From NCBI RefSeq assembly GCF_000001735.4, contig NC_003074.8:9362101-9426100 (forward strand): a DNA stretch of 64,000 nucleotides, read 5' to 3'. Below, in pieces: positions 1 through 64,000 of this stretch; positions within the stretch are counted from its first letter, which is position 1; every line of letters begins with the position of its first letter. The notes below the pieces were generated by a model. The model was not told the origin of the DNA, searched no databases, and worked only from the letters and a program-made list of their open reading frames with translations. A program made the translations under genes and the position numbers. The DNA comes from Arabidopsis thaliana. Lineage: Eukaryota; Streptophyta; Magnoliopsida; Brassicales; Brassicaceae.

Positions 1-3000
1 TTACGTTAGATTAAGTGATTATCTTAAAACGTATTACACTACGTGAAACACATGTGAAACGTGTTTTATCTACAAACAAATGTTTAAGTTTATCTTTATG
101 ATATAACTTAAACACATCATCTAGAGAGTTGGAACCGGTTTTAAAATTAACACCAATAATGTTTTAGGCGATGAACTATCATAAAGCTTCTAAACAAATA
201 ACTTTATGTTCTTTTTTTTTTTTCATGTTTGTCCTCTCTTGCTGTTGCAAGGAATTTTCAATTAAAATAAAATCCAATTTTTATATTACCTATCATTGCA
301 TATAGTATTTTTGATATATTGTTAAAACTGCTAACCATCCATAAGAAAATATATATATGAAAAAAGAAATAAAAATATGAAAAAAATAAATAGCAAACAT
401 TTGAAAAACAATAGTTATTATTAAATACAATTATACAAAATAACAAAAGAGGAGAACAAAACGAATGTTAGAAACAAAATCAAATTTATAAAAATATGCA
501 AGAGTAAGCTAAAATGATGTTCTCCTATTATTTTTTACAACTCTCAATTAAAAAAAGCTACTGGAAAAGCAGATTTTATTACATCCATTATATTATTAAA
601 AAAGAACAAAATGATATTTTTTGCCAAAACATTTGTGAAAATAACAAACAATTATAAAAAAATACATATAAAAAATTGGGAAAAAAATGGAAAAAAATTA
701 TGAAACTAGATTTATATCTAATCAAAAATTCGTTAAAGTTAAACAATTAGGATTACAACAAAAGTAAAACAAAAATTTGATATAGAAATGAGAATTTTTA
801 TTCGACAATATTAACCCATATGACAGACATAAGACACGAATGAAAAAAAAAAAATCACAAAAATAAATACTCAATATATATGTACACTTAACAATACCAA
901 ACAAAAAGTATATATAATACACCTACAAATTAGATTCGGAATAAAGCCAAGTGGTTCAACTATGGATTAAGTGTGGAGCGGTTCAAATACTAACGAAAAT
1001 ATATACATATTCATATATATGTAATTTCTTTTGTTACTATTTAAACAGTACCAAAGCATGGGGTTTCATCACCACCTAAATTACCAACCATTTAAAAAGT
1101 TAGAGTTTTCTAAACAATAATAATAAATAATCATTATATGTTAGACATCATTACAATTTAATCCTCAAAATATAAAGAATGAGAACCAACATCCAACATA
1201 CTCAAAGCTTCTACGTAGGAGTAAAAATTAACAAACAATATATAGTGGTTAATAAAAAATATATAGTTTTCATCCTTCATAATATAATCTCTCTTATAAA
1301 AATAACATTTTTAAAAAAGGATGATAAACTAAATATATAAAAAAAATTTAAGGAAAATCAACAACAAAATTCCGCGCGTACACTCATCTAGTTAAGTTTA
1401 ATTAATGAATATGATATGTAAATTCTAAGACATAAAATGAATGGAGTAAGCATGGCGTCATGATGATCAAAGCCCTAAAAGAGCACCCACCACTCGGGAT
1501 AATGTTCACAAATCGTAACCAAACTTTTTTCTATTAAAGAATTTATATTCACTTTAAATAACCTTAAAATATTAAGAAAGTGCAAACACACTCATATATG
1601 TGTGTATATTATATATGTAAAAGTGTGACATAAGAAGACTACAAATGGCCACAAATGTGAAAAAAGGAAACGCAAAGGGACCAGAGACAACCCATGCGTG
1701 TGACCACAAAGTGATGCTTACTTATTTCTTATATGCTTACACATATTTGTTTATTCATAATCCAGAAAATCCATAATATATATGCATAAAGATCACATAC
1801 ACACACATGGGCAAGCACTTCCATATACAAAGAAACTAATTTATACTACTATATTTCATATTTGCTTCCATAAGACCTACCTCATCACACGTCACCGTTT
1901 CATATTTGCAAGATAGCCTCTTCAACCTTCCCAACATTTCGTGCACTAATAATGTTCGAATTAAACAAAAAAAAAATTATAAGAATAATGTTCGAATTAT
2001 CGACATTTTTTCGGATGAGACGACTAAACAAAAGAATGTGCATCCTTTTTTCTTATGGATGATGAATGACATATTTATATGGTGTTTAATACCGGGTGGT
2101 AAACTTCTAATGATTAATTGAGTTATGGTCGAACTGAGTTACCGATTAATTAATATTGTCTTTATTTATTTCATTCACCATTATATATAAAAATGAATTT
2201 TAGTTAGTGACTGTGAAGTTATGAATTGCACCATAACGTAGAACAAGGTAAATTAATCTCACGTTTATATGTTACAGTTTTCTATGTTAAAAGGAGAAGA
2301 CATTTATATAAATACATTTTAGAACAATTAAACCAGCAGAATATAATGCAAGAATCTTCAATCATACGGTAGTTTATTGTAAGCTTCTTCTCACATAACA
2401 AACTGATTGAGCTAGCTAATATTATTGCTAATCGTTTGGTTTTGATTGATTTAAACATGATGATTGATGATAATGGATTAATAATTCATACATTAGTTCA
2501 CAGTTCATGATGTACATATGTGCCACTTCATGGAGATTGGGTTTTCATACGCCAATAAGATAAGTAACTTCAGGCTTATATTTGTAGAACTTTGTGAAAA
2601 TGATATTTAGATATTTATTATATATATATTACAAAATCTACGTTCACCTAATTTTATAATGAGTAAGTAATTAAATATTGATAATCTTATAGCTAGTTAC
2701 CAGAGTGAAATAAGAGAATCTGATCTTTGTTTTAATATATATCCTAAAAATCTGTCTGAACTCCGATTTTTTTTAAAAATAAAGAATTATAACAAAATTA
2801 AAGAATTAGAACAAAAAAGAATTGTCGACACTTTGTTTTCTATTATACCGTTTTAGCTCTGCCTAAATTACATAAATCTTGCCAAAATTAAATCTCTTAG
2901 CGAGATTGTTAGGCTACACTTGTGGATTCCTCTGGTTCATGGAGTTCGACCTAATTACTTCCAACCATGGGATACAAATATTAGCCGGTGGGAGACACAC

Positions 3001-6000
3001 ACACAAAATTAAATGAAACCTAAAAACGAAAGAACGCTTTTGTAATAAATCATGATCCAATGCACACACTTAAAGACCTTTGCACACATATATGTATGTA
3101 TTTACACATACACATGTAATGATGTGGTCGTGAAGACCTTTGCACAAATCTGTTGTGTGTAGTCACATATTCACGTGTAAAAGGACAACTTCTGGTTCTG
3201 TACATATATATAATCGTCATAAATAGATATAAATGGATGACTACTGATAGTTTTTTTTGTTGTTAAAGAAACTTTTTTTTTTGTTAAAGAAACCTAGTGA
3301 TAATAACTCAGGGATTCCCTAATAACTCAACCAGTTATTGCAGGTGTAAAGCGTCAATAAATATTCGAATTCGAGTTCAGTTTGTTACTACTTACTACGA
3401 TCAATATAGGGTGATTGGTGCATGACATGTTAATTTAGACAGATTAAGGTGTCTAAAGGTCCCTTAATCTCCTAATTAAAAAAACGTATTATGATATATG
3501 TTTTAAGTTCCATTCAAACGGGTCGACAGTATATATAAGCCTAGTTAATGCTTATGAAACGAGTTTATAACCTATGAAATTCTTTAGTCGATCTTATGGG
3601 ATTCAATATATCAAAACAGCCCCAATTTTAATTTTTCATTGGTTATTGCAATTTGCAAGTAATATGAAGGATCACAAGTTTTATAATCGTGAATTTCATT
3701 TAGTGATTGAAAAGGAAGTAAAACTTACATTTTTGTAAAAAATTAAATTTAGTTGGGGTACAAATTACAATGTTTTCAACTTATATAAGAGTACATTTCA
3801 CTTCGTAATTGTTTCTCAATAATTTCTCCATATAAGTTTCATTCAATTTCGCTGATTTATTTTGTTATACAAATTTTTTTACCACACTAGTTTTTTTTTT
3901 TTTAGTTACAGCCAAAGTAACGAACTGATTTGGTTTTAAATGAGCCATGCTTGTCAAGATGAAAATGATTTTAGCTTTTTCAAAGGCCTTTTGAACATGA
4001 ACACTGACTTTATTTTAAAGGTAATGATTATAGGTTTCTTCCAACAATGGTTTCCTATCATATGATTCTTCACCATAAAATTATTACATTTTATGGACCA
4101 ACAGTTAAGCACATACTCGCTAAAGGGTATGGTCTCGTGACAATATTAATATAATATATTGAAAAATGTATTTTTGTTATATAGTATTGGATACCGTGAA
4201 ACATTATCAGGTTATGTCCATAGTCATTAGAAACTAGTATTATTATTGCTGCTTTTGATATGATGTTTATCACTTTTTCAGTGTATAAAATATGGCTTCA
4301 TGATATATATACCTTTCGTATACTTGATTTTGATGCAATGTTCATTCTTTTCGTAAATACTAGTATTAAAATTTAGTTAAGTCTTCTAGGTAAGTTAGTT
4401 AAATCTAGTACGCTGTATAGTTTAAATAGTACTTCAATCGAACAATTTGTTTTAATACATCATGTTTTTATTGGTGTATTAAACGGAGCAATATTCATGC
4501 ATCTTGTATTTTAATTAATTAATACTATTTTTAAAAAATCAATCAAAGCATGAATACTCATGGAAAAAAATCTATGATCAAGTCCTTAGTTGAGTGATTT
4601 TCACAATTTAAGGGTCGGAAAAATATTTTATAACGTCTATATCAATATGTGATCTGCTTTTATACAAAAAAAATATATAATGGATTAGTTAAAACATGGT
4701 GGAGTCAATTATATTAAAACATTACTGATAAATATGCTTTTTAACTCAAACATAGCAAATCAAAAATAGTAAACCTTCACATACAAATATTTATACATTT
4801 ATAAACGCATGAATATACATTTTTATAAATATTAAAAGGTTTCTGAGTTTAATTCATGATTAATTATAACTAAAGATACTAAAATTCATAAGTAGATTGA
4901 AGTAGCTCAATTGAACAAATCTCAGCAAAATACATAGTATATATGAGATGTAAATTCGATTGTTCAAATGTCTTTTCATTAGGACCTGTGTAAAAAGTTT
5001 TCGAGAGAAGAATTATAGCGAGGTTTGTTTCAAGTTTCAACAAGAAAAAACAGAAAAGAATCATGTATATAAATCAATCAAGTACTGATAATATAGAAGT
5101 ATTATTGGAAACAAACAAGAAGAGAAGTAAATTCAAAGACAAAATGATTTAGAATTCTTGGAGAAGGAAAAAGAAGAAGACAGCGTGGAGAAAGAGCCCA
5201 GAATGTTGAACGTCGTGTGGGCTTCACTCTGCACCACCACCCCAAAACCCTAGTTCATACCCTATCCTATAATTTATACTCAAAATTTTCTCATTTCTTC
5301 TATTATTTATCACCATTCATATGGAAGTATATATTTAATGAAGAATTTTCGGATCTATAGATCATTATATGTAAAATCAGTTTTTGATAAAACATGTGAC
5401 AGTTTCACAAAAATAGTTCATCTTTCACAAAAATAGTACTCGAATCCGGTAGCATTTTAGTATCCTACTATTTAGTTTTTCCACTCCTTTTCATTATATA
5501 TATAATGATATAAGTCTTTTTACCTCTTTTTCATAAGTCTTTTTAACTCTTTTTTTCTTTAAAAATGATTATATGCACATCTACTTGATAAACTGGCGGA
5601 TGGTAAACTTGAGTTAGGTTTGAGAATTTTCACTAATTATTTTAGGATTTGAATCTTCTTTAGTATGAGACAATTAAGCTAACACACTCGAAGATATATT
5701 CAGATCATAATCAAAATTTATCCGTTGGATATGTATGAATAGATTAAATAAAAGAGAGAATCTCTTCGGTGCACTTGAGACAAATCTATAACATAGAAAA
5801 TCTTGATTAGATTAAAAACTAGATTAAAGAAGGAAAGAAAAACAAGAAAGTGGGTTTGGCTATACGAAACGAGTGGGATTATTAATGATTAAAAGTAAAA
5901 GTCTTTTTGGTCTCTGGTCGGTCGACAATCCGTGTGTCCTGTGGTCAGTGTTTGTTTTTTATTCTTTTGGTTAATTTTCGAGTATTATTATGCTTTCCAC

Positions 6001-7386
6001 TGAAAAAACAAAAACATTAAGCAGCCAAATGAAATTCTTTTAACGCGTTGTTTCAGAACCTGATGAAAAAACAATAATCATGACCTCTTTCTTCTTCCCC
6101 TTTAAATGCATGTCAAATTGTGTAGGAGTGTTTGATTATATAAATTAAATCTACTTTAGTCTTCTCTTCTTTGTAGAATTGTAGAGTCGTGGTATAAACT
6201 CGAAAATTTCTTATTATACTTATAGAAATTAGGCAGACGAAATGCTCTTGATTTGCTTACAATCTTAGATTAGGTTTAACCCAAGATAAAAAAAAACTTT
6301 GTTTTGATGAAGAAAAACACCTTAGTTACAATTTTGGACATCATCTTTTATTTTCACAGTTAGCATCTGAGACTTTTTTTTCTTTTCTTAAATAGAGTTC
6401 TTAGACAATATCTTTTGGGTCCCTGATCATGTCAAATGCCAAAAAAATAAATAAGTATACATGATTGTGTCTATTTGACCATTCTAACTTCTAAAAGTTT
6501 CAAATGAAATAACTTTGTCAACTATTATTTTTGCCTATGAATTAGGTGCTGACCAGAATCATCTTGCTAAAATCATGATTTTCTACTATTGCATATTATT
6601 CTTGATCGCATTTCACAGATCTTAATATATACGAAAATAACTGTATATATTATCAACTGTTACGATTAATATATAACCATGCATATCGAAATATTTTGAA
6701 TTAGTATTTTTTTTGCTAAATAATATTTTGATATAGTGGTGGCGTGGTATTCCTCATTTACAAATCGCATGAACTTTATCCTAAATACGATTAACTTAAG
6801 TAGAAAAGGCACAAAAATCTTCTATTCATTAACATGAAATCAATTCTTAAGAACATAAATAAATAATAATATTCATAGGAAGCCAAATCCATCAGAGAAA
6901 TCCACAAGATGATGACAGCTCCCCATTTAGAAGTCGTAAAAGAAAAGCAAAGAAGATGTGCAGCACTTGCAGTTTCATTTGTTTTGTTAGATATACCAGA
7001 AAAAAAAAAAGAGTGGTCCCATAAAAACCTGTAATATATAACATTTTAATCAAAGAAAATGATAGATTTTTTTATTAAACAGGAAAAACCACTAACTTTT
7101 AATTAAAAAATTTGGAATACAGCAATACATCAAAAATCCATTAACGGTACATTATAGTTGAAAATAAATTCAGGTTACATAATATTTTTTGCGTAATCAC
7201 TATACTATTCTGCCATTTTATATGGAACTAAGTTCATACGTTATTTCTCACAATTCTCCTTGATGTGATCAAAGATAATGGCGGTCTGATTGTATAACCC
7301 GGTGAAAAAGGTTTTTTGGAAAGAATTCTTTAATATTAAAATATCAAATAAATTTTGTTTAAAAATTAAGGACACATTATATAGCA
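1..7386. other. AT-rich intergenic region upstream of TMO5
   Basis: No gene is supported here. Open frames are short, low-complexity and rich in Phe, Tyr, Asn and Lys, as expected of AT-rich DNA. A less AT-rich patch at about 5150-5260 (a purine-rich run, then a C-rich run ending in an AAACCCTA-like motif) could be part of a promoter or non-coding transcript, but I see no reading frame. The length suggests a large regulatory region for the developmental gene downstream. Confidence 0.6.
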
Positions 7387-7387
7387 C

Positions 7388-7396
7388 TATATATAC
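7388..7396 (+). promoter_or_regulatory. Putative TATA box of TMO5
   Basis: The string TATATATAC lies about 100 bp upstream of the start codon. It is followed by a pyrimidine-rich leader and then an A-rich stretch up to the ATG. A TGTCTC auxin-response-type hexamer sits at 7437-7442 within the presumed leader. Whether it is used is inference. Confidence 0.45.
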
Positions 7397-7497
7397 ACAT
7401 GTGTATGCATTATCAAATGGGATGTTTGTGACCTTTTGTCTCTTCTTCTCTAAAATTCTCTTTCTCCCAAAAACTAAAAAACCAAAAAAACCAAAAA

Positions 7498-8996
7498 ATG
7501 TACGCAATGAAAGAAGAAGACTGTCTTCAAACATTTCACAACTTACAAGACTATCAAGACCAGTTTCATCTTCATCATCATCCACAAATTCTCCCCTGGT
7601 CGTCGACATCTTTACCTTCTTTTGACCCACTCCATTTCCCATCTAACCCGACCCGTTATTCTGACCCGGTTCACTACTTCAACAGAAGAGCTTCTTCTTC
7701 CTCTTCTTCTTTTGACTATAACGACGGTTTTGTCTCTCCTCCTCCTTCCATGGATCATCCTCAGAACCATCTAAGGATTTTATCCGAAGCTCTTGGACCC
7801 ATCATGCGTCGTGGCTCGTCCTTTGGGTTCGATGGTGAGATCATGGGAAAATTGAGTGCACAAGAAGTCATGGATGCTAAGGCTTTAGCTGCTTCAAAGA
7901 GTCATAGTGAAGCTGAGAGAAGAAGACGAGAGAGAATCAACACTCATCTTGCTAAGCTGCGTAGTATATTACCAAACACAACCAAAGTAAGTCGTTTATA
8001 AATAAACACTCTTCTCCTTTCATTATGGTTTGATATTTCAGAAACTAATTCACTATTTTGAAAACCCTATGGAAAAATAGTTTTAATTAATTAATGATCC
8101 TTCAAAATTTCTCTTTATTTAGTTATTATTGGTTAGAGTAGTAGTAATTGTTGTTGTTTTTTAATAAAGAGAGTAGTAGTAATTGTTCTTTTTCTGATAA
8201 ATATAGTACTAATTATTCAGTTTCAAAAATGATAAGTACTATATTTTTCAATATTATCATTTTTATCTATCTCTGTTCAACTATTATCGTTTAGTAGTTG
8301 TAAATTTTCAAATTTAAAATAAATGTATCAAATCGATATTTTTGGTAAGTAATTATAGTCCACAGATGGGGTATTTTTGTACTAGTTATTATTATTGAAG
8401 AAGAAGAATAAGAAGATTAAATACTTATGATTCGTTTTGGTTTTGTATAGACGGACAAAGCTTCTTTGCTAGCGGAAGTGATCCAACACATGAAGGAGCT
8501 AAAACGACAAACATCACAGATCACCGACACGTATCAAGTCCCAACAGAGTGCGATGATCTGACCGTAGATTCGTCTTACAACGACGAGGAAGGAAACTTG
8601 GTGATAAGAGCATCCTTTTGCTGCCAAGACAGGACTGACCTCATGCATGACGTCATCAATGCCTTAAAGTCTCTTCGTCTTCGAACTCTCAAAGCTGAGA
8701 TCGCAACCGTAGGTGGTAGAGTCAAGAACATCTTGTTCTTGAGCCGAGAATACGATGATGAAGAAGATCATGATTCATATCGTAGAAACTTCGATGGTGA
8801 TGACGTGGAGGATTATGATGAAGAGAGGATGATGAATAATCGTGTGAGTTCGATAGAAGAAGCGTTAAAGGCGGTTATAGAGAAGTGTGTTCATAATAAT
8901 GATGAAAGTAACGATAACAATAACTTGGAGAAATCATCTTCAGGGGGTATTAAGAGGCAAAGGACTAGTAAGATGGTGAATCGATGTTATAATTAG
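7498..8996 (+). CDS. TMO5: bHLH transcription factor TMO5 (bHLH32)
   Basis: Two exons, 7498-7986 and 8451-8996, join in phase 0 across a 464-bp intron (donor GTAAGT, acceptor TATAG) to give 344 residues. The basic helix-loop-helix spans about residues 133-185, with the His-Glu-Arg DNA-contact pattern in SHSEAERRRRERIN. The intron falls after loop residues NTTK, just before TDKASLL of helix 2. Residues about 205-260 (VIRASFCCQDRTDL onward) resemble the ACT-like dimerisation fold of this subfamily. The N-terminus is rich in His, Ser and Pro; the C-terminus is acidic with Asn runs. In the family, TMO5 is a nuclear target of the auxin factor MONOPTEROS; it dimerises with LONESOME HIGHWAY to drive periclinal divisions in vascular tissue. 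Identification is from recognition of the protein and its length. Confidence 0.93.
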
Positions 8997-10273
8997 TTAA
9001 TTAAGTCAAGTCTTTATTAACTAGGGTTAGTTAATTAGACTTGCAAAATGGGATTTGATTATGGGTTGGTGATATTAGTATTATTTTCGGTGTTTTTAGT
9101 AGTTGGGATTGGGTTTCTTCTTCTATGTTTTTTTAATCTATGAAGAACCCTTTGTTTAGGGTTTTATAGTGATGAGTTTGGTTTATATATGGTAGTTAAG
9201 ACATTTTATCGTCTTAATTAATATAGGAAATGTATAGAGCTTGGGTTTGTATTAATTTATCAAGAAGTTTTATTTATCATATTCATGAACTCTGCAACTA
9301 TTTAATCTTTTGTTTATAAGCAACAACACTACGTAGTAATAGTATAGAGTATAGTTTTATACTTGTCAATTTATTTTCTATTGTGACTGATATAAGAGAA
9401 ATGACATAAAGAAATCTCTTACGCATATCCATTGTTATTTTTTCTGACAAACTACAACGATTATGTCGAAATCAGTTTTTAAATGTGCATGGGAGAAATA
9501 GTCTATGTCGTACTTACTCTATAATTTATTTCCTCAGTTTCTACATATTTTTTAAAACCACAATTTTTTCTTCACATCCGATATATAATTAATGTGATAT
9601 TTCTTAAATTAGATTGATGTAGAGAGTTATGTGACGGAAGATTTGTGTAAGTTATATCAAGTGAAATCGAGAGTAGTAGTAGATCGAATCTTTTTCGTGA
9701 GAAGTGAAAACTTAGATCTTAGTTCTATTTATAGAAACTTAGTTTTGGGATCTCTGATAATATTGTCTCTTTCGCCGTTACTGACTTACGTTATTTATTA
9801 CAATATTACAGAGACGGTTGATACCACAAGCACATTACGTCATGATCTCGTCATTTTGTATCTACTGGTTTTTCCTTTAGTCCAAAATTCAACGTAGAAC
9901 CAAAAAAATGGGCTTATTAATTTGGTGTTTTCTTGAGTCTTATTACTTAGACAGCTTTAGACAAATTCTGTATTCCGGTCCAACAGTCGGAAATTTAATC
10001 CACTGAGGAAAAAATTTCAACAAAAAATATATAAATGGTAAAATATCGGCAATATTTAATAATGTAACAGGAATATGAAAGAAAAAAAAATGACAAAAAA
10101 TAAAGAAAAGACTTTACAATTAAGAATTACGAGTTAAAAGGCCAAGTTTTCTAGACCCAATTTTGGCCCAAGAGATTCGATATGTGCTTTTGAAGAGTGT
10201 ATAGCCGGTGGGTGATGATATCATTTTGACCCATGGGCTGATGTTGAGGCCCAATAAAGAAAAAATATAAAAA
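8997..10273. other. Intergenic, TMO5 3' flank to tRNA gene
   Basis: Holds the presumed TMO5 3' UTR and AT-rich spacer. An open frame at 9631-9897 has no recognisable domain and its composition looks random. GGCCCA/TGGGCC-type motifs occur at about 10140-10255, next to the tRNA gene. Confidence 0.5.
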
Positions 10274-10347
10274 TGGCCTATACAGGGATCGAACCTGTGA
10301 CCTTCGCGTTATTAGCACGACGCTCTAACCAACTGAGCTAATAGGCC
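10274..10347 (-). tRNA. tRNA-Ile (anticodon AAT)
   Basis: On the minus strand the sequence folds as a complete 74-nt cloverleaf. The acceptor stem GGCCTAT pairs with ATAGGCC, followed by discriminator A. The D-arm is GCTC-AGTTGGTTA-GAGC. The anticodon arm TCGTG-CTAATAA-CGCGA has anticodon AAT. The T-arm is ACAGG-TTCGATC-CCTGT. A-box and B-box promoter sequences are intact and there is no intron. AAT (read as IAT) makes it isoleucine. The CCA end is not encoded, as in nuclear eukaryotic tRNA genes. Confidence 0.97.
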
Positions 10348-11580
10348 AATCTGATTGTAATTCTCGTTTTAGATATTAATAGATGTAATATAGACATAGT
10401 ATATGAACTTGTGAGGTTTAGAAATATAAGATAATCAAACAGATTGACGATAATTGTCTTATAACAGTTGACATTAAGTAAGAAATTTTCTTTTGATGTC
10501 TATAGAGTATAAACATATCTATTATATAATACGTTGAGAAAATAAAATCATGTGCTATGTTACAGATTAGAAGAACACAAATATGAATGCACCTGGAGAG
10601 AAGTCCACCAAGTGTTGAAGTACAAGGAAGTGAACATACAAGTATGTGGACCAATAATGTTGAATCTTTTTTAAACATATGTATAATAATAATATCTGAA
10701 ACATTGCATGAGACCGAAGACTACATCTACATGCAGACCAAAAACACTTTAGCTAGTTGGAATTTGTGATTAGTTGGAGACAGACACCATAAGAATTATG
10801 AACATAATTCCGAACAATGAACTTGGTTTATAAACACATGACCATGCGAAACAAATATACTGGTGTGAAAAATGAAATAGCAGAATCATTTATGGAACAT
10901 AACTTAATTTTTTTCTTATAAAGATTTGCATTAGCCTCCCGAAATAAATAACAGAAATCGCGACTCCAATAAATTTTATGACTAGTGTAAAAGTTATGGA
11001 ATCATTGAATCTTGAAAGCTATTGAGTTCTTGAAACAAGACTAAAAATGGAAATAAGATATAGTTCACAAATGTTACGTGGGAATGTTTAGTTCAATTGG
11101 GTAATGTAAAATAAACCATTAAATCGGAAACTCCATGATGTGAACATCAACAAATAAAATTTGGACCCAGAGGTGAGAAAGTGACAAGAGAAGAGGACGA
11201 TGGTTCCGGTCACGACGGCGACGGTGGTAGGACCGCCGTGTTGGCCCGCCGCACGTGATCGAGCCTATCCTCTTGTCTTTTTGACCTTTCAACTTCTTTT
11301 GTCTCTTCCTCATCAATAACTTTGTGCGTCAAGATTTTCTTACTGCAGACAGATTTTTTTCTCACTGCACATAGATGGATGTACAAAACAACAAGAGAAC
11401 CGAACTTAGATTCTATAGTGACAATTGCAATTATAGTTATGATGTATCGGGATAATACTTTCTACCATACAGTTTCTTTATTATAGATGAAAAGATTTTA
11501 TCAGTCTAATATGTATAGTCTAAGCTATGTAACTTTATCATTCATATAACAATATATGTATATATAATATATATATATAT

Positions 11581-11612
<32 letters not shown>

Positions 11613-13371
11613 TCATATGTACATGACAAAATAAACTATAGGTGTAGTGTAGATGAGTACATAAGACATATGGGCTACATAGTTAAAGTTGGCCGACAAC
11701 AGAATTTCAATGAGACAATGATGCAGATTCAGTTTCTTCCCACCTGACATTTCGACCCCATTTTCTTCCTTTCTTTATCGATAATTAATTTAGTGTTCAA
11801 TTATTATTTTTCATTTTTGATACAAAGTGTTCAAATTTTAATAAACTTCAGCAATTAATTTAGTGTTATAATGAGGATATTTTGTGGTTGGAGCGGTTGA
11901 GAAGGTCTCTCATTCAAAACCTTTGATACAATGATACTACAATCAATATACTTGTTAATTTTAAAAATAACTATAAATTTATTTGCGAAAAAGATTGGCA
12001 AAAAAAAAATGAACATTGACAGGCCTTTTATAATATGGGCCCATTAGCTGAGTGCATGGTTTGTAATCAGTTTTAGTCTTCAGATGATATTGAGTATTGA
12101 CGCAATTACAAAGAAGAAAAGGAAATTAAAATTCACTTTTATTTATTTATAGTAGAATAAATTTGACGTGATATAGTACATGTCTTTCCATCATAAATTA
12201 ATTTGGCACCTAATGGTCACGTCAGAGGGACCGAACAATAATTTTCGATGATATTGTGTCCCTTGATTTATATCTATAGTCATTGAAACTTGATTAGTTT
12301 AATTTGCTAATATAATAAGAACTAAGCAAACATACATCATCATAGTTATATATAGAGAAGTCTTAATGTAAGTCCAAATAACTAAATTAAAGTAGAGTTA
12401 TCCCATACGTGGAGCACCAACATTACATATGATTAGACAAGTAACCAAAGATTATTTAATTTCAGTTTTTAAATTATCTTCAAATCAATTAGCTAATGAT
12501 TTGAACTAGGAAGAGGTTAGTTGGTTTGACTAAAAAATGGGAGTTTTTAGTTCATGCATGAAAAGCAGTGTTAGGCAAACTTGTACCTCGCATAATGATT
12601 TTGTTTATTTAATAGTAATTGGGATATATAATATTTTTTCTGTTAAAAGCTTCGTAATTGGGTTTTATGAACCGAAACTTGCTATTAACGGCGATGTATA
12701 TTCTATGCATCCGTGTAATTTGTGAGATATATTACCTTCTTCCACAAGAAAGAAATTATCTTTGGTTTCTTGTTAAGTTAAAACATGTATAATTGTATAA
12801 AGTTGGTTGAAACTTTAAGTATTTAACACTAGTTATTGTGTATACTGACTTCTTCTTTTTTTTTTGGCAAAGTTACTGACTTCTTAAGATGTAAAAAACT
12901 TTGCAAGTTTTTAGTCGATTTGTTAGATATGTTACCATTTTCTTATATCTTTCAACAAATAATATAAATGCGATGTCACATATTAGCTAGAAAACAAAAT
13001 TTCAAATAAAGCCAATACTAATCACAAGAACTGATCTTGGTTAGATTATGTGTGAGATATATAGTTGAATTTACACAGAGAATTCTATGGAACTTATAAG
13101 GCAAAAGCCATTACAAAATTCATCCCAAACTTTTATTCGTATATTTACATATATATCCTCCAAAAACTAAACATATATCCATATCGAAAGTGTTCAACTT
13201 CCATCCTCCTACGATTGTCTATCTTCTTGCAAAACTCAAACCAGTTTCCTCTTTCATATCCTCTTGCAAGCAAAACCCAAGCCGGTTTCCTCCTTCGTAT
13301 CTTCTTGCAAGTTGCAATCATCGCTTTGATCCGGTTAAGCATCAAAGTATCAACACTTGAATCAACCAAGA
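10348..13371. other. Intergenic region between tRNA-Ile and DVL6
   Basis: Mostly AT-rich. A GC-rich island at about 11165-11285 contains a CACGTG G-box at 11252-11257 and an open frame on the minus strand (11119-11316) that is Arg/His-rich and matches no family I know. No other gene is supported. Confidence 0.5.
11553..11612. repeat. AT dinucleotide microsatellite (interrupted)
   Basis: About 60 bp of almost pure TA/AT repeats broken by single A insertions. Likely length-polymorphic between accessions. No further function is visible. Confidence 0.9.
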
Positions 13372-13494
13372 TCAATCTTGCCAACATAGGAGCATAACAA
13401 CACATCGTTTGATGATGTAAAGCTTAGCTCTTTGCTCTCTAAGAACACCACCAAGTCCTCTGCTGCTCGATACTCTTCTCTTCAAAACTCCCAT
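13372..13494 (-). CDS. DVL6: DVL/RTFL small signalling peptide (DVL6/RTFL16-like)
   Basis: A 41-codon minus-strand frame from ATG at 13494 to TGA at 13372-13374 encodes 40 residues. It is too short for usual ORF cut-offs. The second half carries the conserved DVL/ROTUNDIFOLIA-like core: [20 protein letters not shown] followed by WQD. The N-terminus is basic ([13 protein letters not shown]). A TATA-like CTATAAAAG lies about 110 bp upstream and the leader is pyrimidine-rich. Members of this plant family are intracellular or membrane-associated peptides; overexpression changes leaf, petiole and fruit shape. The gene is alone, with no partner nearby. The family call is secure from the core motif; the exact symbol is from memory. 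Confidence 0.92.
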
Positions 13495-13599
13495 CTTCGA
13501 TATAGAGATTTTCTTTTAGGGTTTTTCTTTGATTGTTTTGAGTTTTAGTTGCGAAGTAGATAAGAGAAAGTGATTAATTGAGGTGAACAAAGAAATGTC

Positions 13600-13607
13600 T
13601 TTTATAG
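13600..13607 (-). promoter_or_regulatory. Putative TATA box of DVL6
   Basis: Minus-strand CTATAAAA, about 106-113 bp upstream of the ATG at 13494, is a good TATA match at a plausible distance for the small peptide gene. Confidence 0.55.
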
Positions 13608-13699
13608 AAGAAGAAGAAGAGAGTTGTGTAGTAGGGACAAGAAGTCGAAGTCGCGCGTGGAAATGCACCCCAACCCACCCGACACTGTCTCTCACCATC

Positions 13700-14235
13700 C
13701 ACTTGTGTTAAATGTCACATATCATTTTCAATGTTTTGAGATAGACGATTATAATTGGGTGGTGTGTATTCGTGTTACCGTCATATATGTTAGGATTTGA
13801 ATTGCGAAACTGATTTATAAAACAAAATTGAAACATAAGTAAAAACTAGTTATGGTGATTCACTTTTAAATGTGAGAATTACATAAAGTTTTCGAAGTTC
13901 ACATTTTTTTTTTCATTTTTCAGTGTATAACAAACGAATTGGGCTTCAAGAGTAAATAAATGAAAAGTTTAAGACAAACAAATCTACATGTTAATCAACA
14001 AGAAATCTATCATTCACACGGCCTCACCTTATCACCAAAACATTATGCTCCACAACTCATAAATATTATTAGGAGAAATCCGGTAAAAATGCACGTGTGA
14101 TTTGTGAAATAAAAATCTCCAGGTTCAAGATATCAAAGTTCTTATTCGCTGTCCACAAAAAGACAATATAATGAATTATTGTACGGTTATATAAATATTT
14201 TTTCAATGTTTGTGTTCCTATATATTGCTATTTTC
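13700..14235. other. Intergenic spacer
   Basis: AT-rich DNA between the DVL6 promoter and a retroelement fragment. Nothing recognisable. Confidence 0.5.
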
Positions 14236-14470
14236 TGTAGAGGATATGTAAATATTACATAGTTAAGGATTATGTTGTAGTTACTTTTAGCCTAATCTCC
14301 TTCTTGTAGCACACTATAAATACTTGTAATCCTCTCTCAATAATATTAAGCTTCCTATTCTACATGGCATCAGAGCTTTGAAGGCAATGAACACGGCCTC
14401 TTTGCTACAAGAAGGAGATTAGGTTGAAAGTAATTACAACATAATCTTTAACTATCTAATATTTACATAT
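14236..14470 (+). mobile_element. LTR retroelement fragment (TRIM-like) with inverted second LTR arm
   Basis: A 129-bp LTR-like unit (14236-14364) begins TGTAG and ends CTACA, a perfect 5-bp terminal inverted repeat. It contains a TATA-like CTATAAATA and is followed directly by TGGCATCAGAGC (14365-14376), close to the primer-binding site for initiator tRNA-Met. After about 27 bp comes a second, partial LTR copy in the opposite orientation (14404-14470). It matches 14244-14310 at 62 of 67 positions. The short LTR and lack of coding capacity resemble TRIM elements, but it could equally be a scrambled copy of a larger Copia element. Transcription through it would give a hairpin with a 67-bp stem and a 93-nt loop. 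Confidence 0.75.
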
Positions 14471-16580
14471 TCAATCTTTCATTTTCCATGTTTTGATGAA
14501 TCTACAGTTTTTGGTGCATGAAAAAAATCAAATTATTGTATGATGATTTTTCTGGAATTATATTGCCCCAAAAAAATATTTCTTAAATGTTAGTTTTTAT
14601 GCAGTATTGTGAATCAGAATGAATACTTATCTACGTTTTGTTTGAACATGAATCTGATGAATGCGAAATATCTATAAGCCAATCGTTTTCATTTTTATAT
14701 GGTCACAAACCGTGAACATACATGCCCTCTTTGTTCCCTCTTTTATTTCCCACCAAATATCTTTGAGACCTATAATTAATTATAATAGATTGCAAGAATA
14801 CAAAATTTTAAAGCTCTTAAATTAACATATCATATTTAATTATTTATTCGATTTCAGATCATGAATCAAAACATAGTTGAATTATAAACAAAAACATTAG
14901 TATTCAACTAAAACTGTGATTATTTGTACATCTTCCAATATATAATTTTATATAATGTAAGAATATGTATTTTCGATTATTTTGAAAATATAGATTCAAT
15001 AGATTCAAAATTTTGGTACCATTAATATGAAATAATTGAGCCTTTCATTTAAGGATATAGTTTATGAACAATAATTTGTTTGTGTGTTGGATCCACGTCA
15101 GTACAGTTAGACCTTCCATTTGAGTTCAAAACATATGGTGCATTGACGACGTGGCAATGATGGTTTTGTAAGATGACATAGTTCGTAGATACTAACTAAA
15201 GCAAAAAGTGGATGTATTATTAATTGTAACTGTGTTTTTTCTTCCGTATTTGGATTCTAAACATTTTTCACATTATCTCTTTGTTGTGAGTGTTTATACT
15301 TTTAGACCAAATTAGTATAATAGTTTTATATGAAGTTCAATATACATTTGAAAGCCGTTTAAGCAAGTTTTTTCATTTATTGATATTTTCACCACCTTCA
15401 TAGGACTTGTTGACAAGCAAGTTCGCGTCTGCTATTTTCAACACTTTCTCTGAATTTATGGAGTCCCGGACGGAAACATTTATATATAAAAAAAAAGTTT
15501 CATATAAGTTTAGTTGTATTAACTCTTGTGTGTTTGTTTGTTACATGGTGCTTTAAACGGGCTTTGTTTCGTACTTTGTAGACAAGAGTTTTCAGTTTGC
15601 TTCACTCCTTATGGCCTCTAATTCTGAAGCATTTGCATTGGTTGCCACATCTATGATCTATCTATTGGTTTGTCATCTAAAAATCGAAATGACAAAATGT
15701 GGCAAATAATTGCGTCTGGCAGATTGTTGAACACAGCCATGTTTCTCAAAGAATTCAAATCCAGTAACACATCTGGGCCTTGCTTTTTCCAGCCCATGAG
15801 TTGCTTAAATTTGGAAATTATCGTGGGGCGTAAAATAATACCGTGACAAGTTTAGATTGGTTTAAACTTTAAACATAGCAAAATATGGCCTACGTTGATG
15901 GTCTAAGAAGGGTTGTAATTCTTATTTCATCTAGTAACGGATTGATTACAAATAAAATGTTTATAGCTTTATATGTTTGCTATTCATCACAATAATCACT
16001 TCACATCACTTATTAACGTTTCAATTTTCTCTAAATTAAAACTCACTCCCTTTAGCATTTGCGGTAGTATTTAATGGTAGATTTCATATGACCAAAAAAA
16101 AGAGAGTAACATTAAAACTGCAAAAAGCACTTCACAGTTTTGGACTTTTTAGATATAAAGTAAAATTTGGCCCACTAACTGACATAGCTTAGCCCATTTA
16201 GTCAGTCTAAATTTTTTTGTAGCTTACAAATTCTTATATGATGATGCTGGCTTGAAAATATCTTATGGTGATTATGACTTGTATGATGATTATGGCTTGA
16301 AAATAACTGACAAACTGTAATTTTTTATGTACATAATATACACACACAAAATATACATGTATAAGATATACTGGTATGTGTGTTTATATGGAATTTTGTT
16401 GAGTGTATATCAGTTCAACGTAGGTGCCAAAATAATTATTATGGCTGATTAATTAATGTTACGAATTTCAGAGATCAGAGAAGAACTTTTGCCATTAGTC
16501 GTATTTAATACATCAAGAAATTGTAATCTCCCTAATACTCAGTACAATAACTGAAAAAAATTTCAGCTATTTTTATATTG
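14471..16580. other. Intergenic region
   Basis: AT-rich. A stretch at about 15590-15840 has more balanced composition and short open frames, but I could not tie it to a gene or element. Confidence 0.45.
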
Positions 16581-17017
16581 TTATCTTGTGTTCATTTTTT
16601 TCTTTATATCTACAAATTTCTTCCCCACATCTACAAAAACAGTTTTCAAACCAGCAGGACCAACTTCTTCATCTACATTCACATCATCCACAGCAGCATA
16701 AGCTTCAGCCACAGACTCATCAATTTTCTTCTTCACAAGCTCAGTTTCAGCGACAGACTAAGCAACTTCCTTCTTCACAAGCTCAGTTTCAGCGACAGAC
16801 TCAGCAACTTCCTTCTTCACAAGTTCAGTTTCAACGACATACTCAGCAACTTTTTTCTTCACAGGCTCAGTTTCAGCACAGACTTAGACACTTTTAGAAC
16901 AATATTCTGAAATTTTGGCACAAAGTTTACAGATGTGAACTTGGTAACAATTCTTCTTCCAGACAATGTTGGTTTCATGAATCCGGAGCAAGAAAGAGGT
17001 AAACCAAAAGAAGCCAT
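16581..17017 (-). pseudogene. Broken gene for a Glu/Lys/Val-rich repeat protein with transit-peptide-like N-terminus
   Basis: The minus-strand ATG at 17017 begins MASFGLPLSCSGFMKPT, a Ser/Thr/Arg-rich start typical of plastid transit peptides. The frame then enters tandem 42-bp units (16726-16880) coding for 14-residue repeats of type AESVAETELVKKEV. Two lesions disrupt it. A one-base deletion at about 16877 shifts the frame relative to the intact repeats, and an in-frame TAG at 16758-16760 replaces a Glu codon. Past these the frame stays open to TAA at 16581-16583 with an acidic segment (DDVNVDEEVG). The +-strand frames here, rich in Gln and Ser, are shadows of the repeat. I do not recognise the parent protein. 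Real splicing around the lesions cannot be excluded. Confidence 0.6.
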
Positions 17018-17546
17018 AATGAAACGAAGAAGCAGTAGCAAGAGTAGAAAAGAAGCAGTAGCAAGAGTAGAGAAGAAGATAAAATGATGAATGAGATATA
17101 TAGTGGTGAACATTATATCTCTATCTCTACGAGAAACACATATAGATATCAAAACTGTATCTATATTCTCTAAGCTACGAAAAGAATTACCTGCAAATTA
17201 GAGAAAATCTCGATCAGTCAACGGTTCTGTTGTGTTCAATATATATTTTTTTTTTTGATGTATACTAGATATTGACTGGTAACATGAGAACTAAGAAGAT
17301 GAATTTTTTTTAGGGATATAACAGGCAATGAGTGCTAAGAATCGATATGTTTTATGTTTAGTCGAGACTTAAGTTTGAAAAATACAGTAAGAATAAAACT
17401 ATGGTATTTTAGAAAAGACGAATATTCTAAATTACTTGAAACTAGGTGGAATTGAATCTTTCAGAATCTAGTTTTTGTGGGTAAACAAATCTAAGTCAAT
17501 TCTTAATTTTTATTTAAGATCTACTTTTTGTTTTTTAGTATATAAA

Positions 17547-18251
17547 GGAATTTGTGATTTAGGTCGGGATATGAGCCTTTGAGAGGCGATTTTTAGGTCC
17601 AGCCGCCCAAAATTTTTTCTTCTCTTAACTTTGTTGTTCCCTCTCCGATTTACCGGTACCCTTGGCCGGAGTCGTGAGATGTTGTTTCCGATTGTCTTTT
17701 CTCTTTTTTTTTTCTTTGGTTCGAGCCTTCTCTAGCTTCTCTTATGGCGGATCTAAAGACGAGATCTAGATGGTTGTGCTTCGATAGGGTTGTTTCCGTT
17801 TCTCGGTGACGAGATCTAGATGGTTGTGCTTCGATAGGGTTGTTTCCGTTTCTCGGTGACGAGATCTAGATGGTTGTGCTCAAGCTGAATCTCAAGGTTT
17901 TCCTCCTTGTTCCTAGCCTGTATCATTATCTTCATCTGCTTTAGTGTGGCCTGGCTCAAGTGGTTCATGTTTCCTTGGTCATGTTTAGTGCATTGGTCGT
18001 AGACTTCTCTTAGTGAGCTATTTTTAAAGGTTGTATCTTTGTTGTTTGTTGCTTCCCTGTATTTTAGGGCTATGTCTCCGTTGTTTGAGCTATGTTTCTC
18101 CTTTGTTTGGGCTATATCACCCTTGTTTGGACTATGTCTCCTTTTTGGGTTTGTGACTACGATACTATCCCGTTTTTGATAGCGGGTTTTAGTATCCGTC
18201 TTTGTATGAACTTGAATGAAATAAAATGAGACTATTGTGACAAAAAAAAAA
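17547..18251 (+). mobile_element. Probable retroposon insertion with poly-A end
   Basis: The block is less AT-rich than its surroundings, ends in an A-run (18242-18252) and is flanked by direct repeats of AGTATATAAA at 17537-17546 and 18252-18261. These features suggest target-primed retroposition. The last 90 bp, with ATGAAATAAAATGAG before the tail, resemble a LINE or mRNA 3' UTR. No long frame is present on the sense strand. It contains the 50-bp tandem repeat listed separately. The flanking repeat is AT-rich and short, so chance is possible. Confidence 0.5.
17758..17880 (+). repeat. 50-bp tandem repeat, 2.5 copies
   Basis: A 50-bp unit beginning GACGAGATCTAGATGGTTGT is present at 17758-17807 and 17808-17857. 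A 23-bp partial third copy runs to 17880. The two full copies are identical, so the duplication is recent or maintained by conversion. Confidence 0.95.
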
Positions 18252-18457
18252 AGTATATAAAAAAGATCGCGAGTTTGTTTGTTTGCATAGGTTAATGAGC
18301 TTATTACGACATTAGAAAGAATAGTAGTTTTTTTTTTTGTCAAACAGAAAGAATAGTAGTTTATACATAATAACACTATATATGTAGCTCTGTAACATAG
18401 ATTAGTCTGGTTTTGTTTCGCGCGATATTGTAGTAGAATTGTAAACACTACGTTTTG

Positions 18458-19440
18458 GGTCTGGTGGCATTGAAAATCACAACAAGGCTAAGGTCGCGTG
18501 GTCAACAGTCTGCTTACCAAAAGCTGAGGGAGGGCTAGGTCTCAGGTGGTTTTCAGAATGGAATACAACCCTCAATCTGAAGCTTGTTTGGCGGTTATTC
18601 TCCGGAGGAGGATCTTTATGGGTGGATTGGCATAGGTATCACCATCTTCAGGGTCTTGGGGATGCCTCTGTTTCTAAATTCTGGACCTCTCAAGAATTGG
18701 TCTCTGATTCCTGGAATTGGAAATGTCTCTTGCGGCTGAGACCTTTAGCAGAGCGTTTCCTTCGATGTAACATAGGCAATGGCCTTACTGCTAGGTTCTG
18801 GACAGACAATTGGACGCCATTTGGCCCCTTACTTATTCACATTGGTGCTGCACGTCCTAATAGGTTGAGGATTCCTATTGAAGCTTCTGTTGCAGACGCT
18901 ACTCAGGGCATTAGTTGGGGTCTTCCTGTCTCGCCTCTTTGTTGCTTGTGTTCTTGTGCACCCGAGACCAGGGATCACTTACTGTTGGGTTGCAGTTTCA
19001 GCAAAGCCCTCTGGAGTTCGGTTCAGTCCAGACTTAGGTTGCACTCACTTATTTTTCTGAATTGGGCTGAACTTCTTTTATGGATTCGTCGTTCTAGCAC
19101 TTCTGCTCCCTCCACACTGAGGAAGCTTGTTGCTCATTCCGTCGTCTACGCAACTTGGAAGCAGAGAAATAACATGCTACATAACTCGCATCACTTGGAT
19201 CCTGCTTCAGTCTTCAAGATCATCGATAGGAAAATCATTAACTCCATCAACGCAAGAAGACACAAAAAGAAGTTCCGTAATCTTATGAGTTTTTGGCTCA
19301 TATAATGTTTCTTTCTGAAGATTGTTTACTTCTTTGTTTTTTATCTTAATTTTTGCCAAAGAACTAATTATTTAGGAGTTCTCATTGTAATTCCTAACTC
19401 TTTTATTTTATATAATATTTACCGACTTAGCAAAAAAAAA
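18458..19440 (+). mobile_element. 5'-truncated LINE insertion with 15-bp target-site duplication
   Basis: The element is flanked by perfect direct repeats of AAACACTACGTTTTG at 18443-18457 and 19441-19455. It ends in an A-run just before the second copy. It carries only the 3' part of a non-LTR retrotransposon ORF2. Target-site duplication, A-tail and 5' truncation are the standard marks of LINE retrotransposition. The perfect duplication suggests an insertion that is not very old. Confidence 0.93.
18460..19305 (+). pseudogene. LINE ORF2 C-terminal fragment (RT tail and zf-RVT region)
   Basis: An uninterrupted frame of 281 codons begins inside the element without a genuine start. It opens with the conserved reverse-transcriptase tail KVAWSTVCLPKAEGGLGLR and continues to LVWRLFSGGGSLWV. 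Cys and His residues of the zf-RVT type follow in LCCLCSCAPETRDHLLLGC. It ends in KQRNNMLHN and a basic tail. The usual segment of about 50-100 residues between the RT tail and the Cys cluster seems partly missing after GISWGLP, so there may be an internal deletion. It lacks endonuclease and RT catalytic domains and cannot be autonomous. Confidence 0.88.
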
Positions 19441-19455
19441 AAACACTACGTTTTG

Positions 19456-21665
19456 AGCTAAAAGAAAGTCAATGGCGTAACACACAGTGTCTTAAACATG
19501 TCGGTCCATGTGTACCGTGTTACGTACATAATATTCATATACATTTGGTAAATATGTATGTCCATAATATATATAAAGCTCGTTGACTTTGGTTGACCTT
19601 GAACTTTAACTTTATTATGTGGTGACGCCACTGCGTTCGTCATTATTGATCGATTAGAACATAAATAACTAAAAGAAAAGCTACATGTTAGTGGGAGTAC
19701 AGGTTTTTGATAAGCTCGTTTGCAACAGAAAAACTTCCCTAAAGAAATATCTAAAATAAACTAATAATATGCAAATTGCTAAGTTAATCAAATTCCAACA
19801 TATCAGAAAGAAAGAGTTTGCTAAGTTATAGTAATACTAATAGCTCTAGTTGGCTGTATTTCGTTCATGGGTGTGTCATGTCGGCAACGTGAATCTACTT
19901 ATTACTATAGTTAAATACAGTATTAATTAAATTTTTGTTTATATAGTATATTATTCATTTCCAAATCTTATTCCAGGGAAATTAGATCTTTTAACCGTGA
20001 TACATATTTTGCTAACAAAACAATCATATAAGTTTAGTGGTTAATATACACTAAACTTGATTTAAAACATGACGACATATACGGAAAAATAGGTTAAAGA
20101 AAATGAAAATTTTATTTTATAATAAATAGTCAAAATATGGAAAATATAAATGATAGAGCAAACTAACATTTTATTTAATGTGTTTAAGAAAAGACACTTT
20201 TGAAGGTGTATACCATTTTGAAAAGAAAATTTTAGACCACATGAGTAAATATGATTCAAAATAAAAATAAAACCATATTTGTTTTTAACAACATACATTA
20301 TGTGAATTCTTATCTAGATGGTAACACAATGAGAAGAGATTTTGCTCTACATCTTATATGATATGAGCTTTTTTTAATCAACCACACATTTATTAAAAGA
20401 TAAATCCATGATTGGTTGTCCAATTGAGAGGAAAATAATTTATAAAAGTAATTTAAAAAAATAATAAACGAGAAAAATGAATTTTCCTCAGAAATTATAT
20501 AAAAGAAAAAAAAGAAAAAAATTGAGGAAAAGGAAAATAAAACATGGAGCATTCCAAATTTATCTAGTAGATTGGAGAATACTGGCTAGGCGAATGCAAT
20601 ATCCAGACATATTATGATATGAAAATTGGATATGAAATGAGTTTTAAATTTTTTCATTCTACATATTATCAAATAATATTTCAAAAGTATCATGTAAATT
20701 TATTTAAAACTTATGACACTAATCTACACAAAAATGAATAAATGTTAAAGAAATGGAAACTTCATTAATTTATTACAATAATGTGGCTCCTTTGATATCA
20801 GCTTCTCAACCAATGGCAATATAAATGTATGGGGGTAGTTGGTCCCATGGCTTCGACCAATTATCTTCTTCGTTTCTCTCTTTTCTTTTTGTTTAAAACT
20901 ACTAAGTCAACAAAAGCAACTTGGAGTGATAACACGAGGAACTAGTCGTTAATTAATTGATTAAAGTTAAAGTATAACGAGCTTTTTAACTGAATTGGTC
21001 ATTAATAAATTGATTACGTTATTCTTTAATTACTGTTTTTTTCCATAACTTTATTTGATGACTTGGAATGAGGTGTATGACTGCATCTGGTCCACAAGTG
21101 GCCCATGATCTGATATAGAATCTTGCAAAATCCGTGACTTGATTGATAATTTTAGTTATTATATTCAGCGTTAAGTATTACCTAATTAGCTGATGTTGTA
21201 TTCAGACAAATAGCGAAAATTAGACAGTTTTCATGTTTCTCTCGTATTGATTAACTCAATTTTATGTATATTTGATAATATAGGTTTTTCTATTTATCTG
21301 TTGTGCAACTTTAACGGCAATGTATATTATGTCAATAGGAAATACACGAAAACACACAGACACACATATACATATATAGATGATAAAAGAATCATACCTC
21401 TTTTTTTTCTGTTAAATAAAATGTCATACTTTTACACGATTTGAAACCTGACATTAGATGGTAATTATGATTCAAAATATTAAATTTAGCAGTCGTACGA
21501 AATCTTATTTTTCGAGTGAATCCTTACATGTGAACACAGAACAGCCTGAAGCGACAAGTTGCCTAATCAAAAACACATAAATGGGAATAAAATGCGTGAC
21601 ATGGACATGGCACAACGTTTCCATTTCTCCAAAAAATACTATAGCTTCCCCATTTAAAAAAAATA
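19456..21665. other. AT-rich intergenic region
   Basis: Open frames are short and biased to Phe, Ile and Tyr with no recognisable motif. A TGACTTTGGTTGACC stretch at about 19584-19598 contains W-box cores (TTGAC), but no gene is close enough to assign it. Confidence 0.5.
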
Positions 21666-21666
21666 A

Positions 21667-21700
21667 CTAGATTTTAACCCGGGTATACCGCGGGACGATT
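21667..21700 (-). mobile_element. Helitron-like 3' terminus
   Basis: Read on the minus strand, a GC-rich imperfect hairpin (21678-21694, CCCGCGG-TATA-CCCGGG) is followed after about 7 nt by CTAG at 21667-21670, and then T. A hairpin followed by CTRR next to a T is the hallmark of Helitron 3' ends (ATREP-type elements in Arabidopsis). The element would extend to higher coordinates through the AT-rich, repeat-bearing DNA to about 23.6 kb. I did not find a convincing 5' TC end, so its length is unknown. Confidence 0.6.
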
Positions 21701-22833
21701 TATTTTTAAAAGTAATATATATTAAAATTTGCAAATTTTATTTTTACAAAATATTTATATTTTACAGTTTATTATTGTTATTAAGTAACGCTATACCACG
21801 AATTCCTGAGACAATTGTTAAAAAAACTGAAGTTTTGACCCCTATTAAAATAGCATATTAATAATATTTTAAAATTTTATAAATATTGATTTAAATACAT
21901 CCACCATATAACTCAATTCCAAAATAAAACACGTTCTGTAGTTTCTTTACCCGTCCCATGATTTTTTTAAGTAGTAATTTTTAAAATTTAAGAATTATTT
22001 TTTATATATAAAAGTTTTGCAAATTGTATCATTCTCTAATACATTTATATTTTATAGTTATATTTTATATATAGTAACATTATACATACCACATAACATT
22101 TTTGGTTTTATATAATTTTTTCTAAATTAGGATAATTTGATATGTTTAATATTAGTGGTCTTAAAAAATAATAAATTAAAGATTTAACCCATATTGAAAC
22201 AGTGGATTAATTATATTTTATTTTTTTATTAATGTTGATTCAAAAACCCGTCCCTCCAAATCCGTCTTGCCAAAAAGTCAATATAATCTAAACATTTTAC
22301 CTAATAACATAGGAGTGCACCATATTTATTTAATAGGGGAATGTATCATATGACCCGAATGCATTTTTATCCAAATCCACCAAAAAAGTCTTGCAAAAAT
22401 ACTATAGATATAAGAAACGATAGTCGGTTTTGATAGATATAAGATTAGCAAATATATTAGTTAGCTTAAATTAGTTAAAGAATACAAATTAAAAAGGTAT
22501 ATTACACTTTATTCAAATATAGTATCAAAACTTATATAACACAGAGATTTGATAATTTTTTAATTGTTGAATACTTTTTTTTTGTGCTAATTTTTATGTG
22601 ATTAAGATTTAATTGATTTCATATATAAAATATTAAATTGACTTATTTGTTTATAATTTGGTAACAGATAGATATTTGAATATTCAGTATATTTTGCTTC
22701 AGTTTAGGAAATCTTTGATGACCCGTCTTTAGATCCAATAAGCCCTATAATTTAGAGATTAATCTGCAGTATACCGCATGTAGGCTTATATTTTAGTTAA
22801 ACTAAAAACTTTTATTGTAAAGATGATTTAAAA

Positions 22834-23076
22834 ATATATGATATTATTTTATTTGATTTTAAATGTATAGTAAACTGTGAATTGTATATGTTTTGTTGAT
22901 ATTATATTTTAGATCGATATTAATACAAGATGGTATACTACATGTGAAACTCTAAAATTAACAATCAAAATACAAGTGTATAATTTTAAACACTAAACAA
23001 TATAAATAATATCAACAAAACATATACAACTCGCAGTTTACTATACATTTAAAATCAAATAAATAATATCATATAT
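22834..23076. repeat. Inverted repeat, arms of about 70 bp
   Basis: Left arm 22834-22904 and right arm 23007-23076 are near-perfect reverse complements (one indel and two visible mismatches), with a spacer of about 102 bp. A third partial copy of the right arm lies at about 23089-23123. No coding capacity. It lies in the presumed Helitron-like block. Confidence 0.88.
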
Positions 23077-23558
23077 TTATAATATTATCATACATTTAAA
23101 ATCAAATAAAATAATATCATATACCTTCTCACATACACACCTATCAAAAACTTAAAACCTTTCAAAACCTCTTGGTATATTCAAATTAGGATTCTTCATT
23201 CATGGAATCATTATTCCAAGGGTTTTGAGATGTCTTATGAAATGATTTTGGCAGAAGAGGATGTAAAAAATTTCGAATAAAAAGTAGTCAGCAAAACATA
23301 TGTTTTTTTTGAAAATTTTTAGATAATTAAATCAGAGAATAGGGTTGGACATATGAGTAACCCATTCGAGTTCGGATAGAACCCGTTCGGGTTTGAGATT
23401 AATGGTATATGATTTACTACCCAATAGAATAATTCTAAACATATGTTTTGTTGATATTATCTATATTGTTTAGTGTTTAACATTATACACTTGTAGTTTG
23501 ATTGTTAATTTAAGAGTTTCACATGTAGTATACCATCTTGTATTAATATCGATCTAAA
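22908..23558. repeat. Inverted repeat, arms of 118 bp
   Basis: The segment 22908-23025 reappears in reverse orientation at 23441-23558. Arms are equal in length and about 95 percent identical by eye. The left arm overlaps the spacer and right arm of the smaller inverted repeat, so the region is a nested set of inverted copies. This suggests foldback rearrangement or repeated capture inside a non-autonomous element. Confidence 0.88.
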
Positions 23559-25747
23559 CCCGTCAATTCTAGGATTTTCCAGCTTGTATTAAAAATTGAA
23601 TCACATCTAATATGTTATTAACTATTGTAGTATATAAGATTATAAATTTTCAATATAATATGTATGAAATTGAATATAAATATTTCAAATTTATGTCCCG
23701 TTACTCAGTAGAAAGTTTTCTTAAATCTATTTTTCACCCGTTATAATATTATTTCATGTATTGAACAATTTATATTCGTTTTTAAAAATTCAAATTATGG
23801 CATATGCGGAAAAACTCTAATTATTTTTTTATAATGATGATATTATTATTCCGTAAAAATAGAATCATATAAAGATGAGAAGTGAACTATAATAATTAAT
23901 AAAAAATTAAGATGATAATTTAGATACCAAATATAATTTGTTGATTTTAATTAGATACTTTTTTGGAAATTAATAATGTATTTCGTTTTTCTAATTAAAT
24001 TAAATTAATTAAAATTTAGATATCAAACCTTATATGTTGATTTTGATTGGCTATTATTTTTGGAAATTAATAATGTATTTCGTTTTTTAATTAATTTAAT
24101 TAATTAAATTAGTATTTGATTTTTAATCCTTAAAGAGATAAATTAATTTACTCTTTAAAATTTTATTTTTAATGGCATATCTATGTAATTATTTATAAAA
24201 ATTAAGATTATATTTAAAATGTATTTCCCAAATAATATAGTAGAATAATAATTAAAAACAAAATTAATTGGCTCGTGAACAAAACGATAAGAACTAACAA
24301 GAAAACATTATTATTGTTGACAAATAAAAACAAGAAACATTATTATATTAACACCTAACGCTGCCACACCTTTTATAAGATATATGTTTTCTTTTACAAC
24401 TATCTGAATCTCTAATGTAATAAAAATATATGAATGATGTCACTGGTAGTTTGGTACCAATTCCATGCACAACATTGTAAACCATTTTCATTTTAGTGTT
24501 CTTTGAACCTTTTGTAAATAAAAACAATATTAAACCAATGGAACTCATTGTATAGTTAATTAATAACTTTCGAATCCCAAAAAAGTTCCGAGTAACGTTT
24601 TTTCTCGTCTCTATATTGGATTGTAAAAACAAGTAAAATATATATCCGGGTCAGTTCTTCTAATCAAAATAATCAAGAATGCTCATTAGATTAGACTGGA
24701 ATATTTTGATAAACATCCATAATTAGAATTGAAAGTTCTTAATTTAAAAAACAACAACTAAATATAAAGTAACGAATACAGGAAAATTATATTTTCTATT
24801 CTAATAATATATGTTGATTGTTGCATATTGTCTTTTTGGTTTAATAATAATCGTTATCTAAAGTCTAGAAAAAAGTTAATTATAGGTATATCTTTTTAGT
24901 AATTCTTATCCAAATACTTCAAAGACACGACATACAAAGGACAATAAAAAGTACATATCTATAACGAGATCGACCTTTGATCTTAGAAAAATAAAATGAG
25001 TTAAGAATACGAATATACGATCGATCCCCAAGAAAATAGATGTGTAATTTGGGAGTATATATTACTTTTTTTTTTTCGTCAGGAGTATATATTACATTTT
25101 TACATTTATCTATAAAAGAAATATATTGTGTTAATACACTAAAATCAGATAAAGAATTAAATAATTTAGCATATTACGCGGCTGCCGACAATAGATGTGG
25201 AGTATGACTTCACGTAGACATATTAAGTCATCTAGTGTCAATATATTAAATTGATTGTTGGGTTATAATTGATCTTAAAGTGAGCAAGTTTTATGTCGCA
25301 CCAAAAATAAACTATTGAGTGTTATGTGCCTAACACTTAAGAAGTTAAGATAATCTCGAGCGCTTTTAATTTAATCTAAACAAGACTAATGTGACTAATG
25401 TGCATAAACATTCGCTTTGCTTTTTTTCATCACATCCTATCGATGGCATAATCATATTCTCTGGATACGTTATACTTTTGGGTCGGCAATTCACGTTTTT
25501 ATTCGGCTATATATTGAGTTTTCTTATTTAAAAGAATATTGAAATAATACATCTAATCAAAAAATAACAAAACATGTAGCATAGTGATTTATACTAATAT
25601 TTTTGTTGTGGATCATCATCATTCAGACTAAATATGTATTGTTATTGATTGAAAAAAAGATAGTTAAGTTTCTCTAAACTTGTGAAACTAATCTATTTGA
25701 AAAGCATCTTGAGATTTCATAAATATTTTTAATGAAATATAAATTCG
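23559..25747. other. AT-rich intergenic region
   Basis: No gene seen. Two similar blocks at about 23924-24000 and 24016-24090 share TGGAAATTAATAATGTATTT and flanking text, so a local direct duplication with a period of about 90 bp is likely. Confidence 0.5.
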
Positions 25748-25752
25748 GGGTC

Positions 25753-25954
25753 TATTGGGATAGTTGGATTGGTTTAATCTGGTTAACTCCGGTTAACTAG
25801 ATTTCGGTTTAAGTTTAATGTGCATAGTATATAAACTTGAGAATGTAATTAATTCAGTTTAAAAAAGCTTTGTAACAACATTTTATCAGATAATAAAGTT
25901 CGTTATATCTCTCTTCTTCTTCTCCGATTAGACTTCCGATCATCGGATTTATTA
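25753..25954 (+). repeat. 5' LTR of Copia element
   Basis: 202 bp, from TATTGGGATAG to CGGATTTATTA. Contains TATATAAACTTGAG as probable TATA box and AATAAAG as a possible polyadenylation signal. It differs from the 3' LTR at 4 positions. The ends are TA/TA rather than the usual TG/CA. Confidence 0.93.
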
Positions 25955-25967
25955 TGGTATCAGAGCC
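25955..25967 (+). other. Primer-binding site (tRNA-iMet)
   Basis: TGGTATCAGAGCC immediately follows the 5' LTR. It is the standard complement of the initiator tRNA-Met 3' end in plant Copia elements. Confidence 0.93.
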
Positions 25968-26215
25968 ATACAATCGATTCTCCCGCTTACTCTTTCGTCG
26001 GAGATGAGCTTGTTCTTAGCTTCATTGTGTTTTTCGATTTGCGATCTTTCACTTTGAAGATTTGCAATTTCGTTCTTTGGTTCGCCGGAATCTTGCTTTT
26101 CCGTTCTGTTTTCTTTTTATTTCTCTTCATTTTGACCTCCTGTGTTGACGATTCTAGCTTTCTTTACACAAATTCATCACACATTTCTTTGTAATTTCTT
26201 GTTCTTACACTGAGA

Positions 26216-27379
26216 ATGGGATATTATGCTCCTCCATCGATTCCAGTGACTCGACCTCCGATTTCGTCGAATGGTACTGAACAACCTCGTTTTCAAACGG
26301 ATCAGTATGATAATCCGTATTATCTTCATAGTGCAGATCACGCAGGACTTGTTCTTGTGTCAGATCGATTAACATCTTCTTCAGATTTTTTGTCATGGCG
26401 TCGATCCATTCTAATGGCATTGAATGTTCGTAACAAGTTGGGATTCATCAACGGTATGATTTCTAAACCTCCAATTGATCATAGAGATTTTGGAGCTTGG
26501 TCAAGATGTAATGATATGGTCTCGACATGGTTGATGAATTCTGTGGATAAAAAGATTGGTCAGAGTTTGCTTTTCATAACAACTACAGAGGGAATTTGGA
26601 ATAATTTGCTCTCAAGGTTTAAACAGGATGATGCTCCTAGGATTTTTGATATTGAACAAAAGCTTAGTAAGCTAGAGCAAGGTGCTATGGATGTTTGCAC
26701 ATACTATACAGCTTTACTTACTTTATGGGAAGAATACAAGAATTATGTGGATCTTCCTGTGTGTACTTGTGGTCACTGTGAATGTGATGCTGCTATGAAA
26801 TGGGAAAAGATGCAACAGCGTAGTAGGGTTACTAAATTTCTTATGGAATTGAATGAGGGATATGATCAAACAAGACGACATATTCTCATGTTGAAGCCTA
26901 TTCCTACAATAGAAGAAGCTTTCAATATTGTAACTCAAGATGAGAGACAGAAGTGTGTTAAGCCATCTACTAGAGTTGAAAATGTCGCTTTTCAGAGTGT
27001 TGCTCCTCCCATGATGAATGAAATGGATAATGCTTATGTTGCAGCTTACAACACTGCTAGACCAGTACAGAAACCTGTATGTACTAACTGTGGGAATGTT
27101 GGACATACAATTCAGAAATGTTACAAGATTATTGGTTATCCACCAGGACATAAGATAGGTGCATCAGGATATAACTACAGGGGAACTACTCAAATGCAAC
27201 CAAGAATGCAGATGCAACCTCGTATGCAACCTCAAACTCAGATGCAAATGATGCCTTATGCAAATTCTATGCAGAAAGCTAATGCAGTAGCTCATGTGTA
27301 TAGTGAGAATAGTTCCTATCCTCCTGATGGTTATATGCCTATGCCTATGGTTAATCCTTATGGATCTTTGGCTCCTTAG
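26216..27379 (+). pseudogene. Copia gag (capsid and zinc knuckle)
   Basis: 387 codons from ATG. The N-terminal half has the UBN2/retrotran-gag pattern (LVLVSDRLTSSSDFLSWRRS, then WNNLLSRFKQ). Residues near 290 form a CCHC zinc knuckle, CTNCGNVGHTIQKC. A Met/Gln-rich repeat tail follows (MQPRMQMQPRMQ type). The frame ends at TAG (27377-27379), yet the reading continues after it with element-like sequence. This looks like a nonsense mutation inside a single gag-pol frame, but a natural gag terminus read through cannot be excluded. Confidence 0.85.
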
Positions 27380-30300
27380 TATATGTCGCATGTTATTCAA
27401 GGTGGTAACAGTGTTAATCTTCAAGCGTTTACTCCTCAACAAATTGAAAAATGGTTTCTCAGTTTCAAGCTCAAGCACAAGTTCAAGAGTCTATAGCTGC
27501 TTCAAGCACACTTACGGCTACTGTTTCTGAACATGGTTTAATGGCTATTACTTCAACTTCTGGTACTGAAATTCTATTCCCTTCTACTAGCCTGAAATAT
27601 GAGAATAGTAATCTCACTTTCCAAAATCATACACTTTCTTCCTTACAAAAGCTTTTACCACATGATGCTTGGATTTTAGATAGTGGAGCTTCTAGTCATG
27701 TGTGTTCAGATTTAGCTTTGATTAGAGAACTAAAGCATGTGTCTGGTGTCACTGTCACTTTACCAAATGGTACTAGGGTTCTGATTACTCATACAGGCAC
27801 AGTTCATATTTCACAGAAACTCATTTTGCATAATGTTTTGCATGTTCCTGATTTTAAATTCAACTTGATTAGTATTAGTTGTCTAATTAAGACTTTAGCT
27901 TGTTCTGCTAATTTTTATGTTGATTGTTGTTTGATTCAAGAACTTTCTCAGGGCTTGATGATTGGGAAGGGTAGAGTATTTCACAACTTATACATTCTTG
28001 AGACTGCGAATCAATTTCTTTCTGCATCATCTCCTGCATCATCTTATGCATCATCACCTGCAACTTGTTCATTTTCTGGATCTGTCATTGATGGAAATGT
28101 GTGGCATCAGCGTCTAGGACATCCGTCATCTCTAGTTTTACAAAAACTTGTTAGTGTCATTCCTGCTTTACAATCTTTTACTTCTTCATGTTCGATTTGT
28201 CCCTTAGCTAAGCAAAGACGATTAGCATATATTTCTCATAACAATTTAGCTTTGACACTTTTGATCTTGTTCATTTGGATATATGGGGTCCGTTTAGTGT
28301 TGAATATGTTGAGGGTTTTAGATATTTTCTTACTTTGGTAGATGATTGTACAAGAACCACATGGATCTATATGTTGAGAAATAAAAAGGATGTTACTACT
28401 ATTTTTCCTGTCTTTGTTAAGCTTGTTGAAACTCAGTTTAAAACAAAAATAAAAGGGATTCGTTCTGATAATGCTCCTGAGCTTGCATTCACTGAATTGG
28501 TTAAAGAAAAAGGAATGATGCATTATTTTTCATGTGCTTATACTCCACAACAAAACTCAGTTGTTGAGAGAAAGCATCAACATCTTTTAAATGTGGCTAG
28601 GTCATTATTGTTTCAATCTAATGTTCCATTGCAATATTGGAGTGATTGCATACTTACTGCTGTGTTTCTCATTTAACCGTTTACCATCACTATTATTGAA
28701 AAATAAATCTCCTTTTGAACTTTTACTTCAAAAATTACCTGATTACTCTTTGTTGAAAATTTTTGGTTGTTTGTGTTATGCTTCTACTAATCAAAATGAA
28801 AGAACCAAGTTTTCACTTAGGGCTAGAGCATGTGTTTTCTTAGGTTATCCAACTGGTTTTAAAGGATATAAGGTGCTAGATTTGGAATCTCATTCAGTTT
28901 TTATATCTCGTAATGTTGTGTTTCATGAACAGACTTTTCCTTTTAAAACTAGTGAGTTACTTTGTAAGGCTGTTGACATGTTTCCAAATACTATATTGCC
29001 TTTGCCTGCCCCATTGCATTATGTAGAAACAACACCTTTGATAGATGAGGACTCTCTGGTAGACACTACTGCATCATCATCATCATCATCATCATCATCT
29101 GCATTAGATCCTAGTATCATACCATCTAATACTAGTACAGAGATGCATGATTCAGACCCTAGTTCTGTTCTCATTACTAGGCCTAAACGCACTACTAGAG
29201 CTCCTAACTATCTATCTGAGTATCATTGTTCTCTTGTTCCTTCTATATCTACCTTACCACCTACAGAAAGCACATCACAAACACTTCCTCCATCACCTAA
29301 AAAGACTTCACCACATCCCATTTCCACTACTATATCATATGATCGATATACTCCATTGTTTCAATCGTATATCTTTGCCTATAATCTTGAAACAGAACCA
29401 AAAACATTTCGCCAGGCCATGAAATCAGAGAAGTGGACAAAGGCAGCTAATGAAGAGCTACATGCTCTTGAACTCAACAAGACATGGACTGTGGAAACTT
29501 TACCTAAAGATAAGAATGTTGTTGGATGTAAATGGGTTTTCACAATCAAATACAATGCTAATGGAACAGTGGAAAGATATAAGGCACGTTTAGTGGCACA
29601 GGGCTTCACTCAACAAGAAGGTATCAATTTTCTTGATACTTTTTCTCCTGTTGCTAAACTGACAAGTGTGAAGTTTATGCTTGGTATTGCTGCCATCAAA
29701 GGATGGAGTCTAACACAGATGGATGTGTCAAATGCTTTTCTCCATGGTGAATTGGATGAAGAAATTTTTATGAGCTTGCCTCAAGGCTATACTCCACCTC
29801 AGGGAACTACTTTACCTCCTAATCCGGTTTGTCGACTTCTTAAATCTCTTTATGGATTGAAACAGGCTTCACGCCAATAGTATAAGAGATTGTCTTCAGT
29901 CCTATTAGGTGCAAACTATATTCAGTCTCATGTTGACAATACTCTCTTTGTTAGAGTAACTGCGAACTCCTTTGTTGCTGTGTTAGTATATGTGGATGAT
30001 TTGATGATTGCCAGCAACAATGATGAGGCAGTGCAACAATTGAAGGCTTTGTTGAGATTTGAATTCAAGATTAAGGACTTAGGTCCAACTCGTTTCTTTC
30101 TCGGGTTAGAGATATCAAGGTCTTCAAAAGGATTTTCAGTCTGTCAAAGAAAGTATGCTCAGAATTTGTTGACAGATTCAGGTCTTCTGGACTGCAAACC
30201 GAGCTCTATACCTATGGATCCTACAATACACTTTACAAAGGACATGGGAGTACCATTACAGAATCCAACGTCTTATCGTGATCTTATTGGCAGATTACTT

Positions 30301-30966
30301 TACTTGACGATTACAAGACCTGACATTACTTTTGCGGTTCATCAACTCAGCCAGTTTATATCTGCACCATCTGATGTTCATTTACAAGCTGCACATAAGG
30401 TTCTCAGGTATATTAAATCAAACCCTGGTCAAGGCTTAATGTACTCTACAGACTCTGAATTGTGTCTCAATGCTTTCTCGGATGCGGATTGGGCTACGTG
30501 TAAGGATACCAGAAGGTCAGTTTCAAGTTATTGTGTTTATATTGGCACTTCATTGGTATCTTGGAAGTCAAAGAAACAGTCTGTGGCTAGTAGGAGTAGC
30601 ACAAAATCTGAATACAGGAGTATGGCACAGGCCACTTGCGAGATTATATGGTTGCAACAACTCTTGAAGGATCTTCATGTTTCAGTCACTAGTACAACTA
30701 AACTCTTTTGTGATAATAAGTCTGCACTTCATATTTCTATGAATCTTGTGTTCCATGAAAGGACCAAGCACATAGAAATAGATTGTCACACTGTGCGGGA
30801 TCAGATAAAGGCTGGAAACTTGAAGGCTTTGCACGTTCCAACTGAAAACCAACACGCTGATATCTTGACCAAGGCTCTTTATCCTGGACCCTTCCATTAC
30901 TTACTGAAGTTAATGTCACTGTCAAGTCTATACCTTCCAAATCATGTTGCTAAGGTAAAGACTTGA
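27380..30966 (+). pseudogene. Copia pol (protease, integrase, reverse transcriptase, RNase H), disrupted
   Basis: The protease motif DSGASSH is at about 27676. Integrase shows the H-H-C-C zinc region (WHQRLGHP, then CSICPLAKQ) and core pieces DIWGP, VDDCTR and SDNAPEL. Reverse transcriptase starts near WVFTIKYNANGTVERYKARLVAQGF and has the YVDD box at about 29990. RNase H ends with SKSEYRSMAQATCEIIWLQ and FCDNKSAL. Frame changes occur at about 27447-27452, 28246-28256 and 28670-28676. A TAG at 29878-29880 replaces what is normally a Trp codon after KQASRQ. Each break is small, so the element was intact at insertion. Confidence 0.92.
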
Positions 30967-30974
30967 GGAGGGGA
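30964..30974 (+). other. Polypurine tract of Copia element
   Basis: GAGGAGGGGA lies directly before the 3' LTR, the expected plus-strand primer position. It begins at the TGA stop of pol. Confidence 0.85.
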
Positions 30975-31176
30975 TATTGGGATAGTTGGACTGGTTTAAT
31001 CTAGTTAACTCCGGTTAACTAGATTTCGGTTTAAGTTTAATGTACATAGTATATAAACTTGAGAATGTAATTAATTCATTTTAAAAAAGCTTTGTAACAA
31101 CATTTTATCAGATAATAAAGTTCGTTATATCTCTCTTCTTCTTCTCCGATTAGACTTCCGATCATCGGATTTATTA
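30975..31176 (+). repeat. 3' LTR of Copia element
   Basis: 202 bp, same ends as the 5' LTR, with 4 substitutions (198 of 202 identical by direct alignment). Confidence 0.93.
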
Positions 31177-31277
31177 GGGTTCCCAGTTTTGCAAAATTAT
31201 ATTTCAGACATACATTTATTTTAAAAAATTGCAAAATATTAAATAGTTCGAGATGGTTCTTGAAGACTGTCATGCAG

Positions 31278-32160
31278 TTTTTTTTTTTTTTTTTTTTACT
31301 TAACTTACCTTCATTACTTTCAAAAACTTGGATAGAACTACACAGTGTCTCTCGCAAAAGTAACACGTAAAAAAACAACAAACAAAGAAAAAAACAATCA
31401 AAAGAACACATTAGGCATTGAACATGCCGAACCAAGTAGCGAGGAAGGAAGTCCCTTGATGTCCTAATCTCTGAGCTCTAGACAAAGGATCCAAGTGACA
31501 GCGGATTAAAGCTTTTATCTCCAAAATAATTCCAGCAGCAGGTCTTGAGGTAGCATTGTTAAGTCGAGAGTTTCGTTCTTTCCATAGAGTGTACACCGAA
31601 GCTTGATGAGCAATCCTAAGAATCATAGTCACATTCTTGTCATGACAAGGATTCTTAAGCCATCTAACTCCATCCCCAAACAAATGAGGAGGAGAAACAT
31701 GGGCCCGAGAGGTGAAATAATTCCAAACTTCTCTTGCAAACTCACAATAAAAAGAAAAATGTTGTCTTGTTTCATCTTGCGAATTGCAAAGAAGGCATAC
31801 ATATGGAACACTAAGTCTCCAACTGATAAGCTTGTCTCTAGTATGCAGCATGTGCCTCATATTCACCCAAGAAATGAATGCATGTTTGGGAACCCTTCCT
31901 TTAAACCAAATAGCCTTGGACCAATCCACTCTATCCTCTAAAAAATTTAATTGAAACCATGTCGCAGCTGAGGGAAACACACATGAAGCTCAATTCCTCT
32001 AACCTTCCACAAGAAGAGATCATCTTCTGCATCATCTTGGAGGTTCACCACATTAGAAACCGGAAGACAGTTATTGAGCATTTGAATAATTGGGTTCCTG
32101 TTCCTACTTCTATTAATCCACCATTCCCCATCATCTTGGAAGTTTTTTCTTTTTCTTAAT
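31278..32160 (-). mobile_element. 5'-truncated LINE fragment with poly-A tail, minus strand
   Basis: On the minus strand a coding stretch of zf-RVT type ends near 31411 and is followed by an A-tail (a run of 20 T at 31278-31297 on the plus strand). Recognisable pieces are WSKAIWFKGRVPKHAFISWV, then CLLCNSQDETRQHFSFYC with the Cys/His cluster, then LWKERNSRLNN. An upstream piece (about 31985-32160, EWWINRSRNRNP and onward) is in another frame, so a frameshift lies near 31978. No start codon is present: the first in-frame triplet of the long frame is GTG. I found no clear target-site duplication. It lies about 100 bp from the Copia 3' LTR. Confidence 0.88.
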
Positions 32161-34286
32161 TTGTCTTCAGATTATGTTTCTGTTTGTACTCTTAAATGGA
32201 ACCCAATTTCATAAGGAAACATGACATTTCTCATTTCTTTGTTTCATAGAGTTATATTCCGTATTTGTTAAAACTAGTTTCAAAAAGTGATATTAGCTGT
32301 TGATAAAGAAAAAAAAAAGGTGATAATAGCTTGTTTTATAAAAGTACACTTGAGAAAAAGAAAAACAAAGGGTGGTACTGTTGAGTGTTGACATATGATC
32401 GTTATTACCTGTAATAGTATTAAAATTATTGTTATATGGGATTTGGCCATACAAGCGACCGACCTAAATATGGAAAGTAAGATGACGTAAGCAAAGCTTA
32501 TAAAATTTATTTTCCACCTATCACGTTTTTGATCGATGATACGAAGCTATACTAAGTTTTTATTTTTTTAATTCATCAGTAAACTTTTACTAAATAAGGT
32601 AATACTATACAAAAAAAGTTAAAAGTAACTTTTTAAATAAATTTTTTGATATTCGCTTTTATAATCGGTAACTATTAAAGCGGTATATTTTATATTAAAA
32701 GTTTAAAAAATCCTGATAAGTAGAAAATAAAATAAAAAATTAAAGAAAATTTGGGGAAAAAAAATCATATTAATATATACTTCATATTTTTATTCACTAA
32801 GAAAATATCTTTTTCATATTTTCTCTAATTTATTTTCTGAAATTTATAAAATAAAATTATTGTAGTAAAACAATTTATAATAAAAATTAAATTTTATTTT
32901 TAAACAGTGATTGCTATTTTATTTACAAATTAATAGTTAATTCAACTCTAAAGCTAAAATTAGAATATTGTTTTTGGTTATGAAATCATGTGTATGAAAG
33001 TAACAACATTTTATTTTTTGAGTATTAAATCGCACAATGTAATTATATATATTTTTTTCAATCAAAAATAATGTTATTAAACATCCAAATAAAAAAGGGG
33101 GATTTTTTTGGCTTTTTCCTTATATTTTGCTCTAAAAATAGAGATGAATAGTGTTGCCTAAAATTTAAAAATATGTTTTAATACTAAAATTTGTGCTCAT
33201 TATAATATATGTAATTGTTATATACATAAATTTATGTGTGTGTATATATATATATATATATATAGACCAAAAAGTTGAATATAGACGATGATTTATTTTC
33301 TCTTTATGTAAGCACGGATCTGATGCTATGTATACAAAAAAGATAGAATAACGAAAAGGTATGATCTCGAGCATTGAACCATTGCATTTGTATATACATG
33401 AAGGATTCATGCTTGCAAAAAGATCCTCACGGAACAAAATTCATTGAGATTTGGAGAAAAACATATTAATTTTTAGTGAGAAAGGAATAATATCGTAACA
33501 GTTAATTTGCATCTCTATAGTAAGAAAATAGATCGAATTCCTTCAGCTCCAACTTTTTTATTTATTTTCTTTTACAACAATTTGCTAATCATTATATTAT
33601 TTTAATCACCATGCTTGTAAATTAACAAATTGTATATAACATCAGGGGGAATGAACTTAACTAAATAATATTCTATTTATCATGTGAATCTCTTTTATAT
33701 CTTATGGTCCACTTGCCGACCCCACTTCCCCATGCAGCCCACAACATATTCATATCACCTTTTTTCGTCGTGAATATCATAAAAAAAGTTTGGTGATAAT
33801 CGGTATCAAACAGTGAAAGGAATGGTATATATAGAGCAATCATAAAATAAAAAATAAAAATTAAAGAAACTTAAGATCAAACAAGTTTTGCTGATTAATA
33901 AGTAATAACCATAAAATATAAAATAAATTTAGATTCATGATTTTTTGGGGGTACTTTTAGCTATAGTTTTAATATATGCATCGTAGATATATATTGATTG
34001 AGTTAATTTATTTTATATATAATTATTTGTTTAATTGAAACATAAACCTAATATGGAAATGCGAATTTAACCTTCTTTTTTTAAGTATTCTTTATCTTTT
34101 GCATGAACCTTCCTTTGTATTTAAGTTGACCCACAACATATACACACACAAACCCATATTATTCCGATACACCTACCCATATATTATACCATCTCCTTAA
34201 AACACACTACAAGTAATAAAAAGGACGGAACTTTTTTTTTTAATAACATACATGCACACTTGATGTTTCTTATTTCCCCTTGTCTC
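32161..34286. other. AT-rich intergenic region upstream of EDF3
   Basis: No gene supported. Very AT-rich from about 32560 to 33130. It contains the TA microsatellite listed next and, near 33720-33760, a more mixed segment that may be promoter. Confidence 0.5.
33243..33264. repeat. TA dinucleotide microsatellite
   Basis: Eleven perfect TA units after a short TG run. Likely polymorphic. Confidence 0.95.
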
Positions 34287-34297
34287 TCTATATATAC
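34287..34297 (+). promoter_or_regulatory. Putative TATA box of EDF3
   Basis: TCTATATATAC lies about 110 bp upstream of the chosen start codon, followed by a CA-rich leader. Position and sequence fit a plant TATA box. Confidence 0.55.
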
Positions 34298-34404
34298 ACA
34301 CATTCATTCACACACGTTCACACATATACATTCACATTACTAATCTCTCAAGATTTCACAATTTTCTTGTGATTTTCTCTCAGTTTCTTATTTCGTTTCA
34401 TAAC

Positions 34405-35406
34405 ATGGATGCCATGAGTAGCGTAGACGAGAGCTCTACAACTACAGATTCCATTCCGGCGAGAAAGTCATCGTCTCCGGCGAGTTTACTATATAGAATG
34501 GGAAGCGGAACAAGCGTGGTACTTGATTCAGAGAACGGTGTCGAAGTCGAAGTCGAAGCCGAATCAAGAAAGCTTCCTTCTTCAAGATTCAAAGGTGTTG
34601 TTCCTCAACCAAATGGAAGATGGGGAGCTCAGATTTACGAGAAACATCAACGCGTGTGGCTTGGTACTTTCAACGAGGAAGACGAAGCAGCTCGTGCTTA
34701 CGACGTCGCGGCTCACCGTTTCCGTGGCCGCGATGCCGTTACTAATTTCAAAGACACGACGTTCGAAGAAGAGGTTGAGTTCTTAAACGCGCATTCGAAA
34801 TCAGAGATCGTAGATATGTTGAGAAAACACACTTACAAAGAAGAGTTAGACCAAAGGAAACGTAACCGTGACGGTAACGGAAAAGAGACGACGGCGTTTG
34901 CTTTGGCTTCGATGGTGGTTATGACGGGGTTTAAAACGGCGGAGTTACTGTTTGAGAAAACGGTAACGCCAAGTGACGTCGGGAAACTAAACCGTTTAGT
35001 TATACCAAAACACCAAGCGGAGAAACATTTTCCGTTACCGTTAGGTAATAATAACGTCTCCGTTAAAGGTATGCTGTTGAATTTCGAAGACGTTAACGGG
35101 AAAGTGTGGAGGTTCCGTTACTCTTATTGGAATAGTAGTCAAAGTTATGTGTTGACCAAAGGTTGGAGTAGATTCGTTAAAGAGAAGAGACTTTGTGCTG
35201 GTGATTTGATCAGTTTTAAAAGATCCAACGATCAAGATCAAAAATTCTTTATCGGGTGGAAATCGAAATCCGGGTTGGATCTAGAGACGGGTCGGGTTAT
35301 GAGATTGTTTGGGGTTGATATTTCTTTAAACGCCGTCGTTGTAGTGAAGGAAACAACGGAGGTGTTAATGTCGTCGTTAAGGTGTAAGAAGCAACGAGTT
35401 TTGTAA
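34405..35406 (+). CDS. EDF3: AP2/B3 transcription factor EDF3 (RAV family)
   Basis: Single exon, 333 residues. The AP2 domain is at about residues 60-116 ([20 protein letters not shown], then RVWLGTF and [21 protein letters not shown]). The B3 domain is at about 181-290 ([20 protein letters not shown], then GWSRFVKEK and GDLISF). The RLFGV motif at 300-304 is the B3 repression motif known from RAV proteins. I start at ATG 34405, giving [10 protein letters not shown]. The frame is open further upstream but without an ATG. RAV/EDF proteins bind CAACA and CACCTG through the two domains; EDF1-4 act in ethylene response and repress flowering. Absence of introns is normal for the family. No lesion seen. 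Confidence 0.94.
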
Positions 35407-35705
35407 TAACAATTTAACAACTTGGGAAAGAAAAAAAAGCTTTTTGATTTTAATTTCTCTTCAACGTTAATCTTGCTGAGATTATTTATGTTGTAAGTTG
35501 TAACAAGTGGAAAAAATTAATTAGGTGTCAAACAAATCTTGTGTTAATATTCTTTGTATAATGTATGGATGAGCTGTTATTAATTACTGTAATTTTTAAT
35601 TGGGCATACTCGTAATTTTAATTGGGCATTATTGGTTTATAGGCCCATTAAAGTGTTTCTTCCTCATATTCTTTCTTTGGTCCGTTGCTTATTCACCAGG
35701 GAAAA

Positions 35706-37553
35706 ATGTTGCAGAAGATTTCTCAGTCTATTTCTTTATGTAACGGCGATCAATTTAAGCCGTTAATATACCTCGCCGGAGCTCCGACGAACTTCATCTC
35801 TTCCCCTCTCTCAGGTTGTTCTCTACTTTACTTTGTTTGTTTCGTCAAATTTCATGTTTAGGTTTCGAGAAAATTGATTGTGAAGGAATTAGTAGAACTT
35901 TGATTGGACTAATGATTTTTTTTTGGAATCTATATATGAATCATGATTTTGGGTTTATGTATTGTTTTGTTTCAGGCAAGAAGAAATCATCTTCTCTGAG
36001 AATTAAAAGGTATATAAAAACAAAACTAAATTTACATGAAGGTGAAATTTTAGTATATAGTTTTAATTTGATACATTTTATTTTGTAGGATACAACAACT
36101 TCAAAGTACATTAGAAGATAGAATAAATCCACCACTAGTATGTGGAACAGTATCGCCACGTCTTAGTGTTCCTGATCATATACTAAAGCCTCTATATGTT
36201 GAGTCTAGCAAAGTTCCAGAGATATCAAGTGAATTACAGATTCCTGACTCTATAGGCATTGTGAAAATGAAGAAAGCGTGTGAGCTCGCGGCTCGTGTAT
36301 TAGACTATGCAGGAACTTTGGTTAGAGTAAGTTACTTTTGAATCTCTAACTATGATTGAATCTCTTTGTTGTAATGGTTTTTTTGTTTTGTTGTTGCAGC
36401 CGTTTGTTACTACAGATGAAATTGATAAAGCAGTGCATCAGATGGTTATTGAGTTTGGTGCATATCCTTCACCTCTTGGATATGGTGGATTTCCTAAAAG
36501 TGTTTGTACATCGGTTAATGAATGTATGTTTCACGGGATTCCCGATTCTCGTCCGCTACAGGTTTGGAGTAGCATGAGAATTCTCTTTTGTAGTATATAT
36601 GTAACACCCCGGTTTCAGGAATATGGTGGTGCATGCGGAGAGGTTTATAATATATCACTAATCAACAACTTCTTGTATTCAGAATGGAGATATTATAAAC
36701 ATCGATGTTGCGGTTTACTTGGATGTAAGTATATATTTCTAAGTTTCTTTTGCTAATCTCATTCAGATTTTAAACTTCGGATGGATGTAACACTTTGAAA
36801 TAGGGGTATCATGGAGATACGTCAAAGACTTTCTTATGTGGAGACGTCAATGGAAGCCTTAAACAACTTGTCAAGGTTAATGTGTGCCTCTAACTTTCGA
36901 ACTCTTAGGAACCTGTTAGAAGCTGACATAGTTATTGTTCTTAAAGGTCACAGAAGAATGCTTGGAGAAAGGTATATCGGTTTGTAAAGATGGAGCAAGC
37001 TTCAAACAAATCGGGAAGATAATCAGGTACTAAATAGTACTAATCCCATTCAAGGGAAGTTAGGAGGATCAGTTTTAATTATATTTTCAACAGTGAGCAT
37101 GCTGCAAAGTATGGCTATAATATGGAGCGATTCATCGGTCATGGTGTAGGAACGGTATTACACTCGGAACCTCTTATATATCTTCATAGTAACTGTAAGT
37201 AATATAAACTGGCTTTTTCTGTAAGAACTCTTCATTATGATGGAGTTTTTTTTGCTGAAAAACTCTGTTTTGTGCAGATGATTATGAACTTGAATATATG
37301 ATTGAAGGTCAAACTTTTACGCTCGGTTAGTATTATCTATATAGAATTTGATGAATGCATTTATACTCTTTTATGAAGTGTTTGGTTCCTATTTTTTTTC
37401 ACAGAACCAATTCTCACCATTGGAACAACAGAGTTTGTAACATGGCCTGACAAATGGACAATTGTGACCGCAGATGGTGGTCCGGCCGCACAGTTTGAGC
37501 ATACAATTCTTATTACCACCACTGGTGCAGAAATTCTCACCATATCATCATGA
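35706..37553 (+). CDS. MAP1C: Methionine aminopeptidase 1C, organellar
   Basis: Ten exons join in frame to 344 residues: 35706-35814, 35976-36009, 36089-36326, 36400-36561, 36683-36724, 36804-36875, 36947-37026, 37094-37194, 37278-37325, 37405-37553. All introns are GT-AG. The N-terminus ([20 protein letters not shown]) is a plausible organelle-targeting peptide. Type 1 MetAP metal ligands are in place: Asp189 and Asp200 (NIDV, HGDT), His262 (GHGVG), Glu296 (TLEP) and Glu327 (QFEHT). His172 in FHGIP is the conserved substrate-side His. The intron after 37325 splits the Glu296 codon. The enzyme removes the initiator Met from plastid and mitochondrial proteins. AATAAA at 37607-37612 is a likely polyadenylation signal. 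The B/C numbering differs between sources. Confidence 0.93.
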
Positions 37554-38854
37554 ATTATATCACAATGTTACGGAATTTACATTATGAACCATCCATTTCT
37601 GTTGTAAATAAAAGAAAATATAAACTGTTTGGTTCTGAGCAGTTGATGTTGGTGTCGTTGGCAATTCCTATCCCTGTGATAAATGGTGGATTGGTTCTGA
37701 GCAAAAATTAATCACATGAACATTCAAATTAAATCTAAAATCGAGTGATTAAATATAAAAATTAATCATATGAAACAAATTAATTTTATGGCACCTCTAA
37801 AATGATTTTGGATAAAGATCACTTGTGATGTGAAAACAAATTAATTACTGGATACAAAGTTAACTCGGCACCAAAAAATCATTGCAATGTGATGAGTAGA
37901 TTCATTCAATAATATCGGAACTAACTTTAACGTTGTGATGTGAAAACAAATTTAATTTGGCCTTTCTAACGATCAAAAGACTGGATACCGAGTAATGTTT
38001 GTTTTGTTACATACTTTTGTATAGGACTCGACATAAAACTAGAAATCCGAAACCGAACCAAATAGTTATAAAACCCGAACTGATAATGAATATATACCAT
38101 GCACAGCTGAATCTTATAGTAAATATATACATTTTGATTAGTTTATTATGAGTTTTTAGTTTTTTACTATGTTTCAAAACATAGTGGTTGTGGTTTGTTT
38201 AATAATGGTTTTAGAAGAATCTTACTTTATTATCTAAAAAGTAAATAACAATTTAGTGTACCATTAACATTTTAATAAGATGACATTAACAAACTTAATT
38301 AATATCAGAATCTTCTATATCTTATGTCAGGGTAAAGTAATTTTTTTTCTTTAAATGGTAGAAAATCAGGATAAAAGTATATGTCCCATAGTTTTTAAAA
38401 ATAATGATATGTATAACTAAATATATTGAAACTTAATTATGTTATCTTTTTTTTTTGTTAAAACTAGATTAAGATTAAATGAAAGAAGACACATGTCACA
38501 TCTTAGAGCATGTGTTTAGAAGAAATCTCTCTATTATCTAAATAAATAGTAATCCATAATTTTTAACATTTAAAAGAAAATGACATTTACAAAATTTTAA
38601 TTAATACTAGAATCTTCTATACCTTCTAATAGTTAAAGTAATTTTGTTTTTCATTAAATGATTAAAACAAACTAGGAGAAAAGTATCTTTACTTGTTATA
38701 AAGAATTATGCCACAATCCACATGTTAGTTTCTCATATCATGAAATCTTGTATATATTTTCAAGTTTCCAGTCTTCCAGGCTTTAATTTGTTTTGAAGTT
38801 GTTTATCTGACAAGCGATAACAACACAGAGAGAACTCGTCGATAAATTTCAAAG
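37554..38854. other. Intergenic region
   Basis: AT-rich spacer. Two related segments, about 38215-38345 and 38510-38645, share TTAATTAATA, AGAATCTTCTATA and flanking text, which suggests a diverged direct duplication of about 130 bp with a period near 300 bp. No gene seen. Confidence 0.5.
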
Positions 38855-39988
38855 ATGGAGAAAACTGAGTGGTCTGATTTACCTGAAGAACTCCTAGATT
38901 TAATTGCAAACCGTTATTCCTCCAACATTGACGTCCTACGTATCCGTAGCACCTGTAAATCCTGGCGTTCTGCGGTTGCGATGTCTAAAGAGCGTCTTCA
39001 GTTTCGCTTTGAACGCTACCTTCCTACCTCCAACAAGAAGATAAAGGCTCATCTCTCTCCCACCACTTTCTTCCGTATAACTCTCCCTTCTTCATGTCCT
39101 AACAAAGGATGGCTAGTAAGAACTAGACAAGCCTCCAAAATGTATCGTAAGATTACTCTCTTGTGTCCTCTCTCTGGCGAGCGCATCACCCGTTCCCACC
39201 AAACCCTAGACCTTTTGAAGGTTGGCGTTTCAGAGATTCGCCAATCTTACGAGATTCAAATATTCGATGGATTGAAGGACGAAAAGATACCATTAGATTC
39301 AGAGATATTCTCTAATTATATCAAGAATAGTGACAAAATACCATCAGGTGTATTCTTTAGAGTTGCTTTCCTAGACAATATTTTTTTTGCAGTCAATTAC
39401 CACGATAATAAAATATGGTGTTGTAAGACTAGAGAAGGAAGTAGAAGTTGGACAAAAATTAAAAACCAAGTCGAAGATTTCTCGGACATTATACTTCACA
39501 TGGGACGTATCTATGCCGTGGACTTAAAAGGAGCAATTTGGTGGATTAGTTTATCACAGCTTACCATTGTTCAACAGACATCTTCAACTCCGTTGGACTA
39601 CTATAAATATGATAGTTGCCAAGACACGAGGCTCGTGGAATATTGTGGAGATCTATGCATTGTTCATGAACTTAGCATAACTCGAAATCATATCCAGAGG
39701 ACCGTTGGTTTTAAGGTTTATAAGATGGACGAGGATTTGGCAAAATGGGTTGAGGTTAGTTGCTTGGGAGACAACACACTCATTGTTGCTTGCAACAGTT
39801 GTTTTACTGTCGTAGCCTCTGAGTACCATGGATGTTTGAAGAATTCTATTTACTTCTCTTATTATGATGTCAAGAAGGCCGAAAATATAAAAGTGTTCAA
39901 GCTTGATGATGGTAGTATCACCCAGAGGACTGATATTTCTTCTCAGAGTTGTTTTCACATGTTCTCTCTTCCCTTCCTCAACTATTAA
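38855..39988 (+). CDS. F-box protein with DUF295 (KIB1-like) domain
   Basis: Intronless, 377 residues. The F-box is at about residues 5-50 ([20 protein letters not shown], then [14 protein letters not shown]). The remainder matches the DUF295 type: W-rich central part ([15 protein letters not shown]), a conserved [13 protein letters not shown] strand and [26 protein letters not shown], with NSIYFSY near the end. F-box proteins act as substrate adaptors in SCF ubiquitin ligases. This subfamily is large and rapidly evolving in Arabidopsis and most members lack known targets. I believe the locus is At3g25750. No lesion is visible. ATG 38855 is preceded by a purine-rich leader (AAAG before ATG). 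Confidence 0.9.
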
Positions 39989-41562
39989 TTACCTTTAATT
40001 TAAAAATCTTGATTATTAAATTAAAGATTTTTTTATTTAATTTAAGTATATTTCAAATATGAATTTAATGCATATCTATGTTACTTATAATTAACAGAAA
40101 ATTTAATTAAATAAAAACTAATTAAATTAATAAATTAAATTTAAAATCATGAAAATAATATTGTATTTTTTTTCTCAGGAATAATACTATAATTTAACTT
40201 TTCACAAAATGTTTTTTGAAACGATCATATTTCGAAATTTTGAATGTGGCAATGAGGTTTAGAATGGAAGGAAAAGTAAATACATGGTAAAGTAAATAAC
40301 AATGTATGTGACTGCATTTATAAAATTATAATCTAATAAATAAAATTTAAAGTGAAACATTAGTTCCTAAGAATAATACATTAGAGAGAGTTGTTATTTA
40401 TTATTAAATTTTTACATAAATGAAAATAAAATAATACCAAACTCAACAATGTAATTATCCATCTTCTAAAAACGTAAATAATCAAGAATCATTATTTTCA
40501 TGAGTTATAAAACAAAATATATAAAAAGTGATATGTAAGCTGTTAGAAAAAATTCTATGTAATTTATGTAGCACAACTCTTTAACATGATCAAAATGAAG
40601 AAAAAGTTTGAGATTTCATTACTTGAATCAAATGTTGAATCAAAGGCTGACTTTAAACAAAATATTTAAAATAAGTTTTTTTTTCTTTGAGAAAAATGAT
40701 AGTCCTTATGTTTTTAGTTGATATTTGAGGATAAATTTTTGGAAATTCACATGTCTTTGGAATCATAAGATCATATGAGCAAGAAGATTTAGATTTCGAA
40801 CCTATTTGAAATTCCCTTTTCAAAAGTATGATTTGATATGCAGCGGTGAGAAAAAAACAGAGAAGTAGAACAAAAATTCTATTTTGTTGAATAGATTTGA
40901 GAATTAATTATAACGGTTAATTTACTTAGAGAATTAGGAATTCAAAAGAAATTGAGCCGTTTTATAATTAAGTTACCACTAAAATCCGCTAATTTATTTA
41001 CAAATATTTGCTTAAACACACACATGCACTCGAGGAAACGATAATCGTTTTGAAATCAAATGACGGGGTTTCAGCCAATAATACGGCGTCGTTTAACCGT
41101 GGAGAGGTTGGAAATTTACACGGTGGCGTTTAAAGGTTAGTTAACTTAGCGAAAGGATTTAGACGATGTTGTTTTGGAGTTTTATATGTTTTCTTGTGTG
41201 TCAAGCTTTGCTCCTTAAGTCTGATTTTTTTGTCTAAATTCTCGAGTTTCTTCCATACCTGTAAAAATTCGTTATCCTAATAGTTTTAGAAGAACTAAAT
41301 TTCTACAGCTTTTCTTTGTGAATTCGATTTAGTACAGAATAACATACATAATAAAAGATTTTAAAAAAAAATCATGTCTAACAGAGAGGCATGTTCATCT
41401 AACAAAACTATTATCTTTTATTATACACATACATATATAAGATGCCAAATATTTTATTTTCATCTAAGAGATGTCTATCTAATTAAATAATGTGGGACAA
41501 ATATGTAGTTAGAATAACGAATTCAAAGCTTCACAAGTCGCACGTTTTTCATTTTTCTTTCT
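39989..41562. other. Intergenic region upstream of AOC1
   Basis: Very AT-rich to about 40980, then more mixed (41040-41160, with ACGGCGTCGTTTAACC-like text) as the AOC1 promoter is approached. No gene seen. Confidence 0.5.
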
Positions 41563-41587
41563 GTAGTTTAGGGACCGGCCAAAAGTA
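41563..41587 (+). promoter_or_regulatory. Conserved upstream block shared by AOC1 and AOC2
   Basis: A 25-bp block (GTAGTTTAGGGACCGGCC followed by AAAAGTA) occurs identically here and at 44551-44575, 309 and 324 bp upstream of the two start codons. It marks the upstream extent of promoter similarity from the tandem duplication. Function unknown. Confidence 0.7.
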
Positions 41588-41750
41588 CATCAACTTAGAC
41601 CCAAGCTAAGACCCAAAAATTTGGACCATTTTCTAACAACTTGCCGTCCATGGAAACCGAATCAAAAATAGCATCATTCGTTGGTGACCCATTTTTGGGA
41701 TATTTAGCATTATCCCATTCACCATTTATCAGCCATCAATCATTCATCCA

Positions 41751-41760
41751 ATATATATAC
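41751..41760 (+). promoter_or_regulatory. Putative TATA box of AOC1
   Basis: ATATATATAC lies about 112 bp upstream of the AOC1 ATG. The aligned position in AOC2 has CTATAAATAG. Confidence 0.5.
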
Positions 41761-41871
41761 ACATAGACATTTCGTAAAACTCAAATCACTCACCACATAA
41801 AACCAAAGTCCCATCTCTTAAAAAACTAATCATTTCAAAGTTTTGTCTCTAGTCTTTCTTTTTATTGAGCA

Positions 41872-43005
41872 ATGGCTTCTTCTACAATCTCTCTCCAATC
41901 TATCTCCATGACAACTCTCAACAATCTCTCATATAGTAAACAATTTCATCGAAGCTCTCTTCTTGGTTTCTCTAAATCCTTCCAAAATTTTGGTATCTCA
42001 TCTAACGGTCCAGGTTCCTCCTCTCCGACAAGTTTCACGCCCAAGAAGAAACTCACTCCTACTCGAGCTCTCTCTCAGAACTTGGGAAATACCGAAAACC
42101 CCAGACCAAGTAAGTTTATTTTCTTCTTGATCTTTTCGCTTAAGTTTCGAAAAATCATATAAACAGAGCTTTTTCCAAAAAAAATGAAATACTTTTTTTT
42201 TTTTTTGCTAAACTGCAAATATCATATAAATGAAGGGAAAGGTTTACATGAGTTAGAACCTAAACAAAAAAATGAAATACTTACAAAACATTTTCTAAAT
42301 ACATTATCTTTATATTAAAATCAGTTTTTCATTTCATAATTTTTCTAACTCCATTAAATTTATATGATTCCAGAGCCTTAAAACCAAAAATTTGCAAACT
42401 TGATAATTTAAACATAATATCAGATCTCAAAATCAAGAACGTATAATTAATTCACAAATTGAGTTTTTAATTTTTCAGGCAAAGTTCAAGAACTGAGCGT
42501 GTACGAAATCAATGATTTAGATCGACACAGCCCAAAAATTCTTAAAAACGCATTCAGCTTTAGGTTTGGTCTCGGAGATCTCGTCCCATTCACAAACAAA
42601 CTCTACACCGGCGATCTCAAGAAACGCGTGGGAATCACGGCTGGTCTCTGCGTTGTGATCGAACACGTCCCTGAGAAGAACGGTGATAGATTCGAAGCTA
42701 CGTACAGCTTCTACTTCGGAGACTATGGCCACTTGTCCGTACAAGGACCATACTTGACTTACGAGGATTCGTTCCTTGCCATCACTGGTGGCGCTGGAAT
42801 CTTTGAAGGTGCCTACGGACAGGTTAAGCTTCAACAGCTTGTGTATCCGACAAAACTGTTCTACACTTTTTATCTTAAAGGATTGGCTAATGATTTGCCA
42901 CTGGAGCTCATAGGAACTCCGGTACCACCGTCTAAGGACGTGGAGCCAGCACCGGAAGCTAAGGCGCTTAAGCCCAGTGGAGTTGTAAGCAACTTTACAA
43001 ATTAG
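41872..43005 (+). CDS. AOC1: Allene oxide cyclase 1, chloroplastic
   Basis: Exons 41872-42109 and 42479-43005 (intron 369 bp, GTAAGT to TTCAG) encode 254 residues. A Ser-rich transit peptide ([20 protein letters not shown]) leads to the mature start near [19 protein letters not shown]. The barrel domain holds residues known from the AOC2 structure: the Glu and Asn of YEIN, the Pro of HSP, and the Cys of [12 protein letters not shown]. The enzyme (EC 5.3.99.6) acts after allene oxide synthase in plastids and turns the unstable epoxide of linolenic acid into cis-(+)-OPDA, the jasmonate precursor. First of three tandem paralogues; protein and promoter are closest to AOC2. Its promoter lacks the CACGTG seen in AOC2 and AOC3. 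Confidence 0.96.
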
Positions 43006-44314
43006 TGAATAAAATTAGTCTTATCTTTCTCGTGTCCTGTATATATAATAATCTTTTTCATAGAGAATTTTATATTCTTATACTTGTAATCAAATAATTT
43101 GTATGGATCTTAGTATCCTTGTGAATGCAGTATGTTTGAGTTGAAAAATACTTGTAATCGAATCTTTAGTTTTGAGTTGTCCCCTTTTGGGGAGTAAAAT
43201 ATCTTCTTCTTATTTTTATTGGGTTGAAAATAGGTTTTTGCATAGTTTTTTTTATCGACCTTTCAAATACGTCACAATTACATTTATAGGAGTTAGGGTT
43301 GGTGTTGTAATCCATATACATTACCACTATGAAACTTTCAGCGAATACAAGCATATACTATCAAACTCCAAGCGAAATAAATACTCACAAAAGGCTCACC
43401 ATGGTCGTAAAGTGAGGATTGAAGAAAAATGATCATGTTGATGGATCAAATAAATCTTCCATCGCCTGATTTCATCATGATGTACACTCATCTCAAGAAC
43501 AAGAAAATGATACTAAGAAGAAAAAAGATAAGCTGGATTAGGCACGAAGGTTTGGAAGAAACCCAAACTCTAACCCAAATATTGTGGATAAATAAAAAAC
43601 AATCAACTTTCGAGTTCCTTCTCCAGCCAACTTATGGGTTGCAAAGATACTTTTACATATAAAAGGGATGCTGACCTAGTGCGAATATCAAGAAATTGTG
43701 TGTGTTTTATGTGCTCCGGGTTCAATCTCTATTTGGTATACAAATGACTGTTTTTTAAATCCGGATATCTAAAGTCTAACTTTGAGTACTAGGAAGATTA
43801 TAAGGCAAAGATCTAGAACTCTTATAGCTTAAATAAAAAATGATTTTACATGTAAAAGACAGAAATTACCTAATATTAGTTAAGAGATGATATATTTTCA
43901 AGAAATAATGATTCTAGTTGTATAAAATACCTAGTTTTTTTTTTGTATTTTTTTTTGAATATTTAGAAGTGCAAGTCCGAAGGCCATACATTTCCTAGAG
44001 ATATGATCCACACCAGGTTAAATTCATTTCTTTTGGAGAAGAGATCCCTCCCAACAGACTTCGAACCCAACACCTCTACCTGCGAGATTTTTTTTTTGTT
44101 ATTCGTATTAGATGTGATTTTGGTGCACCACGCTAGCGTTGGAGATGAAACTCCCACATTTTCGCACTGAATCGACTATTAAAGCTTGGTCTAAGCTATC
44201 AATTTATTACAGTCTATGCCAGAAATTTATGGCATCCTACCTGATATAAAAAGCTTTATGGCATCCTACCTGATATAAAAATCAGTGTTCTATCCTTTAA
44301 GTTGTTCATGTATT
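43006..44314. other. AOC1-AOC2 spacer, first part
   Basis: AOC1 3' flank, then AT-rich DNA. At about 43970-44160 a more mixed segment includes GGTTCGAAGTC on the minus strand, like a Pol III B-box, which might come from a tRNA-derived SINE. A 25-bp direct repeat with period 29 lies at 44227-44281 (TATGGCATCCTACCTGATAT). No gene is supported. Confidence 0.5.
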
Positions 44315-44398
44315 TTCATTCCAAGAGCAGCCAATGTTGAGACAGATTCTCTTGCTAAGCTTGCCTTATCCGTTTATGCTGAAAACATTGTTAGTTAA
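44315..44398 (+). pseudogene. RNase H domain relic of a LINE-type retroelement
   Basis: A short frame beginning FIPRAANVETDSLAKLALSV and ending at TAA (44396-44398) matches the C-terminal end of the RNase H (RVT_3-type) domain of Arabidopsis non-LTR reverse transcriptase-like proteins, where the pattern is F-I-P-R-x-x-N-x-x-A-D-x-L-A-K. Upstream sequence is too decayed to follow. It sits between AOC1 and AOC2, so an insertion happened in or after the duplication. Confidence 0.65.
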
Positions 44399-44550
44399 TC
44401 CAAGTATTGGCGTTTCAAAAAAGAAGTGATTTTGGTGCAAATATCTTTTCACAGAATATAAAATAATTTTTAATCAATTTTACATACATGTATCCGGGAC
44501 AAAAATATAGTTAGATTCATTACATTTAGAAGGTTTTTTATTTTATTTTT

Positions 44551-44575
44551 GTAGTTTAGGGACCGGCCAAAAGTA
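44551..44575 (+). promoter_or_regulatory. Conserved upstream block shared by AOC2 and AOC1
   Basis: Second copy of the 25-bp block at 41563-41587. From here to the start codon AOC1 and AOC2 upstream regions can be aligned with gaps. Confidence 0.7.
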
Positions 44576-44688
44576 TTTCAACTTAAATCCAAGACCCAAT
44601 GCTTAGATCACGTTCCGACCATGGAAACCAAATCCAAATTCCTCCCAAAGCATCTTTTTAGTTTGAGACCCACTTTTGGTAATTTACG

Positions 44689-44694
44689 CACGTG
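44689..44694 (+). promoter_or_regulatory. G-box in AOC2 promoter
   Basis: CACGTG within TACGCACGTGCTACTTCATC, about 185 bp upstream of the AOC2 ATG and about 50 bp upstream of its TATA box (44741-44750). Almost the same context occurs in AOC3. G-boxes are the known binding site of MYC2-type jasmonate regulators; use here is inference. Confidence 0.7.
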
Positions 44695-44740
44695 CTACTT
44701 CATCAATCATCCCCATTCATCACTCATCCAACATGTCTAT

Positions 44741-44750
44741 CTATAAATAG
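44741..44750 (+). promoter_or_regulatory. TATA box of AOC2
   Basis: CTATAAATAG, a near-consensus plant TATA box about 125-134 bp upstream of the ATG. Confidence 0.7.
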
Positions 44751-44874
44751 ACGGAGATATTTCGTAGAACTCAAATCACTCACCACATAAAGTAAAAGTC
44801 TCATCTCTTCATAAAATAGCTTTAAACCAATCAAGTAGAGTTTCTTCTCAAGTCTTTTTATTTTATTTTTATCA

Positions 44875-45739
44875 ATGGCTTCTTCAGCAGTGTCTCTCCA
44901 ATCCATCTCTATGACAACTCTCAACAATCTTTCATGTAATCAACAATTTCATCGAAGCTCTCTTCTTGGTTCCTCTAAATCCTTCCAAAATCTTGGTATC
45001 TCATCTAACGGTTCAGATTTCTCCTATCCATCAAGTTTCACTGCCAAGAAGAACCTCACTGCTTCTCGAGCTCTCTCCCAAAACGGGAATATCGAAAACC
45101 CTAGACCAAGTAAGTTAATTGATCCTTTTTTGTCTTCCAAACTTGATTAAATATATGATTACAGAGACTCAAAATCAAGAACACAATTCACAAACTGAGT
45201 TTGTTTTTTCAGGCAAAGTTCAAGAACTGAGTGTGTACGAAATCAACGAATTAGATCGACACAGCCCCAAGATTCTTAAAAACGCATTCAGCTTAATGTT
45301 CGGTCTCGGAGATCTCGTACCATTCACAAACAAACTCTACACAGGCGATCTCAAGAAACGCGTGGGCATCACGGCAGGTCTCTGCGTCGTCATCGAACAC
45401 GTCCCAGAGAAGAAAGGTGAAAGATTCGAAGCTACTTATAGCTTCTACTTCGGAGACTATGGCCACTTGTCCGTTCAAGGACCATACTTGACTTACGAGG
45501 ATTCGTTCCTCGCCATCACTGGTGGTGCTGGAATCTTTGAAGGTGCCTACGGACAGGTCAAGCTTCAACAGCTTGTGTATCCGACAAAACTGTTCTACAC
45601 TTTTTACCTTAAAGGGTTGGCTAATGATTTGCCGTTGGAGCTCACCGGAACACCGGTACCGCCGTCTAAGGACATAGAGCCGGCGCCGGAAGCTAAGGCA
45701 CTGGAGCCTAGCGGAGTTATAAGTAACTATACCAACTAA
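44875..45739 (+). CDS. AOC2: Allene oxide cyclase 2, chloroplastic
   Basis: Exons 44875-45109 and 45213-45739 (intron only 103 bp) encode 253 residues, the known AOC2 length. The transit peptide resembles AOC1 ([20 protein letters not shown]). The mature domain has [28 protein letters not shown] and the [17 protein letters not shown] strand. AOC2 is the paralogue whose trimeric barrel structure was solved. Exon 2 is the same length (527 bp) as in AOC1 and differs mostly at silent sites. Promoter has both a G-box and a strong TATA box, consistent with wound and jasmonate induction. No lesion seen. Confidence 0.96.
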
Positions 45740-47134
45740 TTCATGAAATTAAAATGTTTCTCGTATCGCTGTGTAATGATATAAAGATTTGTAGTTTTGT
45801 GCTCTTATCTGTAATAAAATCATTGAGGAATAATATCTCGAGTATGTTTTAAGTCGTTTGGACGTTGGTACACGAATATATGAAAAGTCTTTGTAATCTT
45901 TTGGTCACTCTCAATGATTTTGAATTAAAAATAGTTTTAGTTATAGAAATGATTTTATGTATTGCACAAGAAAATCAAATAAAAAGAACTATTAAATAAT
46001 GAAAATATATATCTTAAATAAAAGAGTATAACAATTGAATTCTTAAAAATCATACAGTATCTCAACAAATCCAAGAAACAACGAAACGAAAAATTGATGT
46101 ATCATTTGGTCGAGTTAAGATACAAAATGAAAAATTACATTTTTTTTTGTAGCCATCATCGACAAAAAAAAATGTCTTAGTCGCAGATTAAATGAAATAA
46201 GGACAAATGATGGCTACAAAAAAATATGTAATTTAAAACCGTCCCTAAAGGTAAATCTGACTCATCTTAAGAGATTGTTTGATTTTTGATATATAAGTCA
46301 TAAGTGGTTGACTAATGTCAAATAAGTGACGCCTTTTGATGACATGGAGAAGTATGCAGATGACATTGATTGATACGGATGGAATGGAGAAGTTAATGAT
46401 CTACATGTCACACTCCTCATTTCAAAAATAGTTAACGGTGATTATGAGTCTTCATCGAATACTCATTTTAAAGGAGTTGCTGATAAAAAAAAAAAGAGTG
46501 GATGTTATGGGCATGTATTTAAGGGCATGTATTTAAACAAGAAGTTACCAATCGTAGCCTATGACTAGGATTATGGCATGCATGATTACCATGATGTGGA
46601 TCAGGATATAGAGTAGAGAATGTTAACGCAAGAGACATTGCTAGATCAAGAATTAACTCATACAAAAATGATGACCGGAGATTGATGATATCAAATTAAA
46701 TTAAGTAACATAGACTCACAAACGCATGGTGGTAATTTGAAGCCTATGCATTCAAAGAATGTTGGAGTCATGGATCCGAATAGAATTGTTGATACTAGTG
46801 GGACCAGTCCTTCCTTGAGAAAAAGGATGCATGAACCATCTCGTGATTGTAGTGCTATTATGTGTGTACACGGCAAATTGACACAACCGAACCGACCAAG
46901 TTATATATATGTCACTAAAACAGTCTGACCAACAAGAGTTTGAAGACCTGCAGGCTACGTTTATATCTTTTGACTATTATAGTATGTTCCCATTACTTTG
47001 AGATCTCGTAGTACTCAATAAATATTACACGGTTTTAAGTCGATAAATAATAAATACATAAAATTCTCTAGCTAACGCTTTTAGACAATTCGAAACCGAG
47101 TGGAAACTACACAAAGCATCTTTTGACATATACG
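45740..47134. other. AOC2-AOC3 spacer
   Basis: Contains the inverted repeat at 46132-46234 and, from about 46560 to 46930, a mixed-composition segment with short open frames on both strands (46737-46928 plus, 46691-46876 minus) that I cannot assign. The latter may be transposon debris. No AOC-like relic is visible in it. Confidence 0.5.
46132..46234. repeat. Short inverted repeat, 28-bp arms
   Basis: Arms 46132-46159 and 46207-46234 (GTAGCCATCAT against ATGATGGCTAC plus AT-rich continuation) are reverse complements with about two mismatches and a 47-bp loop. The size suits a miniature element or a stable hairpin. No flanking duplication was recognised. Confidence 0.8.
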
Positions 47135-47140
47135 CACGTG
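47135..47140 (+). promoter_or_regulatory. G-box in AOC3 promoter
   Basis: CACGTG within TACGCACGTGTTACTTCATC, about 125 bp upstream of the AOC3 ATG and 20 bp upstream of TATAAATAG at 47160-47168. It matches the AOC2 site and its flanks in all but one position over 20 bp. Confidence 0.7.
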
Positions 47141-47159
47141 TTACTTCATCATCGTCCAA

Positions 47160-47168
47160 TATAAATAG
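47160..47168 (+). promoter_or_regulatory. TATA box of AOC3
   Basis: TATAAATAG, about 95-100 bp upstream of the ATG. Confidence 0.65.
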
Positions 47169-47261
47169 ACTCATTACTAAACTCAACAACCATTAAAACC
47201 AAAGATCAATCTCTTCTTAATAGTCAATCATATATCAAAAAATTTAAACTCTTCTTGATCA

Positions 47262-48309
47262 ATGGCTTCTTCTTCTGCTGCTATGTCTCTTGAATCCATC
47301 TCTATGACAACTCTCAACAATCTCTCTCGTAATCATCAATCTCACCGCAGTTCTCTTCTTGGTTTCTCAAGATCTTTCCAAAACCTTGGAATCTCATCTA
47401 ACGGTCCAGATTTCTCCTCCCGATCAAGATCTACTACTTCCAAGAACCTCAACGTTACTCGAGCTTTCTTCTGGAATTGGGGCAAGAAGACCGAAAACTC
47501 CAGACCAAGTAAGTTTAATAGTTTATAGATCCTTTTGTCTTTTAGTACACTGCGACTAAGTCAACGCCTGTTAATCCGATATTTTTCCTAGATTTGAGAC
47601 AAATCAAGATTTAAAGACTAATAATCCTTTTTGTTAGCTCAGAAATCAAAATGCTTTATTTCATAAGCAAAATCGATTAGATCTTTAAATGCCCTGCTCA
47701 AAATTGATTGGTCTAAAAAATAATCAGATCTTAAAAAAACAAAGTACCGAATTCATAAATTCGAGTTTTAATTATTCAGGTAAGATCCAAGAACTAAACG
47801 TGTATGAGCTCAACGAAGGAGATAGAAACAGTCCAGCAGTTCTTAAACTCGGCAAGAAACCAACAGAGCTTTGTCTCGGAGATCTCGTCCCATTCACAAA
47901 CAAACTCTACACCGGCGATCTCAAGAAACGCGTGGGAATCACGGCAGGTCTCTGCGTTTTGATCCAACACGTTCCTGAAAAGAGCGGTGACAGATTCGAA
48001 GCTAGTTACAGCTTCTACTTTGGTGACTATGGTCACTTGTCTGTACAAGGACAATACTTGACTTATGAAGACACGTTCCTCGCTGTCACTGGTGGCTCTG
48101 GAATCTTTGAAGGTGCGTACGGACAGGTTAAGCTTCGTCAGCTTGTGTATCCGACAAAACTGTTCTACACTTTTTACCTTAAAGGGTTAGCTAATGATTT
48201 ACCGCTGGAGCTTACTGGAACGGCGGTTACGCCGTCGAAGGATGTGAAACCGGCACCGGAAGCTAAGGCGATGGAGCCTAGTGGAGTTATAAGTAACTTT
48301 ACTAATTAA
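47262..48309 (+). CDS. AOC3: Allene oxide cyclase 3, chloroplastic
   Basis: Exons 47262-47508 and 47780-48309 (intron 271 bp) encode 258 residues. The transit peptide is longer and more diverged ([20 protein letters not shown]). The mature domain differs from AOC1/2 in the first strand ([20 protein letters not shown]) and in [17 protein letters not shown], where Gln replaces the Glu of IEHVPEK. The Glu, Asn, Pro and Cys active-site positions are kept, so activity is expected. Intron position and phase are identical in all three genes, which confirms tandem duplication. Divergence pattern suggests AOC3 split first and AOC1/AOC2 duplicated later. Confidence 0.96.
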
Positions 48310-50994
48310 GTAATTAGCTGTTTAATAGTTGTTTTGTTTTGTAATAGAATATTTTGATGAGTTGTGTGAGGTTAGTTAATGATGTGTTGAGGGAATAAAG
48401 TATTTATTTTGATGTGACTTTATTGATTACAACTGGTCTTTCTACAACGTGGAACTGTTGTACTCGATTTCAAAGTAAAACTTTTTACATTAGTTTCGGT
48501 ATTTTCACGGAATAAATTGATAGCTAGAACCTTTAATCTTATGGTTTAAAATGGTACACTCATATACACAGTTAGGGTAGTGGAGTTAATGCTAGTAATT
48601 AGTAACACAATATTTTTTGGTTCGTTATGGTTTTGGTGTTAATTGTGTTAATGTCATAATGCTTTAACGCTAATTTGTTGTTGGCACAGATATTTAAAAC
48701 TAAAAAAAGCAACCTAGTTATTGCTGGCTATCTTTTTAAATTGAGAAGTTAACATCTTGTCAAGTGAATCGTGTAATATTGTTATACTCTAAAGATCGAT
48801 ATTATTGTGTCTACCAGTCAAAACATGTGTTGGAGGGAAATTTTATTTGTAGGTTCATCATATGTCAGGAACATTATTGTCATGTTTCTGTAAGCTTTCT
48901 GACATTTAAGTTCAGATTTTGACCATAAGTTTTGATCATAAATGAGAAAAGAACAAAGTTAAGTTTAGTTTTGCGAATGTTAAAAAAAATAAATATCTTA
49001 TTTGCACTTTTTGAATTATTTACCAAATATAAAAACCAAGATGGTGTTTTTTTTGTAATACCAAAAAAGAGAGAATTTTAGCTACGAGAGAATGCAAAAT
49101 TCGGATTTGTGATCCGTTTTATTGAAAAAGATTTTAGTTTCATAGAACATATATCAAGTAGTATACAAATTGAAAAATAGGGTCTGATAGATCCGAGACA
49201 CTTGGGTATTATCACCTAACTTTTAAACGTTTATGCCAGTTTTTTGACAAACAAATCACGAAGTATTTGAGGATAAATACAGTATTTGTTTATGTTTTCT
49301 ATCTTTTTTTAGGAGGATGAGTTCATTGGTTTGATCTTAAACAATTGAAAATTTATAGGTTACCACCAATTTTGCGATTTTTTTTCTTCTTCTATACTTT
49401 AGATTTAAGTTTATATATAGATATTTTCGTTTGATATCAATATGGGAAGCCCACAAAGTTGGGGAGTTTAGTGGTACCTTTTTTTTTGGTTCACAATTGC
49501 ATACGAATATTGGGGAGTTTAGTGGTACTATTGCATACGAATATTGGAGATACGAGAAAGGGGTGGAAAAAATTGATGATAAATTGAGCCCAAGTAGGAA
49601 ACAATACACAAGGCCGTATATAAAGTTGGCATGTTGGGTTCAATACATGAGGCCGTCTTTTTGTTCGGCCGCGGCCAGTGGTGAACACTGAATATGGCCT
49701 TTTGAGACTCCGAGGGGACAATTATAATCCAACACTAAAATACATCTCTAAACTCTATTTGCCAACTAATTTCTTTATTTAAAATACGTTTCAATCTAAT
49801 CAAAACAGATAAGCCTGTTAAACACAATTTTGATTTCTCGAGACTACGAATAGGTGGATCTATTTGTATCATAACATCATAACATATAAATCGATATTTA
49901 AAATTTTGAGTAATAAATTTGATGTTGGTCTCTAACAATTTGCGGGTAATTTCTTGATATTTTGGACATCACCCGAACATATTAGCTCATTACACACCAA
50001 TTTCTATAGAGGCAACATATTTTCTTATCATTAAAGTTGACAGCTATTAGAGCCCTTAATCACGTTTGATTTCATATCTAATTCCAAATTATATGGATAT
50101 AACAACAGCATAGCATATAAATTGATATGTGTAGCATTAGGTTATATCTTTGACCGGGAAATGCATTGGCAGGCCATTATACTGGGAAGATGCATTCGCA
50201 TATATATTAGTAGGTGTACTTAGTAATCGTCTACTTGACATAATTAAAATTACCGGTCAAAAACACGAGATATATAGGAACTCATATTGTGTGGATATAT
50301 ATATTAGTTTACATGTGTATTTATGGATAAGGTTATAACGAATTCAACAAATTCTCAAGGTCCTATGAAATTTCAACAAGTATATTACAGTTTTTTTTTT
50401 ATATATGGCTTTTCTTCTCCCATGTTTCGGCTGTCTACGAAGAGACATTTGGCTTTTCATATTGGGATATTGAAAAATACATTTTCAACGTTTTATATAT
50501 GATTTTGTGTGGGTGAAATTAATACTTACAGAACAAAAGAGCTCATGCACGTTTAGTGTTATTTTGGCGGCTGTTTTTAAGGATTTGCATATATTCTTTC
50601 CCACGTATTGAATTCTATAAATGACATAATAATCAAACTTGTAAAAATAATAGAATGAATAGTTTATAGTCTTCCAAAATTCGATTTCTGTTGTAGTGGA
50701 ATCGCAGACATTTTCTAACTTATGAATGTTGTTATAGGACTTCTTTAAACCTTGGTTGGATATACCCAAATAAATATAAAGTTCACACGAAAAAAACTTG
50801 GAATCACATCCAGGAATATTCACCACTGGATCAATACTACTATACAACAAGGGAAAAAAAAATATTTAACTTGGGAAGGTATATACTTATTTTATAAACA
50901 AAAGCAAGATTCGCCTTGTAATGCGACGGCCCGACTTCTCTCTTTCAAATAATGATCCTTGAGAAACCCTATAGAGCCATATATACGTTGTCTT
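48310..50994. other. Intergenic region between AOC3 and HHO1
   Basis: AT-rich with no supported gene. At 49455-49550 two short motifs (GGGGAGTTTAGTGGTAC and ATTGCATACGAATATTGG) each occur twice, as a diverged direct duplication. A segment at 49560-49730 is less AT-rich, with CGGCCGCGGCC at about 49666, but has no coding signal. Confidence 0.5.
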
Positions 50995-51000
50995 TATAAA
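50995..51000 (+). promoter_or_regulatory. Putative TATA box of HHO1
   Basis: TATAAA about 95-100 bp upstream of the HHO1 ATG. Confidence 0.5.
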
Positions 51001-51095
51001 GAGACATAACTCATCTCTTCTTGACTAACTTTATAGTTAAAGTTATCAATTATTCGAAAACAAAGCTGGTTTTTTGTTTTGTCCCTTAAACCAGC

Positions 51096-52851
51096 ATGAT
51101 CAAGAACTTAAGTAATATGAAGAATGACAATCAGAAACGTGAAAAATGTTGCGAGTACATCGAAGCTCTCGAAGAAGAACGTCGCAAGATCAATGTTTTC
51201 CAACGCGAGCTTCCTCTTTGCGTAGAGCTCGTGACTCAAGGTACATACATATGCATTTACATTTCATATAAGATATAATGAGTTTATATATATGGATTAA
51301 ATGTTAGATCTAAAGATTTTTAAAAAATGTTTTATGGAATTTAGCGATTGAGGCGTATAAGAGGGAGATATCAGGGACGTCGACGGATAACTTATACGGA
51401 CAGTCGGAGTGCTCAGAGCAGACCACCGGAGAATGTGGGCGCATCTTGGATCTGTTCATACCAATCAAACACTCTTCGACCTCCATAGAAGAAGAGGTTG
51501 ATGACAAAGATGATGATGATGAAGAACACCAGTCTCATGAAACCGACATAGATTTTGATGACAAGAACATGAAATCTGAATGGCTCAAGTCTGTTCAGCT
51601 CTGGAACCAATCCGACGCAGTTGTTTCTAATAATAGACAGGTAAGATTTTTATTTTATTTTATTTTTTCTTTGTTTACATTTGTGTTTTTGTTTGCCTTG
51701 AATTACATTTACTGTATTGTTTCCAAACCAGCCTATTGACGTTGTTAATTGTTAACGTAAAGACTAAACGCATAACCTTCTGTGTACTTTATGCGATTGT
51801 GTTTGTAACTTACAACTTCACAAATAGATTATTCTTTTTTCTTCCAGTTTTTGTTTTTTTTAATAGACCGAAAAAGGATGGGTGCACAAAAAGATAGTAA
51901 ATTGCTCACAAAAAGATTTTGTTTTGTAATTTAAGTTTCTAATAGCATTTTGCGTATTCAGGATCGCTCACAAGAAAAGACAGAGACGCTGGTAGAGTTG
52001 ATAAAAATAAACGATGAAGCAGCGAAGAAAAACAACAACATAAAATCACCGGTGACTACTAGCGATGGTGGCAGTGGCGGTGGCGGTGGCAGAAGAGGGC
52101 AGAGAAAGAATAGGCGGTGTTGGTCGCAAGAGTTACACAGACGCTTCTTGAACGCTCTTAAACAACTTGGTGGCCCTCATGGTGCGTTTCTTGGTTTTAA
52201 GTTAAAACATATATATCAGTAGTCATATCTTTTTGTTAGGGCTCATGAAGTTTAATTAATTCGTAATGACCTTTTTGTTCACTAAATTTTGAAGTAGCTA
52301 CGCCGAAACAGATAAGAGATATAATGAAGGTTGATGGGTTAACAAATGATGAAGTCAAAAGTCATTTACAGGTTAGTAAATCATATTCCATGAAAAATAC
52401 ATGTAACTAATATGTAAAAGGTATATATTAATTTCATCATTTTAGTTACAAATGTTTTTATAATTTAGAAGGAAAATAATATTTATTGTTTCATATTTTT
52501 TTTAATGATAAATAGAAATATAGGCTGCATGCAAGACGGCCAAGCCAAACAACACCGAACAACAGAAACTCTCAAACGCAACATTTCGTGGTGGTTGGTG
52601 GAATATGGGTCCCACAGACTAACCATTCAACGGCCAACGCAGTCAACGCCGTCGCATCGGGTGAGACCACCGGGATTTATGGGCCTATGGTCAGTTCGTT
52701 GCCGTCCGAGTGGCCGAGGCATTCCAATTTTGGTAGGAAGATTTCGGAAGATAGATCAAGATGCTCTAACAACGGATTTTTTCGGTGTAGCTCACCAGCT
52801 ATGTCTTGTTCTACTCGTACAAAGACGAAAGATGCAAAAATAATATCATAA
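51096..52851 (+). CDS. HHO1: GARP-family MYB-like repressor HHO1 (HRS1 homologue)
   Basis: Five exons (51096-51240, 51345-51640, 51962-52181, 52295-52371, 52516-52851) join in frame to 357 residues, all introns GT-AG. The N-terminal domain (about 12-55, [20 protein letters not shown] then AIEAYKREI) is the coiled region typical of HHO/NIGT1 proteins. An acidic Asp/Glu run lies near 100-130, and LDLFI near residue 75 resembles a weak EAR motif. The GARP/G2-like domain at about 194-254 contains [20 protein letters not shown], then [20 protein letters not shown] and VKSHLQKYRLH. A Gly tract precedes it. The C-terminal [11 protein letters not shown] motif is also family-specific. Family members are nuclear repressors linking nitrate and phosphate-starvation responses. 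Confidence 0.94.
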
Positions 52852-55613
52852 ATTTAATTTTTGATTATTTATTAAGAGAAAAAAGTTATAGACATTAATA
52901 TTGTGAAGAGTGTATATATATAGATGTTGGAGCGTGACTCTATGTTATTTTTAGTTTCTTGGTTTTTTTCTATTAGCCGATGATATCTTTGATCAAAGAT
53001 CCATATTAGCTAATGCATACTATATTTTTTTACGTCGTGCAATATGCATATCGATGATAATAAGTTAATAACACAAAATTATTAGATTACTAGTTGAAGA
53101 ATCGTATATAGAAAGAATCGTAATTATATGTAGAATGATGGTATATTATCAGCATATATTTTTATAGAGGCTTTAGCCACCAAAATTAATAAATGTCAGT
53201 CACAAACTCAAATTAATTAATTTCGTCCTTAACATATGTATGTCGGCCAGGTTTCTATTTGCTATAGTAATATAAGATACACAGAAACATTGTAGAAATG
53301 TAAAATGTCTTCGAAAACAGAAGAAAAATACATATATAAACTTTTTTGAATGAAAATAAAAAAAATTATGCCATACAGAAGGATCGGAACTCGGTAGAAT
53401 ATGCCGGAATCTGAAGAGCATAATCTGCAAATATGTTTTTCAGGTTAAACTTTATTCTCTTGTTGCTTGTACTGGATATTAACACAAATGTGCACGTTGG
53501 GCTCCTTCTCGTGGAGTGAATTATTCTTTATTTGTTCCTTTTACTTTTGTAAATACAATTTTTCCATATAAGTATATAACTGTGTAAATATTAAACCCAA
53601 AATATGTTAAAAGACAAGTTTTTTTGTAACTTAAGGGCAAGAAACAAGGTGTAAAGCCACATGAAAATTGCTGACCATTCTAACTCTCGACACTACTATA
53701 CAATTAATATCTCTTGACTTGTACTCATTCTCTATAACAACAACAATTGTTGGGTTTTCTTGTTCGCTCTCACTGTTGTTTATTAAGTGTTGTTCGTTTG
53801 CGAGGTTTTCTGAATCAATAATCAAAATGATTTCGATTGATAAGTTATCCTTTAATCAAAATTTCTTGGTTCCTATGGTTTCATCACCTCAAACATAAAA
53901 AAATCATACCAAGTTGTTAAATATCTTTAAAAATTCCTACCAAGTTACTAAATAAGTGTTCACAAATTTAGGGATCCTTTCATGTGACTCTATGAGCCAT
54001 GTGACCTATTTTTCTACTACCTTTATAACAAATGGGGCTACAGTTTTAATAATATTCTTACTGATAATTTAATTTGAATACGAAGACCATTGGGAAACTT
54101 GAACATTGAGAAAGGCTATTGGAGTTCCCGAGATGGCGGTTTGATCTATTTCAAATCTTCAATAATATTACTATTATCAAATACTTCTTTGATTCTATAG
54201 ATGTGTAAGTATTAATAATTTAATATTTGACGATGGATCCAAAAGAACAGGAATCGGATTAGGGTTTCCTTATGATATGATTTATTAATAGATTGGAATG
54301 GGTTTTAAACTCTTAGAAGCAGGATCTTTATGTGACCTTTCAGAGTCATAAAAAGCCTAAATAGCTCTTGATACTTACTTTAAGACCATTATGAGATCAA
54401 ACCATGGAAAAATAAACAAATAGTAAAGCAACAAATGCTTTTTCTTGGTCTATACTTCATTACTTCTCATATTAACTAATATCATATCCATAAGGAATAT
54501 TCGACTACACCTATTATTAATTGTATAATGTTAGTTCATAATTTATCTACATTTGTGCATAAACAATTAAACATATCTCTGATTAACAATAATAAAATAT
54601 ATAGTACGTGCTAATCTTGTTTTAATCTTCTCTTATATAAGATTAGGATTGATCAACCAAGTTTGACATGGTGTCTTAGTCTTATAGGAGTGAAATTTTT
54701 AATCAACCTTCCAAGGATTCTTTCGTCTATCCACGATGACGAATAGGTTGAAATGGAAACAGATTTCTTTCAGTTCTATACGTGTTTGATTTTATTTTTC
54801 TTTTAATAATACAAAATAATTATCAATGAAACTATTTAAATAGTCTCAGAGCTATAAATGTAATAAAGTAACAATGTTTACTAATTTTCTAATAGCAACA
54901 TGATGTTTCATTATGTTCTTTAATTATTTCTGCAAAACAAGTATCAATTTGGGATTCAGCTAACGTTGAGTGCTAGCTGCTCTTCACATTTGCACACAAT
55001 TTTGGGCTAATGAGCCCGAAAAGTTTACGAAGATGGACCAAGCCCGTTTATAGCCCCCGAGGTTAAAATTCCGAAAGGTTAATTCCCAAAAACTTAAAGG
55101 TTTTGACGATCTAAATTTTGATTTTAATGAACGGAAATAGTAAATGACCTGAAATAGAAAAAAATCAACTAGATAATCTACAATTTAAAGATTTGCAGAA
55201 AATCTTGGACGATAAAACAAGATACTAACATTTCTCACAGAATAATTTTGCTATAATAATTTAAAGTTCAGCTGCTATATTTTTTTTCCTTTGTTAATTT
55301 CATCTGCTATTTATTTGACCAAATTAAATATGTTATCTTGATTTGTTATCGTACGTCTACATAGTCTCTAATTTTAAAAAACAATTGCCGTAATTTTAGT
55401 TTTTATTTAATTGAAATTTTATTTACACATGTAACAAATAAAAAAAATGATTGAAAAGAATAATGTATATTATTTTAAAGTCATAACTAGTAACATGTAA
55501 AAAAGTAGTTATACATCACTATTTTAGGCAGTCAATGGTAATGAAAAAAAAAGAGCTTATTTTCTAGACCTGCATTGTTTATATTAATTTATACATAGTT
55601 GAAAATGAGATTC
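52852..55613. other. Intergenic region between HHO1 and TAS4
   Basis: AT-rich with no supported gene. A mixed-composition segment at about 54965-55080 contains GGGCTAATGAGCCC. The open frame at 53668-53898 has no domain. The 3' end of the TAS4 transcript probably falls in the last few hundred bases. Confidence 0.45.
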
Positions 55614-55636
55614 AAACTATGCTTTCAATAAATAGG

Positions 55637-55657
55637 TGAAGGATCGAGGTCGAGGCA
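55637..55657 (+). ncRNA. TAS4-siR81(-) trans-acting siRNA
   Basis: 21 nt on the plus strand, antisense to the precursor, in exact register D4 from the predicted cleavage. It begins with U, suitable for AGO1. Known targets are MYB75/PAP1, MYB90/PAP2 and MYB113, none of which are in this window. Confidence 0.85.
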
Positions 55658-55708
55658 CCATCGATATAGAGTCAGCTCGTCCTTCACCACGGCAATTTCA
55701 TGCCAACA

Positions 55709-55730
55709 TCTTGCTCAAATGAGTATTCCA
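55709..55730 (-). promoter_or_regulatory. miR828 target site in TAS4
   Basis: The plus-strand text TCTTGCTCAAATGAGTATTC then CA equals miR828 except C for T at position 8, so the minus-strand transcript pairs along all 22 nt with one G:U. It starts 18 nt downstream of the putative splice acceptor. Confidence 0.9.
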
Positions 55731-55748
55731 TGGAGAGTGATTGGTAAC

Positions 55749-57515
55749 CTGCAAAAGAAAAAGAAACTTAAAAAGGTTTATATGTATAAGGTTCACGTCA
55801 GTGTTTGAGTGACTTAAAAAAGTTTGTGTTAGTTATAAAACTAATATCTCATGGACTGACGTAAAGTTAATTAACTCTACGTAATTGTTGTTAATATCCT
55901 TCCCATTTTTCAATCTTACCTCATTTATACAAGTGTTGTTAATTAAGTGACCGGCGGTTTTTTTTTTTTTGTATATATGAGCATGCAAAATTACTAACTC
56001 TTACTACTAAACAAAATCTCTTTACTGTATATATGAGCATGCAAAATTAGTCATTATATTTTATTGTTAGTGAAACCTAAATAAACCAGAACCAGTGATA
56101 GTAAGTTAATCAATATAATCTGAAGGTGCGAAACATCAGCACGAACCCAAATTCGAGTTTTACGTATTGCGGACGTTAAAGATAATGAACTGATTTATCA
56201 AAAAAAGAAGAAGAAAGATAATGAAGTGAAAAACAAATTATAAAATAGAGTGAATTTTTTGTCCAAAAAAAAAAGAGTAAAATTAATGTTAAAAATAAAA
56301 ATAAAAATAAAAAATAGGTCAAATATTCTTTGTGTATAAAATAACCTAAACCAAAATATGGATAAAATAATTATTCCAGCAAAAGAGAAAAGGTAAGCTT
56401 TAACAAGAAAAAAAGAATGTTAAAACGTTAACATGCATAAACTTTAAAAAAATAGTAATCAACTAAAAGGGTAGTGTTTACCAAGCTAATACGATCCGAT
56501 TCTTTCAACATTTGTTTCTGTCTCGCTCTCTTTCTCGATATATGAATGAAAGGCATCATATTTTTATTTTTCTTATTAAAAGAAACCTTTGGAAGAACTT
56601 ATATAAAAAATGATCAAGTAGACTCTATTTAAATAGACAAAGTAAAGCTTACATACATGTGTATGTATATACGTGTTTGGTAGGAAATAACAATTGGGGT
56701 AAATCTAAGGTAGTAGAGAATTAGACATATAAATGTCTTTTATTTGTTTTGGTGGTTGGGATATATATGCTCTAACCTCCAACATTTTTTAATACTAAAT
56801 TGGCAATATACCTTATACAGTTATACTCATTGTATTGTCAGCGGTTATGTCTAATCACAATCATATACTATAACATAGTATGTTCTCATGCTATCAATTC
56901 ACAATTTCTTTGTATATAAATCAAATTTTTTGATGAGAAAATGTTAGTTAATTTGTAGGTTTATTCGAAAGATTTTTTCTTTAAGAAAAAAAAAAAAAGA
57001 TCGTCAAACAAAATGGATGGAATCACATATGCGATGTATGCTGCAGTGCCGGCCTTGAACATACATAAATATTTGATATTTTCATGTATAACAAGTCTTT
57101 TAAGGCTGGGCTTGTGGTTTTGAGAATTTGGTTATTACACGCTTCTTGCGTTTTGTATTTTTTTGGGTCATAAAAAATTTCACCCAAAATATTAAAATTT
57201 TGAATTATATATGGATAGATACACAGATATGTAAGCAAGTTCCATTCAGGTATCAAGTTTAGACTAATCGTAAAAAAGACGACGCCATATATTCGTAGTA
57301 ATTAATATACATATACCCCAATTAACAGAATTCGATTTCAAGCCCCCACAATCTATTAGTATATGCTTAATTCATCTTGTGTGATAGTTTGACGGGTTAT
57401 TATGTAAAACGTGCATGTGATGAGTGCTTACTTAGCAGTCTTGACTCTCGAGCCTACACGTTTGTTGCGCGCGTATGCATGCAGCATATATACACATGTA
57501 CGTAGATGTGAAATG
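55749..57515. other. TAS4 upstream region and spacer
   Basis: Probable TAS4 promoter and possible first exon/intron on the minus strand. No coding gene is visible. It contains the 23-bp direct repeat listed next and A-rich runs near 56200-56340. Toward 57000 are Asn/Ile-rich frames without domains. Confidence 0.5.
55971..56049. repeat. 23-bp direct repeat upstream of TAS4
   Basis: The 23-bp text starting GTATATATGAGCATGCAAAA is present exactly at 55971-55993 and 56027-56049, period 56. Each copy has a GCATGC/CATGCA core resembling the RY motif bound by B3 factors. It lies 240-320 bp upstream of the miR828 site in transcript orientation. Confidence 0.9.
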
Positions 57516-57523
57516 CATGCACT

Positions 57524-57717
57524 CAGGGCCGGCTCAACAAAACGTGGGACCCTGTGCTCATTAGTTTTTTTTTCTAATATATGTTTTATATGTTTAGATT
57601 TTAGTTTATTATACACTACTGTTTGTATAATGGACCTTGATTGCTTAAAGAAAATGAATGAAAAAATAAAGGACCCTGTGCACTAGCACCAAGGGCACAC
57701 CCTCTAAGCCGGGCCTG
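57524..57717. mobile_element. Non-autonomous hAT-type miniature element
   Basis: 194 bp with imperfect terminal inverted repeats, CAGGGCCGGCTCAA at the left and CTAAGCCGGGCCTG at the right. It is flanked by CATGCACT (57516-57523) and CATGCACA (57718-57725), an 8-bp duplication with one change. CAGGG-type ends plus 8-bp duplication are the signature of hAT transposons. The inside repeats GGACCCTGTGC twice (57548 and 57671) and has no transposase. The one mismatch and imperfect ends suggest it is old. Confidence 0.8.
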
Positions 57718-57725
57718 CATGCACA

Positions 57726-58571
57726 CATATATAATATATGTATATAACCATCACGATCGCGCGATACTGTTTCTTAAGTATGGTGACGTACGTAATTGAT
57801 TACTTGATGGTTCTACTACATAGAAAGGAAAACAAAAAATAAATATAAATGGGTTGTTTCATAAAATCTCAAACCAAACCAAAACCTAACTTAAATGTAG
57901 CTGAGTTATCATATACCATATGGTATAAATTTTGGAATGACTTTGTAGTTATTTATTGTAATTTAGAATGTTATAATTACTGATCATAATATTAAGTCAA
58001 AAACATCGAATCAATAAAAAGCGACATAGATTCTTAGTAATTATACCGGCCAAATAATACTATTAAACAAAAGTTACAAAAAAGGATCCGTATATCGTGA
58101 AAATCAATCACATGCATCAAACAATAGAATGAATTAATTCACGCCGGAACATCTACTTGGTTTGATTTTAAAACTAAACCGAACCAAACATATTAAAAAT
58201 CGAAATAAACCGACCAAAAACCAAAACCTTAATTATCCCTAAATAATTTCACCAAAATAAATATATTCAAAGCAACATGCTTGTGTTAAGTAGCTTTTGA
58301 AACTCCATATTGTTCCATTTACACTACGTTATGATATTAACAAGACGATATATGGGTTCCAGTTCCACTTACAAGTACAAAAAAGAGTTGTAGAAGCATC
58401 AAATCTATGACAACTCCCCTTCAAAGTTCAAAGTTCAAAGTTATGAATGATTAAATTGATCAAGTTTCACGTGGAGTGGTGGATATACTCACCATTTAAT
58501 ATCTCAACTCTATATATATTTCTTATTTAAAAAAAAAAAAGAATTTAAACGCATATTAAAAAGCATCGCAA
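57726..58571. other. Intergenic spacer
   Basis: AT-rich, with nothing recognisable beyond short TA-rich runs. At about 58140-58230 repeated AACCGAACCAAACC-like text of the kind common in Arabidopsis intergenic DNA occurs. Confidence 0.45.
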
Positions 58572-58670
58572 GAGCTTTTTGCTTGGATGGTTGTTGGGGA
58601 TTTCAACGCAACCATCTCGCTATCAGATGCTTCCACTCCAAATGTCACGCATTACTCTCCAGCCACGGAA
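58572..58670 (+). pseudogene. LINE endonuclease relic
   Basis: A frame of 33 codons reads ELFAWMVVGDFNATISLSDA and ends PATE. The W-M-V-x-G-D-F-N core is the conserved endonuclease signature of plant LINE ORF2, where the Asp and Asn are catalytic. Sequence on both sides is decayed. Confidence 0.7.
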
Positions 58671-59051
58671 ATATCTTTCACTTGTGCTTTTTGAATAGTG
58701 ATTTATTTAATTTTGACTATTTAAGGTCCCACTTGATCAAATAGAAAACCTAATTGCGAATATGCTCTCTTTTATTCACAAAACAGTGGCTATCAAATCG
58801 TAAATAACTTGGTACATTTATCGTAAAATAATATTACACTATTCATTTAAATTACTTGTATTATATATCATTTATTTACGGTTTTTGTCACAATTGTTTT
58901 CATATTAATTTTGCTATATAAATTTGGTTATGTAGCTAATAAGCATATACAAAATATTGTTTTTCATTAATCTGCATTTCATTTTGTTTTATCCAATCCG
59001 TGATTCATAATAACACACTTTAGTTTTGGAGTTTCATTGTTTCAATATAAG

Positions 59052-59345
59052 CTTCCTACTCCGATCCTAAACATATATATCTTGAAGAGTTGGAGAAGAT
59101 TTGTTATGCATTCTTATGGAAATGAATCACGTCTTCAACACATGGAGTCAAAATGACTTGAGATTCTTATTGCTTTTCAAAATAATGTGGATGTCTTTGC
59201 ATGAGAAGATTAATCGATTGGAAAAAGATTTTCGTGTTTAAGTTGATTCGACTCTTGTTTTGGGAGAAAGTTTGCTATATATGTATCACGGATTTTCAAG
59301 AATTTGATGGAAGACTCTATTTTCTAGGTTTTCAACTACCAAAAC
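59052..59345 (+). pseudogene. LINE reverse-transcriptase C-terminal relic, multiply broken
   Basis: Pieces of the LINE RT tail appear in order across frames: LPTPIL near 59052, LEKICYAFLWK near 59089, a GLGMRRL-like piece (CMRRLIDWKKIFVFKL) near 59195 and LLFW. Several stops and frame changes separate them. It has the same orientation and domain order as the endonuclease relic 0.4 kb upstream, so both may be remains of one internally deleted element. Confidence 0.6.
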
Positions 59346-60721
59346 GTAGGTAGCTGGATCATTCATGGTATTCAATTGACTGATGATCCTAGCTAGCATT
59401 GAGCATGTTTATAACTTTTCTTTCCTCAATATATAGTGTACTGTCTATTTTACATAAATCTCCAAGCTCTCCACAGTTTTTGTCATTCAGATAAAAAGTT
59501 TTATCAGAATAAAATTTGTAGAGGGTGGGAATCTTTGTTGATGATATAATTAAAACAAACAATTTTTTTTTGGCAGGTGGAACAAAAACAAAATAAACAA
59601 CTCTGTTTGATTGCAACTACACAATAAAAGTTCTAACCAAAAAGGTATGTAAAATGATTTTATTTTAAGAAAAAAAAAATGATTTTATTTTATTTATTTT
59701 GGGAATAAATCTACCAAATATTAAATGTTAGAATGTTGATGGCAACGGAACCATCCACGCGGCAATGAACATGGCCTTTCAAAAATTAGGTTCTTTTTTT
59801 TTTTTGATAATTGGAAAACGGCTTACAAATTCATACTATAACATTACATAGAATATAACTATATAATATAAAAATGAAATGAATACTAAGCTGTTAAGAA
59901 TACTTTATTAAAAGATAAACATCAATATTGAAAAAAAAAAAAAAACAAATCAAGTTGATTGTGGAAAGAGAAGATTAGACAAGAACCGAAACAGTCGGCC
60001 ATAATTAAGCAATGGTTAACTTTTAATCTTTTAGTGTTGTGGATTTTGAAAACACTACTCGGTCTTAAGCAGTTCAATTGTGTTACAACGATGTTACGTG
60101 CCCTCTTACAAAAATTGTGTTAAGACGATGTTCACGTTTTTCGAAAACTAATCCAATGTGAAATGATGAAATAAATCGAACTATAAATTTGTTTGGTTAT
60201 ATGACTAGTACTATAAAACAAAAACTTGCTTGCTTATATCAATAGTAGGGGGGAAATCGTGATACACTTTTACTGAAAATGATCTTTCTTTTCTTTTTTT
60301 GTTCTTTCAATGCAAATTTTGTAACATGTTACATTTTCGAATTCATTTTTTCTAAATGTACTTCTCAAATAATATTGGTACTAGTAGAACATTACCAGAA
60401 AATTTTAACACGATTATCAACACGTTTTATTCGTAGTTAGTTAGGCTTAAGCAGCACGTTGAAAAATACAAGTAACTAACTACGAATACATGATCTACGA
60501 AAAATGTTTGTTGAACTAAACGAAAAGTTATCAACATAGAGTTTTAAACACATTAGTAGCAAGACAATGGACAAAACCCGTACCGAGGCACTCTAGTAGT
60601 TTGCGTGTAATAAAAAACACAAGACGAGAATCCACTACTACGTTACAAAAGTCTTGAGATTTGTTTTTTTTTTCAATCAAATAGAAAACGATTATAAGCA
60701 GAGAGACAAGATCTAATGGTT
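59346..60721. other. Intergenic spacer and PP2AA2 3' flank
   Basis: AT-rich with poly-A and poly-T runs. Nothing coding. The 3' UTR of PP2AA2 must occupy the last few hundred bases. Confidence 0.5.
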
Positions 60722-61407
60722 TTAGCTAGACATCATCACATTGTCAATAGATTGTAGAGCTTGGTTTGCGAAAAACCTGACATCAACATCTGGATCCTCG
60801 CTTAGCTCCACAAGCCCAGGACGAATCGTCTTCTCCACAACCTTTTTTCACCACAAAACCAAAATCAAACAGAGCTGTTTTCATAACAAACTAATAAACT
60901 AAATGGAGTTGGCGATGCACTTACCGATTGATCAACTATTGGAATGAGGGATTGAAGTACTTTAGCGACGTTGAATTTGATGTTTGGAACTCTGTAGTAG
61001 TGAAAGAGTTGTTTATTTACTTAATATGTTTGAAGTACAATGATTTGAGTATTAACTATTTTACAGTGAGAACTTGCCTGTCTTTAGATGCAGTCATTAC
61101 TACAGGTAAGAGCTTAGAGCATGTAATCTCTGAGCCCATTACAGGTGCAAGAAGAGACACCGCACGCAAAATGGTCATTCGGTAGAGATAGTGAGGGTTG
61201 TTAACCATCTCAAGAACCTGCGGATTAATGAATAGCGACTAATTAACACTAACAAGATAGACACTGACTTTTCTAAAGTTGTAAAAATTCTAGACAAACC
61301 TGAGGAACTATATGTTGCATTGCCCATTCAGGACCAAATTCCTCAGCAAGCCGCTTGAGATTGTTAGCAGCAGCATCGCGGATTGAGTGAACCTAATGAG
61401 AGCATCC

Positions 61408-61445
<38 letters not shown>

Positions 61446-63683
61446 ATTTCTATAAATAAGAAGCGGTATAATCTGATCATTCCCAGTAAAAGTAAGAGAG
61501 AGAAAGAAATACCTTGTCTTGTAACCATTGCATGCAAAGAGCACCAAGCTTATCGTCAAAGAAGCCAACACCTAACTGACTTGCCAACAAAGGGATATAC
61601 TCGATTATAGCAAGTCTTACTCTCCAGTGTCTATCTTCAGCAAGTTCTACAATAGCTGGCAACAAGGATTGTGATAGTAGATCAATCCCAATAACCTGCC
61701 ACATATAAAATATAGAAGTCATCAACTGAATATGGATGGGCGAGAAAGGCAAGTTAAAAGAGTGAAAGTCTTTTAAACAAAACATGTTATCATGAAGCCA
61801 TTGGCATGATCTGGTTTGGGTATTTCTGTTGTAACAAACCTGATTCACTTGGTCAAGTTTGCTGATAATGTTCAAGCGTACATCCGGGAACTCATCTTTC
61901 AATAGAGAAAGAAAGATTGGAAGGAGATGCTCAATTGTTGCATCCTAAAATAGAAAAAACAACGTGAAGTTAAAATCTGCAACATACACAATCCAACCAA
62001 AACATCCTGTATAAGAAACGCACGTCAATTAAACTCATTTTTGTACAATTGGTAACAACCTAAGTATATTTCTTCTTAATGATGAAAGAGCACATGAGAC
62101 GCTTCAGACATCAGGACGAAAAACAGTTGGACATAGTCATAATCATTAAGATGCTAAAATGAATTTGTGCATTATGAACCAACACATCTCTGTTTGCAAA
62201 CTCTCTTACCTTACCCAAGACTGGAGCCATTCCCATTATAACTGAGGCCAATGCAGATCTGACATGCTGAGAAGAGTCTGATGATAGCTCCTACAGGTAG
62301 CATTAAGAGGAATCATCAGTAATATGCAACAACTATACGTTGATTTTCTGTAAGGAACTTGGAAAACAATTGAATTCTCTTAAGCATGTACCTTCACACA
62401 GGGGAGAATGTGCTGGATAGCAATTTCAGGGTTTAGAATCCGACAAAACTTTGTAACTTTTCCGGCAGCTGCTATGCGTACTTCAGCTTCATTATCACGA
62501 AGTAGGCGCACATATGCAGGCACCAGCTCCGTCCTTAAAATAGAAGACACAGTAAATAGTATCAAGAGGAAGTAAATGGGATCATCAAGTTCCTTAAGCC
62601 TATTGGATGATATGCATTTCTATATTGAACATTAAATTAGCCCATCAAAGGTATTAAAACATGCTGCATTAGGTTTATGCAAAACGTTCTTACCTAGTAG
62701 GCTCAGGTCCCACGGCTTCACAAAGCTCGTAGAGTTGATTTGCAACCATATAGCGCACACGCCAAGACTTATCCTGCTCAGTGAAAAAGTACAAAGATTA
62801 AGCATTTCTTTTAAATGTAGATCATCAGCATAAAAGCCTACAGACATAATCACCTGCGAGAAATTAACAATCACGGGAAGAATGTGTTGGACACAATCCT
62901 GAGGCTCCAACAATTTCCCAAGAGCAGCACAACCCTCAACGGCCAATAATCTAACAGAATCTTGATCTGATATGAAAAAAACGTAAGATGAAATTCGACA
63001 AATATATATGCTGTAGAGTAAATAAACGCTCAGTGTTCAATACCATCTTGAGTAAGATCCTCAAACATGGACATAACGTCGGTCTTCAAATGCGCTGATT
63101 CAACCGTAGCAGCAAATTTCCCAAGATTAGTTGCTGCAGCTCTCCTTACCATCGGCATATCATCCTGACAAAGCTGAGTATACAACGATCTTAACTCAGT
63201 CTTCAACATATCCGGCGCGCTCGGGTATGCAATATGGAAAACACCGCAAGCCGATACTCTAGCTGTGAACCACTCACCAGCGGCAAGTCGCTTAACTAAC
63301 GAAATGAAATGATCAACCAAGTCACTCTCCCTCATCTGAGAGCCAACTCTACAAAGCGACTCAACAGCTTTCTCCCTAACACAAGTTTCTTCGACAGTCG
63401 AAAGAGTTTCCAAAGGTGGAAGAAGAACATGTGCATACTCAACACCACCAACATAAGGAATAAACACACCCAATTCTTCAGCCATTGCTAATAAAACCTC
63501 ATCATCATCGTCATTGTTTTCGCTAAGGAAAGGGATCAATTCCTTTCTAGTCCTCTCTTCCCCAAGAGCACGAGCGATCGTAGAAAGCCTTCTGATGGAA
63601 TTCAATCTTAGCTGAATATCATCGTTTTTTAACTCGTCTATAAGTACGGCGATTGGGTACAACGGCTCATCGATCATAGACAT
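60722..63683 (-). CDS. PP2AA2: PP2A scaffold subunit A2 (PR65/PDF1), HEAT-repeat protein
   Basis: Eleven minus-strand coding exons join to 587 residues: 63683-63044, 62966-62854, 62773-62694, 62533-62392, 62290-62210, 61944-61840, 61695-61513, 61392-61300, 61217-61078, 60991-60925, 60841-60722. The protein starts [20 protein letters not shown] and is built throughout of HEAT repeats (for example [54 protein letters not shown]). Such A subunits are curved scaffolds that hold the catalytic C and regulatory B subunits of protein phosphatase 2A. In Arabidopsis PP2AA proteins act in auxin transport through PIN dephosphorylation; this paralogue overlaps with RCN1. All introns are GT-AG except the one after 61078, which has donor AG|GCAAGT (GC-AG). 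A 33-nt homopolymer lies close to the acceptor of exon 8. Confidence 0.95.
61410..61442. repeat. 33-nt A/T homopolymer in PP2AA2 intron 7
   Basis: An uninterrupted run of 33 A on the plus strand (33 U in the pre-mRNA). It ends 17 nt before the splice acceptor at 61393, so it acts as the polypyrimidine tract. Likely length-variable. Confidence 0.95.
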
Positions 63684-63845
63684 CTTCAACAACACCAACA
63701 ACAAAATTACAGCATAATTATAACGAGATCGTAAAATCAATTTCCAGAGCCCAATTCTCAGGAGATGATCAATTAGGCGAATCTAAATTACCATTTCTAT
63801 CAAAAGATAAACAGACCAACAATCAAATCGGAAATTGGGTCTTAC
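63684..63845 (-). other. Probable 5' UTR intron of PP2AA2
   Basis: On the minus strand a good donor (GTTGAG|GTAAGA, intron from 63845) is followed by a T/G-rich stretch ending GTTGTTGAAG directly before the start codon at 63683. An intron of about 162 bp in the leader fits, although the acceptor is weak and unspliced use remains possible. The frame is open through part of it but has no strong reason to be coding. Confidence 0.5.
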
Positions 63846-64000
63846 CTCAACACAAACACGGCTCAATTTTCTCCTCAACGAAACACAAAATTTCGTTCGA
63901 CCTACGAAGAAAAAAAAGAGGATCTAATGGCGAAATGTCTCTTTTCTTTATTGAGAGCAAACGACGACGTCTTTATTTAATTGGAACCATACCCTTCTTA

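Follow-up and report, generated by a model that had tools for sequence, protein, structure and literature searches.

Register, MYB resemblance and a predicted fold at the TAS4 locus of Arabidopsis thaliana

The question raised by this locus is whether the phasing of its small RNAs can be proved from the sequence alone, as a first-pass annotation of the window (the whole 64,000-nt stretch analysed) had claimed, and what the sequence holds beyond the known locus. The region at 55614-55748 is almost certainly TAS4 of A. thaliana, a minus-strand tasiRNA locus which is triggered by miR828 and produces siR81(-) against MYB75, MYB90 and MYB113. Three things identify it, namely the miR828 site, an exact match to siR81(-) and published work, and its name is presumably AT3G25795. 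The same identifier is used for TAS4 in the literature, including the available text of PMC10656695. The locus, its trigger, its cleavage and D4(-) are already in print, and the register is established biology; the description of the region as a known locus was borne out by published TAS4 work, as far as the available parts of PMC6297172, PMC7352941 and PMC10656695 extend. Beyond the known locus, two leads of moderate interest were followed, namely the relation of TAS4 to the MYB genes and a fold which might mask the siR81(-) site.

The miR828 letters used appear in published papers. The sequence TCTTGCTCAAATGAGTATTCCA on the plus strand at 55709-55730 was checked and is the miR828 site of the minus-strand transcript, pairing with miR828 through 21 Watson-Crick pairs and one G:U wobble. 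Position 10 of the miRNA lies opposite 55718 and position 11 opposite 55719, and the pairing predicts a cut between 55719 and 55718; TAS4, the minus strand and the trigger position had thus been read correctly in the first-pass annotation. The 22-nt miR828 itself was found within a strong hairpin of the same genome (MIR828, C4:13847020-13847041, -64.9 kcal/mol), which forms a long stem with nearly perfect pairing (L004 1471-1650). In the portions of the reports available, the predominant TAS4 cut in potato was placed by RACE between nucleotides 10 and 11 of miR828 (PMC6297172), and BrTAS4 cleavage was also mapped via RACE in Brassica rapa (PMC7352941). The accessible part of PMC3925372 gives zero miR828 reads and suggests another trigger. 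Using Rfam at the gathering threshold over the whole window, nothing was matched at TAS4; the only match was a tRNA gene on the minus strand (10274-10347).

Counting in 21-nt steps from the cut, D1(+) falls at 55698-55718, D2(+) at 55677-55697, D3(+) at 55656-55676, D4(+) at 55635-55655 and D5(+) at 55614-55634, all on the minus strand. TAS4-siR81(-), TGAAGGATCGAGGTCGAGGCA, matches exactly at 55637-55657 on the plus strand, where it pairs with the fourth 21-mer leaving 2-nt overhangs; it is the effector siRNA D4(-), with D4(+) as its sense partner. An identical sequence is printed in PMC3925372, with 13,783 wild-type reads in the part available. The coordinates assigned earlier to D1-D5, to D4 and its 55637-55657 partner and to the 55718/55719 cut are arithmetically exact on the sequence, but the statement that they prove phasing from sequence alone was overstated. 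The difference between 55718 and 55637 is 81, the number carried by siR81(-), and we infer that the siRNA was named after this distance. Since siR81(-) is known from small-RNA sequencing and its number equals the offset, the register test is partly circular, and the match checks the strand and the trigger yet is not an independent proof of phasing. Register alone is also weak evidence, because an exact in-register match is expected by chance in 1/21 on the antisense strand, or 2/21 counting either strand. Independent support for the register is modest; it comes from a 21-nt block defined solely by its identity to MYB75 (55656-55636), which lies one base off D4, and from Brassica rapa, where the geometry is retained. 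The known register serves as a check on the reading of window, strand and trigger.

According to the proposed pathway, the 22-nt miR828 would pair at 55730-55709 and direct the cut at 55719/55718. RDR6 would then make a second strand on the 3' fragment of TAS4, DCL4 would process the duplex every 21 nt, and the fourth antisense product, siR81(-) at 55637-55657, would repress MYB75, MYB90 and MYB113. Computed here were the miR828 site, the arithmetic of the register, the sites in MYB75, MYB90 and MYB113 that are nearly complementary to siR81(-), and the hairpin of MIR828; TAS4 cleavage, RDR6/DCL4 dependence and target repression were taken from the literature. On TAS4 function the literature, in the parts available, is not of one voice. 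In Arabidopsis treated with sucrose, D4(-) is described as outnumbering every other TAS4 species, and MYB75, MYB90 and MYB113 go up alongside it (PMC10656695); silencing of RDR6 in potato lowers D4(-) and leaves the colour unchanged (PMC6297172). Since the MYB genes rise with D4(-) and potato colour did not change, MYB repression may be strong or slight. Excerpts on other species report that most TAS4 reads in apple belong to the first and second register and that an Amborella miR828-triggered locus lacks the conserved D4(-).

The arrangement was compared with the partial B. rapa TAS4 sequence, taken from tables in PMC7352941. There the site lies at 663-684, the cut at 675, the start of sense D4 at 738 and the 5' end of the siR81-like antisense 21-mer at 756, and both the 63-nt distance from cut to D4 and the 81-nt distance from cut to siR81 are kept. 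Among bases known in both species, identity was 21/22 for the site, 21/21 for D1, 19/21 for D2, 4/5 for D3 and 20/21 for D4. Against the register, all seven published B. rapa TAS4 reads listed are 24 nt long; the 5' ends of three of them, all sense, are in the 21-nt register, including a D1(+) read which shares the start base of the A. thaliana D1(+), and none of the three antisense D4 reads is.

The genome (119.66 Mb, seven contigs), in which the window occupies 9362101-9426100 of contig 3, was searched allowing up to 3 mismatches, with the reversed sequence as control. siR81(-) matched six places (control, one), with 0 mismatches in TAS4, 1 in MYB75, 2 in MYB90, 3 in MYB113 (one of them a G:U) and 3 in each of two others; TAS4 was the sole exact match. 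D4(-) is thus complementary to three anthocyanin MYB genes, which we take to be MYB75, MYB90 and MYB113, names that the sequence fits. D1, D2, D3 and D5 were searched as alternative effectors; outside TAS4, D1 matched 4 places, D2 and D3 none (controls 1, 0 and 5, respectively), and D5 matched 28 places against 35 for its control. D1 and D2 are conserved in B. rapa about as well as D4, despite D2 having no other genome place and D1 four. The miR828 pattern was found at 13 places and its control at none. The loci read at 12 of the 13 comprised TAS4, MIR828 and ten others, eight of which carry WNTHL, WNTHM or WNTHI at the end of an R3-like context (L008 and L014 do not). Both miR828 and siR81(-) sites are present in MYB75 and MYB113.

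The relation of TAS4 to these genes was then considered at the level of coding sequence. In TAS4, the miR828 site encodes WNTHLSK in the MYB reading frame and the siR81(-) site encodes PRPRSF, both in one frame with a stop between them; the transcript is non-coding, stops interrupting the MYB-like frame. TAS4 and the anthocyanin MYB genes have two colinear in-frame blocks in common, spaced by 75 nt (25 codons) in TAS4, 111 nt (37 codons) in MYB75 and 114 nt (38 codons) in MYB90 and MYB113. The PRPRSF block, at 55636-55656 on the minus strand, is identical to MYB75 over 21 nt. The coincidence of a MYB motif with the siR81(-) target is already printed in the accessible part of PMC8012628. MYB transcripts were also considered as sharing the TAS4 register, which is ruled out by offsets of 15 nt (MYB75), 18 nt (MYB90) and 18 nt (MYB113).

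These blocks can be explained in two ways. TAS4 may have decayed from a subgroup 6 MYB gene, in which case both the trigger site (WNTHLSK of R3) and the effector site (PRPRSF) are remnant MYB coding sequence, and a spacing 12-13 codons shorter puts the second block into the D4 register; we hold this tentatively, leaning to the doubtful side. The in-frame TAS4 blocks and the 21-nt identity with MYB75 speak for it, as do MYB75 and MYB113, whose two sites share strand and order with those of TAS4 and lie about 110 nt apart. A grape paper, in the part available (PMC6404619, citing Rajagopalan 2006), describes PAP1/PAP2/MYB113, miR828 and TAS4 as closely related in evolution. Against descent, shuffle tests gave no significant homology beyond the two small-RNA sites, either between them or in the flanks. 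For the inter-site sequence, 388, 813 and 113 shuffles out of 2000 did as well as the global alignment with MYB75, MYB90 and MYB113, and 135, 1027 and 909 out of 2000 as well as the local one, respectively; the flanks (60 nt upstream and 150 nt downstream) were matched by between 543 and 990 shuffles out of 1000. The identity stops about at the site ends. Using tblastn of MYB75 open frames against 54500-60000, the exon 1 and exon 2 frames gave best E values of 0.79 and 0.40, with nothing convincing. With the exon 3 frame, 55730-55635 was matched at E 0.002, which was not counted as proof, the match being the two known sites; with composition correction off, low-complexity matches elsewhere were better (E 2e-4 in the same frame, 7e-4 in a non-coding frame).

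Both sites could instead have arisen through selection for complementarity without descent. A non-coding sequence may have separately gained a miR828 site and a MYB-complementary 21-mer, selection keeping the one in register, an explanation we find quite possible and not far short of an even chance. It agrees with the significant similarity being confined to the two functional sites, and it takes the order and frame shared with the MYB genes as chance (about 1 in 6); that order, strand and frame are the same, and the closeness similar, as in MYB75 and MYB113 counts against it. Taken together, the two blocks suggest that descent of TAS4 from a MYB gene is a reasonable, unproven reading. If TAS4 is a decayed MYB gene, a gene once targeted would have come to supply the regulator of its own family.

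Upstream of the miR828 site, splice-like signals mark a candidate intron at 55749-55919 on the minus strand, with a donor GAG/GTAAGAT at 55919 and an acceptor-like TTCTTTTTCTTTTGCAG (55749-55765) ending at 55749, 18 nt upstream of the site. The miR828 site of TAS4 may therefore lie near an exon start, as in MYB75, where it is in exon 3. A dispersed repeat occupies 55787-55951, just upstream of the miR828 site, with copies at C3:7724625 (80%), C2:17745083 (84%) and C1:24845445 (81%), and may be the remnant of a non-autonomous transposon; the donor-like GAG/GTAAGAT sits inside it. Four nearby reading frames were scanned with Pfam. The frame at 47689-48306 (+) encodes allene oxide cyclase, those at 63033-63740 (-) and 61480-61902 (-) have HEAT repeats, the former also with a sub-cutoff PPP2R1A-like match, and 51950-52219 (+) gave no Pfam match.

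The second lead is a hairpin predicted between D2 and D4 on the minus strand. Its 5' arm, GGTGAAGGACGAG (55676-55688), is held by D2 except for the last base, its 3' arm, CTCGATCCTTCACC (55635-55648), lies within D4, and D3 forms the inner region. The hairpin is probably a chance fold with no role. For a 131-nt stretch the z score was only -1.70 (12/200 shuffles as good), and the opposite strand folded no worse against shuffles (z -2.26, 4/200), so the hairpin is not special to the transcript strand. Pointing the other way, the fold of minus-strand 55690-55635 reached -20.8 kcal/mol with a z score of -3.05 (1/200 shuffles as good), and the best stem score was attained by 1 of 300 shuffles. Four of 5000 shuffles equalled the duplex of D1-D3 with D4 (-22.9), as did four of the 6090 63-nt windows taken from the 64 kb (both strands, step 21), TAS4 itself possibly being among the latter. 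The hairpin is predicted in the partial B. rapa sequence too, which likewise argues against chance. Covariation between A. thaliana and B. rapa was not found for the hairpin core; since both core arms are unchanged, conservation is no proof of a stem. Outside the core, one A. thaliana pair is lost in B. rapa and a different extension is predicted.

The cost of opening the siR81(-) site differed between TAS4 and the MYB genes. With flanks of up to 100 nt, it was 11.4 kcal/mol before and 12.7 after cleavage for TAS4, against 3.7 for MYB75, 3.6 for MYB90 and 4.4 for MYB113, the MYB contexts being genomic sequence round the site, mostly exon 3, rather than full mRNAs. At the miR828 site the costs were 5.1 for TAS4 and 5.5, 4.6 and 6.7 kcal/mol for MYB75, MYB90 and MYB113, respectively. 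The range over flanks of 40 to 150 nt was 12.0-18.2 for TAS4 and 3.0-5.9 for the MYB genes, and at 22 °C the values were 14.5 versus 5.0-6.3. The partial B. rapa stretch gave 15.9, and the A. thaliana stretch with the same Ns 17.0. In favour of a chance fold, 13 of 143 TAS4 21-mers sampled were at least as costly to open as the siR81(-) site, and the TAS4 value was reached by 17 of 300 shuffled flanks. In the MYB75, MYB90 and MYB113 contexts, 74, 82 and 78 of 91 21-mers were at least as costly as the site. Flanks as open as those of the MYB75, MYB90 and MYB113 sites arose in 15, 24 and 91 of 300 shuffles, so the effect of flank context is suggestive only.

We also considered the idea that TAS4 shields its precursor from its own effector, the D2:D4 hairpin (55688-55676/55648-55635) hiding the siR81(-) site while the MYB sites stay open; this seems unlikely. 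Being antisense, siR81(-) has its only perfect match of the genome search in the TAS4 transcript. siR81(-) would be expected to cut TAS4 at 55647/55646, offsetting the register by 9 nt, and the fold would hinder this cut. One of the three B. rapa antisense reads, 24 nt long and listed with the highest count (18), has a 5' end that fits the self-cleavage register, which leans against masking; it was not taken as evidence, because the reads are 24 nt long and the chance of such a fit is 1 in 21. If masking is true, the feedback loop would silence MYB genes and still leave the RNA that feeds it intact, and a real fold would explain how an antisense tasiRNA spares its precursor and offer a design rule for artificial tasiRNA loci. 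Neither the MYB relic nor the masking idea is stated in the parts of the TAS4 literature examined, and TAS4 origin, evolution, secondary structure or hairpin as exact phrases were not found in the literature searched; Rajagopalan 2006, Hsieh 2009, Luo 2012 and Rock 2013 may state either idea.

Compared with known systems, the locus is the TAS4/miR828/siR81(-) module of A. thaliana and other eudicots, with the same locus, trigger, cleavage position, register and MYB targets, and no difference was seen. TAS1 and TAS2, triggered by miR173, resemble TAS4 in having a single 22-nt miRNA trigger and 21-nt phasing downstream of the cut, and differ in the trigger and the targets. The best known effectors of TAS1 and TAS2 come from the sense strand, whereas siR81(-) of TAS4, coming from the antisense strand, pairs perfectly with its own precursor. 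TAS1, TAS2 and TAS4 are grouped as one-hit loci in the available text of PMC12127299. The closest parallel to a precursor facing its own siRNA is cis-cleavage, in which siRNAs of TAS1c and TAS3 cut the transcripts they come from; like siR81(-), such siRNAs are complementary to the precursor, for example TAS1c 3'D10(-) (PMC3742267 and PMC12127299, in the parts available). TAS4 would differ from TAS1c and TAS3 in the predicted hairpin that buries its complementary site.
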